Source: Opitutales bacterium (GTDB lineage Bacteria; Verrucomicrobiota; Verrucomicrobiia; Opitutales; Oceanipulchritudinaceae). Taken from it: DNA of 63,833 nucleotides. The stretch lies in the NCBI GenBank assembly GCA_020831525.1, contig JAFIGH010000013.1:1-63833 (forward strand). Direction: 5' to 3'. The notes below the pieces were generated by a model. That model did no database searches, was not told where the DNA came from, and saw only the letters and a list, made by a program, of their open reading frames with translations. Positions within the stretch are counted from its first letter, which is position 1, and the number at the start of each line of letters is the position of its first letter. Both the position numbers and the translations under genes were made by a program. Shown in pieces: positions 1 through 63,833 of the stretch.

Positions 1-90
1 CCGACCGATACGGCCGGGCGCCCGCGACCACCCGCACCCAACACCGGCGCCGCACGCGCCCGCCGTTCCGCAACGCCCCCGCCGCCGCGA

Positions 91-111
91 CCGGGGGCTG
101 AAGCTCCCCGG
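91..111. repeat. REP-like palindrome
   Basis: A short GC-rich palindrome has arms CCGGGG and CCCCGG around the core gctgaagct. It lies 35 nt beyond the GH28 stop codon but has no T-run on either side, so it is not a typical terminator. The shape matches small extragenic palindromes mobilised by RAYT proteins, one of which is encoded at 24830-25837. The sequence outside it (1-145) contains no other recognisable feature. Confidence 0.35.
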
Positions 112-145
112 CTACGCCCGAATCCCGCGCCCGCAGCGAAATCCC

Positions 146-1531
146 TCAATCCAGCCAGAGAATATTGGCGGTGTGGTCGCGCTCGACCATACGCCCGCCG
201 GCGGGGGTGACGATTTCGACGTTCTTGAAGAGGATGTTCTCGGCGTTGGAGATGACGCCCGGGTCTTCGCCCGCCTCGATGTAGACGTTTTCGAAGATGA
301 TGTTGCGCACGGGGGCCTTGGGCAGGCCGAGGATCTGGATGGCGTTGAGGGGGTTGTTGCGTGCGACGAGGTCGCGGATGGTGATGTTGCGGAAGAAGGG
401 CAGCCCTTCCTCCTCAGGCACCGGTTCGGCGAGTTTCTGCCAGTGCAGGGGATACTTCTCCGGTTCGTCGAGAATCTCGCCGTAGCTGTATTCGGGGTTC
501 CAGTCGGACTCGAAAATAATGGGACGGCGGACGTTCTCCATCTCGTTGTCGAAGATGTCGATGTGCTCGACCACGCCGCCGCGGTTGGCCGCCGATTTGA
601 AGCGGATGCCGAAGATCGTGCCGATGGCGCGGTTGCCGTAGACCTGAACGTTGCGGATGCTGCCGGATGTCTCGCTGCCGCAGGTGAACATGCCCATGCC
701 GCGCCGCGCGATGTTGTTGCGGATGATGATGTTCTCGGTCGGAAGGTTGACCTTGAGACCGTCGGAGTCCCGGCCCGACTTGAGGGTAAAATTGTCGTCG
801 TTGCAGTCGACATCGCAGTTCTGCACGATGACGTTCCGCGAGGAGTCCATGTTCACCCCGTCGGTACTCGGGCCGAAGCCTTCGCGGTGCGGCACGCCGT
901 CGATGTTGTTGCGGATGGTGAGCCCGTCGACGAGAACATCGTTGGAATACACGATGTGACAGGTCCAGAAAGCGGAGAGCTTGAGGTTGAGGTCGCGCAC
1001 CACGACACGCTCCGAGTTGTAGACTTGGATGAGAAGCGGACGCTGCACGTCGTAGTCCACGACCCAGCGGAGGCCCTTCGCCTCGTATTCCTCGCGGGTT
1101 TTCCAATACAGCGGCCAGAAGTGCTCGTTGCCGCGACCGTTGATGATGCCGTCGCCGGAGAGCACAACATTGTGCTGGTTGCGCACATTGATGAGCGCGG
1201 CGGGCCAGTCCATTTCAATTCCTGCCATGCGGCCCCACACCGTGGGGTAGTCCTCCACATCGAGGGAGCCGATCAGCTCCGCCCCTTCGGCGACATGAAA
1301 GTCGACGTTGCTCTTCACGAAGAGCGAGCCGATGAGGTAGCGCCCGGGGCTGACGACAACGCGGCCGCCGCCGTCGCGCGCGCACACGTCGATGGCACGC
1401 TGAATGTGCTCGGTCGTCAATTCCGAGGCGTCATAAACGGCTCCGAAATCGCGCACGTCGTATTCGCGGTCGGGAATGGCCGGGACGGTCACGGCCATAC
1501 CGGCAAGGGCTATGAGGAGGGTCGATGTCAT
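146..1531 (-). CDS. GH28 family polygalacturonase-like glycoside hydrolase, secreted
   Basis: Probable exo-acting pectin or rhamnogalacturonan hydrolase with a right-handed beta-helix. The start at 1531 gives a signal peptide (MTSTLLIALAGMAVTVPA). The in-frame upstream ATG at 1588 lies inside the terminator hairpin of the preceding gene and is unlikely to be used. Family blocks are visible: the N-terminal YDVRDFGA, STDGVNMDSS near residue 222 (usual NTDG), NDDNFTLKSG near 244 (the catalytic DD pair) and RFKS near 310 (usual RIK). The GHG block reads GMGMFTCGSETSG, so the usual His is Met. The many IRN/VRN turns fit the beta-helix. The length of 461 aa is normal for the family. The gene is the last on this strand in the window. 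The fold assignment is firm; the substrate is inferred from the pectin genes nearby. Confidence 0.88.
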   Translation of the reverse strand: MTSTLLIALAGMAVTVPAIPDREYDVRDFGAVYDASELTTEHIQRAIDVCARDGGGRVVVSPGRYLIGSLFVKSNVDFHVAEGAELIGSLDVEDYPTVWGRMAGIEMDWPAALINVRNQHNVVLSGDGIINGRGNEHFWPLYWKTREEYEAKGLRWVVDYDVQRPLLIQVYNSERVVVRDLNLKLSAFWTCHIVYSNDVLVDGLTIRNNIDGVPHREGFGPSTDGVNMDSSRNVIVQNCDVDCNDDNFTLKSGRDSDGLKVNLPTENIIIRNNIARRGMGMFTCGSETSGSIRNVQVYGNRAIGTIFGIRFKSAANRGGVVEHIDIFDNEMENVRRPIIFESDWNPEYSYGEILDEPEKYPLHWQKLAEPVPEEEGLPFFRNITIRDLVARNNPLNAIQILGLPKAPVRNIIFENVYIEAGEDPGVISNAENILFKNVEIVTPAGGRMVERDHTANILWLD

Positions 1532-1578
1532 ATCGCTGTGATTGCTGTCTGGATTGTCGTTACAATTTGAATTCAAAA

Positions 1579-1608
1579 GGACCCGCACACGTTGCCGTGT
1601 GCGGGTCC
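1579..1608 (-). terminator. Rho-independent terminator after the PEP-CTERM gene
   Basis: A perfect 13-bp stem (GGACCCGCACACG with CGTGTGCGGGTCC) encloses a 4-nt loop. Read on the minus strand it is followed by TTTTGAATTC. It lies 54 nt past the stop of the gene ending at 1663. It also overlaps the longest possible start of the GH28 gene, which supports the shorter start at 1531. Confidence 0.85.
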
Positions 1609-1662
1609 GGAATGATATCCCCAGTTACTAACCGATTCTTATTCGGAAAAAACGTGCGGTCA

Positions 1663-2712
1663 TCAGGCCTTGCGGCGGCGGTAGACAATAACACCAGCCG
1701 CGAGCAGACCAAGGATCATGGCGTAGGTTGAGGGCTCCGGAATGGCAACCCCTTCCCAACTTGTGCCGAGACGGAACTCGTCGAAGTAGAACTCGGCGCC
1801 GAAGGCACCGAATCCACCGCCGTCGTTACCGGCCTCGAGTCCAAGCGCGACCCACAGGTTGTTGCTGAGGCGGCCTTCGTTAGCAGTCGCGGTAACGGAA
1901 CCGTCATTGATGTGAACATTATCGAGGTTCGGGTTGACGATGATCCGGATCGTCTCATTGGCGCCGTCGTACCATCCGATGATCAAGTCTGCCGGCTCGG
2001 TGTGGAAGTTGGCTCCGGACGTCGCATAGGCGACATCGCCGAAGTTACCAATCGCCCATTCGTCGATACCGTAACGGCCCGCTTGTGAAAAATCATTCAC
2101 GCGCGTCGAGCCCTGACCAATCTGCGCAGGCGCATCGTGGTCGTTGGCAGCCCCAACCATGTTGTTATTGAACCGCATGCCAAAAGCCCGGCGGTAATTG
2201 GTCGGCGTCACGTTCGGATCGTCCCAGTTGTCCCGCGTGCTATCCATCGGTCCGGCACGAAGTCCGAGGAACGAGAAATACACCCGTCCAGAGGCAGCCG
2301 CGTCGATGACAGGCTGCGTGAACTGCAGACCCAAGGTTACGTTCTGACTGTTGTTCGGCGCACCATCCGGCGCGGTGTTTGGTGCGGCGGCGATGTAGGC
2401 GCTGCCCGGTGTCGTGGGCAGGACGTTTCCGTTGCGGTCGGTGTAGCCCAAACCCTGTGCACGCCATGCGGAATTACCGTTTGAGTGCTGGGGTTGACGC
2501 GTGACCGTCCACGAGCCGGAGAATCCGGTCGCACCCGTACTGTTGGCTACATTCAGGCCCGCAATCGGATCGCCGTCCGACGCCGAGCCGCTGTAACCGA
2601 ACCCTTCATAGGCCAAAAGGCCTTGGCCATGGACGGCGACAGCCGCGGCAAAGGCCGCGCAGGACGCCAGCGCCACGACATGTTTTTTATTATACAGCAG
2701 TGGTCTCTTCAT
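1663..2712 (-). CDS. PEP-CTERM sorting-signal protein
   Basis: A secreted or surface protein of unknown activity. The N-terminus is a signal peptide (MKRPLLYNKK, then an Ala/Val-rich core ending near HGQ). The C-terminus has the exosortase tripartite signal: IPEPSTYAMILG, a hydrophobic stretch and the basic tail YRRRKA. The body (about residues 35-315) is rich in Gly, Asn and Asp, and looks like a jelly-roll or lectin-type exported domain with the opening LLAYEGFGYSG, which resembles the LLYEGFD and LMYEGFD openings of the proteins at 3249-4805 and 9211-10374. A shared carbohydrate-binding or structural domain is therefore plausible. It is monocistronic, with its own terminator and an operator-like box 141-156 bp upstream. 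Confidence 0.85.
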   Translation of the reverse strand: MKRPLLYNKKHVVALASCAAFAAAVAVHGQGLLAYEGFGYSGSASDGDPIAGLNVANSTGATGFSGSWTVTRQPQHSNGNSAWRAQGLGYTDRNGNVLPTTPGSAYIAAAPNTAPDGAPNNSQNVTLGLQFTQPVIDAAASGRVYFSFLGLRAGPMDSTRDNWDDPNVTPTNYRRAFGMRFNNNMVGAANDHDAPAQIGQGSTRVNDFSQAGRYGIDEWAIGNFGDVAYATSGANFHTEPADLIIGWYDGANETIRIIVNPNLDNVHINDGSVTATANEGRLSNNLWVALGLEAGNDGGGFGAFGAEFYFDEFRLGTSWEGVAIPEPSTYAMILGLLAAGVIVYRRRKA

Positions 2713-3248
2713 AGGTATTTTTTGTTCTTGGTTTGGAGTGCGGGTGCGGTGCCGACATCAACGCCACACACGCGAGAGGTATTTTCGATTTGAAAGACCG
2801 GAAGGCTAGGCGGCGCGGCACACGGCGGCAAGAAAAATCTTCATCTTTTGTGATGAAATAGAATGAATCTACAAAGGCGGCAAAGTCCGCCTGTGGAACG
2901 GCACCACACGCGCCCGGAAGGCGAACACCGAGGCGGCGGTCCGGCACGGACAGCCGATTAGAAATCATTACCGCAACACGCATTACTCCCTCTTATCTAG
3001 CCTATCTCAATCCAGACGGTCGGCGAGACAGGCGTTGATCCCACTTTTCAAAATAATACAAAAAAAATGGAACGGGGATCGAACTCGCGTGCGGGATCGG
3101 CAGCATGGATTCCACGCGGAACGCAACCGGAAAAGGTCCGGCTAGGCGGAGCAATCCGGCCCTGATTCCATCTTTTTCATGAAATAAAAAGGCCCGGACC
3201 GCAGGTGCAGCCCGGACCGGATCCGGAAAAGAAAAACGGAGGAAGAGT
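2713..3248. other. Intergenic region, 536 bp
   Basis: The stretch separates two minus-strand genes. It holds the candidate operator at 2853-2868 for the PEP-CTERM gene and, near 3175-3230, GC-rich GGTCCGGGC-type repeats followed on the minus strand by TTTTTATTTCATG, probably the end of the transcript of the gene stopping at 3249. Short open frames here have no family resemblance. Confidence 0.4.
2853..2868. promoter_or_regulatory. Candidate operator box (ATGAAATA-N2-ATGAAT)
   Basis: Two half-sites, ATGAAATA and ATGAAT, start 10 bp apart. This is one of a set of similar sites found upstream of pectin-related genes in this window. It lies about 140 bp upstream of the start codon at 2712. Confidence 0.45.
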
Positions 3249-4805
3249 TTACTCTTCTTCCTCTTCCGCCTCGTAGGCGGCGTTCATCCAGAAGCCCCAG
3301 CTCGCCGTGCCCTCTTCGTACTCCGGCAGATAAGCCCATGTCATGAGGTCGTGGCTGTAATACCAGTTGCCTTCGACATGCTCGACATTGCCGTGGTGCA
3401 CAAAGTAGGCCCACGAACCTTCGTCCTCGAATTCATCCTGCTCGAGGTAGAAAAAGGCATCGACATCCGCGTTGTAGAGCCACGGGGCAAGCGGGAAGTA
3501 GACCCATCCGAGGTAACCCATGCCAACATTGACGTAGCCGTCTTCGCCGGGAATGCCGCCCCAGCCGGGGACGACGGTGACGAAGATGGTCTGCGTCGAA
3601 AACTCGGAGGTGTCGTCGGAGTTGGCGGCCGTGACTTCAACAACATACACATTGTCGCCGTCGGCGTCCATGGGATCCGCATAGGATGGCGGCTGTTGGA
3701 AACTGAGACCTCCTGCGCTGGTGCCAATCGTAAAGAGATCGCCGTCGGCACCCCCGCTAATTGACCAAATCGCACCAATGTCGGACGTCATCGTGCCGAC
3801 CCGCACCGTGCCTTCGACAATCGTTGCCTCGGCGGTTTCAGCCCCCGCTTCGGCGAAGGGACCGGTGATGACCGGCGGTTCCGCCGGTTCGACATCACCC
3901 GGATCCATCGTGGCGCCCGCGGCGACGGACTGGTAGGTGCGGCCCATGCGGATCTCATCGATGCGCGTGCCCGTGTAATCAGCGCCGAGGCCCTGGGTTT
4001 CGAATTCGGGATCGTCCCGTAGCTGCGACGGCCCATTGTTGAGGACGCGCAGCATGACTCGGTCGGCAGCCAGATCCGTCAGCATCGTGAACTCGGCAAC
4101 GGGAGGACCGGGGTCTTCGGCGTGCGGATCCGGATTGACCCACCACGCGGCAGTCTTCCAGTCGAAGTCGAGCTTCATGACGAGAAATACCGTCTCACCG
4201 TCGACGACCGGCACGCTTGAGAGGGACCACTTTGCCCCTTGCACGCCGTTCTCGTAGAGCCGCTCGCCTCCGGCGGACCAGACCGTCTGGTCGAGAGTGG
4301 AGTTGTTGCTGATGCCCATGTAGATGGAGTTGTGCTGGGCAATCGGATCGGAGAAGGTGAACTGGAACCAGCCGCCGAACTCGGGGTCGCCGTCGATCTT
4401 CGCGTTCATGAGCACACTGACCCAGCGCTGACCGGAGGTGCCGTAGTAGGAGAGGTATCCGGGAATCATCCGGTGAACTACATTGTTGGCCTGCTGCTCT
4501 TCGTTTTCGAAGTAGAACGCGCCGCCCACGCTGGGGACACCTGGGTAAGAGAGCCCGTCGGCGGTGACGCCGTGGTAAAGGGAGAACCCGACTTCATCCG
4601 GTTCCCACGACCACCATCTGAGTTCTTCACCGTCTTCCATGCGCCAGCCGAAGCTGGTGGCGCCGGCCTGGTTGTCAAGATCACCAGGGGGCATATCGAA
4701 CCCCTCGTAGAGGAGGGTTTCCGCGGAAGCGGCGGGCATAAACCACAGCGCCGACGCTGCGAGCAGCGGCGCGATGCAAGTTTTTAAGTTAGGTAGGGTC
4801 TTCAT
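3249..4805 (-). CDS. Secreted protein with C-terminal Trp/Tyr-rich domain, paralogue of 9211-10374
   Basis: No enzymatic family is recognised. With a start at 4805 (MKTLPNLKTC, signal peptide ending at PAASA) the protein is 518 aa; 4817 is an alternative. Residues about 25-300 match the protein at 9211-10374 almost block for block (LLYEGFD, TSFGWR, SGQRWVSVLM, NGPSQL, DYTGTRIDEIRMG), a conserved jelly-roll-like module. An Ig/cadherin-like stretch follows (DADGDNVYVVEVTAANS). The last 100 residues form a Trp/Tyr-rich domain (MGYLGWVYFPLAPWLYN, NWYYSHDLMTWAYL), ending in an acidic EAEEEEE tail. It lies 55 bp downstream of the TonB receptor gene, so it is probably cotranscribed and may capture ligand for that receptor, in the way SusD does for SusC, although it shows no SusD similarity. 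That role is inference. Confidence 0.75.
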   Translation of the reverse strand: MKTLPNLKTCIAPLLAASALWFMPAASAETLLYEGFDMPPGDLDNQAGATSFGWRMEDGEELRWWSWEPDEVGFSLYHGVTADGLSYPGVPSVGGAFYFENEEQQANNVVHRMIPGYLSYYGTSGQRWVSVLMNAKIDGDPEFGGWFQFTFSDPIAQHNSIYMGISNNSTLDQTVWSAGGERLYENGVQGAKWSLSSVPVVDGETVFLVMKLDFDWKTAAWWVNPDPHAEDPGPPVAEFTMLTDLAADRVMLRVLNNGPSQLRDDPEFETQGLGADYTGTRIDEIRMGRTYQSVAAGATMDPGDVEPAEPPVITGPFAEAGAETAEATIVEGTVRVGTMTSDIGAIWSISGGADGDLFTIGTSAGGLSFQQPPSYADPMDADGDNVYVVEVTAANSDDTSEFSTQTIFVTVVPGWGGIPGEDGYVNVGMGYLGWVYFPLAPWLYNADVDAFFYLEQDEFEDEGSWAYFVHHGNVEHVEGNWYYSHDLMTWAYLPEYEEGTASWGFWMNAAYEAEEEEE

Positions 4806-4860
4806 ATCGTGTTGCATTGTTTGAGGGTGAGTGTAATGGAAATTCCGGCATCCGCCGGCC

Positions 4861-7800
4861 TTAAAACCGGCCGCTGATGCCCACGGTGAAGTTAATGCCG
4901 AAGAGGATCTTGTCCGACCCGTCGTGGACATCGCGGTAGCGCATGGGGCCGAGCGAACCACCGTCCTCGCGCACATACACGGGCTCCGGATTACTCTCGG
5001 TGATATTCCGGGCGGAAAAGTCGAACGTGAAATTATCAGTGAGGCGGAAACTGCCGCTCAGGTCGATACGCAGGTCCGAGGGACGCATGAGACGGATGCG
5101 GTAGGTGTAGTCCTCGTTGGAGGGAGCTTGAGCCCCCGGAGCGTACCACTCCGGGTGGCCCACCGTGGCATCGTCCCAGATAATACCCTCCGTGATGGGC
5201 TGCGAATCGTGCAGGCGGGCGTTGCGCCACGTGAAGTTCGCACGCAGATTGAGGCGGCGGTAGCTGAAATTGACCCCGCCGGAGGCGTTGATGCGCTTTT
5301 CCATCCCGTCCGGCACGAGAAAGAGCTGCTCTTCGCCCTCGGGGACGCTCCCCGGTTCCTGATACTGCGTAAAGTAAGACCCGAAGAGGTAGAAGCGCTC
5401 TCCCCAGTCACCGAGCCACGGGATAAAAGATAGATCATGTCGTCCCTCCAGCTCAAACCCGTAATCGACAAAAGTGCCGGACGCATTCATGCTCGTGTTC
5501 ACCGTCCATTCCCTTTCATAGTACAAGTGCCCCGGGCCGAAGCCAAGGTCAGTCATGATCTGGCGCCACGCCTGAGGGGATCCCTCGGGGGTGAAGAGAA
5601 CATCGAAGGCACGGTTCCGCTCCGTGCGGTGGTACCCGAAGATGGAAAACTGCCCGCCTGTATCCGTGTAGTAGGAGAGCCCGACATCCCAGCCCATCGT
5701 GCGCGCCACTTCGAGGTTTGGATTCGTGACCCGCATGCTTCCGCTGTCGTCGTCGGGATTGCGGTTGAACTCGATCCGCCGCAGCGTGCCCGCCGCCCCC
5801 TCGCTGTCCTCGTATGGAGGATTCGAATAGGTGATGGCCCATGAAGCCCGCGCCACAAGACGGTCCGTGATGTCGTAGGCCGCACTGATAATCGGCTGGG
5901 GATTGGTCTGTGCGCGCTGGTTGATGGGAGACGCCGGAATATATTGGTATTTCGCCGCGCGGTATTCGCCCGGATGCAAGGGCCTGAACTCCGAGGCAAT
6001 GAACGGCGTGCCGTCCGGATACACCGCGCCCGCCTGTTCGTAAGGCAGGTAGTGCGCGGCGATACGCTCCAGCGCTTCGGGAGGAAGCGCATCGAAATCA
6101 CCTGTCCCATACTCCCTGTATATACCTTGTGTACCCGTTATGAATGACGGATTGGTCATGTCCAACCGACTGAGGACCGTTCCGTCCGGCATTTCGTAGT
6201 TACGGAAAATCTCCCGCAGTCCGTCACCCGTGTCATCCCGGTCAAAAGCGAGGTAATTCCAATTGGAATTGCGACCGCGGTCATAGCCGCTGCGCTCGCT
6301 CCGCGTCAGCCGGAAGCCCCCGACAATGGCCAAGCGGTTTCTCAGGAAATCCCCTTCGAGCTGCGCGTAGTAGGCAGTACGCGTTTCCGTAATACCCTTG
6401 GTCGTGTTCGCAAACTCAATATGGTTGTGGTGCGCCACCGAGACACTGCCCGCACCGGGCGGCACACGGTCGTCGGTATCGCTGAAGGCCTCGGGGTTTT
6501 CCTGCCAATAGCGGTAGAGGGCGAAATTGTCGGGCCACTCGATAGGGTTCATGCCGAAGCCGGGATCTACGCCGCGGTAGTTCTCGTCACGGAAATCGAC
6601 GGGCCTGATCGGGGCACCGGGCTCGCGACCCATATAGACGTACTGGTAGTTCACGCCGCGCCCTGTTTTGCTGTTCTTATTCTGCTCCCAGTCCGCCCCC
6701 ACTTTCACGGCGAGGTTCATAAAGTCGAAAGGCAGGAAGTCGAGATCGCGCCGGACATCGAGCTTGGCACTGGTGACCTCGCTCTTCGACTCGATGCCCC
6801 CGCTGTTCACGCGGAGCACGCCGGCATCCGGATTCTCCGGATCAAATCCCGACAGCCCGTAGTTATCGAGAGTGCTGATGTTGATGGGTTCGTGCCCGAT
6901 GATATTGTTCTGATCGTCACGCACGTAGCTATAATAGTTGATCTGCTGCGGTGCGCCGAAGCGGTCGATGTCGAGGTATTCCACCAGGTCCACGCCGCCG
7001 AGCGTGAGGGTCACTTGGGAAAAGTGGCCGTTCTCGATAGAAACAAGGTCGCTGTTGGAAGTAGAGTGGCTTAGGTGCCCGCCGATATTCCATGGTCCAC
7101 GGATATACGTTGCGCGTACATAGCCGCTATGGGTGATGGCCTCCCGTCCGAAAGCATCGGTGTCAATCCGCACGCCAACTTGGTTCCCGTCGCTGTAGGA
7201 GTACGTCGGCCCCATCTCGAAGGGTGTGTCGCCGATCTGATGGATCCGGCGCCCCGCCGTCTGGTCATTGAAGGTCGACACCTGATAGCTCGTCGAAATG
7301 ATGACACCTTCGAAGGGTCTCCAGTCCAGCTTGACAGCCGCCGAGTTGCGCTCGGAAATACGCGGTGAATCCGTGACCTGGATACGGTTCATGTAGGGAT
7401 GTGCCCAGTCCGGATAGACATGTCCCACACGGTTTCCGTCGGCATCGTACAAAATCGGAAGATTGTTTTCCGCGCGCTCCACATCCGCAGGCGACCATGC
7501 CCCGACCAAATTCCCTTCCTGGTCGTATTTCGGCAGGCGCTTTATATTGCGGAGCGCCGTATTGATTTGGACCTCCGTGGCATCCGGCGCAGCCTGGCTG
7601 TACATTTCGCGGAACTGGTCATCCGTCCACTGCGTCCAGTCTTGACCGTAATCTTGCTGCCAATCGCTGAACCGCGGATCGCGTTCAAGCCAGAAATTGA
7701 ACTGCTCCCCGCCCACCGACGTCACCGAATCGGCCCCGCGAAGTTGGGGCCGCGTGGTCACAGTGCGCAAGGGATCGCGCCGGATGCGCGCCTTGAGAAC

Positions 7801-8880
7801 ATTCTCCTCGTTCACTTGATTGGCCGAGGCGAGCGTGACCGTCATCCCGAAACTGTCGCTGAAGGGAACAGCATAGGTCATGTCAAAGCTCGGGCGCGCC
7901 TTGTAGGTGGGCCGGTTCATCGGCCCCGGCGTGCGGCGGAAAAGGGTGAGGTTGTCTGAATTCAGACCGACGTAGACACGGAAATTCAAGGTCGGCTCCG
8001 TATATTCAAAAGCCGTCTTGCTGATGAGATTGACGGTGCCGCCCAAGCCCGTGTTGGGCTGGTCGGGCGTAGGGACCTTGATCACCTCGACGCGGGAGGC
8101 GTTGTTGATCGACATCATGTCGAGCCCGACGGCGGGATCCAAGGTGCCCGGTGCGGCATTCGCCACGCCGATGCCGTCGATCGTCACCCTTGTCTCGCGC
8201 GGGTCAAAGCCGCGAATGGAGATCGTATTCGCGTCCGCGGGCGAGGAATAGGTACCGCCCGCCGCGCCGGTCCCGCCGTAGCCAATCGTCACCCCGGGCA
8301 TGAACTTCACGAACTCACCCACATTCCCTTGCGCCGTGATCCCGTAGGCCTCCGTGTCGACAACATTGCGCAGGTTGACAGAGAACCGTTCCTCTTGCAT
8401 CGCGATCTCCGTAGCGGTCCGGAACTGGTCCGCACCACGCACTTCAAACTCTTCCAGTTCGAAGATATCGTCGTCGTCGTCCGGCCGCGGGGCGCGTCCG
8501 CGGAAGGTGAAGTCGTGCGCCACCCGCTCGCCTGCCAAAACAACGACATCGGCCGTCTGCGTCGGCATGCCGGTGAAGGACGCGGTGAGGCGCACCTCGC
8601 CCGCAGGAACTCCGTAAAGCTCATATTCACCGAACTGGTTGGTGAAGGCGCGGCGCGCGGTGCCTTCCACCTGCACAACGACCCGCTCCATGTAACGACC
8701 CGTCTGGGCGTTGAGGACGCGCCCGCGGATGACTCCGCGGTCGTCCTGCGCGACGGCGAGCGGCGCGATGCCGGTAAAGGCGAGCAACGCGACGAGAAAC
8801 CATGCCGCGGACCGGACCGGTATGAAAGACGATGCCTGTGGACTCCGCTTCTGCGGAGGGGTCGGTAGAGGGGTATTCAT
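4861..8880 (-). CDS. TonB-dependent outer-membrane receptor, large, with N-terminal regulatory-like domain
   Basis: Probable importer of pectin-derived oligosaccharides. At 1339 aa it is far larger than siderophore receptors and in the size range of glycan importers. In order: signal peptide (to about residue 45, PLAVAQ), carboxypeptidase-like regulatory domain (GVIRGRVLNAQTGRYMERV to about 125), an acidic linker, plug domain (NVGEFVKFMPGV, ISIRGFDPRETRVTIDG, NTGLGGTVNLISK), then a 22-strand-type barrel ending in the aromatic signature FTVGISGRF. It is closely similar in layout to the receptor at 19837-23475, including the phrase SRVEVIKVPTPDQP. No SusD gene accompanies it; the downstream partner is the unknown secreted protein at 3249. 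The 330-bp upstream region carries a cluster of ATGAA-type half-sites. Confidence 0.92.
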   Translation of the reverse strand: MNTPLPTPPQKRSPQASSFIPVRSAAWFLVALLAFTGIAPLAVAQDDRGVIRGRVLNAQTGRYMERVVVQVEGTARRAFTNQFGEYELYGVPAGEVRLTASFTGMPTQTADVVVLAGERVAHDFTFRGRAPRPDDDDDIFELEEFEVRGADQFRTATEIAMQEERFSVNLRNVVDTEAYGITAQGNVGEFVKFMPGVTIGYGGTGAAGGTYSSPADANTISIRGFDPRETRVTIDGIGVANAAPGTLDPAVGLDMMSINNASRVEVIKVPTPDQPNTGLGGTVNLISKTAFEYTEPTLNFRVYVGLNSDNLTLFRRTPGPMNRPTYKARPSFDMTYAVPFSDSFGMTVTLASANQVNEENVLKARIRRDPLRTVTTRPQLRGADSVTSVGGEQFNFWLERDPRFSDWQQDYGQDWTQWTDDQFREMYSQAAPDATEVQINTALRNIKRLPKYDQEGNLVGAWSPADVERAENNLPILYDADGNRVGHVYPDWAHPYMNRIQVTDSPRISERNSAAVKLDWRPFEGVIISTSYQVSTFNDQTAGRRIHQIGDTPFEMGPTYSYSDGNQVGVRIDTDAFGREAITHSGYVRATYIRGPWNIGGHLSHSTSNSDLVSIENGHFSQVTLTLGGVDLVEYLDIDRFGAPQQINYYSYVRDDQNNIIGHEPINISTLDNYGLSGFDPENPDAGVLRVNSGGIESKSEVTSAKLDVRRDLDFLPFDFMNLAVKVGADWEQNKNSKTGRGVNYQYVYMGREPGAPIRPVDFRDENYRGVDPGFGMNPIEWPDNFALYRYWQENPEAFSDTDDRVPPGAGSVSVAHHNHIEFANTTKGITETRTAYYAQLEGDFLRNRLAIVGGFRLTRSERSGYDRGRNSNWNYLAFDRDDTGDGLREIFRNYEMPDGTVLSRLDMTNPSFITGTQGIYREYGTGDFDALPPEALERIAAHYLPYEQAGAVYPDGTPFIASEFRPLHPGEYRAAKYQYIPASPINQRAQTNPQPIISAAYDITDRLVARASWAITYSNPPYEDSEGAAGTLRRIEFNRNPDDDSGSMRVTNPNLEVARTMGWDVGLSYYTDTGGQFSIFGYHRTERNRAFDVLFTPEGSPQAWRQIMTDLGFGPGHLYYEREWTVNTSMNASGTFVDYGFELEGRHDLSFIPWLGDWGERFYLFGSYFTQYQEPGSVPEGEEQLFLVPDGMEKRINASGGVNFSYRRLNLRANFTWRNARLHDSQPITEGIIWDDATVGHPEWYAPGAQAPSNEDYTYRIRLMRPSDLRIDLSGSFRLTDNFTFDFSARNITESNPEPVYVREDGGSLGPMRYRDVHDGSDKILFGINFTVGISGRF

Positions 8881-9210
8881 GAAACGATTGGATGAACTGT
8901 ATTTGAAAGGAATTCCGGAGGAACGGTTTCGAAAGCGCCTAAATCTCCAGCGCGCGGGGTGAAGCGGCGATTAGGCGGTATCCACAGGATTACCCGTTGA
9001 ATACGTGCCGGACACGTCCGCCGGATGCAGCCGACGAGAAATAACGACGCACCTGCCGCGTTTTCGGCTGATGCTGGACTTCAAGGATTCCAAAACCATT
9101 GTCACCGCTGATGTAACGGGTTGAAGCATTCCCACGCAAGAAAAAATTTCATCTTCCTCCATGAATATATTTGAAATTGCATCTATTTCATACCGTGCCG
9201 GATCCGAAAC
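8881..9210. other. Intergenic region upstream of TonB receptor, 330 bp
   Basis: This must contain the promoter of the receptor gene starting at 8880 and the transcript end of the gene stopping at 9211. An AT-rich cluster of ATGAA/TTTCA half-sites lies at 9147-9191. A second weaker pair (ATGAAC and TTGAAAG) is just upstream of the start codon near 8892-8909. No gene is apparent. Confidence 0.4.
9147..9191. promoter_or_regulatory. Candidate operator cluster upstream of TonB receptor
   Basis: Half-sites TTTCAT (9147), ATGAAT (9161), TTGAAAT (9171) and ATTTCAT (9185) sit in an AT-rich island. The middle pair is spaced 10 bp, as in the other boxes of this window. Confidence 0.4.
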
Positions 9211-10374
9211 CTACTCCGCCGGCGTGAATTCAATGCGGAAGAACTCCTCCGGGTCGGTGTGGTCGAGAACGAACTCAATCGCCTCGCCGACGGTTTGCGG
9301 ATTGGCCTCGGCACCGGCCACGGGGGTCCACGGGTCTGTCGCCCCGAGATCGGTCGACCGCTCCACACGGTAGCGCCCGACCGCAGCATTCTCAAAGGCG
9401 AGCGACAACGATTCCGCCGCGGCATCGCGGGTAAACGACAGATTGTGCGTGATGCCGTCGCCGATGACCACCGGAGGCTCATCTGCCTCCGGGGTGACGG
9501 AAGCGTAGGTCGTACCCATGCGGATCTCGTCGATTCGCGAGCCCGTGTAATCCGCACCAAATCCCTGCCCCTCGAAGTCCGGCTCGTCCTTGAGCTGCGA
9601 GGGGCCGTTGTTGAAAATACGAAGCATGACGCGGTCGACGGCGAGGTCTGTCAGCATCGTAAATTCGGCGACGGGATCACCGGGGTCCTCGGCGAGTGGA
9701 TCCGGGTTCACCCACCATGCGGCGGTCTTCCAATCGAAATCCAGCAGCATGACAAGGAAGACGGTTTCCCCGTCAACAACGGGAACATCGGAAAGGGACC
9801 ACTTGGCACCGTGAACTCCGCCTTCGTAGAGCCGCTCGCCGCCGGCGGACCAGACAGTCTGGTCGCGGGTAGCATTATTGCTGATGCCCATGTAGAGGGA
9901 GTTGTGCCCCGCAATCGGATCGGAAAACGTGAACTGGAACCAGCCCCCGTTCTCGGGGTCGCCGTCGATCTTCGGCGTCATCAACACACTGACCCAGCGC
10001 TGCCCCGAAGTGCCGAAATAGGAGAGAAATCCGGGTATAAATCGATGCGTCACATTACTGGCCTGCGTCTGCTCGTTGTGAAAGACAAAGGCGCCGCCGG
10101 TCGTCTCCAGTCCCGGGTAGGTGAGCCCGTCCGCCGTCACTCCGTGGTAAAACGCATCGGGCCCCTCGTCCTCCTTCCATGCCCACCAATTGACCTCTTC
10201 GCCGCCATCCACGCGCCAGCCGAAGCTGGTCTCGCCGGCCGTGCCGTGGATTTCGCCGGCGGGAATATCGAAGCCCTCGTACATGAGGGGCTCGGCAGTG
10301 AGGAACGACGCAAGCGATGCCGCCGTGCCGATGGCGAAAAATGTCGCCACGCGTTGATGGAGTAGGTATTGCAT
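9211..10374 (-). CDS. Secreted protein, paralogue of 3249-4805, unknown function
   Basis: The start at 10374 (MQYLLHQRVA) is chosen because a GGAAGAAA ribosome site lies 6 nt upstream and a signal peptide follows (to FLTAEP). The 387-aa product shares the N-terminal 300 residues with the protein at 3249-4805 (MYEGFDIPAGEI, TSFGWRVDGGEE, SGQRWVSVLM, QTVWSAGGERLYE, NGPSQLKDEP, GADYTGSRIDEIRMG). Instead of the Trp-rich tail it ends with a short beta-rich domain (residues about 310-387, NLSFTRDAAAESLSLAFE), a type often found at C-termini of secreted verrucomicrobial proteins. No catalytic motif is visible. It appears monocistronic with an operator-like box 146-163 bp upstream. Confidence 0.75.
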   Translation of the reverse strand: MQYLLHQRVATFFAIGTAASLASFLTAEPLMYEGFDIPAGEIHGTAGETSFGWRVDGGEEVNWWAWKEDEGPDAFYHGVTADGLTYPGLETTGGAFVFHNEQTQASNVTHRFIPGFLSYFGTSGQRWVSVLMTPKIDGDPENGGWFQFTFSDPIAGHNSLYMGISNNATRDQTVWSAGGERLYEGGVHGAKWSLSDVPVVDGETVFLVMLLDFDWKTAAWWVNPDPLAEDPGDPVAEFTMLTDLAVDRVMLRIFNNGPSQLKDEPDFEGQGFGADYTGSRIDEIRMGTTYASVTPEADEPPVVIGDGITHNLSFTRDAAAESLSLAFENAAVGRYRVERSTDLGATDPWTPVAGAEANPQTVGEAIEFVLDHTDPEEFFRIEFTPAE

Positions 10375-10519
10375 AACTGTTTCTTCCGGGGTTATTTCCG
10401 CAAAATACGGGTGTCTATTGAGAATGCCTCGAAAGCAACGGGGCACTCGCGGGCTGAAAAGAGAAAACAAGAGTTACGCGGCGTGAAGCAGAGATCAAGC
10501 TTTTTTCACCACTCTGCAT

Positions 10520-10537
10520 ATGAAACAGCATGAAATA
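10520..10537. promoter_or_regulatory. Candidate operator box (ATGAAAC-N3-ATGAAATA)
   Basis: This is the clearest copy of the repeated motif: ATGAAAC at 10520 and ATGAAATA at 10530, 10 bp apart, in the 298-bp region between the divergent genes starting at 10374 (minus) and 10673 (plus). Confidence 0.5.
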
Positions 10538-10672
10538 ATAGCAGTCCGGAAAACTGGACAACCCTGCCCGAACGATTTAGCGTGAAAACACGTCTATGCG
10601 TATCACAGCAATGAGTTCCAAAAGCATCATCAAAACCGCCCCACCTCACCCGTTAAACCGGAGAAACCGAAC

Positions 10673-11191
10673 ATGAAAACGAATGTATTTCGACTGATCC
10701 TCCTCTGCCTGTCCGGCGCCCTTCCCTATGCAACCGCCGGCGCGTCCGCTCCCGCCGCAACCCTCAAAGTGTCTTTCGAGGATGTGACAAAGTTCACCGA
10801 CTTCGTCCTTCACCACCTTTCCGGGGAAAAGACGCAGGAAATGTTCGAGCGCCAACTGGAGCGCTACTGGAATGCGCGTCTAGGCCGCCTGATTCCGTCC
10901 GGCCACACACTCGAACTCCATTTCACAGACATCGACATGGCGGGCAAGATGTGGCCCGCGCGGAGTCCCGGTCGTCCGGAACTGCGCTACATGGAGGAAG
11001 CCCACCCGCCCCGGCTGGTCTTCAGCTACCGCTTACTTGACGAGGGCGGCGAAGTCGTCGCGGAGGGCGAGGAAAACATCCGCGACACGCGCTACCGCCG
11101 CCGCCCCGGCTCGGGCGGCGAAATCCGCCACCAATACGCTTTCGCCTACGAGTTTGAGGTGCTCCGGCGATGGGCGCGCGACACCTTCTGA
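10673..11191 (+). CDS. DUF3016 domain protein, secreted
   Basis: A 172-aa exported protein of unknown function. A GGAGAAA ribosome site lies 6 nt before the ATG. Residues 1-28 are a signal peptide (MKTNVFRLILLCLSG, ending near TAGASA). The body matches the DUF3016 pattern: a KVSFEDVTKFTDF strand, an amphipathic helix with paired basic residues, HTLELHFTDIDMAG, PPRLVFSYRLLDEGGEVVAEG, and a C-terminal helix (AYEFEVLRRWARDTF). Members are periplasmic proteins with no assigned activity. It is divergent from the gene at 9211-10374 and appears to stand alone. Confidence 0.75.
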   Translation: MKTNVFRLILLCLSGALPYATAGASAPAATLKVSFEDVTKFTDFVLHHLSGEKTQEMFERQLERYWNARLGRLIPSGHTLELHFTDIDMAGKMWPARSPGRPELRYMEEAHPPRLVFSYRLLDEGGEVVAEGEENIRDTRYRRRPGSGGEIRHQYAFAYEFEVLRRWARDTF

Positions 11192-11491
11192 GGGGTTGAA
11201 GCGGCTCGGAAAGGAAGCCGCACCGCAACTTTTGTTCCAACGCCCGCGCGGGATCCCCGCGTCGTTCATTCCCTTCGCACGGTTCCGGGGGCCAAAATTG
11301 CCCCCCGCCTACGTCCGTGGGCGCACCCTCTTCCCTTCCGCCGTCCGCCGCGCCACAGGAGCCGCGCGCTTTAGCCGCGGAACTGCGGTTGAACAGCCCG
11401 CCGGCCGCGCGCGCCGGAATGTCCGCACCCGCGCGGCGGTTTCGCAGCCGACCGCGTCTGAAGAACGCGGCTCCTGGGCGCGGAGCGCGGA
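11192..11491. other. Intergenic region with long imperfect inverted repeat
   Basis: A 300-bp gap between convergent genes. It is GC-rich, with no coding potential that resembles a family, and contains the inverted repeat listed at 11348-11483. Confidence 0.4.
11348..11483. repeat. MITE/REP-like inverted-repeat unit
   Basis: Nearly complementary arms of about 18 bp lie at 11348-11366 (ending in CAGGAGCCGCG) and 11466-11483 (starting CGCGGCTCCTG). They enclose 99 bp that also pair partly (CTTTAGCCGCGG against ACCGCGTCTGAAG). The unit sits between convergent genes, as small non-autonomous palindromic repeats often do. Confidence 0.4.
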
Positions 11492-13444
11492 TCACTCGTC
11501 TTCGGGCTGCTGCGCGCCCGCGCCGGCCATGACGATATCCGGAACATCCGCCGCCGGGTCGAGCGTGTAGGTGTAAGCCGACTCGAAATGCAGCTGGATC
11601 GTCGATTCGGTTCTGTGGTGGCTGCTGTTGCCGCCCTCGAAGATATTGCCGCTGACCTCCCACACACCGCCGATGACGGCCGGTTCGCTGCCCGGAAAGA
11701 TGGCATTGTTCACATTGCGGTAGACGTTGTTTTCGATGCGGACACGGGCGCGCGGGCGCACATTGGTGCCCCCGCTTATGTTGTTGAAGTAATTGTTGTA
11801 GATGTGGGTGTAACCGCCGCGGACCAAGGGGTGGCGCGAACCGACACCCTCGAACCAGTTGTGGTGGATGATGGTCTTGCGGTCAGGCAGGGCTTCCACC
11901 CCGCTGTTGCTGCCCATTAAGATGCTGCGGCCGCTCGGGTCGGTGTGAAAATGGTTCCACGAGATGATGACATAGCGCGCGTGGTTCTTCACCGACAACA
12001 TTTCATCGAAGCGTGTCGACGAATCCGTGTCCCCGTGCATCGTGCAGCGCGTCACCTTGATGTAGCGCGCATTGTTGATTTCAAAGGCGTTGCGCATCCA
12101 GAGATCGCGGACGGTGAGGTTTTCGAAAATGACATTCGCCCCGTGCACCTTGAACCCGACGCCGTCGAGGAGTCCGTTGCTGCCGACCCCGATAACGGAG
12201 AGATTGCGGATGTCATCGCCGACACCGAACTGACGGTCGTCATCACCGTCCGCCGCTTCCCAGTCCTCGACGGTCAGCGTGCCGTCCACGTAAATGATGG
12301 AGGGCCCGTCGGCGGCCCGCACGGCGTCGAGGGCGGCGAACATCTCCACGACATTGGTCACCGTGTGGGTATTCTCCGGCGCGGCGCCGGCGCCGCCGGT
12401 GATGCGGTCGGCCATATCGGCGAATCCGCGGATTTCCGTCTCCATGTGAAAGTAGACATCCTTCACGGTGAGGCTTCCCTGCGGCGGAATGGTCAACTCG
12501 ATGTAGACAGGCTCATGCCATTCGTTGGTGTAGGTCTCCAAAAGGACATCCTCCGCTGCGGTTCCCGGGGCGAGCCGACTGTAAGCACCCGCTTCGTCCA
12601 CATACTGCACAACAAAACCGAAATGCTTGAGCCGGGCGAAAGCCCCGCCCGTGGCCTCACTGAGATCGGCGTCTGTGCGCACAGTCATCCCGACCTTCCC
12701 GGTGTAGTTATCCAAATCGCTGAAGTCGATCAGCCCGCCCGCGACGGGGTGGTAGAAAAAGCGTACGAAGCGGTTCCCAAACTGCAACGGATTGGTAAAC
12801 GTCATTCCTTCCGGCCCGCTGTCCATGTTTAAATCGGCATCCATGTCCATTTGCTCCGCCATGGCTTCCGCGCTGACGCGGAGGGCTCCGGCGAAGCGGT
12901 CCAGATCACCGGCCAGCGCCGGGCGCGCATTGGTGTAGCCCACCGGGTCGATGTCCTCGGCGGGAGGCAAAGCGCTGAAGTCCGCCGTCACATACAGCCG
13001 GTCCGGCAGGGAAACCGCCGCCTCCGCGTTCACGATGAATACCCAGCCCATGGAGGCGTCCAGCGCTGCCTCCGGCGCGTGAACCCACGTGTCGCCGTAA
13101 TTCGCGTAGAGCCAGCCTTCCCCGGCCCAGTGAAAATCGAAAACTTCCGGATCCAACATGGGTGCATAGCCCCACGCGCCCAGCTCCAGGACATGGCTTT
13201 CCGGCAGGTAGAAATGGCTGCCGACTCCCTCCGAGTAGACCCATACTTGGTTTGCGAACCGGCCGACCTGCACCCGGCCGAGAAAGGTGTCCGGCGTGGC
13301 GGCCCACCCCATTTGACTCACTTCATAGTCCGCCCACGTCACCTGGCCATTCAGGACCGGGCCTGTGAAGAAGCAGGCGGGAGCGCACAGAAGTGTCGCC
13401 GAGAGAAGTTTATTGCGGAGCTTTCGGAATGGTTGATGAATCAT
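11492..13444 (-). CDS. PL1-type pectate lyase with N-terminal Trp-rich domain, secreted
   Basis: A beta-elimination lyase for homogalacturonan, acting outside the inner membrane. The 650-aa protein has a signal peptide (to VLNGQ), a Trp/Tyr-rich domain (about 38-135: QVWVYSEGVGSHFYLPE, WLYANYGDTWVHAPE), a middle beta-rich domain, and the PL1 helix from about 360 to 620. Lyase blocks: IIYVDGTLTVEDW, GFKVHGANVIFENLTVRD, FDEMLSVKNHARYVIISWNHF and WFEGVGSRHPLVRGG with the conserved RHPLVR at 537-542. Multiple Asp residues upstream of the RxPxxR block would bind calcium. The gene follows its paralogue at 13469 after 24 bp, so the two form an operon with 13469-15481 first. The C-terminus (AGAGAQQPEDE) is conserved between the pair. 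Confidence 0.87.
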   Translation of the reverse strand: MIHQPFRKLRNKLLSATLLCAPACFFTGPVLNGQVTWADYEVSQMGWAATPDTFLGRVQVGRFANQVWVYSEGVGSHFYLPESHVLELGAWGYAPMLDPEVFDFHWAGEGWLYANYGDTWVHAPEAALDASMGWVFIVNAEAAVSLPDRLYVTADFSALPPAEDIDPVGYTNARPALAGDLDRFAGALRVSAEAMAEQMDMDADLNMDSGPEGMTFTNPLQFGNRFVRFFYHPVAGGLIDFSDLDNYTGKVGMTVRTDADLSEATGGAFARLKHFGFVVQYVDEAGAYSRLAPGTAAEDVLLETYTNEWHEPVYIELTIPPQGSLTVKDVYFHMETEIRGFADMADRITGGAGAAPENTHTVTNVVEMFAALDAVRAADGPSIIYVDGTLTVEDWEAADGDDDRQFGVGDDIRNLSVIGVGSNGLLDGVGFKVHGANVIFENLTVRDLWMRNAFEINNARYIKVTRCTMHGDTDSSTRFDEMLSVKNHARYVIISWNHFHTDPSGRSILMGSNSGVEALPDRKTIIHHNWFEGVGSRHPLVRGGYTHIYNNYFNNISGGTNVRPRARVRIENNVYRNVNNAIFPGSEPAVIGGVWEVSGNIFEGGNSSHHRTESTIQLHFESAYTYTLDPAADVPDIVMAGAGAQQPEDE

Positions 13445-13468
13445 GAATACACGGGGGAGGTTCGGTTA

Positions 13469-15481
13469 TCAGTCGTCTTCCGGCTGCTCAGCGCCGGCGC
13501 CGGCCATGACGATGTCCGGAATATCCGCCGCCGGATCCAGGGTGTAGGTGTAGGCGGACTCGAAGTTGAGCTGGATCGTCGATTCGGTGGGCTGGAAGTT
13601 GCTGTTACCGCCGTCGAAGATGTTTCCGGACACTTCCCATGCGCCGGCGATGATATCGGGCTCCTCGCCCGGAAAGATGGCGCGGTTCACGCTACGGAAA
13701 TAGTTGTTCTCAATGCGGGCGCGGGCGCGTGTGCGTACGTTGGCACCCCAGTTCACGCTGTCGACGTAATTGTTGTACATGTGGGTGTATCCGCCGCGAA
13801 TCAAGGGGTGCCGGGTACCCACGCTCTGGAACCAGTTGTGGTGGATGATGGTCTTGCGGTCAGGCAGGGCCTCGGGGCCGTCGTTGCTCCCCATGAGGAT
13901 GCTGCGGCCCTGCGGGTCCGTATGAAAGTGGTTCCACGAGATGATAACGTAGCGGGCGTGGTTCTTTACCGACATCATTTCGTCAAAGCGAATCTCACTG
14001 GTGCCTTCCGGGATACCGTGCATCGTGCACCGGGTGACCTTGATGTAGCGCGCGTTGTTGATCTCGAAAGCGTTGCGCATCCACACGTAGCGGACCGTGA
14101 GGTTTTCAAAAATAACGTTCGCGCCGTGCACCTTGAAGCCGAGTCCGTCGAAGAGGGCGTTGCTGCCCACGCCGATGATGGATACATTGCGGATGTCTTC
14201 GCTGACGGAGAATTGCCGGTCGCCGTCGCCCCCGGCAGCGTCCCAGTCCTCGAGAGTGAGCGCGCCGTCGATGTAAATGATCGACGGCTCATCGAGTCCG
14301 CGCACAGCCGCGAGGGCATCAAACATCTCCTCCACGTTGGTCACGGTGTGCGTGTTCTCCGCCGTGGCTCCGGCACCGCCGGTAATGAGGTCCTCAATCT
14401 CCGCGAAGCCGCGGATATCCGTCTCCATGTGGAAGAACATCTCCTTTACGGTGACGCTGCCCTGGGGCGGAAGGGTCAACTCGATGTAAACGGGGTCCGT
14501 CCATTCGTTGGCATACATTTCGAGCAGCACATCGTCTTCAACACTCCCGGCGCCGAGGCGACTGTAGGCACCCGCGTCGGTGAGACTGAGGAGGTATTCG
14601 CGCACATGGGAGGGAATGCCCGGCGTGGCCTCGACGTAGCTTTCGAGGCCTCGGTTCTTCATGCGGGCGAAGAAGCCGCCCGTGCCCGCGCTCAGATCGA
14701 CACCCGCGCGCAGAGTCATGCCCACCTTGCCGGTGTATTCGGCCAGCTCGCCGAAGTCGAGAAGACCGCCCCCCACCGGATGGTAGAAGAAGCGGACAAA
14801 GCGGTTGCCGGCAAGAGCGGTGCTCGTGAAGGTCATGCCTTCCGGTCCGCTTGTCATCGTCACGTCGGGATCCATTTCCATGTGCTCCGCCATGGCCTCG
14901 GGTCCAAGTTGGAGCGCATTGTCAAAGCGAGCGATTTCGGCGGCGTCAACCCGGCGTGTGTTCGTATAGCCAACCGGATCAATGTCGAGGGCGGGACGCT
15001 CCGCCGTGAATTCACTCGTCACGCAGATACGGTCCGGGAGGGGCACCGCCGTCGTCCCGTTGAGTACGTAGGCCCAGCCCCGCTCCTGTGCAAGGGTCTC
15101 TGTGGGTGCGTATACCCACGTCCCGGAGGCGCGGGCGTGCAGCCAGCCTTCGTCGGCCCAGTGAAAGTCGAAAACCTCGTCGACGAGGTAGGGCGCATAC
15201 GCCCATGCCCCGCGTTCCTGGACAAAATCCGCAGGCAGGTAAAAGTGGCTGCCGATCCCCTCGGAATAGACCCACACTTGATTGGCGAACCGCCCGACAT
15301 CGACGCGACCGAGGAAGTTGTCCGGCGTAATGGCCCAACCAGTGCGGCTCACTTCGAAGTCGGCCCAAAACAACTGCTGCGCCCTGGCGTCGGGCACCGG
15401 CGCAAGGAGGGCGAGCAGAAGCGGCAAAGCCGCGGGCACGCCGAAGAGGTAACGGAGGGAAAAGGACGGGTACCGATGCAT
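13469..15481 (-). CDS. PL1-type pectate lyase with N-terminal Trp-rich domain, secreted (tandem paralogue)
   Basis: A 670-aa protein with the same architecture as its neighbour: signal peptide (to PDARAQ), Trp/Tyr-rich domain (QVWVYSEGIGSHFYLPA, WLHARASGTWVYAPT), middle domain, and PL1 lyase domain with FKVHGANVIFENLTVR, FDEMMSVKNHARYVIISWNHF and WFQSVGTRHPLIRGG (RHPLIR at 557-562). Compared with the neighbour it carries extra residues before DAGAYSRL (SYVEATPGIPSHVREYLLSL), which accounts for most of the length difference. It is first in a two-gene operon; an operator-like box lies 54-72 bp upstream of its ATG. The pair probably arose by tandem duplication followed by divergence, possibly to different degrees of methylation or side-chain decoration; that last point is inference. 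Confidence 0.87.
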   Translation of the reverse strand: MHRYPSFSLRYLFGVPAALPLLLALLAPVPDARAQQLFWADFEVSRTGWAITPDNFLGRVDVGRFANQVWVYSEGIGSHFYLPADFVQERGAWAYAPYLVDEVFDFHWADEGWLHARASGTWVYAPTETLAQERGWAYVLNGTTAVPLPDRICVTSEFTAERPALDIDPVGYTNTRRVDAAEIARFDNALQLGPEAMAEHMEMDPDVTMTSGPEGMTFTSTALAGNRFVRFFYHPVGGGLLDFGELAEYTGKVGMTLRAGVDLSAGTGGFFARMKNRGLESYVEATPGIPSHVREYLLSLTDAGAYSRLGAGSVEDDVLLEMYANEWTDPVYIELTLPPQGSVTVKEMFFHMETDIRGFAEIEDLITGGAGATAENTHTVTNVEEMFDALAAVRGLDEPSIIYIDGALTLEDWDAAGGDGDRQFSVSEDIRNVSIIGVGSNALFDGLGFKVHGANVIFENLTVRYVWMRNAFEINNARYIKVTRCTMHGIPEGTSEIRFDEMMSVKNHARYVIISWNHFHTDPQGRSILMGSNDGPEALPDRKTIIHHNWFQSVGTRHPLIRGGYTHMYNNYVDSVNWGANVRTRARARIENNYFRSVNRAIFPGEEPDIIAGAWEVSGNIFDGGNSNFQPTESTIQLNFESAYTYTLDPAADIPDIVMAGAGAEQPEDD

Positions 15482-15534
15482 CGAGTTCGAGGGGGTTAGG
15501 GTGTTTAGGGTATCAAATCAAACGGCATCCGCAA

Positions 15535-15553
15535 ATGAAAGCCGAATGAAATA
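15535..15553. promoter_or_regulatory. Candidate operator box upstream of PL1 pair
   Basis: ATGAAA at 15535 and ATGAAATA at 15546 are 11 bp apart, followed by ATTGAA and TTCATT. The box is 54 bp from the start codon at 15481. Confidence 0.45.
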
Positions 15554-15632
15554 GATTGAACCTTCATTAGGTTGACTCAAATTGGACGGATGTCAAGGAC
15601 GGTGCCATGCGAAAGTTCGCGGTGGGAGCATC

Positions 15633-16601
15633 TCACAGGCGCGGTCGCCGGACGACGAGGAGGACATCATCCTCCTGCATCGGACAATCGGTCGCCCGGA
15701 CGATGATACGGTATTCACCCGGTTCATAGGCTGGAAGGGGGAAATGCTGTCGCCGGTGTCCGGGCCCGAGGTAAATGGTTTCACGCGTCACGGTCTCACC
15801 GGAGGCCACCGACACCACCCACGCCTCCAATTGGCGAAGGGAGTCGGAGTCATTGTAAACCATCACCTCATCGCGTCCGGCGAAAGGACGCTGCGACCAG
15901 AGGTAGACCAAGAGGTCTCGGCCGAAACGGATTTCGCCCCATCCATCGCTGCCCGTCCATGAACTGACTTCGCCGTCCGGCCCGCGCCCGCCGCGGCGAT
16001 GGCGGATGAAGTCCGCCTTCCAGACGTCACCGGGACGGGGCGGCTCAACGCCGAGGGCGGCGAAGGGAATCGCCATCTCCGTATCCCAACTGCCGCCGCG
16101 CTTGGTCACGGCGGTCGACAAATCCTCCCGGATCCCGCCGCGCTGAGAGGCGTCGATCACATGGACACGGTTGGCCGCGTTGACCCAAATCTCCACCTCG
16201 CGGGTATCCCCGTTTTCCGTCGGCAGGCGCAGGCGCACCCCCACGGAGTCATCCCCGCGCACGTCGGCGCGCCGTCCCCGCGCGCGGGTGCGCAGGTCGT
16301 CGAGGGCGGGTTCTATCGCGGTGAAGGCGACATAGAGCGCCTGCCGGTCGTAGAGAACCCGTGCACGGGTGTCGGCACCGGGCCGTCCGCCGTCCCCGGT
16401 CATAAATCCGTAAGAGACGAATCCGCGCTCCCACACAGCGTCGTCGGCAAGTCCGTCAATCTCAAGGACCTCATTGGCAACGGGTGCGGTGAGGCGCGGA
16501 AGGGGCGACGCCGCCCCATGGACGGCGGCAAGGAACGTGCTCCCTGCGATGAACAGGGCGGCAAGTGAGGCGGCGCGGGGGGATGATCGGAATCGGTTCA
16601 T
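15633..16601 (-). CDS. CBM9-like (DOMON-fold) carbohydrate-binding protein, secreted
   Basis: The ATG at 16601 (MNRFRSSPRA) is preferred over an in-frame TTG at 16610. A signal peptide ends near AVHGA. Residues about 45-215 match the sugar-binding family 9-like pattern: LEIDGLADDAVWERG, RARVLYDRQALYVAFTAIEP, DDSVGVRLRLP, EIWVNAANRVHVIDAS and WDTEMAIPFAALGVEPPRPGDVWKADFIRHRR. The remaining residues form a beta domain (YNDSDSLRQLEAWVVSV, GPGHRRQHFPLPAYEPGEYRI) resembling a short Ig-like fold. There is no catalytic signature. It is last in the five-gene operon with a pectate lyase and TonB receptor, so it may tether pectin fragments at the surface. Confidence 0.75.
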   Translation of the reverse strand: MNRFRSSPRAASLAALFIAGSTFLAAVHGAASPLPRLTAPVANEVLEIDGLADDAVWERGFVSYGFMTGDGGRPGADTRARVLYDRQALYVAFTAIEPALDDLRTRARGRRADVRGDDSVGVRLRLPTENGDTREVEIWVNAANRVHVIDASQRGGIREDLSTAVTKRGGSWDTEMAIPFAALGVEPPRPGDVWKADFIRHRRGGRGPDGEVSSWTGSDGWGEIRFGRDLLVYLWSQRPFAGRDEVMVYNDSDSLRQLEAWVVSVASGETVTRETIYLGPGHRRQHFPLPAYEPGEYRIIVRATDCPMQEDDVLLVVRRPRL

Positions 16602-16648
16602 GAGAATCAAAATTTAAAGGTTCTTACAACTGTGTATCGTTTTCCGGT

Positions 16649-18226
16649 CTACCGTTGACGCACGAGTGTATTGCCGGGGTCGCGCAGCGTATCGACGTTG
16701 TTCGCCGGGTCACGCCAGTCGGTGTACTTCCACGGATCGAGGCCGTAAATAAAGCACTCGAGGTTGCTGTAGCCGTCGCCGCTCATGTCGAGGTTGGCAT
16801 CCGAGGGGTCATGGGGATCGAGTCCATGGCGGATCTTCCACCAGTCGGGAATGCCGTCGCCGCTGCTGTCTTGGTACGGTTCTCCGCGGTACTCGGGAAA
16901 ACCGCCGACCTGCGCAATTTCCGTGATGATCCCGTTGCCCTCCTTATACAATACCTCGCCGGTGCGCACCTCATCGATAATGCGCCGGTCGACGCTGTCG
17001 CGGCGCGGCAGTGTCGCGCCCGCGTAAGCTAAAACCAAGTCATAGGCGCGCTCCGCCGTGTGCAGCGTGACGCCCGCCATGGGGAAGGGGTCGAGCGAAC
17101 GAACGCGTTCGACAAGAAAGGCCTCATCGCGGTGCGGATCGTCGTGAAACTGCATGCCCCCGTTGCTCCAGTTGTCTGCCGTGATCTCCGGGTATCCCTC
17201 CACAACATTGCCGCGGACATACCACTTGGGCCAGCGGCGGAGGGCATTGTCCGCCCGGTCCGGCGTTGGCTGCACACGCCCGATGCGGTAGCGCTCCGGC
17301 CCGTCGAGGGTGGCGGGGCCCGGCTTGTAGTAGTTATTGATGACATTGACCCGGCTGCGGTGGTCGCCGCCGTCGACGGTCCGGTGCCGCCAGTTGAAGA
17401 TCACGTTGTTGGTGTAGTTAAACCCGAAGCCCATGCCGATGCTGGGGTTGCGCGCGGTGTTGCTGGCAAAGAGGTTGTGGTGGAAACTGCTGTTCTTGCC
17501 GCCCCATGTTCCACCGAAGGCGTGGTTGTGGGTATCGAGTGCTTCGCTGGAAATCGACCACTGGATGGTGAGGTTCTTCGTCGGGCCGATAAAGAGTTTG
17601 TCCCCGCCTGGTGCCCGGTAGGCGTAGCGGTAGAGAGACACATTTTCGTCGAGCCCCCAGCTGAACGAACAGCTGTCGATGATGATGTTGCCCACGGGGT
17701 TTCCCGTGCCCATGGCGCCGTCGCGCTGGTTGTGGGCGGTGATGAGCCCGCGGCGGAAGCGCATGTGCCGCACGACGACGTCGTGCGTGTCGATGTCGAC
17801 CGTCGCGCCCGCCACGACTACTCCGTCGCCCGGCGCCGTCTGTCCGGCAATGGTTATGTAGGGGTGGACGATGGACACCTTGGACTGAAGTTCGATGATC
17901 CCCGCCACGTTGAAGATGACGATGCGCGGTCCCTCCGCCTCCAGCGCCTCGCGGAAGGTGCCCTGACCGCTGTCGGCAAGACTGGTGACGACATAGGCCT
18001 CTCCGCCGCGCCCGCCGAAGCTGTATTTTCCGCCGCCCTCGGCACCGGGAAAGGCGGGCATGTCGGCCTGCGGCAAATCGCCCGGCACGAAGACCTGAGA
18101 GACATCGACCGGCGGTCGCTTCACCTCCACCGGAGCAGGCGTGTACGGGCGCGCTGTCGCGAAGGCGACAGCACACAAACCGAGGAAAAGCCCTGCAAAG
18201 AGGACACGGGGTCGGATGGAATTCAT
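16649..18226 (-). CDS. PL1 family pectate lyase with C-terminal calcium-binding segment, secreted
   Basis: A 525-aa secreted lyase of the type opening with MPAFPGAEGGGKYSFGGRGG (residues about 57-75), distinct from the PL1 pair at 11-15 kb. Typical blocks follow: VTSLADSGQGTFREAL, PRIVIFNVAGIIEL, ITIAGQTAPGDGV, VVRHMRFRRG, IIDSCSFSWGLDENVS and FHHNLFASNTARNPSIG. After the beta-helix there is an EF-hand or thrombospondin-3-like tail, DSSGDGIPDWWKIRHGLDP and DMSGDGYSNLECF, which probably binds calcium. The signal peptide is MNSIRPRVLFAGLFLGLC to about 25. It lies 9 bp downstream of the TIM-barrel gene and 47 bp before the CBM9-like gene. It would generate unsaturated galacturonides for the receptor encoded at the head of the operon. 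Confidence 0.9.
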   Translation of the reverse strand: MNSIRPRVLFAGLFLGLCAVAFATARPYTPAPVEVKRPPVDVSQVFVPGDLPQADMPAFPGAEGGGKYSFGGRGGEAYVVTSLADSGQGTFREALEAEGPRIVIFNVAGIIELQSKVSIVHPYITIAGQTAPGDGVVVAGATVDIDTHDVVVRHMRFRRGLITAHNQRDGAMGTGNPVGNIIIDSCSFSWGLDENVSLYRYAYRAPGGDKLFIGPTKNLTIQWSISSEALDTHNHAFGGTWGGKNSSFHHNLFASNTARNPSIGMGFGFNYTNNVIFNWRHRTVDGGDHRSRVNVINNYYKPGPATLDGPERYRIGRVQPTPDRADNALRRWPKWYVRGNVVEGYPEITADNWSNGGMQFHDDPHRDEAFLVERVRSLDPFPMAGVTLHTAERAYDLVLAYAGATLPRRDSVDRRIIDEVRTGEVLYKEGNGIITEIAQVGGFPEYRGEPYQDSSGDGIPDWWKIRHGLDPHDPSDANLDMSGDGYSNLECFIYGLDPWKYTDWRDPANNVDTLRDPGNTLVRQR

Positions 18227-18235
18227 AGGGTTGAT

Positions 18236-19144
18236 TTATTGAAAAACAGATTTCAGGTACCGGGCGTTGGCCCGGTAGTTGCCGACAACGTCGCGCACCT
18301 GTGTGGCGTCGCGCGAGCGTTCCATGACGAGCCAACCGCGCCAGTCCATGGCATCGAGCGTGGCTTTGACGGCGGGCATGTCGATGCGGGGGTTGTTTTC
18401 GAGCCACAAACCGTCGGTGTCCGTGCAGTGGATCTGGCAGATCCTGTCGCGACCGAGAATTTCCAGCTCTTGCGAGATATCGCGCCCACCCTGCACGGCA
18501 TTGGCGAAATTAAAATAGCTCTGCAAGGCGGGAGAACCGATCTCTTCGAGCAGTTCCACTTCACCCGCCGCGTCAAGCATCGTCTCGATACCGATAACCA
18601 CGTCGGCTGCCTCCGCCATTTCGCCGATGCGGCGCAGACGGTCGACGACGGCGGGACGCAGGTGCGGATTCTCCGCAAGGTTGCTCGGCACGCCCAGCGG
18701 AAGAAACGCCACCTTCACGCCCATGAGATTCATGGTGTTGATACAGTCGCGGGCCATGCGCTCGACGACACCGTCGCGCTCCGCAAAGGACTGGCCGTAA
18801 AAGCCGGACATGGCGATGGAGCAGATCTCCATCACGTTCTCAGCAGCGGCGTCGAGAAAGCGTCGGCGCTCGAGCGGATCGATAAGCTTGCTGTTGAACG
18901 TCTCGCGGTCACCGAGCCCGCCCATGTCGAGTTCGACACCGTCGGCCCCGATCTCTCGCGCGCGGCTGAACGCGCCGACATGCTGCCGCCGCAGGATCAT
19001 CCAGTCGCACACGCCGATGCGGTAGCGCGGAGGAGCCGAAGCTTCCGCAGCGGGCGCTGCACGCCGCGCGGCCCCGTGAAGCGCGGTCGTCGCCGAAAGC
19101 ACGCCCGCGGCTGCCGCCGCGCCGAGAAAATTCCGTCGGTTCAT
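18236..19144 (-). CDS. Sugar phosphate isomerase/epimerase-like TIM-barrel protein, Tat-exported
   Basis: The start at 19144 gives MNRRNFLGAAAAAGVL, a twin-arginine signal; an upstream GTG at 19168 would overlap the preceding gene. The mature part is an AP-endonuclease-2/xylose-isomerase-type barrel: YRIGVCDWMI, AREIGADGVELDMGG, VVIGIETMLDAAGEV, ICQIHCTDTDGLWLEN and WRGWLVMERSRD. Acidic and His residues at barrel strand ends (E in ELDMG, E in GIETM, H in IHCTD, E in VMERS) are consistent with metal binding. Export of such a barrel implies work on free sugars in the periplasm rather than phosphorylated ones. It starts 4 nt after the DUF3826 stop, suggesting translational coupling. The precise reaction is unknown. 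Confidence 0.8.
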   Translation of the reverse strand: MNRRNFLGAAAAAGVLSATTALHGAARRAAPAAEASAPPRYRIGVCDWMILRRQHVGAFSRAREIGADGVELDMGGLGDRETFNSKLIDPLERRRFLDAAAENVMEICSIAMSGFYGQSFAERDGVVERMARDCINTMNLMGVKVAFLPLGVPSNLAENPHLRPAVVDRLRRIGEMAEAADVVIGIETMLDAAGEVELLEEIGSPALQSYFNFANAVQGGRDISQELEILGRDRICQIHCTDTDGLWLENNPRIDMPAVKATLDAMDWRGWLVMERSRDATQVRDVVGNYRANARYLKSVFQ

Positions 19145-19148
19145 CGTG

Positions 19149-19814
19149 TTAGCTTCCCGTTCGTTCACGCATGTCCGCCTCGGCTTGCTTCAGGTCGTAG
19201 CCTGCGGCTGAGAGCATATTGTTGATCCGGCCCTTCGCCTGTCCGAAGACACGGTGCCGCCCGTGCGAACTGCCCGCCGTCACGGCATGCTCGCGGGCCT
19301 CCGCAAGCTGCGCCATGATGAAGTGTCTCTCATCCGCCGTCAGGTCCGGGAGCATCTCCATGTAGACGCCGTAGGTAAGCGGAACGACGCCGTAGGTAAT
19401 GCCGTCCTTCACCGCCAAAACCTGCTCCGGCGGCAACACAGCGGAGAGTTCCCCCGTGAAACGGTGGCTGATAATCAGCAGTTCGTGGTCCACCGCCTCG
19501 CGAAGCGCGCGCGTCGCGGCGTCGGCGGCGCGCGGCGGCAGCCCCGTCTGTCCGCGGATGGCGGCAACCGCTGCGTCGCGGGCATCCTGCGTCGAACTCA
19601 AGTCGCGGTAGAGCTGCTTGATTATCCCCTGCACCCGTGCGTAGACGGCGGGATCCTCAAGGCCCATCGGCTCAAGGATACGGTCGGCCCGCTGCGTGAT
19701 GACGCGGGTGTAGGCCGCATCGGGCTCCTCCGCGGACGCCGGACAAAAAGCGAGGGCGAGGCCGAGGACGGCGAGCAAATGAGACCTACCGAGCAATCGG
19801 GAATTTCTTTTCAT
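19149..19814 (-). CDS. DUF3826 domain protein, secreted
   Basis: A 221-aa exported helical protein of unknown function. A signal peptide ends at CPASAEE. The rest matches DUF3826: YTRVITQRADRILEPMGLED, VQGIIKQLYRDLSSTQDARD, RFTGELSAVLPPEQVLAVKDGITYGVVPLTYGVYMEMLPDL in successive blocks, TADERHFIMAQLAEAREHA, and a C-terminal helix (IDNMLSAAGYDL-like, here INNMLSAAGYDL). Genes of this family are known to accompany pectin and other glycan utilisation loci, and that is its position here, second in the operon, 22 bp after the TonB receptor. No catalytic motif can be named. Confidence 0.8.
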   Translation of the reverse strand: MKRNSRLLGRSHLLAVLGLALAFCPASAEEPDAAYTRVITQRADRILEPMGLEDPAVYARVQGIIKQLYRDLSSTQDARDAAVAAIRGQTGLPPRAADAATRALREAVDHELLIISHRFTGELSAVLPPEQVLAVKDGITYGVVPLTYGVYMEMLPDLTADERHFIMAQLAEAREHAVTAGSSHGRHRVFGQAKGRINNMLSAAGYDLKQAEADMRERTGS

Positions 19815-19836
19815 ATAAGGATAGTCCAGAGTCCGG

Positions 19837-22800
19837 TTAAAACCTCCCGGATAGTCCGACGGTGAAGTTCACCCCGTATTGCGACCGCTGCCCCTTCATG
19901 GCGTATTCGGGAAAGCTGCCGTCGAGACTGCGGATGTAGCGCACCCGGCCCGTGTCAGTGATGTTGCGTGCCGCGAAGTCGAGTGTGTAACGGTCGGACA
20001 GACGATAGGACATATTCAAGTCCACACGAAACTCCGCGGGACGGTAAGCTTCGAAAGGTATCGGGTCGAACGTGGACAGGTCGTTTGTGTTGCGCGGCAC
20101 GTGCGGATTCGTCAGGCGCGGCATGGCTCCCCTTGAAATGATCTGCTCGTTGCGCCACGTCACGTTCACGCGGGTGGTGAAGCGCCGGTAATTGAAGTTC
20201 AATCCGCCGGAAGCAAAGTTGTCGGGAGCATTGTTACCGAACTGCGCGTCAGCGTCTTCGACCGTTTCGGACACCGTGCGGCGCTTTGTCGAATAGGCGG
20301 CAAAGAGGTAGAAGTATTGGCCCCACCCGCCTAGAATAGAGAGATCCTGCTGGAAATCGACCTCCCAGCCGTATTGCTTGCCGCCGTCGGGCCAGTTGAC
20401 TAGCGTCGTAACTTCCCAATCCTCCTGCGCATAAATGGAATTCGGCCCGAATCCGAGTTCTGCCAACACCTCAAGATAAACCTCCAACGGATCCCTACCC
20501 TCCGCTACCTCCTCCGGGAGATTGTTGAAATCGCGTCTAACTACCCGAGTCCGGTGCATGTCGGATATACTTTTCGTAAAGTAGTTGAATGAGTACTTCC
20601 CGCCAGATTCGGTGTAGTAGGAAATCCCGAAATCCCAATCGTCCGAACTCCACGGCCGCAGCGAGGGATTCCCGACGTTAATCCGGCCCGGAGACCCATC
20701 ACGCGGTTGGGAAAAGGTAACACTGCGAAGGATGCCATACGCACCTTCGTAGGCCGGCGCTGCGTATTTGCGCGACCACGCGGCACGGAAGACCAATTGC
20801 TCCGTAATGTCGTATGCACCGCTCACCATGGGCGCGGGACGCCCCTTCGACTTTTCGTCGATCTCATAATTGGGGATTTGCTGGAACTGGCGACGCCGAA
20901 GAGTCCCGTCGGGCACGGGCGCATGCCACATCCCGTCGATATACCGGCCCATCGGTACCTGGTGGGGTTGGAACGGTATTCGCCCCGTCCCCTCCCAGAT
21001 AAATGGATCCAGCTCGGACACAAGGAAGGGCGCACCGTCGGCATACACCGCGCCCATGGATTCAAGTCCCTGCGCAACGTCGAGTGGAATTGGATTGAAG
21101 ATACTCCACGGCACCTCCCGGTAAATCGCGACGTCAAGTAATCCATCTCCGCGTGAGTCCTGAGGAAGGCGCAGAAAGCGGGCGTCGTTGTCCGTGAACG
21201 GCGTCCGCCCGCGGCGGCGGGACTCCTCCTGCCGGTAACCACCGACAAGCATGAGCCGGTGGTTGAAGAAGCTGCTCTCCAGCTGCATATAGTGGGATAG
21301 CGTTGTCTCCGTAATCGCTTTCTGCTGGTTGACGAACGACGACCAGTTATTTGCGGCAATCGAGGCATCGACAACACCCGCCACATCGTTCGGAAGGCCA
21401 GTGGTCGGGGCACTGTAAATCGGCTGGTCGTTCGTGTTGCTGAAGGCATCCGGATTGTCGAGGAAATAGCGGTAAAGCTTGACGGTGTCGGGCCACTCGC
21501 GCGGTTCGAAACCGAATCCAGGACTGACGCCGATGTAATAGTCGTCGCGGAAATCGCCGAGGTTCAGCTCCACGCCCGACTGGCCCATGTATTGGTAGGC
21601 CGACGTCGTGCCCGCGCCCCACTTCCGCTCCCGGCGTTCCTGCCAGTAGACGCCGGTCTTCACGGAGAGCTGCATAAAGTCATCGGTCGGCAGAAAATCG
21701 AGGTTGCGCTTGACATCGAATCGCCCGGAATAATTCTCGCTTCGCGTAATCGACTCACCCGTCATCACTTTTAGCCGGCTCGCAGACGGATCGGACGGAT
21801 CGTAACCAACGATACGGTAGGAATCGAGGACGGCCGGATCCATCGAGTTGCCGTCTTCGTCGAAGTATTCCACCGACTCCGGAACACCGTCAACGATTCC
21901 GGAAATGATCGTCTTGTGGATACCCCCCATTCGCAGATCAAGGCCGGAGAATCTTCCGTTGCGCACGCTCACCAGTTCACCGTCGGAGACCGAAGCGCTC
22001 CCCACGGCGAGAATGTCCCACGGGCCTTTGATAAAGGACCAGCGCAGGTATCCCGAATGCGTTTCCCCCTCGCGGTCTAGGGCGGTCACGTTGATCTCCG
22101 CCTTCCCCGCACCGTCGCGGGAAATCACGTAATCCGGCCCGTATTCATAGATCCCCTGCGAACCACCTGCGTTTACCTCTACCCGCCGTCCGGCGTCGCT
22201 CGCCGAAAACGTGGAATACTGATAGTTGAGGGTGATGAGATGGCCGCTGAACGGGGCGTAGTCGACCTTCACGCTCCCCGAGGTCCGCTTGCTGATGCGC
22301 GGAGAGTCCTCCAACTTGATATTGTCGAGAAACGGGCGCGTTACATCGGGGTAAGCGTTCTCAAGAAGCTCGCCGTCCACGGTAACGATGCGCGGAAACG
22401 CTTGGTTGACCCATGGGGTCCATCGCGCCTCGTAGGTCCGGTTGGCGTTGAACTGGTTGGCCATGGCATAGTTGAAAGTGAGGCCGATCTTTTCGTTTAT
22501 GGGCCAAGCGTAGCTGAGGTCGACGCCGGGAATGACCTTGTAGGTGCGGTCATGCATGGGCCCGGGTGTCCGCCGGAACAGCGTCAGGTGTTCCGAGTTC
22601 ATCGCCAAGTAGGTGCGGAAGCTGAAGGTCGGCTTCGGGTACTCGAAGGCGGTCTTGCTGATGAGGTTGATCGATCCCCCGATGGAGGCGAGGGGCTGGT
22701 CCGGCGTCGGCACCTTGATGACCTCAACGCGGGAAGCATTGTTGATGGAGAGCATGTCGAGGCTCACGGCGCGGGTGAGCGATCCGGGCTGGGCACCGGA

Positions 22801-23475
22801 GATGGGTACGCCGTCGATGGTGACCGAGGTCTGGTCCGGACGGAAGCCGCGCACGGAGATTTCCGTGGCGTCGGCACCGGAGGAATACGCCCCCCCGTAG
22901 TCGATGGAAACCCCGGGAACAAACTTGATAAACTCGCCGATGTTGCCCTGCGCGATGTTGCCGTAGGCGTCGGCGGCGACGACATTGCGGAGGTTCGGCG
23001 AGAAGCGTTCTTCCTGTACGGCAATGTCGGCAAAGCTCCGGAAGCTCCCCGCCGCGTCGACAACAAATTCCGCGAGCTCGAAGACATCGTCGGGATCCTC
23101 CTCGCCGCGGCGGCGCCGGAAGGTGAAATCCTGGCTCACAGTGATTCCGGAAACAACGTCGACGCTCTCCACGACATGATTCATGCCGGTGAACTGCACC
23201 CGGATTTCGCGGCGTCCTTCGGGAACCCCCCGAAGGCTGTATTCTCCGGCATTGTTCGTGAAGGCGCGGATGGACGTGCCCTCCACGGTGACGACCGCCC
23301 GGTTCATGTAGTTGCCCGTCAGCGCGTTGAGAACCCGCCCCTCTACGTTGCCCGTGTACTGCCCCCAGAGGGAGGAAGCCGCGAGGAGACAGAGGACGAC
23401 AGGAACTGTTCTGCGGAGAAGAGCGCTGAGCGCCGCGTTTAAACCAAACCCGAAAAGGAGGGAGGGGTACTTCAT
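19837..23475 (-). CDS. TonB-dependent outer-membrane receptor heading a pectin operon
   Basis: A 1212-aa glycan-type receptor. In order: signal peptide (to LWGQ), carboxypeptidase-like regulatory domain (NVEGRVLNALTGNYMNRAVV to about 120), plug (NIGEFIKFVPGV, ISVRGFRPDQTSVTIDGVP, SIGGSINLISKTAFEY), barrel, and the terminal strand FTVGLSGRF. It resembles the receptor at 4861-8880 throughout, so the two are paralogues. It is first in the operon 23475 to 15633 and is transcribed divergently from rhaT across a 175-bp region containing a TTTCATATGAAA palindrome. Its likely cargo is a pectin or rhamnogalacturonan oligomer produced by the operon's PL1 lyase. There is no SusD gene anywhere in the operon. 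Confidence 0.93.
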   Translation of the reverse strand: MKYPSLLFGFGLNAALSALLRRTVPVVLCLLAASSLWGQYTGNVEGRVLNALTGNYMNRAVVTVEGTSIRAFTNNAGEYSLRGVPEGRREIRVQFTGMNHVVESVDVVSGITVSQDFTFRRRRGEEDPDDVFELAEFVVDAAGSFRSFADIAVQEERFSPNLRNVVAADAYGNIAQGNIGEFIKFVPGVSIDYGGAYSSGADATEISVRGFRPDQTSVTIDGVPISGAQPGSLTRAVSLDMLSINNASRVEVIKVPTPDQPLASIGGSINLISKTAFEYPKPTFSFRTYLAMNSEHLTLFRRTPGPMHDRTYKVIPGVDLSYAWPINEKIGLTFNYAMANQFNANRTYEARWTPWVNQAFPRIVTVDGELLENAYPDVTRPFLDNIKLEDSPRISKRTSGSVKVDYAPFSGHLITLNYQYSTFSASDAGRRVEVNAGGSQGIYEYGPDYVISRDGAGKAEINVTALDREGETHSGYLRWSFIKGPWDILAVGSASVSDGELVSVRNGRFSGLDLRMGGIHKTIISGIVDGVPESVEYFDEDGNSMDPAVLDSYRIVGYDPSDPSASRLKVMTGESITRSENYSGRFDVKRNLDFLPTDDFMQLSVKTGVYWQERRERKWGAGTTSAYQYMGQSGVELNLGDFRDDYYIGVSPGFGFEPREWPDTVKLYRYFLDNPDAFSNTNDQPIYSAPTTGLPNDVAGVVDASIAANNWSSFVNQQKAITETTLSHYMQLESSFFNHRLMLVGGYRQEESRRRGRTPFTDNDARFLRLPQDSRGDGLLDVAIYREVPWSIFNPIPLDVAQGLESMGAVYADGAPFLVSELDPFIWEGTGRIPFQPHQVPMGRYIDGMWHAPVPDGTLRRRQFQQIPNYEIDEKSKGRPAPMVSGAYDITEQLVFRAAWSRKYAAPAYEGAYGILRSVTFSQPRDGSPGRINVGNPSLRPWSSDDWDFGISYYTESGGKYSFNYFTKSISDMHRTRVVRRDFNNLPEEVAEGRDPLEVYLEVLAELGFGPNSIYAQEDWEVTTLVNWPDGGKQYGWEVDFQQDLSILGGWGQYFYLFAAYSTKRRTVSETVEDADAQFGNNAPDNFASGGLNFNYRRFTTRVNVTWRNEQIISRGAMPRLTNPHVPRNTNDLSTFDPIPFEAYRPAEFRVDLNMSYRLSDRYTLDFAARNITDTGRVRYIRSLDGSFPEYAMKGQRSQYGVNFTVGLSGRF

Positions 23476-23506
23476 GGTTGTTGTGTCGGCGCGAGCACCG
23501 CTATAT

Positions 23507-23547
23507 TTTCATATGAAATAAAAGATAATTGTTTTGTTTCAATGAAA
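23507..23547. promoter_or_regulatory. Divergent regulatory region with TTTCATATGAAA palindrome
   Basis: A perfect 12-bp palindrome TTTCATATGAAA (23507-23518) is followed by TTTCAATGAAA (23537-23547), 30 bp apart centre to centre, between the divergent starts at 23475 (TonB operon) and 23651 (rhaT). Each contains the ATGAAAT half-site seen elsewhere. Confidence 0.5.
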
Positions 23548-23650
23548 TGATCTTGTCAATCTCTCTTTTGCACTATTTTTAAGGACCATCGCGACCGACA
23601 GGACGCCCCGAAGGCCTCCACTATTTCACCAAAAACAACCACGGATCCCT

Positions 23651-24742
23651 ATGCCACCAGAAGCCGCCCCCATCCTCGGAACTCTCCTGCACACCGTCGG
23701 CGCCGCCTGCGCCGCGCTCTGCTACTCACCGCAGCGCTACCTGCACCGGTGGAGCTGGCAGACGTACTGGCTCGTGCAGGCGACCGGCTGCTGGCTGGTG
23801 CTGCCGTGGATCTTCGCCTACCTGACGATTCCCGAATTGGGCACGGTCCTCGCCGAAGCGCCCAAGGGAGCGATGCTGAACTCGTATCTCTTTGGCGTGC
23901 TCTACGGCGTGGGCGGCATTTCCTTCGGCCTCGCCATCCGCTACATCGGCTTCTCCCTCACGTACGCCATCGCCATCGGCGTCTCCTGCGTCGTGGGCAC
24001 CCTCGTCCCTCCCCTCTTCGCCGGAACCCTCGGCGCGACCCTCGCCACGACCGGCGGCCTGTATGTCATCGCCGGTGTTATTCTCGGCACGGGCGCGATC
24101 CTCTCCACCGGACTTGCCGGCTTCCGCAAAGAGCGCGAACTGGAGAGCGACGGCACAAAGTCGTCTTTCAACTTCCGTGTCGGACTGCCCGTCGTGCTCG
24201 TCGCGGGCGTGCTCTCCGCCGTGTTCAGCTTCGCCCTCGCCGCCGGGCAGCCGGTCGCCGACGTCGCGGCGAAGTACGGCGCGGGCCACTTCGAGGGCAA
24301 TGTCATCTATATCTTCTCCAACAACGGCGCCTTCACCACCACCCTGCTCTACGTCATCTACCTCGCCAACCGGGAGCGCACATGGGGGGAATTCCGCCGC
24401 ACGGCGGACGGTTCGGGGCTCCTTCGCAACTACCTGCTCGGGATGACGACCGGCCTGCTCTGGTACATGCAGTTTTTCTTCTACGGCCTCGGCCATGTGC
24501 GCATGGGCGACTTCCGCTTCTCCAGCTGGGCCATCCACATGATCATCCTCATTCTCCTCAGCTGCGGATTCGGCGTCTTTATCGGCGAATGGAAGGCTGC
24601 CCGGAAGAAGACGCGTTTCATCCTCGCCGGAGGCGTGGCCCTGCTCCTCGGGGCTGTCGCCATGATCACCTACGGCAACCAGATCGCGTCGAGCCAAAAA
24701 GCACCCGAAGAACCCCTGCACTATCCCGCGCAGGAGCCGTGA
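23651..24742 (+). CDS. rhaT: RhaT-family L-rhamnose/proton symporter
   Basis: Inner-membrane sugar transporter of the DMT superfamily. The 363-aa protein shows ten hydrophobic segments without a signal peptide. Family-typical stretches are YWLVQATGCWLVLPWIFAY, NSYLFGVLYGVGGISFGLA, RYIGFSLTYAIAIGVS, GTLVPPL, the central FNFRVGLPVVLVAGVLSA, NNGAFTTTLLYVIYL and LLGMTTGLLWYMQFFFYGLG. E. coli RhaT (344 aa) imports L-rhamnose with H+. L-rhamnose is the alternating sugar of rhamnogalacturonan I, which fits the pectin context. It is monocistronic and divergent from the TonB operon, sharing its control region. A substrate other than rhamnose within this family cannot be excluded. Confidence 0.85.
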   Translation: MPPEAAPILGTLLHTVGAACAALCYSPQRYLHRWSWQTYWLVQATGCWLVLPWIFAYLTIPELGTVLAEAPKGAMLNSYLFGVLYGVGGISFGLAIRYIGFSLTYAIAIGVSCVVGTLVPPLFAGTLGATLATTGGLYVIAGVILGTGAILSTGLAGFRKERELESDGTKSSFNFRVGLPVVLVAGVLSAVFSFALAAGQPVADVAAKYGAGHFEGNVIYIFSNNGAFTTTLLYVIYLANRERTWGEFRRTADGSGLLRNYLLGMTTGLLWYMQFFFYGLGHVRMGDFRFSSWAIHMIILILLSCGFGVFIGEWKAARKKTRFILAGGVALLLGAVAMITYGNQIASSQKAPEEPLHYPAQEP

Positions 24743-24829
24743 GGCGGGGGGCCTGACGGCATACGCCACACACACCGCGAATGGACTACGGTTCAGAGAC
24801 GGCGATGTCGTCTCGTCTGGCTGCGGATG

Positions 24830-25837
24830 TCACCTGCGCGGGTCTTCGGCCACACGGTAGCGCGCACGCGAGCGGGCCACCGCAAGGTCAGCGTTGTCGA
24901 GCAGTTCGACGGGCCGTCTCGGTGGAGGACGGTTCAGCTTTGCGAGAACGCGCGCACCTTCGCCGCGCTCGAGCCAGTCGACCGATCCAAGCGCGCGCCC
25001 CTCCGTGAAATAACGCACGCGCAGACGCAGCAACTCGTGCGGCTCCAGTTCCCCGCCGTTCTTCACCGCTTCCAGTAGCGCCGCGGGGTCGATCCGCGCG
25101 CCCGTGCCGTCGCCCTTCGCCGCCGCTCCTTTCCCGAGCATCAGCAGTCGGTAGCATGCGAGCGCTTCTTTTGTGTCCTTCGCCGCCGGAAAGCAGGCGG
25201 CGAGCGCACGGCAACGCCCCTCGTTCCCCGCGAGCGCCTCCGTGTAACCGCACCAGCGGTAGTTCTCCGGCAGGTCCGTGAGGCCCGCGCGCACCGCGTT
25301 CAGATCGATGTAGGCAGCGATCAGGCCGACAAGCCATGGCGTGTCCTGCACAAGTACGCTGCCGAAGCGCTCCGCCCACAGCGTGCCCGCTGTCTCGTGC
25401 GCGCGGTTGAACCACCGCGTGTAGCGCTGCCGCAGCGTTCGCATGAACTCCGAGATGTCCCCCATGCGGCGGCGCAGACGCTCACGCAGACGCTCCGCCG
25501 CCTCCGGGGGATCGCCCTCCAAGGCATGCGCCAGTTCATCCGCGTTGAGCCCGCTCCACTGCGCGCGGGCCTCCCCGTAGAGGGCGCGGTAGCGCCGCAC
25601 GAGCGTGGCGTCATCGCACAGCCTCGCCGCCGGATCGATGCGCACGAGGATGTGGAAGTGCGTCTCCAGAACACAGTACGTTATCACCTCCACCCCGCTG
25701 AAATCCGCCGCACGGTGCAGCGCCGCCACCCACACCTCCCGCTGCCCCTCCGCCAGCAACCGACGCCGCTGAATCACCCGCGAGGTCACATGATATACCG
25801 CCGGACCGTCCTCATTCTTTATACGAATCTCACCCAT
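24830..25837 (-). CDS. REP-associated tyrosine transposase (RAYT, Y1/HUH family)
   Basis: Single-strand DNA transposase-like protein, one copy and no flanking insertion sequence visible. The chosen start at 25837 gives MGEIRIKNEDG, about 14 residues before the family motif VYHVTSRVIQRR; 25852 and 25933 are alternatives. The HUH motif reads ETHFHILVRI. The catalytic Tyr is likely in RYTRWFNR, followed by GTLWAERFGSVLV and LIAAYIDLNAVRAGL, both typical. The C-terminal part (about 190-335) is a helical extension with ACYRLLMLGKG and WLERGEGARVLAKL. RAYTs are usually domesticated proteins that move short REP palindromes; palindromes at 91-111 and 11348-11483 are candidates. It separates rhaT from kduI. 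Confidence 0.85.
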   Translation of the reverse strand: MGEIRIKNEDGPAVYHVTSRVIQRRRLLAEGQREVWVAALHRAADFSGVEVITYCVLETHFHILVRIDPAARLCDDATLVRRYRALYGEARAQWSGLNADELAHALEGDPPEAAERLRERLRRRMGDISEFMRTLRQRYTRWFNRAHETAGTLWAERFGSVLVQDTPWLVGLIAAYIDLNAVRAGLTDLPENYRWCGYTEALAGNEGRCRALAACFPAAKDTKEALACYRLLMLGKGAAAKGDGTGARIDPAALLEAVKNGGELEPHELLRLRVRYFTEGRALGSVDWLERGEGARVLAKLNRPPPRRPVELLDNADLAVARSRARYRVAEDPRR

Positions 25838-26033
25838 CTTGAGACGAACCATGCACAGATCAAAATAGGACGCAAGTATAATTTCTTCGAGATTTTTATA
25901 TAGAAGAAACCTCGGAAGATCCAGTGTTCGCATACGCCGTGACTGACGGCGGGCCGCTGCGAAAATCGCCCGACCGGCGGCATGCCGTGTCCCGTGTGCC
26001 CGACTTATCCGGTATTGATGGGATCGACTGTCC

Positions 26034-26966
26034 CTACCGCAGCGCGGAAAAGTCCACGCCGTCCATGTCGGAGAACTCCTGGTTCTCGCCGCCCATGGCC
26101 CAGACGAAACCGTAGTTGGCCGTCCCCACACCGGAATGGATGGACCAGCTCGGTGAAAGCACCGCCTGGCGGTCGCGCACGACCAAGTGGCGCGTCTCCG
26201 AGGGACGGCCCATGAAGTGGAAAACGAGCGAATCCTCCTCGATGGAGAAATAGAAATAGATTTCCGAGCGGCGCAGGTGCGTGTGCGGCGGCATGGTGTT
26301 CCACACGCTTCCGCCGGCGATGAGTGTCACACCCATGACAAGCTGGCACGACTCCACCTTGGCCGGAGCGATCATCGGGTGCAGCGAGCGCTCGTTGCAC
26401 CCCTCCGTCGCCCCGAGTTCCCGGCCCTCGGCCTCCGCATACGGGATTCGCGCCGTACCGCAGGTGCGGTGCGCCGGATAGCTCACCATGTAGTAGACCG
26501 GACGCTCCCCGCCGCTGCCCGGCTCAAACACAATTTCACGGCTACCGCGTCCGGCGTAGACAAAATCATATTTTCCGAGCGGGTGCGCCTCACCGTCTAC
26601 GGCCACCGACCCCGAACCGCCGAGATTGACAATGCCGATCTCCCGGCGCTCGCAGAAATAATCGGCTCGGAGCGCTCCCGGAGCGGACAGTTTAAGGCTC
26701 TTCGACACCGGCAGCGCCGCACCGATGACGGCACGGTCCACGTCCCAGTAGACGAGGGAAATTGAGTCTTCGACGGCAAGACCTTCACAGAGATAGGACG
26801 CCCGCAGTTCTCCTGTCGACATCCGCTCAGTCTCCGCCGCGCCCCGCGCCTCAAGGTGGCGCAGCGTCACCTCACCGGCATGCCACTCTCCGTCTTTTTC
26901 ATCGCCCTTCCCAACCGGCGTGCTGCCGGAAGTCTGTGCCTTTTCCTGTTTCATAGTCATATCCAT
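26034..26966 (-). CDS. kduI: 5-dehydro-4-deoxy-D-glucuronate isomerase (KduI)
   Basis: Cytoplasmic enzyme (EC 5.3.1.17) converting 5-keto-4-deoxyuronate, the product of unsaturated galacturonides, to 2,5-diketo-3-deoxygluconate. The zinc ligands are visible as H228, H230, E235 (MPPHTHLRRSEIYFYF) and H277 (SWSIHSG); the spacing 2, 5 and 42 equals that of E. coli KduI. Other family blocks: YFCERREIGIVNLGG, YDFVYAGRGSREI and YPAHRT. At 310 aa it is about 30 residues longer than E. coli KduI because of a hydrophilic N-terminal extension (MDMTMKQEKAQTSG); the start may be one of the early Met codons. It directly links the secreted PL1 lyases to central metabolism. KduD and KDG kinase/aldolase are not in the window. 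A candidate operator lies upstream at 27063. Confidence 0.93.
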   Translation of the reverse strand: MDMTMKQEKAQTSGSTPVGKGDEKDGEWHAGEVTLRHLEARGAAETERMSTGELRASYLCEGLAVEDSISLVYWDVDRAVIGAALPVSKSLKLSAPGALRADYFCERREIGIVNLGGSGSVAVDGEAHPLGKYDFVYAGRGSREIVFEPGSGGERPVYYMVSYPAHRTCGTARIPYAEAEGRELGATEGCNERSLHPMIAPAKVESCQLVMGVTLIAGGSVWNTMPPHTHLRRSEIYFYFSIEEDSLVFHFMGRPSETRHLVVRDRQAVLSPSWSIHSGVGTANYGFVWAMGGENQEFSDMDGVDFSALR

Positions 26967-27062
26967 TCGATTCTAGTTGCCTGCTTCACAGCAGGACGGA
27001 TGCCTCGCCGCTCAAGGGGGGCCCCGGTCGCGCCGGAAAGGAAAAATCCACCCGCTCCGCTC

Positions 27063-27100
27063 ATTCGCATATGAATGCCTCCTTCATATATGATTGAACC
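27063..27100. promoter_or_regulatory. Candidate operator region upstream of kduI
   Basis: CATATGAAT at 27068 and TTCATATATGATTGAA at 27083 form ATGAA/TTCAT half-sites in an AT-rich island within the 258-bp gap between the symporter gene and kduI, about 97-134 bp from the kduI start. Confidence 0.45.
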
Positions 27101-27224
27101 GTGTGCGGAGCGTCAAGACCCAATCCCGGCACAACCGGCATCGGCGGGCATGCAGCGGCCGACCTAATAGCCCGCAAAAAACCGGCTCCCGCAAAATCCG
27201 CACCACTGCCGCCGCCGCAATCCG

Positions 27225-28838
27225 TCACGGCATCGCCAATTGGAAGAAAACGTAGAGACCCACCATGATAAGGGCGAGCACGCCCCAGCCGACGAATCCG
27301 GCTCTGCCGAGACCGGCGTTTTGTCGGTACGTCTCGCGAAGCGTGGGCAGGGCGACCTCCTCCGGCGCGTGACGCGTGAGGAGTGACACCACGACCATAA
27401 AGGCGAGGATCACGCAGAAGAGATAGAAAGACAGGAGGAGAAAGTGCGGGAAGATGTCCACTCCGTGTTCATCGGCGAAGATGTTGGAGATGTCGGCGAG
27501 CCCCACGGAAAGGGACAACGCCGAGCCGAAAATCAATGTAAGAAGGGCGGCACGGCCGGTCGCCCGCTTCCAGAAGATGCCGAGGAGAAAGACAACGGAG
27601 ACCGGCGGTGCCATGTAGCCGATGATGCTCTGGAAGAGGTTGAAGAGGTTGGTCCCCTCCACCCGGCTGAGGAGAAAGGCGATCCCCACGGCCATGAGGG
27701 CGGCGCAGAGCGTGACCACCTGGCCGACGCGCTTGGACGCGGCATGCTCCGGATCGCGCGAAAGCCACCGCCGGTAAATATCGAGGGTGAAGACCGTCGA
27801 GAAAGAGTTGAGGCCGGCGCTGAGTGTCGAAATGACGGCGGCGAGGAGAACGGACACGATGAGCCCGACGAGGCCGATGGGCAGGAAGGTGTCGACCATG
27901 CGGAGGAAGACCTCCTTGTCGTCCTCGATTCCCGGCAGAAGCACGGCGGCGATGATGCCGGGCAGCAGAAAAATGAATACCGGAAGAATCTTGAGGAAGC
28001 CGCACAGGAGCGTGCCGCCCTGCGCATGGGCGAGGCTCTTTGCGCCGAGCGCCTTTTGCACGATCGTCTGGTCGGAGCACCAGAACCAAATGGAGAGGAT
28101 GGGATAGCCGAGGACAAAGGCATACCACGGATTGGCCGATCCCGCCGGATGGAAGAGCTTCCATGTGAGTTCCGGATCCATGTCGCCTGTCTGCACGGTG
28201 ACGAGACTCTCCCAGTCCGGCAGGTGCATGGCGGCAAGGATGACAAGAAGCGAAGCACCCGCGATCATGATGACGGATTGCAGGGAGTCGCACACCATAA
28301 CGGCGCGGAGACCGCCCGTAATGGCGAGGGCCGCCGCCATTGCCGTGAGGAGCCAGACGCTCGGCATGAGCTCCCAGCCCATAAGCTGCGCGAGGAGCGC
28401 GCCCCCGGCGAAGAGCGTACCGCCGATCCACAGCACGACCGTCCCGAAGAGGGAATAAAACGACATGAAGGTGTAGCAGCCCCGCCCATACCGTTTGAGC
28501 ATGAACTCCGGCATCGTGGAGATGCGCGTGTTCAGGTAAAACGGAACGAACGCCATGCCGAGAAGGAAGAGGAAGACCCACGCCATCCACTCGAAGTTGG
28601 CTGTCACCATGCCCGTGGTGTAGCCCGCCCCGCACGAAGCGATGAGAAAGGTGGGGCCGATGTTCGTGCCGAAGATACTGAAGCCGACGTTGTTCCACTT
28701 CATCGACCGCCCGCCGAGGAAGAGGTCGCTGCCCATGCGGTTGCGAAAGGCGACGGTGCCGCCGATCACCGCGAGCAGGATGACGTAGGCACCGATGACA
28801 GCGATGTCGAGGCCGTGCAGTTGGATGTCGCCGGCCAT
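27225..28838 (-). CDS. SSS-family sodium/solute symporter
   Basis: A 537-aa inner-membrane transporter with about 14 hydrophobic segments. Family features: an N-terminal helix (LDIAVIGAYVILLAVIGG), the motif SDLFLGGRSMKW, FGTNIGPTFLIASCGAGY, the TM5-6 region GGLRAVMVCDSLQSVIMI (with the usual G-G-x-x-A-V-x-x-D-x-x-Q pattern), SDQTIVQKALGAKS and VISTLSAGLNSFSTVFTLDIYRR in adjacent segments. It resembles the SGLT-type sugar branch. It lies 4 bp after the RhaM-like gene and belongs to the GH28, RhaM-like, SSS operon, so its cargo may be a sugar or uronate released from rhamnogalacturonan. The exact substrate is not readable from sequence. Confidence 0.88.
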   Translation of the reverse strand: MAGDIQLHGLDIAVIGAYVILLAVIGGTVAFRNRMGSDLFLGGRSMKWNNVGFSIFGTNIGPTFLIASCGAGYTTGMVTANFEWMAWVFLFLLGMAFVPFYLNTRISTMPEFMLKRYGRGCYTFMSFYSLFGTVVLWIGGTLFAGGALLAQLMGWELMPSVWLLTAMAAALAITGGLRAVMVCDSLQSVIMIAGASLLVILAAMHLPDWESLVTVQTGDMDPELTWKLFHPAGSANPWYAFVLGYPILSIWFWCSDQTIVQKALGAKSLAHAQGGTLLCGFLKILPVFIFLLPGIIAAVLLPGIEDDKEVFLRMVDTFLPIGLVGLIVSVLLAAVISTLSAGLNSFSTVFTLDIYRRWLSRDPEHAASKRVGQVVTLCAALMAVGIAFLLSRVEGTNLFNLFQSIIGYMAPPVSVVFLLGIFWKRATGRAALLTLIFGSALSLSVGLADISNIFADEHGVDIFPHFLLLSFYLFCVILAFMVVVSLLTRHAPEEVALPTLRETYRQNAGLGRAGFVGWGVLALIMVGLYVFFQLAMP

Positions 28839-28842
28839 GGGA

Positions 28843-29658
28843 TCAATCCCGGAGGTCCGAATCTTCGACGCCCCCGCCCACCGGTGTCATCAAGTCCCAG
28901 ATTCCGTCCACGCCGGGCAATGGCTTTTGGCAGGCGTCCGTGAGCTGCCACCAGCGTTGGTTGATTTCATCGGACTGGCTCATGGCTTCATCGGCCTCTC
29001 TGTCGTCCCCCACATACTCAAGGTAGAGGAACTCCACCAGCTCATCGCCGAGAGTGGCGAGGAAGATGGAGAGATTGCGGTTGTTGCTGCGCATCAACTG
29101 GTCCACGACACCCGGCCAGACGGTCTGGTGGAGGGTGCGGTACTTCTGCTCCTTCTCCGGCTTTAGGGTGGTGACGATCATGAGGCGGTCTTTCGGCGGT
29201 GCGGGCACGTCTCTGCCGCGTATGTAGTTGATCCACTCCATCTGCAGCCAGTGCGTTCCATGCCGCTCCGCCCGCGGGTGCGGGACCGTCCACTCCGCGA
29301 GGTGCTCCACGGCGGGGGCGGCTTGCTCGAAAGCCTTCGCCGCGGAGAGATAGTCGCGCCCGCCTTCGTAGGCGAAATAAACAACCGCCCACATGGCGCC
29401 CCCGATCTCGCGGTGAAAGGCCGAAACCGACTCGATGCCGGCACGGGAGAGGCTCTCCGTGTTTTCCCGTTCCCCGAGCGCGCGCAGGGCGTCGAGGAGT
29501 TCCGCCTCGCGCCCCTCGGCCGCTTGGGCGAGCAGCCCCACATGTGTCGTCCGGCCCGAGTGCAGGTAGTTCTCATAAGGCGAGAACGCCCGCAGCGGAG
29601 CCGCGGCCATGACTACCGCAATCCCTATTATCAATAAAGCCGAAGCCGTTGCGCGCAT
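28843..29658 (-). CDS. Secreted tandem RhaM-like (L-rhamnose mutarotase family) protein
   Basis: A 271-aa protein with a signal peptide (MRATASALLIIGIAVVMAAAPLRA), unlike the cytoplasmic ~105-aa RhaM. It contains two ferredoxin-like dimeric alpha-beta barrel units. The second (about 157-258) matches L-rhamnose mutarotase: LKPEKEQKYRTLHQTVWPGVVDQL, NNRNLSIFL, ELVEFLYLEYVGD, MSQSDEINQRWWQLTDACQKPLP. The first (about 35-150) has the same strand-helix order (HVGLLAQAAEGREAELLDAL, HREIGGAMWAVVYFAYEGG) but is more divergent. In RhaM family members a His and Trp-Trp pair near the active site are important; here H in TLHQ and WW in QRWWQL are retained in the second unit. It is in an operon between GH28 (10 bp upstream) and the SSS symporter (4 bp downstream). 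Confidence 0.8.
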   Translation of the reverse strand: MRATASALLIIGIAVVMAAAPLRAFSPYENYLHSGRTTHVGLLAQAAEGREAELLDALRALGERENTESLSRAGIESVSAFHREIGGAMWAVVYFAYEGGRDYLSAAKAFEQAAPAVEHLAEWTVPHPRAERHGTHWLQMEWINYIRGRDVPAPPKDRLMIVTTLKPEKEQKYRTLHQTVWPGVVDQLMRSNNRNLSIFLATLGDELVEFLYLEYVGDDREADEAMSQSDEINQRWWQLTDACQKPLPGVDGIWDLMTPVGGGVEDSDLRD

Positions 29659-29668
29659 GGCAGTTCGA

Positions 29669-31279
29669 CTACCAAAGCTGTTCGCGCGGCCCCTCGGTCA
29701 CGACGGTTTCCGGGATGCCCTCGCCCAGTTCGATCTGGTCGTGGGGGAAGTCGCCGAAGATCAGAGCGCCGAGGTAGCCGCGGTCGAGGCGCAGGGGCTT
29801 GCCGCCCGTGTCGTCTCGCAGCGTGACGTTGTCAAAGACGACCTCATAGGCGTTCGAAAGCACCATGGCCTGCTCCTCCGACTGGATGTCGACATTCTTC
29901 ATGCGCAGGTTCTTCACGCGGTTGATGCGTGCGCCACGGCGGGCGTTCTTGATCGAGATATTCTCAAGGACGACGTTTTCGAGCCACTTCTCGGGCAGGC
30001 CGATCAGCGCGATGGCCGTGGGCACTCCGTCGATCTCAATGTCGCGGATGAAAATGTCGCGGATGAGCGGCGACGGGCCGACACGGCCCGGCCCCGAGTA
30101 GTAGGTGTTGAAGTTGATCGCCTCATACGTGATGTTGCGCATCTTGATATTGCGCACATGGATGTTCTCCGTCACGTTGCCGCGCCCGCGCTCGGTCTTG
30201 AAACGCACCCCGCGGTCGCTGCCATCGAAAAAAGCGTCATGCACATAGATGTTGCGGATGCCGCCCGACGTTTCGCTCCCGAAGACCACACCGCCGCTGC
30301 CCGTACGCACGTCCGTCGCCGAGAAGTTGCGCACCACCACGTTCTCCGTGGGGATATTGATGGCGAGCCCGTCTTCGTTGAGGCCCGACTTGATGACGAC
30401 AGCGTCGTCACCCGTCTCAAAGTGGTTGTACTCGATGAGGACGTTCTTCGATGAATCGACAACGAGACCGTCGCCGTTGGGGGCCATCAGGCTGTTCACC
30501 GTCACGTCGCGCACGATGGCGTTCTCCGTGTAGATCAAGTGGACGTTCCACATGGGCGAATCGTCCAGCGTGACGCCCTCGATGAGCACGTCTCTGCACT
30601 CCCAGAAGACCACGAAATTCGGGCGCATGCCCTCCATCCCGGAGCCCTTGCCGAAATCGCGCCGGGAAAGCGGCGATTTGCTTGCCAGCGCGCGCGGCGG
30701 CGGTCCGTATTCGCGGTACCACGCCCACCATTGCGCACCCTGCGCGTCGAGGCGGCCTTTGCCTGTAAGCGCAATGTTCTTCAGCTTGTAGGCGTAAATG
30801 AGCGGCGAATAGTTCAACGCCTCCACACCCTCGTGGCGCTGGATGACCACCGGCAGGTAGTCGTCGCGGTTTTCGCTGAAATACAGCGTCGCGCCCTCCG
30901 CCACGTGCAGGTCGATGTTTGACTTGAGGTGCACCGGTCCGGTCAGCCAGCGGCCATCCGGAATGAGGACACGGCCCCCGCCCGCGGCGTGCGCCGCCTC
31001 AATCGCGCGGTGGATCGCGTCGGTATTGAGAAAACTTTCGTCTTCCGAGCGCGTCTTCGCGCCGTAGTCGCGGATGTCATACACCCGGTCCGGGAAAGTC
31101 GGCCGCTTCAACTGCGGCATCGGGAACGGCGCCGTGATCGGGGCAATCTCCCATGGGGCGTCCGCGAACGGTCGTTCCGCGTGAAGGGTGGAGCCAACCA
31201 TAAGGAACGATCCCGGCAGGACCAGCATACTGAAGCGTGCCCACATATCTCGTAGGCTTTTGCGCAATTGTGTTTTCAT
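29669..31279 (-). CDS. GH28 family glycoside hydrolase, secreted
   Basis: A polygalacturonase- or rhamnogalacturonase-type beta-helix enzyme. The start at 31279 (MKTQLRKSLRD) is preferred because the earlier ATG at 31354 would put 25 charged residues ahead of the signal peptide and lies within 7 bp of the operator-like site. Signal peptide to about STLHAE; mature blocks: VYDIRDYGAKT, NGDGLVVDSS (usual NTDG), TGDDAVVIKSG with the catalytic Asp pair, RTGSGGVVFGSETSGG in place of GHG, and GVRFKTERGRGG-like RFK. The absence of His in the GHG block parallels the GH28 at 146-1531. It is first in an operon with the RhaM-like gene and symporter, which favours a rhamnose-containing substrate such as rhamnogalacturonan; that is inference. 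Confidence 0.88.
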   Translation of the reverse strand: MKTQLRKSLRDMWARFSMLVLPGSFLMVGSTLHAERPFADAPWEIAPITAPFPMPQLKRPTFPDRVYDIRDYGAKTRSEDESFLNTDAIHRAIEAAHAAGGGRVLIPDGRWLTGPVHLKSNIDLHVAEGATLYFSENRDDYLPVVIQRHEGVEALNYSPLIYAYKLKNIALTGKGRLDAQGAQWWAWYREYGPPPRALASKSPLSRRDFGKGSGMEGMRPNFVVFWECRDVLIEGVTLDDSPMWNVHLIYTENAIVRDVTVNSLMAPNGDGLVVDSSKNVLIEYNHFETGDDAVVIKSGLNEDGLAINIPTENVVVRNFSATDVRTGSGGVVFGSETSGGIRNIYVHDAFFDGSDRGVRFKTERGRGNVTENIHVRNIKMRNITYEAINFNTYYSGPGRVGPSPLIRDIFIRDIEIDGVPTAIALIGLPEKWLENVVLENISIKNARRGARINRVKNLRMKNVDIQSEEQAMVLSNAYEVVFDNVTLRDDTGGKPLRLDRGYLGALIFGDFPHDQIELGEGIPETVVTEGPREQLW

Positions 31280-31341
31280 TGAATTTTCTTGTTGGGGTCT
31301 TATGGAGTCTTCGAACAGCGGCGCGAAGCTTTTGTTCATTC

Positions 31342-31368
31342 CTGAAATACTCATCTTGCCATGAAATA
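31342..31368. promoter_or_regulatory. Candidate operator box upstream of GH28 operon
   Basis: TGAAATACTCAT at 31343 and ATGAAATA at 31361 lie about 65-90 bp from the GH28 start at 31279. The ATGAAATA copy is identical to those at 2853, 10530 and 15546. Confidence 0.45.
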
Positions 31369-31542
31369 ACTTTAGCGACTACCGTCACGTCAACAAAAAA
31401 CCATGAGGGGGAATGAATCCTTCGGAGCCGTCGCCGTACGTCGTCGACTGCCCTCAATTCACTCCGGAGACGACTCCCTGCGTTTGGCACCCCGCTCCCG
31501 CCACCCCGTCGCCTGCGCCGAGAAAACCGTCGCGATCCGCGC

Positions 31543-31558
31543 ATGAAACAAAATGAAC
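31543..31558. promoter_or_regulatory. Candidate operator box (ATGAAAC-N3-ATGAAC)
   Basis: Half-sites ATGAAAC (31543) and ATGAAC (31553) are 10 bp apart, matching the arrangement at 10520. It lies about 105-120 bp upstream of the plus-strand gene at 31664. Confidence 0.45.
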
Positions 31559-31663
31559 GGCATGCTTATTGCATAGAATTTTCTTGAAATCCGCAAAAGA
31601 GTCGGCACGCTCTGCATTCCACCGCTGAAACAGGCGCGAAACCTCAACCACCACACCAACCCC

Positions 31664-32287
31664 ATGAAACGCACGAATATTTTAACGCTGGCTCTCTGCG
31701 TCGGCATCGCTTCCACCGTCTCCGGCCAAGGGTTCCTCGGCGAATCCTGGGTCGAAGCCACCGCAGGACGCACAAAAGTAACAGAAGGCGACTTCCAACC
31801 TGAGGGCTACGGAGTCACTGCCGCCGTCAATCTGCCCACCGCGGGCCTCAGCGAGAGAATCGGACTCGATTTCAGGTTCGAGGGCGGCTACCTCCGGGTT
31901 TCGCAGGGCGGCGTCGGCATGAGTACTCTCGGGTTCGGTATCTCTGCGCCCGCCTACATGGAGTTTGCGCCGTGGGAGCCCGTCCTCAAGCCGTTCCTCG
32001 CCCCGAACGTCGGCGTCACGCGGGTGCGGGGCGGCAACAGCAGCACCTCGGCATTCCTCGGGCTGACTTTCGGCGTCGAAGTGCAGACCTCGGAGCAGTT
32101 TCATATCACGCCGAGCCTCGACTACGGCTACCACACCAATGACAGCACGAAGACCATCTCCTTTGATCTTCAGATGGCCTACAGCTTCACCGAACCGTAC
32201 GCCGTCCTCATCGGTTTCGGATACACGGACGTTCAGAAAGGGGGCAGCAGCTACACCATTTACGGCGGCTTCCGCATGCGCTTTTAG
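31664..32287 (+). CDS. Outer-membrane beta-barrel protein, small
   Basis: A 207-aa exported protein. A signal peptide (MKRTNILTLALCVGIASTVSGQ) precedes alternating amphipathic strands: SWVEATAGRTKV, GYGVTAAVNLP, RIGLDFRFEGGYLRV, PFLAPNVGVTRV, AFLGLTFGVEVQ, FHITPSLDYGYHT, ISFDLQMAYSF and AVLIGFGYTDV. It ends in the C-terminal aromatic signature GGFRMRF expected for BAM-assembled barrels. About eight to ten strands fit the length, as in the OmpA/OmpX-type or opacity-protein families. It is monocistronic. Function could be structural or a small porin; no substrate can be inferred. Confidence 0.75.
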   Translation: MKRTNILTLALCVGIASTVSGQGFLGESWVEATAGRTKVTEGDFQPEGYGVTAAVNLPTAGLSERIGLDFRFEGGYLRVSQGGVGMSTLGFGISAPAYMEFAPWEPVLKPFLAPNVGVTRVRGGNSSTSAFLGLTFGVEVQTSEQFHITPSLDYGYHTNDSTKTISFDLQMAYSFTEPYAVLIGFGYTDVQKGGSSYTIYGGFRMRF

Positions 32288-32299
32288 GTGAGCCTGGCG

Positions 32300-32395
32300 G
32301 AAAGTTCGCCCGGCGGGGGGCCGGGAAAAAATACCGGCGCTCCCGCTCCTATGCCCGGCACTACAGAGCAACGGTGAGTCCGCCACGTGCCAAAC
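32300..32395 (+). promoter_or_regulatory. Possible degenerate cobalamin-riboswitch-like sequence
   Basis: Within the 267-bp gap between convergent genes, plus-strand segments appear in the order expected of a B12 riboswitch: CCGGGAAA, CCGGCGCTCCCGC, TATGCC with CACT, then GTGAGTCCGCCACGTGCC at the end. The long insert elements and the GGGAAGGC block are missing, and no plus-strand gene follows for 2.8 kb. It could be a remnant or a chance resemblance in GC-rich DNA. Confidence 0.15.
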
Positions 32396-32480
32396 GCCCC
32401 GACCACGCGCCGGTCCAACCGCTAACCGGCGCTCCACCCGTAGGTGGGCGGCCTCGTGTCCGCACCTCCCCCCCAAGAAA

Positions 32481-32512
32481 AATCCGCCGAGAGGGCGGGC
32501 TCCCGGCGGATT
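32481..32512 (-). terminator. Rho-independent terminator of the FecA-like receptor gene
   Basis: A stem AATCCGCCG/CGGCGGATT (9 bp, extended by GAG/CTC) lies 43 nt beyond the stop at 32555 and, on the minus strand, is followed by TTTCTTGGGG. Confidence 0.7.
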
Positions 32513-32554
32513 CGGCTGTTGCCGTTTACGGACTGTTGACGAAAGGGCTCCGCC

Positions 32555-34954
32555 TCAGAAGTCCCATGTCACACCCGCGTGGAAGAAACGGGGGTGGCCG
32601 GAGCGGGGTCCATGGGGGACGCGCGAGGCAATGTATTCGCGGTCGAGGAGGTTCTGCACGCCGGCCTTGAGGCGGACGCCGGGCAGGACTTCGTAGTGGG
32701 CCGCGACATCGAGGAGGAAGTAGGCGTCGTTTTTGCCGAAGCGGGCGTCGGGCACGGGATCGAGGTCCGGCCCGCCGAAGGGATTGATTTCCTCCGCGCT
32801 GTTGTTGGCCGAGGCATAGGTCGAGGCCACGTAGAAGGCGTCGACAAAGAAACCGAACTGCTCGAACTCAAGGCCCGCGCCGAGGGAGATCTGGTGGCGG
32901 GGAACGTACGGCAGACGGTTGCCGCGGGCGCCGCCGGCGAAGATCGACTCGACGGCCCCGCCGCTCGTCCCCGACGCGCTCACATCGCTGCGGATGGTCG
33001 CGTCGGTATAGGTATAGGCGAGCGAATACGGATTGCGGAAGCCCCAGCCGTGGAGGAGGCCGGGATCGAAGGTACCCGCCAGTTCGAGGCCGCGGGTGCG
33101 CACGTCGCCGGCGTTCTCGGTCACGCCTGTGCCCGCGCCGCCGATGTTGTCGGGCACAATGAGGTCGGAGAACTCCGTCCAGAAGAGCACCGCCTCGCCG
33201 CGTACCGCGCCGTTGCGGTCGTAGCGCGCGCCCAGTTCGTAGCCCACCGAGGTCTCCTCGCCGACGGGGTTGTCCGGATCGACGGCCGCGCCGGGCGAAG
33301 GCAGGGAGAAGCCGCGGTGCACGCCGCCAAAGGCCGTCCAGCCGTGGCCCATGGCGTAGGTCGCCCCCACCCCGGGCGCGACGACATCCATCGTGCCGCG
33401 CTGCACACTCGTGACTTGGTTGAAATCGGGCGAGTCCGGATTCATACCCCGCCGCTCGTCGGTGTAGCGGATCCGCTCATACCGGATTCCGGGCACCACG
33501 GCGAGTCCGTCCCATGAGATGGAGTCCTTGGCGTAGAGCGCGAGAGCCCGCGCCGTGCCCCGGCGATTGTCCTGCGTGCCCGCCTGTCGGCGCACGACGC
33601 CGGTGACGTTGCCGGAGGCGTCGACCGTGTAGTCGTCCTGCTTCTGGAACCGGTCTTCATAGTCTTCGTGCACGCGCGCGCCGAATTCGAGGGCATGGTT
33701 CACCGCGCCGGTGTCGATGCTGTGGCGGAGGATGGACTCCACCCCGTAAGACTTGTAGGCACGGTTGTTGTCACGCACACGCCAGATGCCGGTCGCCTCG
33801 CCTCGCAGCACGGCCAGCGGCTCGCCCTTGGTACTTTCAATGGCCCCGTCGCCGCCGTAGAACGGCGAACCCGCCAGCGCCCCGGCGAGCGAAACCGCCC
33901 CGCCGCCGATCCGGCGCACGTCGTGCAGCTTGTACCAAGAGCGGAAAAACTGGTTGTAATAGACAGAGCTGAGGAGGCTCGTGTCCGGCCCGAGATCGAT
34001 GACATGGCGCAGGTAGGTACGCCACTGCTCCGTGGGAATGCGGTCGAACTGCGTGGAAACGTAGCGGCGGTGCGGATCGGCCCGGAAATCCTCCGTCGTC
34101 AAGCCGAGGTAGGTCTCGTCCGCCACGAGATCGGTGTAGCCCACCTTCAGCTCGAAACGCTGCGCGGGGCCGTTCGCAGGCGTAAAGGAGAGCTTGAGCA
34201 TGGGCTCGTTTTTCACGAAGCCCGTCGATCCACCCTCAAAGGTCGCGCTGGTGTCGATACTCTTGAAACCGTCGGTCCGGCGGTAGTAGTGCTCGATGAG
34301 AACACCGACATCGCCCGCCTCCGTCGCGAAGGTGTCGCCGTAATACCCGTGGAAACGCAGCTCCCGGTTTTCCCCGACCGTCAGGGAAGCGCGGCCCGCG
34401 CCCTCCCCCGGGATCGCGGTGGAGAGGTAGTTGAGAACGCCGCCCGTCGTGCGCGGGCCGTACTTCACTTGGCTCGAGCCCTTCAGGATCTCGAGACCGC
34501 GCATGCGGCCCGTCGTCGGCGTGTAGTAGGCCGACGGGTTTGCGTACGGCGCCGGCGCCGAGAGGATGCCGTCCTCCATCACCGTGAGGTTCGAGGTTCG
34601 CATCGAGCCCACCCCGCGGAAGCTGATGTTCGGAAAGAGTCCGTAGCCGTCCTCCGTGCGGAAGTAGGCCCCCGGCACCCGCCGAATCGCCTGGTCGATA
34701 TTGTCGTAGCCATGGATCTCCAGCTCCCGGTCGCCGATCAGGTAGCCCGCGCCCGGCGTGAAGACCACTCCCTCGGGACCGCCGAAGACCGTGAACGGAT
34801 CCAGCTCCACAACGCTCCCGCCCCCACCTTGCGCCGAAAGCGCCGGAACTGCCGCAAGCAAGGCCGCGCACCCCGCCCCTCTCGCCAGCCAGCGGCCCGC
34901 CCGGAAGCGGAGGCCTGTTCTTTCTCTGCTCTTGAACTTGAGACACATTCTCAT
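32555..34954 (-). CDS. TonB-dependent receptor, FecA-like (iron-chelate type)
   Basis: A 799-aa outer-membrane receptor from the start at 34954 (MRMCLKFKSR), which leaves a signal peptide ending at ALSAQ. Unlike the two pectin receptors it lacks the regulatory-like domain and has the normal size of siderophore receptors. The plug resembles FecA: IRRVPGAYFRTEDGYG, PNISFRGVGSMRTSNL, VMEDGILSAPAPYANPS, LEILKGSSQVKYGPRTTGG. The barrel ends with RLKAGVQNLLDREYIASR and the final strand FFHAGVTWDF. No signalling domain of the FecR/FecI type is present. Substrate is likely ferric citrate or a related chelate, but a cobalamin or other metal complex is possible. It is monocistronic with a terminator at 32481. 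Confidence 0.87.
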   Translation of the reverse strand: MRMCLKFKSRERTGLRFRAGRWLARGAGCAALLAAVPALSAQGGGGSVVELDPFTVFGGPEGVVFTPGAGYLIGDRELEIHGYDNIDQAIRRVPGAYFRTEDGYGLFPNISFRGVGSMRTSNLTVMEDGILSAPAPYANPSAYYTPTTGRMRGLEILKGSSQVKYGPRTTGGVLNYLSTAIPGEGAGRASLTVGENRELRFHGYYGDTFATEAGDVGVLIEHYYRRTDGFKSIDTSATFEGGSTGFVKNEPMLKLSFTPANGPAQRFELKVGYTDLVADETYLGLTTEDFRADPHRRYVSTQFDRIPTEQWRTYLRHVIDLGPDTSLLSSVYYNQFFRSWYKLHDVRRIGGGAVSLAGALAGSPFYGGDGAIESTKGEPLAVLRGEATGIWRVRDNNRAYKSYGVESILRHSIDTGAVNHALEFGARVHEDYEDRFQKQDDYTVDASGNVTGVVRRQAGTQDNRRGTARALALYAKDSISWDGLAVVPGIRYERIRYTDERRGMNPDSPDFNQVTSVQRGTMDVVAPGVGATYAMGHGWTAFGGVHRGFSLPSPGAAVDPDNPVGEETSVGYELGARYDRNGAVRGEAVLFWTEFSDLIVPDNIGGAGTGVTENAGDVRTRGLELAGTFDPGLLHGWGFRNPYSLAYTYTDATIRSDVSASGTSGGAVESIFAGGARGNRLPYVPRHQISLGAGLEFEQFGFFVDAFYVASTYASANNSAEEINPFGGPDLDPVPDARFGKNDAYFLLDVAAHYEVLPGVRLKAGVQNLLDREYIASRVPHGPRSGHPRFFHAGVTWDF

Positions 34955-35202
34955 GACGGGGCGGGAATATCGAGACCGAGTCTCAGCATCGCAAGAAAAA
35001 AGATGCGCCAAGTCCGAAAATGTTTTCGCCCGCCGCCCAGCCTCCGGCAAACGACGCTCTATCCGGAACGGCACCCGGTCTGCTCAGGCCTTCGAGGGCT
35101 TTGGCGGTAAGAAACGCGTCAAAGCTTTCCGTTCCGCGGATGGAGCTTGCGGTTTTACAGGCCCCGGACTCATTATAGGGCCAAGCTCCTATTCGGTTTT
35201 AC

Positions 35203-38200
35203 ATGCGCACGCCTATGAAACCAATGTCCATGCGCAACGTACTTTCCGCGTGCCTCCTGTGGTTCGCGGTCGCGGGCGTGCCCGGTTTCGCTGAGGCGGA
35301 CGGCGGACGTCAGCCGGAGCGGGCGGGCGCTTCCGCCGCGGCTCTCCGCATCCAAGATATACTCGGCGAGGTTCAGGACCTGCGCGATCCCGCGGACCGG
35401 GCGCGCGCCGTCGAGAGCATCCGTGCCCGCGAGTCGGCCCTCCGCGAAGAAGCCCACCGCCGCGCAGCGGAACGCGGCCTGCCCGTGCGCCTTGAAGAAC
35501 CGGGAGGCCGGGTGAAAGAGATTTTTGCCTTCGATGCCGAAGACCGGCCCGTCTACCGCGAGACCCACAACCTCAATGCCGCGATCACCGCCGCCGCCGA
35601 CCTTTTGCACAACTATCCGGAAGCGCCGCTCCACGGCGCGGGCGTCACGGTGGGGGTGTGGGACGCCGGATCGGTCCGCGCCACCCACCGCGAGTTTGAC
35701 GACCGCGTCACGCTCATGAATAGCGCTTCCGTGAATTCTCACGCCACCCACGTGGCCGGCACGGTGGCCGCCGCCGGCGTGACCTCCAGCGCCCGCGGCA
35801 TGGCCCCGCTCGCGCGCGTCGACTCCTACGACTGGCACGACGACAAATCCGAGATGGCGGCGCGCGCCGCTGCCTCGCCGGACGAGGCGGGCACGCTTTT
35901 CCTCTCCAACCACAGCTACGGCTACGTCGCGGGCTGGCGGTTCATGGGCGGCGGCGCCAATCCCCGCTTCGTCTGGTACGGCGGCGAAAGCAACGCCGAG
36001 GAGACAAACTTCGGTGCCTACAACTGGGCGGCGCGCGATTCCGATACCCTCGCCTACTCCGCGCCCTACTACCTCATGTTCCGCAGCGCGGGCAATGACC
36101 GCACGGAAAACCCTTCCGACGGCGACAGCGTGGCGCTCTCGCCCGGCGGTGCCACCGTCACCTACGACAGTTCCGTGCATCCCGCGGGCGACGGTCTCTA
36201 CCGCGGCGGCTACGATACCATCAGCTTCGACTCGGTGGCGAAAAACGTCGTCACCGTCGGCGCGGTCCACGACGCTGTGACCGGCGGCGCGCGCGACCTT
36301 TCCAAAGCCGCCATGGCCGCCTTCTCCTCATGGGGTCCGACCGACGACGGCCGCATCAAGCCCGACATCGTCGCCAACGGTGTCACGCTTTACTCCACCG
36401 CCTCCGGGGGCGACGCCTCCTACACGACGATGAGCGGCACGAGTATGTCCGCCCCCAGCGCCGCCGGCTCCGCCGCCCTCCTCGTCGAACTCTACGGCAC
36501 CCTCTTTCCCGGCGGGGCGATGCGCGCGAGCACCCTCAAGGGCCTGCTCATCCACACCGCCGACGACCTCGCCAACCCCGGCCCCGACTACCGCTTCGGC
36601 TGGGGCCTCATCAACACAGCGGCCGCCGCCGCTCTCATCCGCGACTTCGCCGAAAACCCGCTCACCCGCCGCATCACCGAAGACACCCTCACAACCGGCG
36701 ATCCCGAGCACCGCCACGAATTCGTCTGGGACGGTGAATCCCCCGTCCGCGCCACCCTCTCATGGACCGATCCCGCCGGGTCCGCGACAACCGCGCACGA
36801 CTCGCGGCTCCCCAAGCTTGTCAACAACCTGCACCTCCGCATTGAAGGACCGGAGGGCGAAGTCTTTTATCCGTGGGTCATGCCCTTCGTCGGCACATGG
36901 ACACAGGCATCCTTGTCCTTGCCCGCCACTACCGGCGTGAACAACACCGACAACGTCAACCAAGTCTACATCGCGGAACCGCCTTCGACCGGCGTCTACA
37001 CCGCCGTCGTCTCCTACTCTGGTTCGCTCACCAACAGCCACCAGACCTACTCCCTCCTCCTCACCGCCACGGCCAACGAGGAACCGCCCCCGCCCCCGCT
37101 CAGCATCACCGCCGTCTCCCCCGGAAACGGCCCGCGCGGCGAAGTCGTCTACCTCGGCATCGAGGGCACGGGCTTCACCGCCGACACCGCCTTCACCCTT
37201 CGCCGCGAGGGTTTGTCCGACATCGAAAGCAGCGATGTCATCCTCGCCACCGGCGGCGCCTACGCGCGCTTCGACCTCGCCGGCGCGGACACCGGCCTGT
37301 GGGACCTCGTCGCCGCGCGCCCCGACGACGATGCCGTGACGGCCCCGGAAGCCTTCGAAATCTTCCGCGTCCTCTGGAGCGATTACTTCGACAGCGGAGA
37401 GGTCGCCGGATGGCTATACGAGAACGAGCCAGGCGACAACGCGTGGTTCATCACAGACTCGCTCAGCCAGTCCCTGCCGACAGCCCTCTACACCCCCGGG
37501 GTCTCCCAGCGCTCCCTCACCCATCTTCTCTCCCCCGCCGTCGACATTCCCGAAGACGCCACCGGCCTGCAACTGCGCTTCTGGCAGCGGCGCGCCTTCA
37601 ACAGCAACAATCACGGCGGAAAACTCGCCCTCAGTGTCGACGGCGGCGGATGGACCGATGTCGCCGCCAGCGTATCCGGGGCATCGTTCGCACAAAACGG
37701 ATACAACGGCACAGTCAGCGGCGGCGGGCCTCCGAACAACCGCAACCCGCTCACCGGCCAGGATGCGTGGGTCGGGAGCACCGCGGAATTCGTTGAAACC
37801 GTCGTCGATCTGCACGACACCAGCACCTTCGCGGGTACCACCCTGCGGCTGCGCTGGAGCTTCGGCACCAACCAAGGCACTTCCGCCGACGGCTGGTGGA
37901 TCGACAGCGTGGCCCTCTTCGGCGAATGGGCCGAACCCGCGCCGGAACCCGAAAGCGCCACCCTCGGAGACTTGGTCGTGCAATACTTTCCCGGCGCCGA
38001 CATGGAAACTTTCGATACCGGCGCGGACCACAATCTCAGCGGCTTTCCCACCCTCCTCGATCTCGCCTTCGGCAACGATCCGGCAACCTACGGCGGATCC
38101 GTCCACCTCCCGTCGACAGCGCGCGACACCGCCGGCGTCACCCTCGTCTACCCCCTCGACCGCGCCACCGAAGACATCATCCGCCTCTTCGCCGAACAAA

Positions 38201-38400
38201 GCACCGACCTGAGCGAATGGTCCCCCGCCGTCCCCGGCGAAGACGGCATCACACTCGACATCACCGAAGGCGGCTACCGCCCCGCCTCCGGCGAAGGCAA
38301 CGACACCCTCTCCGCCGTCGACCGCGTCGAAATTTTCGCCCCCCTCGACGGCGACACCCCCCGCTTCCTCCGCGTCAGCGCCGAGTTGCTGGAGGAGTGA
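35203..38400 (+). CDS. Secreted S8 subtilisin-like serine protease, multidomain
   Basis: A 1065-aa extracellular protease. Signal peptide through about residue 31 (starts at 35203, 35215 or 35230 all possible). The catalytic triad is visible: D154 (GVWDAGSV), H183 (SHATHVAGT) and S414 (MSGTSMSAPSAAG); the oxyanion Asn is in FRSAGNDR. A proprotein-like helical segment (45-100, rich in Arg/Glu) precedes the domain. After the protease come a P-domain-like jelly roll (about 480-620, VRATLSWTDPAGS), an Ig-like segment (ISITAVSPGNGPRG-type, about 625-710), a MAM/lectin-like binding domain (about 715-905) and a C-terminal beta domain (about 920-1065) of the kind seen on secreted verrucomicrobial proteins. 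It stands alone between two intergenic regions. Confidence 0.9.
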   Translation: MRTPMKPMSMRNVLSACLLWFAVAGVPGFAEADGGRQPERAGASAAALRIQDILGEVQDLRDPADRARAVESIRARESALREEAHRRAAERGLPVRLEEPGGRVKEIFAFDAEDRPVYRETHNLNAAITAAADLLHNYPEAPLHGAGVTVGVWDAGSVRATHREFDDRVTLMNSASVNSHATHVAGTVAAAGVTSSARGMAPLARVDSYDWHDDKSEMAARAAASPDEAGTLFLSNHSYGYVAGWRFMGGGANPRFVWYGGESNAEETNFGAYNWAARDSDTLAYSAPYYLMFRSAGNDRTENPSDGDSVALSPGGATVTYDSSVHPAGDGLYRGGYDTISFDSVAKNVVTVGAVHDAVTGGARDLSKAAMAAFSSWGPTDDGRIKPDIVANGVTLYSTASGGDASYTTMSGTSMSAPSAAGSAALLVELYGTLFPGGAMRASTLKGLLIHTADDLANPGPDYRFGWGLINTAAAAALIRDFAENPLTRRITEDTLTTGDPEHRHEFVWDGESPVRATLSWTDPAGSATTAHDSRLPKLVNNLHLRIEGPEGEVFYPWVMPFVGTWTQASLSLPATTGVNNTDNVNQVYIAEPPSTGVYTAVVSYSGSLTNSHQTYSLLLTATANEEPPPPPLSITAVSPGNGPRGEVVYLGIEGTGFTADTAFTLRREGLSDIESSDVILATGGAYARFDLAGADTGLWDLVAARPDDDAVTAPEAFEIFRVLWSDYFDSGEVAGWLYENEPGDNAWFITDSLSQSLPTALYTPGVSQRSLTHLLSPAVDIPEDATGLQLRFWQRRAFNSNNHGGKLALSVDGGGWTDVAASVSGASFAQNGYNGTVSGGGPPNNRNPLTGQDAWVGSTAEFVETVVDLHDTSTFAGTTLRLRWSFGTNQGTSADGWWIDSVALFGEWAEPAPEPESATLGDLVVQYFPGADMETFDTGADHNLSGFPTLLDLAFGNDPATYGGSVHLPSTARDTAGVTLVYPLDRATEDIIRLFAEQSTDLSEWSPAVPGEDGITLDITEGGYRPASGEGNDTLSAVDRVEIFAPLDGDTPRFLRVSAELLEE

Positions 38401-38673
38401 GGAGACAGCTCCCACAGACAGGTTCCGACGAAAACAACGACGACATGTCCCAGCCCACCTCACTTCATCTCAGACTGCTTCGCCCCCCCGCCGTGTCCCG
38501 CATTGCCGTTGCGCCGCGCTCCCGCGTACCCCGCGGCTTGTGAGGCCCCCTTCTTTACGATACGGTAGAAAGCGGCTTTTGCCGGCGACTGGGTCGACAT
38601 CCAGTGGCAGTCTTGCGCGGCGCCGATCCTTCACCGCCCGGCACCGCCACGCCGCCAATTCAAAGCAAGACCC

Positions 38674-41169
38674 ATGAAACGAGCCTCCTCTTCATCCGGA
38701 CCGCGCCGTGTTCTCCACCTCGTCTCGCAGGCCCACCTCGATCCGGTGTGGCTCTGGCCTCTGCGCGACGGCGTTGCGGAAACGCTCACGACGATGCAGA
38801 GTGCGGTCGACCGCGCGGCGGAGCACCGCGATTTCAAATTCACGCGTTCCTCCGCCGCCACTTACAAATGGATCAAGGAAATGGATCCACGCCTCTTCCG
38901 GCGGGTGTGCAAGCTTGCCGAAGACGGACGCTGGGAAGTCATCGGCGGCTGGATCGAGCAGCCCGATTGCATGCTCCCCTCAACGGAGAGCTTCATCCGC
39001 CAGGGCCTCTACGGAAAAGCTTTCTTCCGCGACAATCTCGGTCCGGCGGGGCGCACGGAGATCGGGTACAATGTGGACTCGTTTGGTCACGCCGGCGGCC
39101 TGCCGCAGATCCTGCGCGCGACAGGATTCCGCTACTACATCTTTATGCGCCCGCAGGACCATGACGGCCCGCCTCTGCCGTTGCTTTTTCACTGGGAGGG
39201 TCCGGACGGCTCACGCGTTCTGGCGCAGCGCATTCCGATCCAGTATTCACAATCCTATGCGGCCACGCCCGACGAGATCGAGGCAACCATCCGGTCCGCC
39301 GCGGATCGCTGTTTTGCTCCGGGCTTCCGCAACGGGGTGACGTGGTTCGGGGTCGGCAACCACGGCGGCGGCCCCACCCGGGCACACATTGAGCGCGTCA
39401 AGGAGTTGCAGAAGGACCCAGGCCTGCCCGAGATCCGCTTTAGCACGGCACGGGAGTATTTCGCCGCCGTGGAGAGCGAGGAGGCCATCCGGGACGTCCC
39501 TGTCGTCAAAGACGAGTTTCCCTTTCTCTTCCGCGGATGCTACAGCTCGACCGGCGAGGTGAAGCAACTCAACCGCACGGGCGAGAAGGCCCTGCACACC
39601 GCCGAGGTCCTTCATGCCATCAACGGCAGCGCGGAACCGGAGGAACTCCGGGACGCGTGGTGGCAGCTTCTCTTCAACCAGTTTCACGACATCCTCGCGG
39701 GCACCTGCGTGGCGTCCGTGGCGGACGAAAACCGTCACCGCTACGGCGACGTCCTAAACACGGCAGGCGACGCCGCGAGACGCGCGGTGTTTTCCATGGC
39801 GCGCCGGGTGGACACCCGTGGCGAGCGCGGCAGTGTCCTTTTTGTCGCCAATCCGCTGCCATGGCCTCGGACCGCTGTCGTCAGGCTCGACACTTTCCGT
39901 TCCCCGCACGGCGAGGAAGAGATCACCCACCTTGAAACACGTGACGGCCGCCGCGTGCCGCTGCAATGGACCCGTGCCGACGCCAACTTCGGGCCGTGGG
40001 GCCTGCCATGGGGAAAACTCACGGCGGCGGTCGACCTGCCCGCCGGAGGCTACCGCGTTTTTCGCCTCGCCACGGCCCCGCTCACCAAACGCATTACGAA
40101 CCCCTTCGGTGACGGCACCGCTACAGAACAGTTTGTCGACACGGGGAACCCGCGCAAGAAAGACGCGCCGCGCCGCAGAACCCGCAAAGCGCCCGCCCTC
40201 GCCGCACTCTTTGCGGGAAAGGAGAATCTGCTCTCCGGCCCGGTCCGCCCGGTTGTCATCAACGACGCCGGCGGGGCATGGGGCCACGGCATCCCGGCCT
40301 TCCGCGATGAGGCCGGCTATCCTGCGTCGCAGGGTAGCGAGGTCCTCGAGGACGGTCCGGTCCTGACGCTTGTGCGCGAAAAGTTCCGCTGGGAAAGTTC
40401 AGAGATTTGGATGGATGCCGTTCACTACAATCACGGCCACGCCGTCGAACTCCAGATCCGCTTCAACTGGCAGCAAAAACGCCGGATGCTCAAGCTGGAG
40501 ATTCCCGCGCGGTTGGCCGACACAAGGGCATTCGCGAAAATGCCCGGTGCCGTGGCCATGCGCAAGGCGGACGGCAACGAAGCGCCCTGCCACGACTGGA
40601 TCGTGCTACAGGGAAAGAACGGTGGGCGGACAACTTGCGTGGGAATTATCAACGACTCCACCTACGCCTATGATGCGCTCGACGGCACCGTCCGCTTAAC
40701 ACTCGCGCGCGCTGTTCCCAACGCCGAGCATCCGCCCTTTGAATACAAGGACGACCGCGACATTGACTTCCTCGACCAAGGCTGGCAGCGCCGCCGGTTC
40801 CTCCTCACGGCAAGGCGGGGGCGATGGACATCTCTGCGGCCCGACCGCCTCGCGGAAGCGTTCCAGATCCCCGCTGAGCACATGCTTGATTCCGCCCATC
40901 CCGGCTCCGCCCTGTGGGAGCAAAGTCACCTCTCCCTTGATCCGCCCAATGTCGCGCTTCTCGCCCTGAAAGCACCTGAGACAGGACGTGGGCGCATATT
41001 GCGCGTGCAGGAGACCACCGGACGCAGAACAACCGCACACGCCGAGTGGAATGGACACGCATTCGAATTTTTCCTTGCTCCGTGGGAGATCAAAACGCTC
41101 CGCCTGCGGCAAGGGAAGAGCGAATTAACCGTGACAGAGACCGATGCGCTGGAAGGCGCTGAAGCTTGA
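38674..41169 (+). CDS. GH38 family alpha-mannosidase
   Basis: A retaining alpha-mannosidase, 831 aa, with no signal peptide, so cytoplasmic. Zinc ligands are H21 and D23 in AHLDPVWLWP, the nucleophile is D135 in GYNVDSFGHAGG and a further zinc His is H338 in NQFHDILAGT. The three-helix bundle and C-terminal beta domains follow in the usual order. An Arg/Lys-rich loop near 495-515 (KKDAPRRRTRKAP) is unusual. It heads a three-gene cluster with an unknown alpha/alpha-barrel-like protein (30 bp downstream) and an SGNH/TPR protein. It would hydrolyse alpha-mannosides imported by another route; no mannose-specific genes are adjacent. Confidence 0.92.
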   Translation: MKRASSSSGPRRVLHLVSQAHLDPVWLWPLRDGVAETLTTMQSAVDRAAEHRDFKFTRSSAATYKWIKEMDPRLFRRVCKLAEDGRWEVIGGWIEQPDCMLPSTESFIRQGLYGKAFFRDNLGPAGRTEIGYNVDSFGHAGGLPQILRATGFRYYIFMRPQDHDGPPLPLLFHWEGPDGSRVLAQRIPIQYSQSYAATPDEIEATIRSAADRCFAPGFRNGVTWFGVGNHGGGPTRAHIERVKELQKDPGLPEIRFSTAREYFAAVESEEAIRDVPVVKDEFPFLFRGCYSSTGEVKQLNRTGEKALHTAEVLHAINGSAEPEELRDAWWQLLFNQFHDILAGTCVASVADENRHRYGDVLNTAGDAARRAVFSMARRVDTRGERGSVLFVANPLPWPRTAVVRLDTFRSPHGEEEITHLETRDGRRVPLQWTRADANFGPWGLPWGKLTAAVDLPAGGYRVFRLATAPLTKRITNPFGDGTATEQFVDTGNPRKKDAPRRRTRKAPALAALFAGKENLLSGPVRPVVINDAGGAWGHGIPAFRDEAGYPASQGSEVLEDGPVLTLVREKFRWESSEIWMDAVHYNHGHAVELQIRFNWQQKRRMLKLEIPARLADTRAFAKMPGAVAMRKADGNEAPCHDWIVLQGKNGGRTTCVGIINDSTYAYDALDGTVRLTLARAVPNAEHPPFEYKDDRDIDFLDQGWQRRRFLLTARRGRWTSLRPDRLAEAFQIPAEHMLDSAHPGSALWEQSHLSLDPPNVALLALKAPETGRGRILRVQETTGRRTTAHAEWNGHAFEFFLAPWEIKTLRLRQGKSELTVTETDALEGAEA

Positions 41170-41199
41170 TGAGACGGGCCGCCCCGCCATCCACTATTT

Positions 41200-43392
41200 A
41201 TGAAAATCCTTTTTCGTTACTTCGACACCGCGAACCGCCAAACCACCAGCCGGGTGTTCGCCGCGGAAGACTCCGGGGTCTCGGACGGAAACCTCCGCGC
41301 GCGTTTGAAACACACGCCGGCCGACGGAAACGGAGACACCCGCGTTGAGCTGAAGGTGGAGGCCCGGGACGCCGCGCCGCGCGTCACCTACGGGTTCGAA
41401 TGGACCTTCAACGACTGGTCCCACGGCACCTATACGCTCATGCCTGCAGGTCTCTACGCGGGCAACCGCTTTGAAAGCGTGAAGATTCCCTACTCTCCGC
41501 GGTATCCGGCGGATTGCGTCGAACCCGCCATGCCGCTCATACTTTCTGATGTTCCACGCCTCGAACGGGAACCGGGCAGGCCTTCGCATGTGCAAATGCT
41601 CGCCGGCGATCTCGCATGGCCCGCGTTTGCGTGGTGGGACCCGCGCAGCGACGAGGCCTTTCTCGTCCACGGCCCGGCCCGCACCAATCGGGGAGAAACC
41701 CTGTGGGAGGTGGAGGAACCCGGCGGGCACGACTCCCTCACCCTCCGCGTCACCGTTCCGGGAGTACGCTCCCGCCGCTACGAGCACATGCGGGTCGACG
41801 CACCTTCGCATGACCGGCCCGGAACGATCCAACCGGGCGAATGCGACACCCTCGCACTCATCGTCGCGCGGTGGACATGCGCGGATCTCGAGGAATTCCA
41901 CAGCGGTGTCTTCGCCCGCTGGCACAGCCTATTGGACACCGCCTCCATTCCGGCCCTCTGCCCCTTCTCCCGCGTCTACGAAACCATCGCGGAAAAATAC
42001 AACCGATGGAACTGGCACTCGGACTGGAAGCTCTACCTCACCGTTACCGATGAAAACGACAACTATCCCTACCAAACCGGATGGTGCGGCGGCGGCATCG
42101 CCGCCTATGCGCTCCTCGCGGCGGAGGAACCGTTGACGCGAGCAAGAGCCTCGGAGAATATCGATACAGTCTGCCGCGAAGCCGCCGCTCCCTGCGGCCT
42201 GCTCTTCGGCAAGCGGGCCCGCGACGGATGGGCACCCGACTTTCACGGGCAGGAGCAGCATCCCCACACAGTCCGGTGGACCCTCGCCCGGCGCCAGGGA
42301 GACGCACTGTTCTACCTCGCCAAGGCCATCTTCCGCGACGAACAGTCCCGCGGTGCAATGCTTCCGGACGACCATCCGTGGCGGACCACCCTGCGCACGC
42401 TCGCGACGGCCCTCTGCCGCGTTTGGCGCGAATGCGGACAGTGGGGGCACTTTATGGATAACCTTGACGGTCATGTCTGCGCGGGCGGCACGTGCAGCGG
42501 GGCGATCATTCCGGCAGGCCTTGTTCTTGCGCACGAAACCGAAGGAGCCACTGAATGGCTGGAGTGCGCTTGGCAGGGTGCGGAAGCCTTCCTGCGCGAC
42601 TGGACGCGGCGCGGACTGACCGCGGGGGGACCCGGCGACGCCCTCGGCAACATCGACAGCGAGTCCGCCGCCGGTCTGGTCGAGTCCTACGTATGGCTGT
42701 GGCAAAGCACCGGTGAGGAAAAGTGGATTGGCGCCGCCGCCGACGCGGCCCGCCAGCTTGCCACATGGGTCATGCCCTACGCGTACCCGTTTCCCGCTGA
42801 CAGTGAATTTGGCCGACTCGGCATGGTATCGACCGGCACCGTCTTCGCCAACACGCAGAACAAACACAGCGCGCCGGGCCTTTGCACCCACTCCGGAGAG
42901 TCCTTGCTGCGGCTCTTCCGCGCCACGGGCGACCGGCGGATCCTCGATCTCCTTTGTGTCATCGCCCGCACCCTGCCGCAATACATGAGCCGCGCCGACC
43001 GTCCGATCCACGACCCCGGAGGCAATCCGCTTCCCCCCGGTTGGATCAACGAACGGGTCAACACGAGCGACTGGGACAACAACCTTGGCGGAATCTTCCA
43101 CGGTAGCTGCTGGTGTGAAGTCTCCGCCCTCCTCACATGGATGGAGCTTCCGGGCGTCTACGCCTGCCCCGCTTCCGGAATTCTCGTCGCCCTCGACCAC
43201 GTGGAGGCCCGGTGGTCCGGCGGCAACCGCAGTCGAATCGCCCTCCGCAATCCAACCCCCTTTCCGGCCAAAGTCCGCCTCCTCGTCGAAGACGACGCCG
43301 CGCGTGAGCGTCCCTTGCCGGCCGCATGGTGCGCAAATGCGCCGCTCGTCGAAATCGGCCCCGCGGAAACGACGGAGGTGAAAACAGAATGA
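41200..43392 (+). CDS. Unknown cytoplasmic protein, possible six-hairpin glycosidase-like
   Basis: A 730-aa protein with no signal peptide and no family I can name. The N-terminal 240 residues are beta-rich (VELKVEARD, VTYGFEWTFNDWSHGTYTL, MLAGDLAWPAFAWWDPRSDEAF). The rest (about 250-650) is helical with repeated hairpins and Trp/Gly turns (KLYLTVTDENDNYPYQTGWCGGG, WGHFMDNLDGHVCAGGTCSG, NIDSESAAGLVESYVWLWQSTG, NTQNKHSAPGLCTHSGESLLRL), which suggests an (alpha/alpha)6 barrel as in six-hairpin glycosidases. Acidic residues in DNDNY-like DENDNY and NIDSES could be catalytic. It ends with a short beta domain. The 30-bp spacing from the GH38 gene suggests joint action on a mannoside-containing glycan. 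Confidence 0.6.
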   Translation: MKILFRYFDTANRQTTSRVFAAEDSGVSDGNLRARLKHTPADGNGDTRVELKVEARDAAPRVTYGFEWTFNDWSHGTYTLMPAGLYAGNRFESVKIPYSPRYPADCVEPAMPLILSDVPRLEREPGRPSHVQMLAGDLAWPAFAWWDPRSDEAFLVHGPARTNRGETLWEVEEPGGHDSLTLRVTVPGVRSRRYEHMRVDAPSHDRPGTIQPGECDTLALIVARWTCADLEEFHSGVFARWHSLLDTASIPALCPFSRVYETIAEKYNRWNWHSDWKLYLTVTDENDNYPYQTGWCGGGIAAYALLAAEEPLTRARASENIDTVCREAAAPCGLLFGKRARDGWAPDFHGQEQHPHTVRWTLARRQGDALFYLAKAIFRDEQSRGAMLPDDHPWRTTLRTLATALCRVWRECGQWGHFMDNLDGHVCAGGTCSGAIIPAGLVLAHETEGATEWLECAWQGAEAFLRDWTRRGLTAGGPGDALGNIDSESAAGLVESYVWLWQSTGEEKWIGAAADAARQLATWVMPYAYPFPADSEFGRLGMVSTGTVFANTQNKHSAPGLCTHSGESLLRLFRATGDRRILDLLCVIARTLPQYMSRADRPIHDPGGNPLPPGWINERVNTSDWDNNLGGIFHGSCWCEVSALLTWMELPGVYACPASGILVALDHVEARWSGGNRSRIALRNPTPFPAKVRLLVEDDAARERPLPAAWCANAPLVEIGPAETTEVKTE

Positions 43393-43466
43393 GCAAACCC
43401 CGCAACTCGTTCATCTTGCAGCCCATAACCCGATCGGCATAGCCTCGCGAAACAACACACACTCCC

Positions 43467-45236
43467 ATGCCCGCCGCCTCCATTTCGACCCCGCGCAAAC
43501 TCCTGTTTGCCGCGCTCATCGCTTTTCTGCCGCCGTTGTTCCTTGTTGCCTTGCTGGAAATCTCGCTCCGGGCTGTCGGATACGGGTACTCGCCGCGGTT
43601 CTGGGAGGAAGCAATGATCGACAGCACGGCGGTCGACGCACCCAACCCCGATTTCACCCGCTTGTTTTTTCCGGAAGCCCTCAAGCGCCTCTTCGTCCCG
43701 TTCGCCGTGCCAAAGGAAAAAGCTTCCGATGAGTTCCGCGTGCTTGTGCTCGGCGGCTCCGCCATCAACGGCGACCCGGATCCCGGCTACTCCGTGCCCC
43801 GCATGGTTGAACGCCAGCTCAACCATGTCCAGGGTGAACGCCGGGTTGTCGTCATCAACGCCGCGCTGACCGCCTGCAACTCCCATGTCGCACGGGAGAT
43901 CGCCAAGGACTTCGGCCGGCTGCGCCCCGACATGATCGTTGTCTACATGGGCAACAATGAAGTCGTGGGCCCCTTCGGTCCGGCCAACCGGATCAGCGCC
44001 GGACGGCTCGGCAGCACTCTGCCCCGCGCACAGGTGGCGGTCCGCAAAACCCGCACAGGACAGTGGATACAATCCCTCGTCGAACCCGCGGAAGCTTCCG
44101 CGCAGGAGTGGCGCGGCATGCAGCACTTTCTTGCTTACCGCTTCCCGTGGGAAAGCCCGGATCTCGAGAGCGTCTACGAAAACTTCGCCCACAACCTTGC
44201 CTTCATCGCCCGCCGGGCGGCCCGCTCGGGAGTCCCTGTCCTTTTCTCCACCGTCGCCGTCAACTTGCACGACCAGCCTCCATTCTTCGGCGAAGCGGCG
44301 GCCGCCGCCTTTTCCGAAGCGGAACGCCTCGCCGCCGCCGGAGACACACACGCCGCCGCGGACACCTTCCAACGCGCACGCGATCTTGATGAGCTTCGCT
44401 TTCGAGCCGACTCCCGTACCAACGAGATCATTCGCACGACAGCCGAATCCCACCCCAACGCCCGTCTCCTCGACGCCGAGGCCGCCTTCCAGGAGCGCGC
44501 CGCGCAGCCCGCTCCGGGCTTCGAGTTCTTCTACGAACACGTTCACTTCAACTTTCACGGTGCCTATGTCCTCAGTCGGCTCATGGCCGAAGCGGTGCTT
44601 CACAACGCGGAAGATCTGGTGAAGCCGCGGGCCGGATGGCTCGGCTTCGAAGAGATGCAGGCGCACCTCGCCTTTACCGATTACGACGTGTGGACAATCC
44701 TGCGCGAGATCATCAACCGCTTCGACAACCCGCCCTTCACCGGTATCGAAAACTATGCTACCCGCGTTCAGTGGATGCGCGACCTCTACGCGCACTTCAG
44801 CGAATCCATCGCCCTCGCCGAAACCAAAACGCGCGTCAACCGGCAGTATGTCGACGCCATCCGCGCACGGCCCGGGGACGCTGAACTCCGTGCCCGGCTC
44901 GCCCGCTTCTTTGTCGCCAACGACCGCCCGGCCGAAGCCCTGCCTCTCCTCCGCAAACTCGTCCGCAAGCAACCCAATGACCTCTCAACCCTCGATACAC
45001 TGCTTAGGGCCGCGATGATGACGACCTCGTGGGAAGACGTTGCGGAACACCACGCAGACCTTGCGCGGATCACACCGCACCATCCCGGTGTGCCACTCTA
45101 CCGCGCCGGTGCCGCCTTCCACCGGGGCGAGACCCGCACGGCCAAACGCCTCCTCGCCGAATACACGGACGCGCGGGGCAGCGGCAGCGCCACCCGGCCC
45201 CTCGAGGAAGCGCTGGCGGGACACAGCCAGCCGTAA
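43467..45236 (+). CDS. Membrane-anchored SGNH hydrolase with TPR-like C-terminus
   Basis: A 589-aa protein with one N-terminal membrane segment (LLFAALIAFLPPLFLVALLE). The SGNH signature is present: block I VLVLGGSAINGD with Ser98, block III VVYMGNNEVVGPFG, and block V EHVHFNFHGAY with the catalytic His. The family includes esterases and acetyl-transferase-like domains for carbohydrates. From about residue 470 there are helical repeats of TPR type (DAELRARLARFFVANDRPAEALPLLRKLVR, then two similar units). It follows the unknown gene by 74 bp and converges on the glycosidase at 45278, with only 41 bp between them. Deacetylation of a glycan is a reasonable guess; the sequence does not identify the substrate. 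Confidence 0.8.
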   Translation: MPAASISTPRKLLFAALIAFLPPLFLVALLEISLRAVGYGYSPRFWEEAMIDSTAVDAPNPDFTRLFFPEALKRLFVPFAVPKEKASDEFRVLVLGGSAINGDPDPGYSVPRMVERQLNHVQGERRVVVINAALTACNSHVAREIAKDFGRLRPDMIVVYMGNNEVVGPFGPANRISAGRLGSTLPRAQVAVRKTRTGQWIQSLVEPAEASAQEWRGMQHFLAYRFPWESPDLESVYENFAHNLAFIARRAARSGVPVLFSTVAVNLHDQPPFFGEAAAAAFSEAERLAAAGDTHAAADTFQRARDLDELRFRADSRTNEIIRTTAESHPNARLLDAEAAFQERAAQPAPGFEFFYEHVHFNFHGAYVLSRLMAEAVLHNAEDLVKPRAGWLGFEEMQAHLAFTDYDVWTILREIINRFDNPPFTGIENYATRVQWMRDLYAHFSESIALAETKTRVNRQYVDAIRARPGDAELRARLARFFVANDRPAEALPLLRKLVRKQPNDLSTLDTLLRAAMMTTSWEDVAEHHADLARITPHHPGVPLYRAGAAFHRGETRTAKRLLAEYTDARGSGSATRPLEEALAGHSQP

Positions 45237-45277
45237 GGCATGGTGCGTTTCACGCCTCGCCCGGTCGACGCCACAAG

Positions 45278-48200
45278 TCACTCCCGCAGCATTTGACCGG
45301 AGCGCCATTCGCCGACCGTGTCACCGCTACCGGGAAACCAGAACCAACGCCGCGGCTCGGATGTGTCGCGGGCAAACCAGCACCATGATTCACTCGCGTG
45401 GTGATACAGCCACGGAAAGCCCGGCGAGGGAGCAAACATCCACGAGCGAAGCCGGTAGTCATAGAGATGCAGGGACTGGCCGGGACCCGCGCGCCGCGCA
45501 AACAACCAACCCATCGACTCATGCTCCAGCCACGGCCACCATGCGTCGTTCACCCGCCCGAGAAACGTCTGCCGCCACGAATCCCCGAGGTCCGCGAACT
45601 GGCGGAAGGGACTCGGTTGCGGCGACCAGACAACGGCTTCGGCTAATCCTCCAAAGGACGCGTCCAGATCGTCCGACACGACGTACAGGATGCCGGAGTC
45701 AATGATGGCTGGCACCTCCGGTTCGTTTCCATACATATCGCGGACAATCAGGCCTTCGGGAACCCCGGTCAGTATCGTCCGTTGCTGGGATGCGAGGACA
45801 ACCGCAACATCCGGACCTTCATGCTCCCGGGCGCGGAAGGTGAAAGCATTCATTCCGTAATCAAGATTCCGGTACGAATCGAACTCCCTATCCTCAAGGT
45901 GCCATGCCAGATTGGAGAAGACCGAAGCGATATGGGACAAGCGGCCGTCAACATGCATATAGCTGTACTCCGAACTCCACCGGTCCTGCTCAAAAAACGC
46001 GTAGCTGAAGACCCTCTCGATACCCGCCGCAAGGTTCGACAGGTGGTAGCGGATAAAGTGGCGTCCCTGCTCCCCCGCGCGCCCTGCGAGATTGCGCGGC
46101 GGGTTATGGCGGAACAGGCTGAACACTTCGGACGGGCCCACGCCGCCCTCGCTGTTCCAGACAGGCTTCGCGGCACCTGCTTCCGGGTACATTTCTTCGA
46201 TGACCTCCATATCAATCTCCATCTGGTCGCCCGGAAAACCCATTCCCAGCTGAGAGTAACGATGCAGTGAATACCCGTCGACGAGGTCAGCCGTTCCCAT
46301 GGAAAGATTGGCCTCGTCGAACCCGCGCTCATCCGCGCCGTAGTGCCCGCCGATGTTCCAGAAGAGCCGGCCCCCGTAGCCGGTCGCGTCCGCTGCCGCC
46401 CGCACCTGCTGTGTCATCTCATACAATCGCCGGGGCGGCGCGCGCAAGGGCGCACCGTCAACCACATCGTCGGGAAAGAACGCGGCGAGGAAGGGCTCGT
46501 TCCATGTCTCCAATGCGGTGAGATCGTCGCCGTAACGCTCAAGGACGCGGTAGGCGTATTCGCCGAATGCTTCGATCATCTCCGTCTCACCCCGCGGCGG
46601 CGCGGTGAAACGCCACCACCCGGCGTTGTTCCCGCTCCAATCCGCCCGCGCGGTCGATGCCCAGCGCGGCGCGGAGGAGAGGTATGCGAGCACCTCCAGC
46701 TTCGCATTGCGCGGATGCGCGATACGGGTATCAAGGAGATCCCAGCGCCACTCGCCCGGTTCCGGTTCGATGCCGGACCACGGTAGCTGGTAGTTTCCGC
46801 GCACCCAGTTGAAGCCCAGAGCTTTGGCCCGCCTTGTCTCCCGCTCCGTCCAGAAAACGTGGGTACCGAACGGTGAGTGCGGGGCAAAGCGGTCCGCGTA
46901 GCGCGCTGTGCGCACACGGTGCAAAAGAGTCTCCGACCACTTCGACAGCGGCGCTCCCACGGCGTCCACCACCCTCAGGGAAAGTACAAAGGTACCGAAC
47001 TCCGGCGCACCTGTATCCGGTAGCTCGAAACCGGAAATCCGATGCAACACATCCTCTCGGTGCGCAACGGCGATAAAGGGCATGTCGAACACCCGTCCGT
47101 CGGCGTGCCGCAGGCTGCCTTCAAGGCCCGCCGCCGCTTCGAGCGCACCCCACAAAGCAATGTCCACCGTGAAAGCCTCCCCTTCAAAAAACAGGCCGGA
47201 GTCCGCCGTCGCTTCCGCGGTCAGTTCCACCGGTCCGCTTCGGGCGAATTCCGTCTCGCCTTCGCCTTGGGCCACCCGCAACCCGTCCACCCAGAAGGGA
47301 TCCTGTGAACCCGATACAATCCGGACAAGATGCGCCCCGGCAAAGCTGAACGGCAGCTCGGCGGAGATGGAATACCGCTCCCACGCCGACGTGAGGGTGA
47401 TGACGCGGCTGTGTTTCTGGCCGGGACGGCCCATCTGCACCGTTACCGACTGCGGTGCCACTGCCTCCGAGCCCCGCGCCCAGAAACTGAAGGTATGGTC
47501 CTGATTAGGCCGGGCCTCGAACGGCCCGGTAAAGCGCACCGTCGTGAATCCCTCGGACATGAAGCCGGTCAGCCGGAGTGCCGGGTTCCCTGTCGGGCCC
47601 GTCACTTCGGGATCGGTCACCACGGCATCGTCCGGACGGAAGTTACCCGCCGCCACGAAAGGTGAGGTCGGTCCAAGCGGAAACGAACTCGCCCCCAACA
47701 GATTCGTCTCAAAGTCGCGCTCACCGACAAGATCCTCTACATCCAGCGCTTCCAGTGTCCATGCGTCCGTCTCCAGCCGCCCGGGAACCGACATTGCAAG
47801 GACCACCTGACCGGTCTCCATGCCCTCCGGCACAGCGAGCAAAAGCGTATTCATGCTCCACTCCGGAACGGCATTCACTTCCGAAGCCCAGCGGACATCA
47901 CCGGCATCCTCCACCCCGGTGAGCCGGATCTCCACCTGGGCGCTTGTCGGGCTGCGCAGGGCAAGACGCAGGCGCAGGACTTCGCCTCTCGTCAGATCCA
48001 CCACCGGACTGACGAGGACAGCCGCCCCGCCCGCGACAGAGTCGACCTCCATCAGCAGCGACTGAACGCCTGTAAACGGCGCTTCTCTCAGCTCACCGTA
48101 GCGCACCTCCACCGCGTCCCCGGCAGAAGCGTCCGACCATCCGTCAGGCAGCACACCGCTAACTCCCGCGCCGGCCGCGAACGCTGCAAAGGGCGCCTCA

Positions 48201-48346
48201 AAGTCATACTCCGCCAGTAAGCTGTCCGACCGCGTTTCCTGTGCCGCAAGGCACATCACAGCAACAGCCACCGACAGCCGCGGCGGCATCCGGAAAGCCG
48301 CGCCGGCGCACCGCAACAGACTTCGATACAGGGACGTGATGCTCAT
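45278..48346 (-). CDS. Secreted clan GH-A glycoside hydrolase (GH39/GH5-like) with C-terminal Trp-rich domain
   Basis: A 1022-aa exported enzyme; the start may be 48346 or 48289 (MPPRLSVAVAVMCL). Two N-terminal jelly-roll modules of carbohydrate-binding type (about 45-370) precede a TIM barrel (about 470-830). The acid/base is in LETWNEPF and the nucleophile in PVWNSEGG, the arrangement of clan GH-A families such as GH39. Other barrel blocks are TERETRRAKALGFNWVRG and LEVLAYLSSAPRWAS. The last 100 residues form the same type of Trp-rich domain found in the pectate lyases and the protein at 3249-4805 (TFLGRVNDAWWPWLEHESMG, FPWLYHHASESWCWFARD, RRWFWFPGSG). Family and substrate within clan A are uncertain. 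Confidence 0.78.
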   Translation of the reverse strand: MSITSLYRSLLRCAGAAFRMPPRLSVAVAVMCLAAQETRSDSLLAEYDFEAPFAAFAAGAGVSGVLPDGWSDASAGDAVEVRYGELREAPFTGVQSLLMEVDSVAGGAAVLVSPVVDLTRGEVLRLRLALRSPTSAQVEIRLTGVEDAGDVRWASEVNAVPEWSMNTLLLAVPEGMETGQVVLAMSVPGRLETDAWTLEALDVEDLVGERDFETNLLGASSFPLGPTSPFVAAGNFRPDDAVVTDPEVTGPTGNPALRLTGFMSEGFTTVRFTGPFEARPNQDHTFSFWARGSEAVAPQSVTVQMGRPGQKHSRVITLTSAWERYSISAELPFSFAGAHLVRIVSGSQDPFWVDGLRVAQGEGETEFARSGPVELTAEATADSGLFFEGEAFTVDIALWGALEAAAGLEGSLRHADGRVFDMPFIAVAHREDVLHRISGFELPDTGAPEFGTFVLSLRVVDAVGAPLSKWSETLLHRVRTARYADRFAPHSPFGTHVFWTERETRRAKALGFNWVRGNYQLPWSGIEPEPGEWRWDLLDTRIAHPRNAKLEVLAYLSSAPRWASTARADWSGNNAGWWRFTAPPRGETEMIEAFGEYAYRVLERYGDDLTALETWNEPFLAAFFPDDVVDGAPLRAPPRRLYEMTQQVRAAADATGYGGRLFWNIGGHYGADERGFDEANLSMGTADLVDGYSLHRYSQLGMGFPGDQMEIDMEVIEEMYPEAGAAKPVWNSEGGVGPSEVFSLFRHNPPRNLAGRAGEQGRHFIRYHLSNLAAGIERVFSYAFFEQDRWSSEYSYMHVDGRLSHIASVFSNLAWHLEDREFDSYRNLDYGMNAFTFRAREHEGPDVAVVLASQQRTILTGVPEGLIVRDMYGNEPEVPAIIDSGILYVVSDDLDASFGGLAEAVVWSPQPSPFRQFADLGDSWRQTFLGRVNDAWWPWLEHESMGWLFARRAGPGQSLHLYDYRLRSWMFAPSPGFPWLYHHASESWCWFARDTSEPRRWFWFPGSGDTVGEWRSGQMLRE

Positions 48347-48460
48347 GTCCCCGAGTCAGTCCAACGACCGACGGCGTTTCCAGAGCGGCTCCGCTTAACG
48401 GTTGAACGCAACCGACCCTCGAACACGGACGTGTCTCCACCGCTCACCTACGCCGGACGG

Positions 48461-48494
48461 AAATTGGTCGGGCTGACTGGATTCGAACCAGCGA
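48461..48494. repeat. Attachment site repeat, left (remnant tRNA-Pro 3' end)
   Basis: A 34-bp sequence identical to 54774-54807. The first part reads aaattggtcgggctgactgg, and it contains the T-arm, acceptor 3' strand and CCA of tRNA-Pro in antisense. The identity stops exactly where the anticodon-arm side of the tRNA would begin, so this is the displaced half left by site-specific integration. Confidence 0.92.
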
Positions 48495-48570
48495 TTCGTA
48501 AAGCACTGTTTTTCATGCACTTGCGTGTGATGTAAGGCGCATAAACGCCGCAAATGAACGAGCGGAAAAC

Positions 48571-48608
48571 ATATTGACTTAGCGGGGATTGGTGTAAGTA
48601 TGGTGTAA
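48571..48608. repeat. Candidate integrase arm-type site, left
   Basis: Contains tgtaagtatggtgtaa (48593-48608), preceded 22 bp earlier by atattgacttag. The same order appears at 54678-54714 at the other end. The 16-bp core itself contains two TGTAA repeats. It lies directly ahead of the integrase start at 48612 and may overlap its promoter, which would allow self-regulation. Confidence 0.6.
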
Positions 48609-48611
48609 GTT

Positions 48612-49775
48612 ATGGCCTACCTCCGCAAAGTCCCTGAGTCCCGTTTCTGGATCGGTTGTTTCCGTGATCGCTTCGGGAAGCTTCACAACCGCAGCACGAA
48701 GATTCCGCACGGCGGAGAAACGCCGAAAGAGCGGGCCGGAAACCGCAGGAAGGCCGCTGCCATCGCGGACGGGTTCGAACGCATCGCACGCGGCGAACTC
48801 AAACGGGAATCGGACATCCGCGAGACCGCCCTTGCACTCGCCGCCATCGCGCGGGGCGAGGAAGTGAAGATGCAGACGGCGCGGGAGTTCCTCAACGAAT
48901 GGGTTGAGCGGCAGGAATCCGCCGGGAAGCCTGACACAACCCTCGCCCGTTACCGGCAGGTGGTCCGGGACTTCATCGCGTCATTGGAAGACGAGGCGGA
49001 CTTTCCGGTTGAGCGCATCGAACCGACCCACGTTCAACGCTACGTGGACGGACTCGCGGCGCGTGGTCTCGCGACAAAGACCCGCTCGAACTGTCTGAAA
49101 ATCCTCCGCGTGCCGTTCAATGAGGCTGTGACCCTCCGGAGACTGACGTTCAACCCGGCGGGCGCGGCAAAGGTGGGCGAGAAAGTGCGGTCCGTTGAAA
49201 AGGGCGCGTTCAGCGCGGACGAACTGCGCGCGATCCTCGCCGCTGCCGCAGACTTCGAACACGGCGCGGAATGGCGCATCGCCATCGCCTTCGGATTCTT
49301 TTGCGGGGCGCGGCTGGGGGATGCCTGTTCGATGCGGTGGGACGGGATCGACCTCGCCGGGCTGAGACTGTCGTTCACTCCGGAGAAGACAAAGGAACGT
49401 ATCGAATTGCCGATGCATCCCCAGCTTGCGGAAATGTTGATGGAAGCGGCGGGAGACGAAAAGGAGGCTGTGACCCCTACCCTTGCCGCAATGGCTGCCA
49501 AGGGCCGCCGCGCCATCCTCTCGAAGCGGTTTCTGACCATCCTCCGGGCCGCCGGGATCGAGACCAAGCAAAGCGGCGCGGGCGTGCGCAAAGTGACGGA
49601 CAAGACGTTCCACAGCCTTCGCCATTCCCTCGCGAGTCACCTTTCCGCGAACAATGTCCCTGAGGCCGTCCGGATGAAGCTGACAGCGCACACCGATCCG
49701 CGCGTTCACCGCAGTTACACCCATGCCGAGTTTGAGCAACTTCGCGCCGCGCTGGGCAATATCGAGACCATCTAA
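48612..49775 (+). CDS. Tyrosine recombinase (integrase)
   Basis: Catalyses integration and excision of the element at tRNA-Pro. The 387-aa protein has an N-terminal arm-binding region (FWIGCFRDRFGKLHNRSTK), a core-binding SAM-like domain (about 87-190, TAREFLNEWVERQESAGKPD) and the catalytic domain. Active-site residues are R234 (CGARLGDACSMRW), K259 (TPEKTKERIELP), H334 and R337 (HSLRHSL), H360 (LTAHTD) and Tyr369 (RSYTHAEF). Its start is 117 bp inside the left attachment repeat, the usual position of a tRNA-targeting integrase. Confidence 0.95.
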   Translation: MAYLRKVPESRFWIGCFRDRFGKLHNRSTKIPHGGETPKERAGNRRKAAAIADGFERIARGELKRESDIRETALALAAIARGEEVKMQTAREFLNEWVERQESAGKPDTTLARYRQVVRDFIASLEDEADFPVERIEPTHVQRYVDGLAARGLATKTRSNCLKILRVPFNEAVTLRRLTFNPAGAAKVGEKVRSVEKGAFSADELRAILAAAADFEHGAEWRIAIAFGFFCGARLGDACSMRWDGIDLAGLRLSFTPEKTKERIELPMHPQLAEMLMEAAGDEKEAVTPTLAAMAAKGRRAILSKRFLTILRAAGIETKQSGAGVRKVTDKTFHSLRHSLASHLSANNVPEAVRMKLTAHTDPRVHRSYTHAEFEQLRAALGNIETI

Positions 49776-49792
49776 CCGCAAACCCATCCACC

Positions 49793-50104
49793 ATGAACGA
49801 CGAACTACAAATCACCCTCACCGGAGATACCGCGCGCGCCGTGCGGATAGCTGCGGACCTGCTGAACGCCGAACCCGGCGAAATCGCCGCCGCCCTGATC
49901 GACAACGGCGATTTGGAGCGGGCCGCGCACGGGGACGCACGGGACTTTGCCGACTTTTGCGAGCGGTTTGCCCTGAGTGAAACGGAGGCGCGGGAGGTTG
50001 CGGCGCGTGCAGGACAGTATTTTGAACGGCGGTTCACCGTCCGACCGCACCACTTCGGGCCATCGTTCACCGTCGGACCGGCTGCGGAGAGGGGGCATGG
50101 ATGA
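49793..50104 (+). CDS. Small unknown protein of the element
   Basis: A 103-aa protein starting 17 bp after the integrase stop. The first 90 residues are predicted helical and acidic (ITLTGDTARAVRIAADLLNAEPGEIAAALIDNGD, in two stretches), then GQYFERRFTV. The opening resembles small regulatory ribbon-helix or antitoxin-like proteins, but no family is assignable. Its stop overlaps the next start in an ATGA. Confidence 0.6.
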   Translation: MNDELQITLTGDTARAVRIAADLLNAEPGEIAAALIDNGDLERAAHGDARDFADFCERFALSETEAREVAARAGQYFERRFTVRPHHFGPSFTVGPAAERGHG

Positions 50105-50670
50105 CCCTTAGGAAGGACGGTCTGTTTATTGATTACACACCCTCGAAGCGCGCCTTGGACTTGGGAGGGACACAGGACATCCGTTCAGTGGAGAACGCGG
50201 AAAGTCTGAATGGCATGATCGCAACTATGAACCACCTTGCGAAACACGGGCCAAAAGATTGCCGAAGGAGCGCGCGCCGTGCCCGTGATCTACTTGCGGA
50301 GTATCGCAAGAACCAGAAGCCCGACGCCGCGTTTTTCGCCGGAATCTATTACGCGCGCACCTTTGCGAACGCCAAAGCATCCGACGCGAAGAGGGGCGCG
50401 CGGTTCTCGCCCGCAGTGGGCCACGCCGCACGAAGGAAGGCACCCCCGAAGCCCCGTAAAGACCCACTCAAGGAAGGGGTCTTGTCGGCTTTTACGGATT
50501 GGCGCGAAGAGGCGGGAGAGTCCGCGCCGATGACCGACTTCTTTCGATGGGTTGAGGTGGAGGGAGAACCCTACGGACTGTTTGCGGACGGCGCGCGCAT
50601 CTGGCAAGCGGGGGATACCTCGGAATGTCCGGGAGTGACCCACCGGGCCGCGCGGAACTGGCTTTCCTGA
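50101..50670 (+). CDS. Unknown protein of the element
   Basis: A 189-aa basic protein whose ATG overlaps the previous stop. It has helical segments (NAESLNGMIATMNHLAKHG, SARRARDLLAEYRKN, AFFAGIYYARTFANAKA) followed by a Lys/Arg/Pro linker (ARRKAPPKPRKDPLKEG) and a compact C-terminal domain (FFRWVEVEGEPYGLFADG). The linker and charge suggest nucleic-acid contact. No homologous family is recognised. Confidence 0.6.
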   Translation: MTLRKDGLFIDYTPSKRALDLGGTQDIRSVENAESLNGMIATMNHLAKHGPKDCRRSARRARDLLAEYRKNQKPDAAFFAGIYYARTFANAKASDAKRGARFSPAVGHAARRKAPPKPRKDPLKEGVLSAFTDWREEAGESAPMTDFFRWVEVEGEPYGLFADGARIWQAGDTSECPGVTHRAARNWLS

Positions 50671-50748
50671 TTTTTTTCCGGAATCCACGCGGAGCATTGA
50701 AGGCTTTCCGCAAACTTTTCAAACGGGGCTGATATGATTCCGCTCCGT

Positions 50749-51051
50749 ATGAAAACCGACACGTTACCGCCGCCCCCTGCCACAAGGGAGATCGAAAACA
50801 ATACGTCCACGTGCGCCGCGTCCCCGATCTGGGTTCGACCGCCGAAACAAAGTGAAGGCGCCTGCCCGCATACAGGACTGAAGCACGCCGCGTTCTACCG
50901 GCACTTTGTCGGCAACCCGCGCATCCGGCAGGCGCGCATGGGCACCGGGCGGGAACGGGGAACACGGTTGCTCTGGCTGCCCGATGTTTATGCGGAAATC
51001 CTCCGGCGCGCCGAAACACAGCGGGAGAGCGAAAAGCGGGGTGAGGAGTGA
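50749..51051 (+). CDS. Small winged-HTH protein, excisionase/AlpA-like
   Basis: From the ATG at 50749 (or 50734) the product is about 100 aa. The C-terminal half, TGLKHAAFYRHFVGNPRIRQAR followed by ERGTRLLWLPDVYAEILRR (given here as separate pieces), has the helix-helix-wing-helix order of small MerR/excisionase-type DNA-binding proteins found in mobile elements. It may regulate the element or assist excision. Its stop overlaps a GTG that could start a very small gene. Confidence 0.6.
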   Translation: MKTDTLPPPPATREIENNTSTCAASPIWVRPPKQSEGACPHTGLKHAAFYRHFVGNPRIRQARMGTGRERGTRLLWLPDVYAEILRRAETQRESEKRGEE

Positions 51052-51203
51052 AGCGTCGACTGAGCGGAACCACCGCCGCCATTCTCCGGCGTCGGCACCC
51101 GGACGAAGACCGGGCGCGCACCCCCGGCGAACTCTGGCAGTTGCTGAAACACGGACGGACCAACAAACGCCGCAGGGAGAGGCGGGGGCATGGCAACGCG
51201 TAA
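51048..51203 (+). CDS. Possible small basic protein, 51 aa
   Basis: A GTG overlaps the previous stop (GTGA) and opens a 51-codon frame that ends inside the next gene. The product is very basic (MKRRLSGTTAAILRRRHPDE, and TNKRRRERRGHGNA at the end). The overlap pattern matches the coupled genes nearby, but there is no family support. Confidence 0.35.
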   Translation: MKRRLSGTTAAILRRRHPDEDRARTPGELWQLLKHGRTNKRRRERRGHGNA

Positions 51204-52119
51204 GGCGAACGAATCAGCCCACCGGGAAAGAAGCATCAAGGAAGGGTATTTCCTCTGGGTGAACAAGGCCATGATGGGCCGGATACGGGGGTATTTCGAT
51301 GGCACCTGCCGATGTGAAGGCGCGATCTCGATTTACGTCGCATTGTGCGAAATCGCATCCGATGAGCAAAGCGAAACCTTTGAGGCGATACAGGGGGAAA
51401 TTGGCATGAAAGCGGGCGTTTCCGCAAAGACAGTTGGGAGGCTGATGCCACAGCTTGAGAAAGCTGGCGTAGTGTCGGTTTTCGAAAGGCCGCTGAAAAC
51501 ACCGAAGATATACACTCTGCTTTCGCCCGATCAGACAAATTGTCCGAACGATCAGACAAATTGTCCGAACGATCAGACAACGAAGATTTCGCCAATGTCT
51601 GACATTATAAGAAAAGAAGAAAGTGAAGAAGAAGGGATAGAAGAGAGCCCCCCGGAGGGCGGGCGGTGCGTCACTGTCTCTCCATCGCTTGAGGATGTTC
51701 TTACGGAGGCGGACCGGGTGTTGATTCCCGCAGACACCGCACGCCGGTTTCACCGCATGAACAACTCCAAGGGCTGGCGGATAGACGGCAAGCCGTTGAA
51801 GAACTGGCGGGCGGCACTGCGGAAGTTCGCACCGGTGGATGTGGAGATGCTTCGGCAGAACTACGACAGCGCGGAGTTCTGGCAGGCCGTCGACGAATAC
51901 GGAGAGGAGACGGGAGACCCTGAGGACATGCGCCGGGCAGCGGCGGTCTTTGTTGAGTGGAACCAGAAACGCGGATGGGAGGACGATGACGGCAACCGCA
52001 TTTTCGACCCGCTGAAGGCGTTCTACGCATGGCATGTCAATGATTGGATGGATTTGGGCGAGCGCGAGGAACCCACACTGCACCGGCAGGACTGGAACGA
52101 CGTTGAGGAGTTCGACTAA
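51190..52119 (+). CDS. Replication-initiator-like HTH protein of the element
   Basis: A 309-aa protein. Residues about 15-105 form a winged-helix domain (GYFLWVNKAMMGRIRGYF, AISIYVALCEIASDEQ, IGMKAGVSAKTVGRLMPQLE, GVVSVFERPLKTPKIYTL), of the type at the start of phage replisome organisers. A linker (about 110-135) is built from a repeated DQTNCPN heptapeptide. The C-terminal part (about 165-295) is helical with RFHRMNNSKGWRIDGKPLKNWRAALRKF, split here as the known motif RIDGKPLKNWRAALRKF, which is common in phage replication proteins. Binding to the 21-bp DNA repeats within its own gene is plausible. Not proven; it could instead be a transcription factor. Confidence 0.6.
   Translation: MATRKANESAHRERSIKEGYFLWVNKAMMGRIRGYFDGTCRCEGAISIYVALCEIASDEQSETFEAIQGEIGMKAGVSAKTVGRLMPQLEKAGVVSVFERPLKTPKIYTLLSPDQTNCPNDQTNCPNDQTTKISPMSDIIRKEESEEEGIEESPPEGGRCVTVSPSLEDVLTEADRVLIPADTARRFHRMNNSKGWRIDGKPLKNWRAALRKFAPVDVEMLRQNYDSAEFWQAVDEYGEETGDPEDMRRAAAVFVEWNQKRGWEDDDGNRIFDPLKAFYAWHVNDWMDLGEREEPTLHRQDWNDVEEFD
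51529..51580. repeat. 21-bp iteron-like tandem repeats inside a coding region
   Basis: Two full copies of a 21-bp unit (beginning gatcagacaaattgtccg) at 51529-51549 and 51550-51570, plus a 10-bp partial copy. Each junction forms an imperfect palindrome TTGTCCGA-ACGA-TCAGACAA. A perfect palindrome AATGTC-T-GACATT follows at 51594-51606. Confidence 0.8.
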
Positions 52120-52637
52120 TGACCGACCTCTACCCACTCCCGTCCGATCTGAAGGCCGTTGATGACCTGCCGCGCCTTGTGATCGACACCCGCGAGCAAA
52201 CGCCGTTTCATTTCCGGCGGCTGGCAGCGGAACTGGGCACGCTCTACACCGGGGACTACTCGATTGCCGGACTCGAAGAACGCTTCGCTATCGAGCGCAA
52301 GAGCGTGTCCGACCTCGTTTCATGCTGCAAAGGCGCGAACCGCGAGCGGTTCCAACGGGAGTTGCACCGGTTGCGGGGATACGACTTCGCGCGCCTGCTG
52401 ATCGTCGGCACGCGCCGGGAACTTGCGGCGGGGGAATACCGCAGCGCGATCACTCCGCAGGCGGTTCTTGCCACCGTGGCAGCGATTGAGGCGCGGTATT
52501 GCCCGGTAGTCTTTGCCGGGGGCGAGCCCGCCGCCGCCGCGTTGGTCGAATCGTGGGCCGCGTGGTTTTGGCGCGAATGGCAACCGGCGCGGAGGCGTCG
52601 GCACTCGACACAGAAGAAATCAATGGCGACAGTATAA
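52119..52637 (+). CDS. ERCC4 (XPF-type) domain nuclease
   Basis: A 172-aa single-domain nuclease of the XPF/Mus81 type. The ERCC4 motif is clear: LVIDTREQTPF, then GDYSIAGLEERFAIERKSVSDLV (here GDYS and ERKSVSDL are the diagnostic pieces), then RERFQRELHRLRGYDFARLLIVG. Such stand-alone proteins occur in phages and mobile elements and cut branched or flap DNA, so a role in replication or excision intermediates is reasonable. The start overlaps the previous stop by one base (TAATG). Confidence 0.85.
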   Translation: MTDLYPLPSDLKAVDDLPRLVIDTREQTPFHFRRLAAELGTLYTGDYSIAGLEERFAIERKSVSDLVSCCKGANRERFQRELHRLRGYDFARLLIVGTRRELAAGEYRSAITPQAVLATVAAIEARYCPVVFAGGEPAAAALVESWAAWFWREWQPARRRRHSTQKKSMATV

Positions 52638-52650
52638 AAAGGAGGGAGAC

Positions 52651-53049
52651 ATGGCGAAACGGATAGCAACGAAACGGATTGCGGAGGCGCTGAGGGCGAA
52701 CGGTGGATTGATCGCTCCCGCCGCCGATGCGCTGAGGTGCGCGCGGTCGACGATTCACCGCAGGATTGCGGAGAAATCCGCCCTTGCTGAGATCCTCGAA
52801 GACGCGCGGGAGGAAACACTCGACCTCGCGGAAAGCGCGTTGCTGCGGAAGATCGAAGAGGGGGACACAGCCTCGATCATCTTCTTTCTGAAGACGCGGG
52901 GCCGGGGCCGGGGATACGGAGCGACTCCGGAAATCGCGGTCCACACCGAGACGCACGTTGCCGCGCCTGCGGTCGACGAAGCACGGATTCGGGAGATCGT
53001 GCGGCAGGCACGGGAAAGCGCGTTGCGTGAACGCGGAGAAAGGCCGTAG
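52651..53049 (+). CDS. Terminase-small-subunit-like HTH protein
   Basis: The ATG at 52651 has a strong GGAGGGA ribosome site 5 nt upstream. The 132-aa product opens with a HTH (RIATKRIAEALRANGGL, IAPAADALRCARSTIHRRIAE), then a helical oligomerisation segment (LAEILEDAREETLDLAESAL) and the motif LRKIEEGDTASIIFFLKTRGRGRGYG, which is typical of a family of phage terminase small subunits. Small terminases recognise packaging sites; no large subunit is present in the element. The homology is by motif only, so a general DNA-binding role is possible. Confidence 0.6.
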   Translation: MAKRIATKRIAEALRANGGLIAPAADALRCARSTIHRRIAEKSALAEILEDAREETLDLAESALLRKIEEGDTASIIFFLKTRGRGRGYGATPEIAVHTETHVAAPAVDEARIREIVRQARESALRERGERP

Positions 53050-53275
53050 GGCGCGCGAGGTTGCGCGAGGATTCGCTTTCGGGCGGTCGGGCGGGTGTAG
53101 GGGGATGCCTATGCGGGGGCGCACGGCAGAACGGGCAAATCCCGCCTTCCCGACCGCGCCGCGCCGGTTTGGTAACGAAACACGGTTCGCGACCACGCCG
53201 CGCACGCGCCGCCAAGGTTCGGAACGGGTGTGAATTTTCTTGCCAACGGTTGGGAAGAATGAACGCTTGTCCGTG

Positions 53276-53464
53276 ATGAAACAGAAAGACCCGTCGGACC
53301 TCTGCGTCCGCAAAAGTGTTTCGCTTCCCCCGGACGTGATCGACGCCGTGAGGCGCGCCGCTGAACAGGAAGACCGCTCGTTCAGCTACGTCGTTTCACG
53401 CGCGATCCGCCGCGACCTCGACCGCGCCGCCGCCGCGAGAAAACGGAAGAGGGGGCGCGCGTGA
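53276..53464 (+). CDS. Ribbon-helix-helix (CopG/Arc-like) DNA-binding protein
   Basis: A 62-aa protein from the ATG at 53276. It has the ribbon VRKSVSLPPDVIDAVRRAAEQ, a turn, then SFSYVVSRAIRRDLDR, and a basic tail (AARKRKRGRA). It probably represses element genes. The 226-bp gap before it (53050-53275) shows no gene. Its stop overlaps the next start (GTGA). Confidence 0.7.
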   Translation: MKQKDPSDLCVRKSVSLPPDVIDAVRRAAEQEDRSFSYVVSRAIRRDLDRAAAARKRKRGRA

Positions 53465-53655
53465 GTCCCGACCGCATACCGATTCAGGAAGCCGCGCGGA
53501 TGCTTGGCTATGCGTCAACCCGTTCCGTCTGGCGTCTTGTGAAGGCGGGCCGGTTGCGGCCGCTCCCGACGCCCTTGCGCCCGCGTCACTTCCGGCGCGA
53601 GGATGTTGCCGCGCTCGCCAACGGCACGCCCCGGCGCGGTCTCTCGATAGACTGA
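53461..53655 (+). CDS. Excisionase-like MerR-type HTH protein
   Basis: A 64-aa protein starting at a GTG that overlaps the preceding stop. IQEAARMLGYASTRSVWRLVKAGRLRPL followed by PRHFRREDVAAL (given in parts: AARMLGY, SVWRLVKAGRL, HFRREDV) is the standard pattern of Xis/helix-turn-helix_17 proteins. It likely directs excision or regulation together with the integrase. Confidence 0.7.
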   Translation: MSPDRIPIQEAARMLGYASTRSVWRLVKAGRLRPLPTPLRPRHFRREDVAALANGTPRRGLSID

Positions 53656-53678
53656 ACGCGCACCCGGAGGAACGAGGC

Positions 53679-54176
53679 ATGGCTGAGATCCCGGAAGAGG
53701 GGGATTGGTTGCATTGGCAGTCGACGCATGCGAATTGGCCGCATCCGGTCGAACATCGGTTGGGGATCGAAGCGTTGGCGATTGACCAGAATCAGGTTTT
53801 GCGGGTGCGTTTGCCGGAGGATCGGACGGATTTGGATGATCGGTGGGGGTTTGTGATTTGGGAGGATCGGCACGCGTTGTCTCAGGGGTTGGTTCAGGCG
53901 ATTACGGCGGATGCGGGACATCTTTCCCCCAACCGCCCGAAGGAAGATCGCAACCGGCTTTGGGTCGACCGTTTCGGGCAACGGGTGGATTCGGATTGGT
54001 GGACGAACGACCCGCAGATTCTGGCGGCAATCTGGCGGTATATCGCGCCGCACAAGTTGGACCCGGACAAGGAGGAAGCGGAGTTGGTCGCGCCGGGGCC
54101 GCGCGAGGTCATTCCGTGGGAAGAGGCGCGGGAGATCACGCGCCGGACACTCGCGGATTACCCGTGGGCGTATTGA
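53679..54176 (+). CDS. Unknown protein of the element, unusual base composition
   Basis: A 165-aa acidic protein rich in Trp (WLHWQSTHANWPHP, WGFVIWEDRHALSQG, WWTNDPQILAAIWRYI). There are no transmembrane segments or signal peptide. The first 240 bp are rich in G and T on the coding strand (many TTG, GAT and GTT codons), unlike neighbouring genes. An AGGAACGAGGC ribosome-site region precedes the ATG. Family unknown. Confidence 0.6.
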   Translation: MAEIPEEGDWLHWQSTHANWPHPVEHRLGIEALAIDQNQVLRVRLPEDRTDLDDRWGFVIWEDRHALSQGLVQAITADAGHLSPNRPKEDRNRLWVDRFGQRVDSDWWTNDPQILAAIWRYIAPHKLDPDKEEAELVAPGPREVIPWEEAREITRRTLADYPWAY

Positions 54177-54190
54177 GCGGGGATTGCAAG

Positions 54191-54246
54191 GGTCGGGACA
54201 AACCCGACCGGAACAGGAACACGAACAGGAACACGAACAGGAAAGG
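54191..54246. repeat. Hairpin and 12-bp tandem repeats before 54254 gene
   Basis: GGTCGGG/CCCGACC forms a hairpin (54191-54209) without a T-run. It is followed by three copies of gaacaggaacac (54211-54246, the last degenerate), immediately before the ribosome site of the next gene. Confidence 0.6.
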
Positions 54247-54253
54247 AAACAGC

Positions 54254-54631
54254 ATGTGGATATTCACCCGACACGGATTTTTCAGCATCGCGCACCGCCC
54301 GGAGATGGACGCGGAACACCCGGTGCAGATTCGCGCGCGCTGCCGTGAAGACCTCGAAGCCCTTCGCGGGCGGTGGGGCGCGTTGCTTGGCGCGCGCCCG
54401 GTGATCGACACGCCGCAGGGGGATTACCCGGCGCGGATGTGCGTGACCGGCGAGACCTTCGAAGCGTTGTTGCGGGAGACCGCGCGGGACCTCGATTACG
54501 GGAACTTCAAAGGCGAGATCGGACGGACGCCGGGACAGGCGGACAAACTCCGCGCCTATCACGACATTTGGGGGACCATGGCCGATTACCAACGGCGCAA
54601 GACCGGACGCGGGCCGTATGGCGCAGGCTGA
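54254..54631 (+). CDS. Small conserved-type unknown protein
   Basis: A 125-aa protein with a GGAAAGGAAAC ribosome site. It opens with MWIFTRHGFFSIAHRPEMD, a pattern I recognise from small bacterial proteins of unknown function beginning MWIxTRYGFFSV, and continues with VQIRARCREDLEALRGRW, YPARMCVTGETFEALL, YGNFKGEIGR and AYHDIWGTMADYQ. It is compact and soluble. It is last in the element, followed by the right arm-type site. Confidence 0.65.
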   Translation: MWIFTRHGFFSIAHRPEMDAEHPVQIRARCREDLEALRGRWGALLGARPVIDTPQGDYPARMCVTGETFEALLRETARDLDYGNFKGEIGRTPGQADKLRAYHDIWGTMADYQRRKTGRGPYGAG

Positions 54632-54677
54632 TCGTTACGGCGCGCACCCGGAGACCGCGCAAGGGGGCCGGAGGGGG

Positions 54678-54714
54678 ATATGGACTTAGGGGAGCTGATG
54701 TAAGTATGGTGTAA
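54678..54714. repeat. Candidate integrase arm-type site, right
   Basis: Carries atatggacttag and, 21 bp later, tgtaagtatggtgtaa (54699-54714), matching the left site in order and nearly in spacing. It lies 60 bp inside the right attachment repeat. Confidence 0.6.
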
Positions 54715-54773
54715 ATTCGGTCCCCATCCGATTCGGTCCAATTCTCTAAACCTCTGCAAACAAGCGCCTTAGA

Positions 54774-54807
54774 AAATTGGTCGGGCTGACTGGATTCGAA
54801 CCAGCGA
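54774..54807. repeat. Attachment site repeat, right (inside intact tRNA-Pro)
   Basis: A 34-bp copy identical to 48461-48494. It forms the 3' part of the complete tRNA-Pro gene, from the T-arm through the CCA end. Confidence 0.92.
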
Positions 54808-54854
54808 CCCCTTGCACCCCATGCAAGTGCGCTACCAGACTGCGCTACAGCCCG
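54778..54854 (-). tRNA. tRNA-Pro (GGG)
   Basis: The 77-nt gene reads CGGGCTGTAGCGCAG at its 5' end. The anticodon stem CTTGC/GCAAG encloses ATGGGGT, giving anticodon GGG; the T-arm has GGTTCGAATCC; the acceptor pair is CGGGCTG/CAGCCCG with A and an encoded CCA. It is the integration target of the adjacent element. Confidence 0.97.
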
Positions 54855-54962
54855 AACAAAACACCGGATTAAGGTGCCCCCCGCAAACCCGGTCAAGGAA
54901 AACCTCAGCAAAAGACTTGTGCCCCGCCGTTCCCTCCCCTAACCCCTATATTCTTTTTACGC

Positions 54963-55039
54963 GGGCGACTAGCTCAGTTGGTTAGAGCGGCTGGTTTACA
55001 CCCAGTAGGTCGGCGGTTCGAGTCCGTCGTCGCCCACCA
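54963..55039 (+). tRNA. tRNA-Val (TAC)
   Basis: The 77-nt gene starts GGGCGACTAGCTCAGTTGG. The anticodon loop TTTACAC between GCTGG and CCAGT gives TAC. The T-loop is GGTTCGAGTCC, and the acceptor GGGCGAC/GTCGCCC is followed by an encoded ACCA. It is transcribed away from tRNA-Pro. Confidence 0.97.
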
Positions 55040-55575
55040 TTTTAAATGGTTGCCGTAAAGCAATTTAGGGAAGCCAAGAGGGAGGCCCCTGAAGTTGGAG
55101 ACGAAGCCGGATTTGTTCCGAAAATACACGTGAGTGCTTGAAAATGGACCAAAAGTGTTCCGAATGTAGGTGCGAACTCTAGCAAAATGAGACCGTATTT
55201 TTGGTTCCGCGGATCGTGCAGCATGGATCCTCGTCCATAAAGCACCCCCGACAATGGTTCATCGGCGTTGCCGCGGTTCGGCGACGAAGGCGAGTTCGCG
55301 CGATTGCCGCAACCGCCGCTCGGTGTGTGCCGTGGACGCCGCGGACACACCGGCTACGATTGCGGCGAAAGGGGATGCACGGCGATGCCGGAGAGGGCAA
55401 GCCCGAACCCTGAAAAGGTGTTCACACGGGGTTCAACCGGCGGTGGATAAAGCGGTGAATAAATCGGCGTATAGCGGAAAAGCGCGGCGCGGAAGTGCAA
55501 AAAGATTGCGGTGAAAGTAATTCACCCTAGTCAGAGGGGATCACAGATCGGTCAGCCCGGTCCGCCATCGACGCC
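55040..55575. other. Intergenic region between tRNA-Val and the restriction gene, 536 bp
   Basis: No recognisable gene or RNA. Short open frames run across it on both strands without family resemblance. The promoter of the restriction gene must lie here, but no clear ribosome site precedes its ATG. Confidence 0.5.
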
Positions 55576-58500
55576 ATGTCCAACGCCTTCTTCGAACAGC
55601 CGATCCTTAATTCGCCCTACGCCTATCCATCCCGCCACTGGGAACTGGATAAAGACGGACAACCGACGCAGAAGATCGTGGAATCGCGCCGCATCGCGGA
55701 CTTCATCACGCCCATTCCCAAGGCGAGGAAGCGCAAGGGTAAAGGCGAGCAGGCGGAGTTGGCTCTCGACGAGGGGAAAGGGCTTTCGGACAAGGACCAG
55801 AAGTATACGGCAAGCATGATCAACGCGCTTCGAAAGCGTGTTGATGAATGGAGAAGCCTGCCGAACCCCAACGACTGGCGGGTGACTCCGGAAACGGCGC
55901 GGCTACTGCAGCACTGGCGTCACCACGAGTTTCCGTCCATCCGGCCGTTCTTTTGCCAGGTGGAGGCGGTGGAAACGCTTATCTGGCTTACGGAGGTCGC
56001 ACCAAAAGCGGGCAAAGCAGGGAAGGATTTTCTCGATCATTTGGAGAACGCGAGCGTCGCGTCCAATCCAGAGCTTCTGCGCATCGCACTGAAGCTCGCG
56101 ACGGGCGCCGGCAAGACGACGGTCATGGCGATGATCATCGCCTGGCAGACGATCAACGCCGCCCGGCGGCCCGGCAGCAAGCATTTCACGCGGGGCTTTC
56201 TCATTGTCGCGCCGGGGATCACCATCCGCGACCGGTTGCGCGTCCTCCTGCCCAGCGACACCGAGAGCTACTATAAACACCGCGACCTTGTGCCGCCCGA
56301 CATGCTCCCGGATCTGGGCAAAGCGAAGGTCGTCATCAGCAACTACCACGCCTTCAAGCTGCGCGAGCGGATGGATCTGGCCAAAGGCGGCCGCGCGCTC
56401 CTGCAGGGACGCGGCGCGCCCCTGAACACCCTCGAAACAGAAGGGCAGATGGTTCAGCGGGTGATGCCCGACCTCATGGGCATCAAAAACATCCTCGTTC
56501 TCAACGACGAGGCCCACCATTGCTACCGCGAAAAGCCGGGCGAAGACGACACCGCCGATCTCAAGGGCGACGAAAAGAAGGAGGCGCAGAAGAACAACGA
56601 GGCCGCCCGGCTCTGGATCAGCGGCCTCGAGGTGGTGAAGCGCAAGCTGGGCCTCGCGCGGGTCATCGATCTTTCGGCGACACCGTTTTTCCTCCGCGGT
56701 TCGGGCTACGCGGAGGGCACCCTCTTCCCATGGACGGTGAGTGACTTTTCGCTCATGGACGCGATCGAGTGCGGCATCGTCAAACTGCCCCGCGTACCCG
56801 TCACCGACAACATCCCGGGCGGGGAAATGCCAATGTACCGCAATCTATGGGAGCACGTGCGCAAGAAGATGCCGAAGAAGGGTCGCGGCAAAGCCAGCAC
56901 GCTCGACCCGCACAGCGTGCCGACACCGCTGCAGACCGCGCTCGAAGCTCTCTACGGGCACTATGCAAAGACCTTCCGGCTCTGGCAGGAACAGGGCATC
57001 GACGTGCCTCCCTGCTTCATCATCGTGTGCAACAACACCTCGGCGTCGAAGCTGGTCTACGACTATATCTCGGGCTTTTACCGCGAGACCGGCGACGGCT
57101 CGACCCGGTTCGAGCCGGGGCGCCTCCCGCTCTTCCGCAATTTCGACGAGCAAGGCAATGCTCTCGCGCGTCCGAACACCCTCCTTATCGACAGCGAGCA
57201 ACTCGAATCCGGCGACGCTCTCGACAACAATTTCCGCAAGATGGCGGCGGACGAGATCGAACGGTTCCGCTACGAGATCGTGCAGCGCACGGGCAACCGC
57301 GAAGCGGGCGACAAGCTGACCGATCAGGACCTTCTCCGCGAGGTCATGAATACCGTGGGCAAGCCGGGAAAACTCGGCGGCGACATCCGCTGCGTGGTCT
57401 CCGTCTCGATGCTCACCGAGGGCTGGGACGCCAACACGGTGACCCACGTTCTCGGCGTGCGCGCCTTCGGCACCCAGCTCTTGTGCGAACAAGTGATCGG
57501 GCGCGCGCTCCGGCGGCAATCCTACGACCTCAACGAGGACGGTCTTTTCAACGTGGAATACGCCGATGTCCTCGGCATCCCATTCGATTTCAACGCCAAG
57601 CCTGTCGTCGCCCCGCCGCTCCCGCCGCAGCGGACCACACATGTGAAAGCCGTCCGCCCGGAGCGCGATGCGCTCGAGGTCCGCTTTCCCCGCGTCGCGG
57701 GTTACCGTGTGGAACTGCCCGCCGAACGCATCCATGCCGCCTTCACGGAGGACGACATCCTTGAACTCACTCCCGACCTCATCGGGGCGACGCGCAGCCG
57801 CAACGAGGGTATTATCGGTGAGGGCGTGGACCTCAACCTTGATCACACGGACGGGGTACGCGCCTCGACGGTGCTCCTTCACCTCACCACGCACCTGCTC
57901 TACACACATTACCGCGACCCCGGCGACGAGCCCAAACTCCACCTCTTCGGCCAGCTCAAGCGTGTCACACGCGCATGGCTCGACGGCCACCTGCGCTGTA
58001 TGGGCGGCACCTACCCGGCCCAACTCATGTATAAGGAGCTGGCCGACGAGGCCTGCCACCGCATCACCGCCGCGATCACCCGCGCGGGCATGCGCACCGA
58101 CGGCGAGTCCATTGTCAAGGCGCTGCTCGAACCCTACAACACCACGGGCTCGACGGCGTACGTGAACTTCCACACGGCCAAGAGCGGGCTCTACAAGACC
58201 GCGCCCGACAAGTCCCACGTCAACTGGGTCGTGCTCGACAGCGACTGGGAGGCGGAGTTCTGCCGCGTGGCCGAAGGGCATCCGCGCGTACTCGCCTACG
58301 TGAAGAACCACAGCCTCGGCTTCGAGGTTCCCTACCGCATCGGCTCGGAAACCCGCCGCTACCGGCCCGACTTCATCGCCCTTGTCGACGACGGGCGCGG
58401 CCCCGAAGACCCGCTGCACCTCGTCGTCGAGATCAAGGGCTACCGCCGCGAGGACGCGAAAGACAAAAAGTCGACCATGGAAACGTTGTGGGTGCCCGGC

Positions 58501-58662
58501 GTGAACAACCTCGGCAGTTTCGGACGCTGGGACTTCGCCGAATTCACCGATGTCTGGGAGATGGAGGACGATTTCGAGGCGAGAATCGGTGAACTGTTCG
58601 GGACGATGGTGGAAAGAGCAACAAGCCCCCGGGGCGCAAAACCCGTAAGGTCGGCAAAGTGA
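55576..58662 (+). CDS. Type III-like restriction enzyme, helicase-nuclease subunit
   Basis: A 1028-aa superfamily 2 translocase with a nuclease domain. Walker A is ATGAGKTT (175-182), motif Ia follows at FLIVAPGITIRDRL, the DEAH box is VLNDEAHH (311-314), motif III LSATPFF, and motif VI QVIGRALRR. In the C-terminal 100 residues YRPDFIALVDD and LVVEIKGYR (929-955) give a PD-(D/E)xK nuclease. The order resembles Res subunits of type III systems, which cut at a distance from sites using ATP. The C-terminus (ATSPRGAKPVRSAK) extends to the stop. The gene is separated from the methyltransferase by a terminator and a three-gene TA module. Confidence 0.9.
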   Translation: MSNAFFEQPILNSPYAYPSRHWELDKDGQPTQKIVESRRIADFITPIPKARKRKGKGEQAELALDEGKGLSDKDQKYTASMINALRKRVDEWRSLPNPNDWRVTPETARLLQHWRHHEFPSIRPFFCQVEAVETLIWLTEVAPKAGKAGKDFLDHLENASVASNPELLRIALKLATGAGKTTVMAMIIAWQTINAARRPGSKHFTRGFLIVAPGITIRDRLRVLLPSDTESYYKHRDLVPPDMLPDLGKAKVVISNYHAFKLRERMDLAKGGRALLQGRGAPLNTLETEGQMVQRVMPDLMGIKNILVLNDEAHHCYREKPGEDDTADLKGDEKKEAQKNNEAARLWISGLEVVKRKLGLARVIDLSATPFFLRGSGYAEGTLFPWTVSDFSLMDAIECGIVKLPRVPVTDNIPGGEMPMYRNLWEHVRKKMPKKGRGKASTLDPHSVPTPLQTALEALYGHYAKTFRLWQEQGIDVPPCFIIVCNNTSASKLVYDYISGFYRETGDGSTRFEPGRLPLFRNFDEQGNALARPNTLLIDSEQLESGDALDNNFRKMAADEIERFRYEIVQRTGNREAGDKLTDQDLLREVMNTVGKPGKLGGDIRCVVSVSMLTEGWDANTVTHVLGVRAFGTQLLCEQVIGRALRRQSYDLNEDGLFNVEYADVLGIPFDFNAKPVVAPPLPPQRTTHVKAVRPERDALEVRFPRVAGYRVELPAERIHAAFTEDDILELTPDLIGATRSRNEGIIGEGVDLNLDHTDGVRASTVLLHLTTHLLYTHYRDPGDEPKLHLFGQLKRVTRAWLDGHLRCMGGTYPAQLMYKELADEACHRITAAITRAGMRTDGESIVKALLEPYNTTGSTAYVNFHTAKSGLYKTAPDKSHVNWVVLDSDWEAEFCRVAEGHPRVLAYVKNHSLGFEVPYRIGSETRRYRPDFIALVDDGRGPEDPLHLVVEIKGYRREDAKDKKSTMETLWVPGVNNLGSFGRWDFAEFTDVWEMEDDFEARIGELFGTMVERATSPRGAKPVRSAK

Positions 58663-58742
58663 AAACGTTCGGTAAAACAAAGGTCCGCACCCCGAACGAG
58701 GCGGCTTGGTCAGTCACCGAAAGCCTCGCCGGGGCCGAAGTA

Positions 58743-58754
58743 TTTCACGTGAAA
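58743..58754. promoter_or_regulatory. Perfect palindrome TTTCACGTGAAA
   Basis: A 12-bp perfect palindrome 80 bp after the restriction gene. It shares the TTCAC/GTGAA half-site with the palindrome at 58940-58955 before the toxin gene, so both may bind the same antitoxin. Confidence 0.45.
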
Positions 58755-58800
58755 AACTTGACCGCCGGCCCCGCGGCGGCGACCTTTTGCAATCTCACCC

Positions 58801-58836
58801 CTATGGATATTCCGGACCACAGTCCGGATGCCATAG
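58801..58836 (+). other. Bulged hairpin upstream of terminator
   Basis: Nested pairs CTATGG/CCATAG and TCCGGAC/GTCCGGA (loop CACA) form a long hairpin immediately before the terminator at 58839. Together they make a two-hairpin 3' end for the restriction transcript. Confidence 0.5.
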
Positions 58837-58838
58837 CC

Positions 58839-58871
58839 CCCCGTGGGCCGCGGTCCACGGGGTCTTTTTTT
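58839..58871 (+). terminator. Rho-independent terminator after the restriction gene
   Basis: A 10-bp stem (CCCCGTGGGC with GTCCACGGGG, one G-T pair, loop CGCG) followed by TCTTTTTTT. It ends the restriction transcript 177-209 bp past the stop and makes the TA-methylase unit a separate transcript. Confidence 0.92.
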
Positions 58872-58939
58872 GCCCGGTTGGCTGGAGGCGGTGTGAAGAG
58901 ACATCCCGAAAGATCCGGAAAGGCACTTTTTGCCTTGAA

Positions 58940-58955
58940 TTCACTTAAAAGTGAA
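58940..58955. promoter_or_regulatory. Candidate TA operator TTCACTT-AA-AAGTGAA
   Basis: Seven-bp inverted repeats around AA, only 2 bp before the toxin ATG at 58958. The position matches autoregulation of HigBA-type operons by the antitoxin. An AT-rich promoter-like tract overlaps it. Confidence 0.6.
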
Positions 58956-58957
58956 CC

Positions 58958-59383
58958 ATGATCCTTAAGACGAAACTCATTCGCGCGGGATCAAGACTCA
59001 CCATCCGCGCTCTGGCAACACCCGGACCGCCCGGAAAAAAGGATCCATGTGAAACCCTCAGCTTCTGCAAGTTCATTCAAAAGACCGACCCGCCGGAGCT
59101 TTCCAAGCTCACGCGGTTGTGGACGGACATGGCGAACAAAGGGGTTCCGAAGAACGACACCAAGTTCAAGAGCCTCTCCGGAACGGGCGGATTGTATGAA
59201 ATCAAAACCACACGGCTCAGAGTCCTGTGCTTTTGGGACCAAGGCAGCCTGATCGTCTGCACCCATGCATTCGTCAAGACCACAGCCAAAACGCCGAAAG
59301 CAGATATCGAAAAGGCCTCGAAGCTGCGCTCCAGCTACTTCGAAGCCAAACAAGCACACTCACTCATCCATGACCACACCTGA
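58958..59383 (+). CDS. HigB-like RelE/ParE-superfamily toxin (Gp49-like)
   Basis: A 141-aa toxin candidate. The core (about 69-132) matches phage-derived Gp49-like/HigB proteins: KFKSLSGTGGLYEIKT, RLRVLCFWDQGSLIV, HAFVKTTAKTPKADIEKASKL, RSSYFE. HigB enzymes cut mRNA at the ribosome. The N-terminal segment (about 1-65, ALATPGPPGKKDPC) is longer than typical. Toxin precedes antitoxin, the HigBA order, and its end overlaps the antitoxin start by 14 bp. An operator palindrome lies directly upstream. Confidence 0.82.
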   Translation: MILKTKLIRAGSRLTIRALATPGPPGKKDPCETLSFCKFIQKTDPPELSKLTRLWTDMANKGVPKNDTKFKSLSGTGGLYEIKTTRLRVLCFWDQGSLIVCTHAFVKTTAKTPKADIEKASKLRSSYFEAKQAHSLIHDHT

Positions 59384-59813
59384 CACCCCGTTTAAAGAAT
59401 TCGATTCCTTCGAGGAGTTGTTCGCCCAAGCCGAGCAGCGCCTGGACTATCATGTCGAAGGTGCGAAGAACGAGTTCACTGAGCAAATCGTGGCACGCAT
59501 GGAGGATCTCGGACTCTCCAAATCCGAACTCGCTGAAAAGATGGACGTCAAGCGGTCCTTTGTCACGCGCCTCCTGAGCGGAAACAACAATTTCACCCTT
59601 GAGACAATGGTCCGTATCGCGCGGAGCCTCGATTGCTCCCTGCGCTCACACCTCGAACCAAAGGGCTTCGAAGCCCGATGGGTGAATGTAATGAAAACAG
59701 AATTCGCACACGGAGAGACCTGCCCGAAAGCAGCAGACTTCGCGGATGCGAAGTTTGACACCTTTAAAATCCGTTCATCCCCTGCGACACGCAATGAAGC
59801 CGTCACCGCTTGA
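59370..59813 (+). CDS. HigA-like XRE-family antitoxin with C-terminal extension
   Basis: From the ATG at 59370 (MTTPDTPFKEFDSF), 147 aa. The HTH is IVARMEDLGLSKSELAEKM, then VKRSFVTRLLSGNNNFTLETMVRIARSLDC, listed here in pieces: LGLSKSELAEKM, SFVTRLLSG, TLETMVRIA. It neutralises the toxin and represses the operon. About 50 residues follow the HTH (HLEPKGFEARWVNVM, CPKAADFADAKFDTFKIRSS), a candidate chaperone-addiction tail that would make antitoxin stability depend on the SecB-like protein. Its stop overlaps the SecB-like gene by 20 bp. Confidence 0.82.
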   Translation: MTTPDTPFKEFDSFEELFAQAEQRLDYHVEGAKNEFTEQIVARMEDLGLSKSELAEKMDVKRSFVTRLLSGNNNFTLETMVRIARSLDCSLRSHLEPKGFEARWVNVMKTEFAHGETCPKAADFADAKFDTFKIRSSPATRNEAVTA

Positions 59814-60255
59814 ACTCGAACGCCACTTTTTCCGCCGCATCCATGTGGACGCTCAGAAAGCGCCCGTGCCGGAACACGAAAACATATTCGATTGCTCGAT
59901 CGAATACGGGAAGGATCTGAACAATCCGCGTCGATTTCGTCTCTTGCTTCGTCTGCGCCTCAAGGGAGACTCGGACGAACGACCCGCCTATCTCGCCGAG
60001 TTCGAGATTCTTGGATTCTTCCGCGTCGAGGATGCATGGCCTGAGGAGAAGTGCGAGGATCTTGTCGCCGTCAATGGACCCTCTCTGCTGTTTGGCGCCA
60101 TCCGGGAGATGCTCCTCAACCTCACCGGACGCATGGAGCACGGCCCCGTGAATCTGCGGACGGTCAGCTTCTCCGCCACACCCGATCCGGCGGCACAAAA
60201 AGCCGCCGCAAAGCGACTTCGCAAGACGGCCCGCTCACCGGCCCGAAAAGACTGA
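59794..60255 (+). CDS. SecB-like chaperone of a toxin-antitoxin-chaperone module
   Basis: A 153-aa protein from the ATG at 59794 (MKPSPLELERHFF). Its pattern follows SecB: an N-terminal strand pair (IFDCSIEYGKD), RFRLLLRLRLKG, AYLAEFEILGFFRV in place of the SecB strand ending GGIF, a helix with LVAVNGPSLLFGAIREMLLNLTGR (compare SecB PNILFPYARE) and a final strand VNLRTVSFSA. The tail is basic (AAAKRLRKTARSPARKD). In mycobacterial TAC modules a SecB-like chaperone protects HigA from degradation. The overlap with the antitoxin gene and the 2-nt distance to the methylase ATG indicate coupled translation. Confidence 0.72.
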   Translation: MKPSPLELERHFFRRIHVDAQKAPVPEHENIFDCSIEYGKDLNNPRRFRLLLRLRLKGDSDERPAYLAEFEILGFFRVEDAWPEEKCEDLVAVNGPSLLFGAIREMLLNLTGRMEHGPVNLRTVSFSATPDPAAQKAAAKRLRKTARSPARKD

Positions 60256-60257
60256 CC

Positions 60258-63122
60258 ATGGGAAACCCGCCGCCATCCCGCCCAATGCCCAAACGCCTGA
60301 AACCCTCCGCACCGCGCAAACAAGTCGACAGCCTCGTCCACGAGGACGCGAAGCGCCGCCATATCCCCACCGCCGAGCTGGAGTCCATTGTCGACAAAGA
60401 GGCGCAGTCACCCGTCCGCCTCGCCTACGAGCGGCGCAACCCCGACCTCGATCCCCAGCTCGTCTGGCGCGGCAAGGATGAGCAGGACTGGTCGGACCTC
60501 GTCGTCAACGCGCCCCCGCTCTACATTCAGGAAAAAGTCCACCCGAAGGTCCTCATCGAGGATCTCCTGCGGCAGAGCGAACGCGCCGCCGAGAGCGCCG
60601 ACCCGCAGCTCGACCTCTTCGGGGACTTCAACGGGCTCCCCAGCGAGGCCGCCAAGACGGAGTTTTACCAGCACGACGCCAACTGGACGAACCGCATGAT
60701 CCTCGGCGACAGCCTCCAGGTGATGGCCTCGCTCGCCGAGCGCGAAGGCCTGCGCGGGCAGGTGCAGTGCATCTACCTCGACCCGCCCTACGGCATAAAA
60801 TTCAACTCCAATTTCCAGTGGTCCACCACTTCGCGCGACGTCAAGGACGGCAACCAATCCCACATCACGCGCGAGCCCGAACAGGTCAAAGCCTTCCGCG
60901 ACACATGGCGTGACGGCATCCACTCCTACCTCACCTACCTCCGCGACCGGTTGACGGTGGCGCGGGATTTACTGACGGAATCAGGGTCGATTTTCGTGCA
61001 GATCGGCGATGAGAACGTCCACCGCGTACGCGCGCTCATGGATGAGGTGTTTGGGGCAGAAAACTGCGTTGGCTCGATTGTTTTCGTGAAAACTTCCAGT
61101 TCGACCAGCGACTTTTTGGGGCCGACCTTTGATACGCTTCTTTGGTATGCAAAAAGGAAGGAGGCTCTGAAATACCGCAAGTGCCTTATGAAGAAGGCCC
61201 CCGGTCAAAAGGGTGGAACAGGCTACAAAAGCGTCCAACTCGCCGACCTCAGGCGCAGACCTCTAACTAGGGCTGAGGTTGATGAGCCTTCTTTGCTGCC
61301 GAGCGGATCAAAAATCTACTTCCGCGATAATCTAACGAGTCAAAGTGTAGGCCGCGACAAAGGTGAAGGAGCATCTTCTTGGTTTGGTGTAGAATTTGAG
61401 GGTCAACTGGTCAAACCGTCACTTTCAGTTCGTTGGAAGACCAATAAACAAGGCTTTGATCGGCTCATTAAGGGAAATAGAGTGGAAGCCAGTTCGGGAA
61501 AGAACCTTGGGTATATCCGGTTTCTTGATGACTACCCTGTGTTTGAACTGACAGACGTCTGGACAGACACTCTTGGACAGAATCAGTTCGGCGGACCAAA
61601 AACGTATGTTGTCCAAACAGCGCTTTCGGCGGTCCAACGCTGCCTCCTCATGGCCACCGACCCCGGCGACCTCGTCCTCGACCCGACCTGCGGTTCGGGG
61701 ACGACGGCCTACGTGGCGGAGCAGTGGGGACGGCGCTGGATCACGATCGACACCTCGCGGGTCGCGCTTGCCTTGGCCCGCGCGCGCATCATGGGGGCGC
61801 GCTATCCCTACTACCTCCTCGCCGACAGCCCCGAGGGCCGGGCAAAAGAAGCGGCGCTGACGCGCACCGCGCCGCCCGAAGGCCGCTGTCACGGCAACGT
61901 GCGGCAGGGCTTCGTCTACGAGCGCGTGCCCCACATCACCCTCAAGTCCATCGCGAACAACGCGGAGATCGACGTCATCTGGGAGGGATTCCAGCCGAAA
62001 CTGGAATCCCTGCGAAAGCAGCTCAACGCTGCATTGGATCAAAAACGGGAGGAATGGGAAATCCCGCGGGAAGCCGGGAAGGACTGGCCGAAGCCAGCCC
62101 GCGAACTGCACGGCGAGTGGTGGAAGCAACGCATCGCGCGGCAGAAGGAGATAGACGCCTCCATCGCGGCCAAGGCCGATCACGAATACCTCTACGACAA
62201 GCCCTACGAGGACAAAAAACGCGTGCGCGTCGCGGGGCCCTTCACGGTCGAAAGCCTCTCGCCCCACCGCACCCTCGGGGTGGACGAGAACGACGACCTC
62301 ATTGATCCGCTCGTCCTCGCCTCCCGGCAGGAGAACTACGGCGAACCCCAACAGGACTTTGCCACCATGGTCCTCGAAAACCTCCGCACCGCCGGGGTGC
62401 AGCAGGCGCACCGCGAAGACCGCATCCACTTCACCAGCCTCGCGCCATGGCCCGGCGAACTCGTCTGTGCCGAAGGGCGCTACACCGAAGGCGAGGGCGG
62501 CAAGGAAAAGCGCGCGGGCATCTTCATCGGCCCCGAGTTCGGCACCGTCGCCCGCGCCGACCTTGTGGCCGCCGCACGCGAGGCCGGCGACGCCGATTTC
62601 GACGTCCTCATTGCCTGCGCCTTCAACTACGAGGCGCGCACGACCGAGTTCGAAAAACTCGGCCGCCTCCCCGTTCTCAAGGCCCGCATGAACGCCGACC
62701 TGCACATGGCCGAAGAACTCAAAAACACCGGGTCGGGCAACCTCTTCGTCATCTTCGGCGAACCGGACATCGACCTGCTCACCGACCCCGACGGCCGCCT
62801 GCGGGTCAAGGTGAACGGGATCGACGTCTTCAAGCCGCACCTCGGGAGAGTGGAATCAAGCAACACCGATGAAATCGCGTGCTGGTTTGTCGACACCGAC
62901 TACAACGAAGAGAGCTTCTTCGTGCGCCACGCCTACTTCCTCGGAGCCAACGACCCCTACAAGAGCCTCAAAAACACCCTCAAAGCCGAAATCGACGAAG
63001 ACGCTTGGGAAACGCTGCACAGCGATACTTCAAGACCGTTTGAAAAGCCTGCCTCCGGGCGTATCGCTGTCAAAGTCATCAATCATCTCGGGGATGAGGT
63101 AATGAAGGTGTTTCGCGTGTGA
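60258..63122 (+). CDS. Type III-like DNA adenine N6-methyltransferase (Mod)
   Basis: A 954-aa methyltransferase from the ATG at 60258 (MGNPPPSRPMPK), chosen because it begins 2 nt after the SecB-like stop. Beta-class order: motif IV DPPY at 175-178 (YLDPPYGIKFNSNF) precedes the SAM-binding motif I DPTCGSGTT at 475-483. The region between them (about 265-460) is the target-recognition segment and is visibly AT-richer than the rest. The C-terminal half continues with PHRTLGVDENDDLIDP and IFGEPDIDLLTDPDG, as in Mod subunits that interact with the helicase partner. It would methylate adenine at the recognition site, protecting host DNA from the nuclease at 55576. Confidence 0.92.
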   Translation: MGNPPPSRPMPKRLKPSAPRKQVDSLVHEDAKRRHIPTAELESIVDKEAQSPVRLAYERRNPDLDPQLVWRGKDEQDWSDLVVNAPPLYIQEKVHPKVLIEDLLRQSERAAESADPQLDLFGDFNGLPSEAAKTEFYQHDANWTNRMILGDSLQVMASLAEREGLRGQVQCIYLDPPYGIKFNSNFQWSTTSRDVKDGNQSHITREPEQVKAFRDTWRDGIHSYLTYLRDRLTVARDLLTESGSIFVQIGDENVHRVRALMDEVFGAENCVGSIVFVKTSSSTSDFLGPTFDTLLWYAKRKEALKYRKCLMKKAPGQKGGTGYKSVQLADLRRRPLTRAEVDEPSLLPSGSKIYFRDNLTSQSVGRDKGEGASSWFGVEFEGQLVKPSLSVRWKTNKQGFDRLIKGNRVEASSGKNLGYIRFLDDYPVFELTDVWTDTLGQNQFGGPKTYVVQTALSAVQRCLLMATDPGDLVLDPTCGSGTTAYVAEQWGRRWITIDTSRVALALARARIMGARYPYYLLADSPEGRAKEAALTRTAPPEGRCHGNVRQGFVYERVPHITLKSIANNAEIDVIWEGFQPKLESLRKQLNAALDQKREEWEIPREAGKDWPKPARELHGEWWKQRIARQKEIDASIAAKADHEYLYDKPYEDKKRVRVAGPFTVESLSPHRTLGVDENDDLIDPLVLASRQENYGEPQQDFATMVLENLRTAGVQQAHREDRIHFTSLAPWPGELVCAEGRYTEGEGGKEKRAGIFIGPEFGTVARADLVAAAREAGDADFDVLIACAFNYEARTTEFEKLGRLPVLKARMNADLHMAEELKNTGSGNLFVIFGEPDIDLLTDPDGRLRVKVNGIDVFKPHLGRVESSNTDEIACWFVDTDYNEESFFVRHAYFLGANDPYKSLKNTLKAEIDEDAWETLHSDTSRPFEKPASGRIAVKVINHLGDEVMKVFRV

Positions 63123-63141
63123 GAAAGCAAGGAGAACGATC

Positions 63142-63384
63142 ATGATTGAAAATGAGAAGACGTTCCTGCCTCTGGTGCATTTCAAAAAGGGAGATGAGTG
63201 GAACGAAGTCTTGAAACTTTCCCGCACGCACCTCGACTCCCCCGGAATCAGACGGTTACAACCCGTCCTCCAGGGCAGCTTGAAGACAGTCGCGGCAGAA
63301 TACCACTACATAGACAAGGATTTTCGCGACACGTTCTCCTTCTACCACTTCTCAAAACCGGCCCCAAAATCTACAGCGAATTGA
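63142..63384 (+). CDS. Small unknown protein, possibly truncated
   Basis: An 80-aa frame 19 bp after the methylase stop, with an AAGGAGAAC ribosome site before MIENEKTFLPLVHF. The segment EYHYIDKDFRDTFSFYHF resembles the YIDKDYRDTF-type opening of a larger unknown family, but the frame ends with PAPKSTAN soon after. A frameshift or deletion near 63340 is possible. Confidence 0.5.
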   Translation: MIENEKTFLPLVHFKKGDEWNEVLKLSRTHLDSPGIRRLQPVLQGSLKTVAAEYHYIDKDFRDTFSFYHFSKPAPKSTAN

Positions 63385-63468
63385 CTTGCAGGGCAGCACT
63401 CCGTATGCTCCCTACACAAGCAACTTGAAATCCTTCGGATCAGAAATCGCCTCTTAAATTCGACAATA

Positions 63469-63648
63469 ATGACGGAGAAATTGGCAGTAGCAGGGCTGGA
63501 AGAGGAGTTGCATGACGTGTTCACGTCAGACGAGGAACTCGATGCTTTCCGGGAAGAATTCCGCCGGGAAATGGCCCCGATTTTGGAAGAACAGCGTGAA
63601 GCCCGTTTGCTCAGTGAGGACGATCTGCGCAAGAAGTTAATCTTTTAA
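63469..63648 (+). CDS. Small acidic protein, 59 aa
   Basis: ATG at 63469 to TAA at 63648. The product is helical and acidic (LEEELHDVFTSDEELDAFRE, MAPILEEQREARLLSEDDLR), with no known family. No strong ribosome site is visible. The rest of the window (63649-63833) shows no feature. Confidence 0.4.
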   Translation: MTEKLAVAGLEEELHDVFTSDEELDAFREEFRREMAPILEEQREARLLSEDDLRKKLIF

Positions 63649-63833
63649 GATTTTTGCTGTCTTCACGGTGCGGTGTGGGAGGACTTCCGACTGGGCATTC
63701 CGACCTACGGGCTGTTATGCGGCGCGCAGCGATGGACGGTGTCGGCACCGTAAAGGACGTAATCACCCTGTGTGCCGGGCGTTTCCGTCCGGAAAATGAC
63801 CCCCTATGCGGGCATGCCGGCGGAGTGGTAGAC

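Follow-up and report, generated by a model that had tools for sequence, protein, structure and literature searches.

Organization of the locus

The window, by which we mean the whole 63,833-nucleotide stretch of Opitutales DNA analysed here, carries on its forward strand at 58958-60255 three overlapping genes that encode a HigB toxin of the Gp49 family (141 aa; 58958..59383), a HigA antitoxin (147 aa; 59370..59813) and a 153-aa SecB-like chaperone, HigC (59794..60255). The genes are adjacent and co-oriented in the order toxin-antitoxin-chaperone (TAC), with overlaps of 14 nt between toxin and antitoxin and 20 nt between antitoxin and chaperone. On the 5' side, in the same orientation, lies res (55576..58662), which encodes the helicase-nuclease subunit of a type III-like restriction-modification (R-M) system of the BPTD_3080 family (NF046055, PF04851 and motifs); on the 3' side mod (60258..63122, also forward), a DNA methyltransferase gene recognized by PADLOC PDLC03632, PF01555 and its DPPY and DPTCGSGT motifs, starts with an ATG at 60258. 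Placement of the three genes between restriction and methylation functions, as claimed in a preliminary description of this DNA, is thus borne out. Pfam, NCBIfam and PADLOC give one consistent picture for all five genes, and the layout, in which complete reading frames are coupled by overlaps and the family matches are significant, is far above chance expectation. Since order, overlaps, families and predicted fold all agree with the description's proposal of a TAC module, we regard 58958-60255 as very probably a HigB-HigA-SecB unit, an identification made from sequence.

Both flanking genes look intact, judging from motifs and family scores, and the activity of their products is a prediction. 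Res scores 1346 bits against NF046055, retains Walker A, DEAH and PD...ExK motifs in translation and is 77-78% identical to relatives in Puniceicoccaceae; Mod scores 1657 bits against the PADLOC type III methyltransferase model PDLC03632.

A 6.3-kb integrative element (48461-54807), with an integrase gene (48612-49775), a replication initiator, an ERCC4 nuclease and an excisionase-like gene, stops just 5' of the R-M locus, which lies outside it. Its boundaries, at 48461 and 54774, are two copies of a 34-bp direct repeat that spans the 3' end of tRNA-Pro; insertion of the TAC together with this element was considered and rejected, as the element ends at tRNA-Pro. No att-like repeat of tRNA-Val was found downstream.

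Toxin and antitoxin

The toxin matches PF05973 (Gp49) at 53.5 bits against a cut-off of 23.9 and, among solved structures, HigB of PDB 6af3 (7e-4). Its alignment retains an F-x-K-x-x-x-K pattern and an invariant Arg, which fit the key residues F93, K95, K99 and R77 of HigB in a TAC (PMC9098466). A Gp49 domain with the catalytic basic residues of the HigB/Gp49 family is thereby present at the sequence level, and by family assignment the protein is predicted to be an mRNase of BECR fold.

The antitoxin matches HTH_3 at 41.2 bits and scores under the cut-off of the HigA equivalog. Its helix-turn-helix domain (residues 43-92) is followed, as in relatives, by a tail of about 50 residues, a putative chaperone addiction domain (ChAD), that ends in -EAVTA. 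Alignment of this tail with those of relatives gave no recognizable or alignable ChAD-binding motif; ChAD sequences are non-homologous, so that chaperone binding is not readable from tail sequence.

The extreme C-terminus was compared across 36 TAC loci (L099-L191) with antitoxins of three families. The final residue is Ala in 30 of the 36, and the last two fit [ASTG]A in 28, against background frequencies for frame ends of 12.6% and 5.5%, respectively. Where the antitoxin overlaps the conserved S-P-L codons of the chaperone, as it does in the window, small residues are forced by the frame, so the -TA end of the window antitoxin, whose last residues overlap the chaperone start, is by itself weak evidence; of the 13 loci in which the two genes overlap by at most 4 nt, 9 still have an antitoxin with AA or SA as its last residues. 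HigA1 of Mycobacterium tuberculosis has a C-terminal Val-Ala ClpX degron adjoining its chaperone-binding site (PMC8165232). Taken with this precedent, the antitoxin ends support a shared mechanism in which the chaperone shields a degron, and by analogy this may extend to the window. As an observation in its own right, antitoxins of all three families overwhelmingly end in Ala-Ala or similar residues, resembling ssrA-like ClpX degrons.

The SecB-like chaperone

The 153-aa protein matches PF02556 (SecB) at 33.5 bits (cut-off 26), PADLOC PD-T4-9_C weakly (18 bits) and the secB equivalog model TIGR00809 at 25.1 bits, far below its cut-off of 102.8; the thresholds of the PRK05751 models are likewise missed. 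A search of solved structures with the single sequence was weak, with Rv1957 ranking first, and a profile built from 15 relatives matched solved SecB at 2e-10. The AlphaFold model, of moderate confidence (mean pLDDT 69.7) and derived from an alignment of three sequences, has four strands, a long helix and a second helix. All of its top 18 Foldseek matches are chains of the Rv1957-ChAD complex (5mtw) or of SecB, each with probability 1.00, and VIA-align gave Z scores of 8.2 for 5mtw_D (rmsd 3.9 over 113 residues) and 8.1 for 1qyn_D (rmsd 4.0 over 123 residues). A Z score of about 8 by itself is not decisive for a SecB fold; here sequence and predicted fold agree. The preliminary description held the protein to be SecB-like, a claim at risk from any other fold, and the predicted fold instead matches both 5mtw and SecB.

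This gene is the sole PF02556 match in the source genome, which is rated 100% complete, and SecB matches occur in 18 of 388 genomes of the phylum. Such rarity fits the report that most SecB proteins found outside the alpha, beta and gamma proteobacteria are associated with toxin-antitoxin (TA) systems (PMC4257090).

Predicted control signals and probable transcription units

Between res and the toxin gene, a predicted intrinsic terminator, a forward-strand hairpin at 58839..58862 whose 10 bp stem has 8 G-C pairs and precedes a T run, was the top candidate of a terminator scan, with a fold z-score of only -1.6. Because of this strong terminator-like hairpin, the TAC probably does not just share the transcript of res. 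Beyond it, a perfect palindrome, TTCACTTAAAAGTGAA (58940..58955), stops 2 bp 5' of the toxin ATG; the window contains one copy (0.09 expected, allowing up to two mismatches), which is also the single site across the 5.3 Mb genome. A related palindrome, roughly TTAACYTATARGTTAA, lies 17-20 nt 5' of the toxin start in eight of nine HigBAC loci, and these comparative data are good evidence that the site is a probable operator for HigA. At the other end of the unit, mod begins 2 bp past the chaperone stop, which suggests that mod is probably transcribed together with the TAC, in a unit distinct from that of res, with an internal mod promoter as a possible addition.

An accessory slot between res and mod

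Eighty loci with BPTD_3080-type res genes (L002-L081) were fetched, and a recognizable mod gene lay downstream in 70. The gap between the two genes is bimodal, at 100 bp or less in 24 pairs, whose slots are empty, and at 350 bp or more in the other 46, whose slots hold varied toxin or defence genes. The cargo families comprise SLFN/AlbA-RecG ATPases, DUF4062, ORF6N, Fic, Bro-N, NYN, GmrSD, HepT-MNT, DUF4258, TumE and PIN, and many of the cargos match PADLOC candidates. The main cargo frame runs in the direction of the R-M genes in 37 of 45 loci with such a frame, often overlapping res by 4 nt. In this R-M family the res-mod gap is, in itself, a variable accessory slot occupied mostly by co-directional toxin or defence genes. 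The TAC of the window was found in none of the 70 related pairs, and the 80 fetched res loci gave no match to its toxin, antitoxin or chaperone at E 1e-3.

This variety of cargo indicates that the window TAC is one passenger of a general accessory slot, and the R-M system does not require it, because relatives hold other cargo or none. Conserved co-occurrence of SecB-type TACs with res and mod, the expectation raised in the preliminary description, therefore fails for this R-M family; what stands is recurrence of such modules in or beside other R-M-type systems.

TACs in or beside other restriction-type systems

Relatives of the chaperone were sought in the phylum of the window and in other groups, and their neighbourhoods were read, with cases verified by Pfam except for one annotated record. 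R-M-type genes flank the TAC on both sides in six further loci: a PLD-helicase and a type ISP methylase around MqsRA-SecB (L113); a methyltransferase and DrmA-DrmB of DISARM, with an IS element, around MqsRA-SecB (L116); hsdR and hsdS before, and hsdM after, MqsRA-SecB (L164); a helicase before MqsRA-SecB and a reverse transcriptase with DUF1156 after it (L179); DUF1156 and KAP before HigA-SecB, with DUF499 and GmrSD following (L186); and, in a set of viral contigs, a DUF1156 methylase and a PLD-SNF2 helicase around MqsRA-SecB (L258). One-sided cases include hsdR-M-S followed by HigBAC (L099), the nearest complete TAC relative of the window (52% antitoxin and 39% chaperone identity), three loci with R-M-type genes on one side (L106, L166 and L110) and one with two helicases (L183). 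With the window included, the layout thus recurs across type III-like, type I, type ISP, DISARM and DUF1156 systems.

Proximity was scored when at least one of the two closest large genes on either side was of R-M type. Gp49 loci that lack a chaperone, taken from the same genomes, served as controls; L258, found later, was left out of these counts. R-M-type genes lie beside 11 of 37 TACs and 3 of 31 controls (one-sided Fisher p 0.039; 10 of 36, p 0.058, without the window), and on both flanks of 6 of 37 and 0 of 31 (p 0.021; 0.039 without the window), a modest enrichment drawn from small, non-independent samples with not quite identical detection, which one extra control locus would undo.

Several loci are of interest in themselves. 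In the type I operon at L164:2090-12356 the TAC is accompanied by Xre-type and PIN-like genes between hsdS and hsdM, and the same genome (G388) also has a BPTD_3080 system with other cargo (L002). By eye, L107:8547-9698, from the phylum of the window, is a probable HicA-HicB-SecB TAC, with a third antitoxin family partnered by SecB, and L185:1046-3630 shows antitoxin-like and SecB-like genes directly 5' of RloA/RloB-looking genes on a short contig that hides the toxin side. SecB-like genes of TAC type at L171:9639-10100 and L172:9900-10304 have no visible TA pair and are solitary or decayed. Phage records contained no close relatives of the chaperone, plasmid records contained two distant ones, of which one lies inside DISARM, and viral contigs three distant ones; of three more scans, two found no relative and one retained no locus. 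A HigBAC module at L259:4878-6252 (and L260) sits beside tail and replication genes on a P2-like-looking phage contig, with its own TTAAC palindrome and an antitoxin C-terminus of SIAA.

Proposed function and alternative explanations

The best-supported overall explanation, to which we assign a probability of roughly 0.7, is that a chaperone-addicted HigBAC module occupies the res-mod accessory slot as a layer of translation arrest beside restriction. By extension from characterized TACs, HigA, as repressor, would bind the palindrome, and HigC would hold the HigA tail and shield HigA from ClpXP; diversion of HigC by phage proteins or misfolded clients would expose HigA to degradation, and the freed HigB would cut ribosome-bound mRNA and stop growth. 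For this locus, arrest may then back up restriction as a second line that either wins time for the nuclease or aborts the infection, and mod, on the probably shared TAC transcript, would be derepressed as well once HigA is lost. Precedents in trans are offered by a plasmid-borne MqsRAC TAC that acts in concert with McrBC against phage T2 in Escherichia coli (PMC10783111) and by the phage-triggered CmdTAC (PMC11618068). HigBAC is likewise phage-triggered, and the known trigger of one such module is a phage structural protein (PMC11980606). We put the odds of cooperation between TAC and R-M, as layers of one defence at this locus, at about even.

The main rival, tentative but deserving serious weight, is that the TAC is an addiction cassette hitchhiking in a permissive slot, selfish or stabilizing cargo that prevents loss of the locus, by post-segregational toxicity, with no response to phage. 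It draws on the many unrelated cargos that the slot accepts and on the unconserved pairing of TAC with BPTD_3080 R-M genes, as well as on a Doc-Phd-like pair within the pneumococcal type I tvr locus for which TA function was not found (PMC6265443). The cargo of the slot is, however, strongly biased toward defence and co-directional with the R-M genes, TACs active against phage are known, and the embedded DarTG2 (PMC12255303) and PrrC (PMC12707154) do defend.

PrrC, as guard of EcoprrI (PMC12707154), also suggests a role in which the TAC would register that restriction has failed or been inhibited: anti-restriction proteins, or loss of Res or Mod, would divert the chaperone or halt antitoxin synthesis and so free HigB. 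Such a guard is possible, though we consider it unlikely; the two-sided flanking by R-M-type genes in seven loci (window counted), of differing R-M types, and the probable inclusion of mod in the TAC transcript are in its favour, but variation of both R-M types and toxin families among loci makes a shared specific protein sensor unlikely, and the known trigger of one HigBAC is a structural protein of phage. Present evidence does not separate selfish passenger, PrrC-like guard and cooperating layer.

Two further readings concern the chaperone gene. That the locus is an ordinary HigBA pair, with a third gene that is decayed or merely co-transcribed and a dispensable chaperone, would accord with the unrecognizable ChAD-binding motif in the HigA tail; it is very improbable given an intact, overlapping frame and relatives that keep the three-gene order, the N-terminal MKPSPL and core residues of the chaperone. 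That the 153-aa protein is the export SecB of this genome, placed here by chance, gains from its being the sole PF02556 match but is scarcely credible: canonical export SecB was rejected on the missed equivalog cut-offs, the gene overlaps that of the antitoxin, and a housekeeping role is not expected in a phylum where SecB matches are absent from 370 of 388 genomes.

Beyond the window module itself, recurrence of TACs inside unrelated DNA-cutting systems suggests, short of proof, cooperation between these two types of defence. A stronger generalization, that TACs are a recurrent, independently acquired and functionally coupled third component of R-M-type defence, a protein-folding sensor that arrests translation once the DNA-cutting layer is overrun or inhibited and that in the window would place the methylase under antitoxin control, is in our judgement rather doubtful.

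Comparison with known systems

Within the BPTD_3080 family, the locus shares an intact res and mod and a variable gap between them, and it differs from the 70 other inspected pairs in holding this TAC. With the TAC of M. tuberculosis (HigB1-HigA1-SecB-TA, Rv1955-Rv1957) it shares gene order, HigB and HigA families, an antitoxin tail with small hydrophobic C-terminal residues and the SecB fold (5mtw ranks first), whereas the chaperones are only about 20% identical, the window has no recognizable W-x-R ChAD motif, and its module sits inside an R-M operon. The phage-defence TACs of E. coli (HigBAC, MqsRAC and CmdTAC/PD-T4-9) have the same three-gene organization; CmdT, by contrast, is an ADP-ribosyltransferase, placement between res and mod is not described for these systems in the literature searched, and the window module is known from its sequence. 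DarTG2 of EPEC, PrrC of EcoprrI and the Campylobacter rlo/mlo genes are likewise defence or TA cargo nested in type I R-M loci, but the TA of the window is of chaperone-dependent type in a type III-like system, has an operator-like site of its own and is directly followed by mod, not res.

Here the TAC and the R-M pair each add a new member to a family already known, and their composite layout appears undescribed: TACs nested within R-M systems are unreported in the literature searched, which covered few subscription papers, and priority is not established. The window and at least six other loci place a TAC physically within an R-M system, and between them they span R-M types that are unrelated and toxins of two families. 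If functional, this arrangement would offer a natural and genetically tractable way to ask whether halting translation gives restriction more time to act on DNA, and whether an antitoxin regulates the protective methylase.
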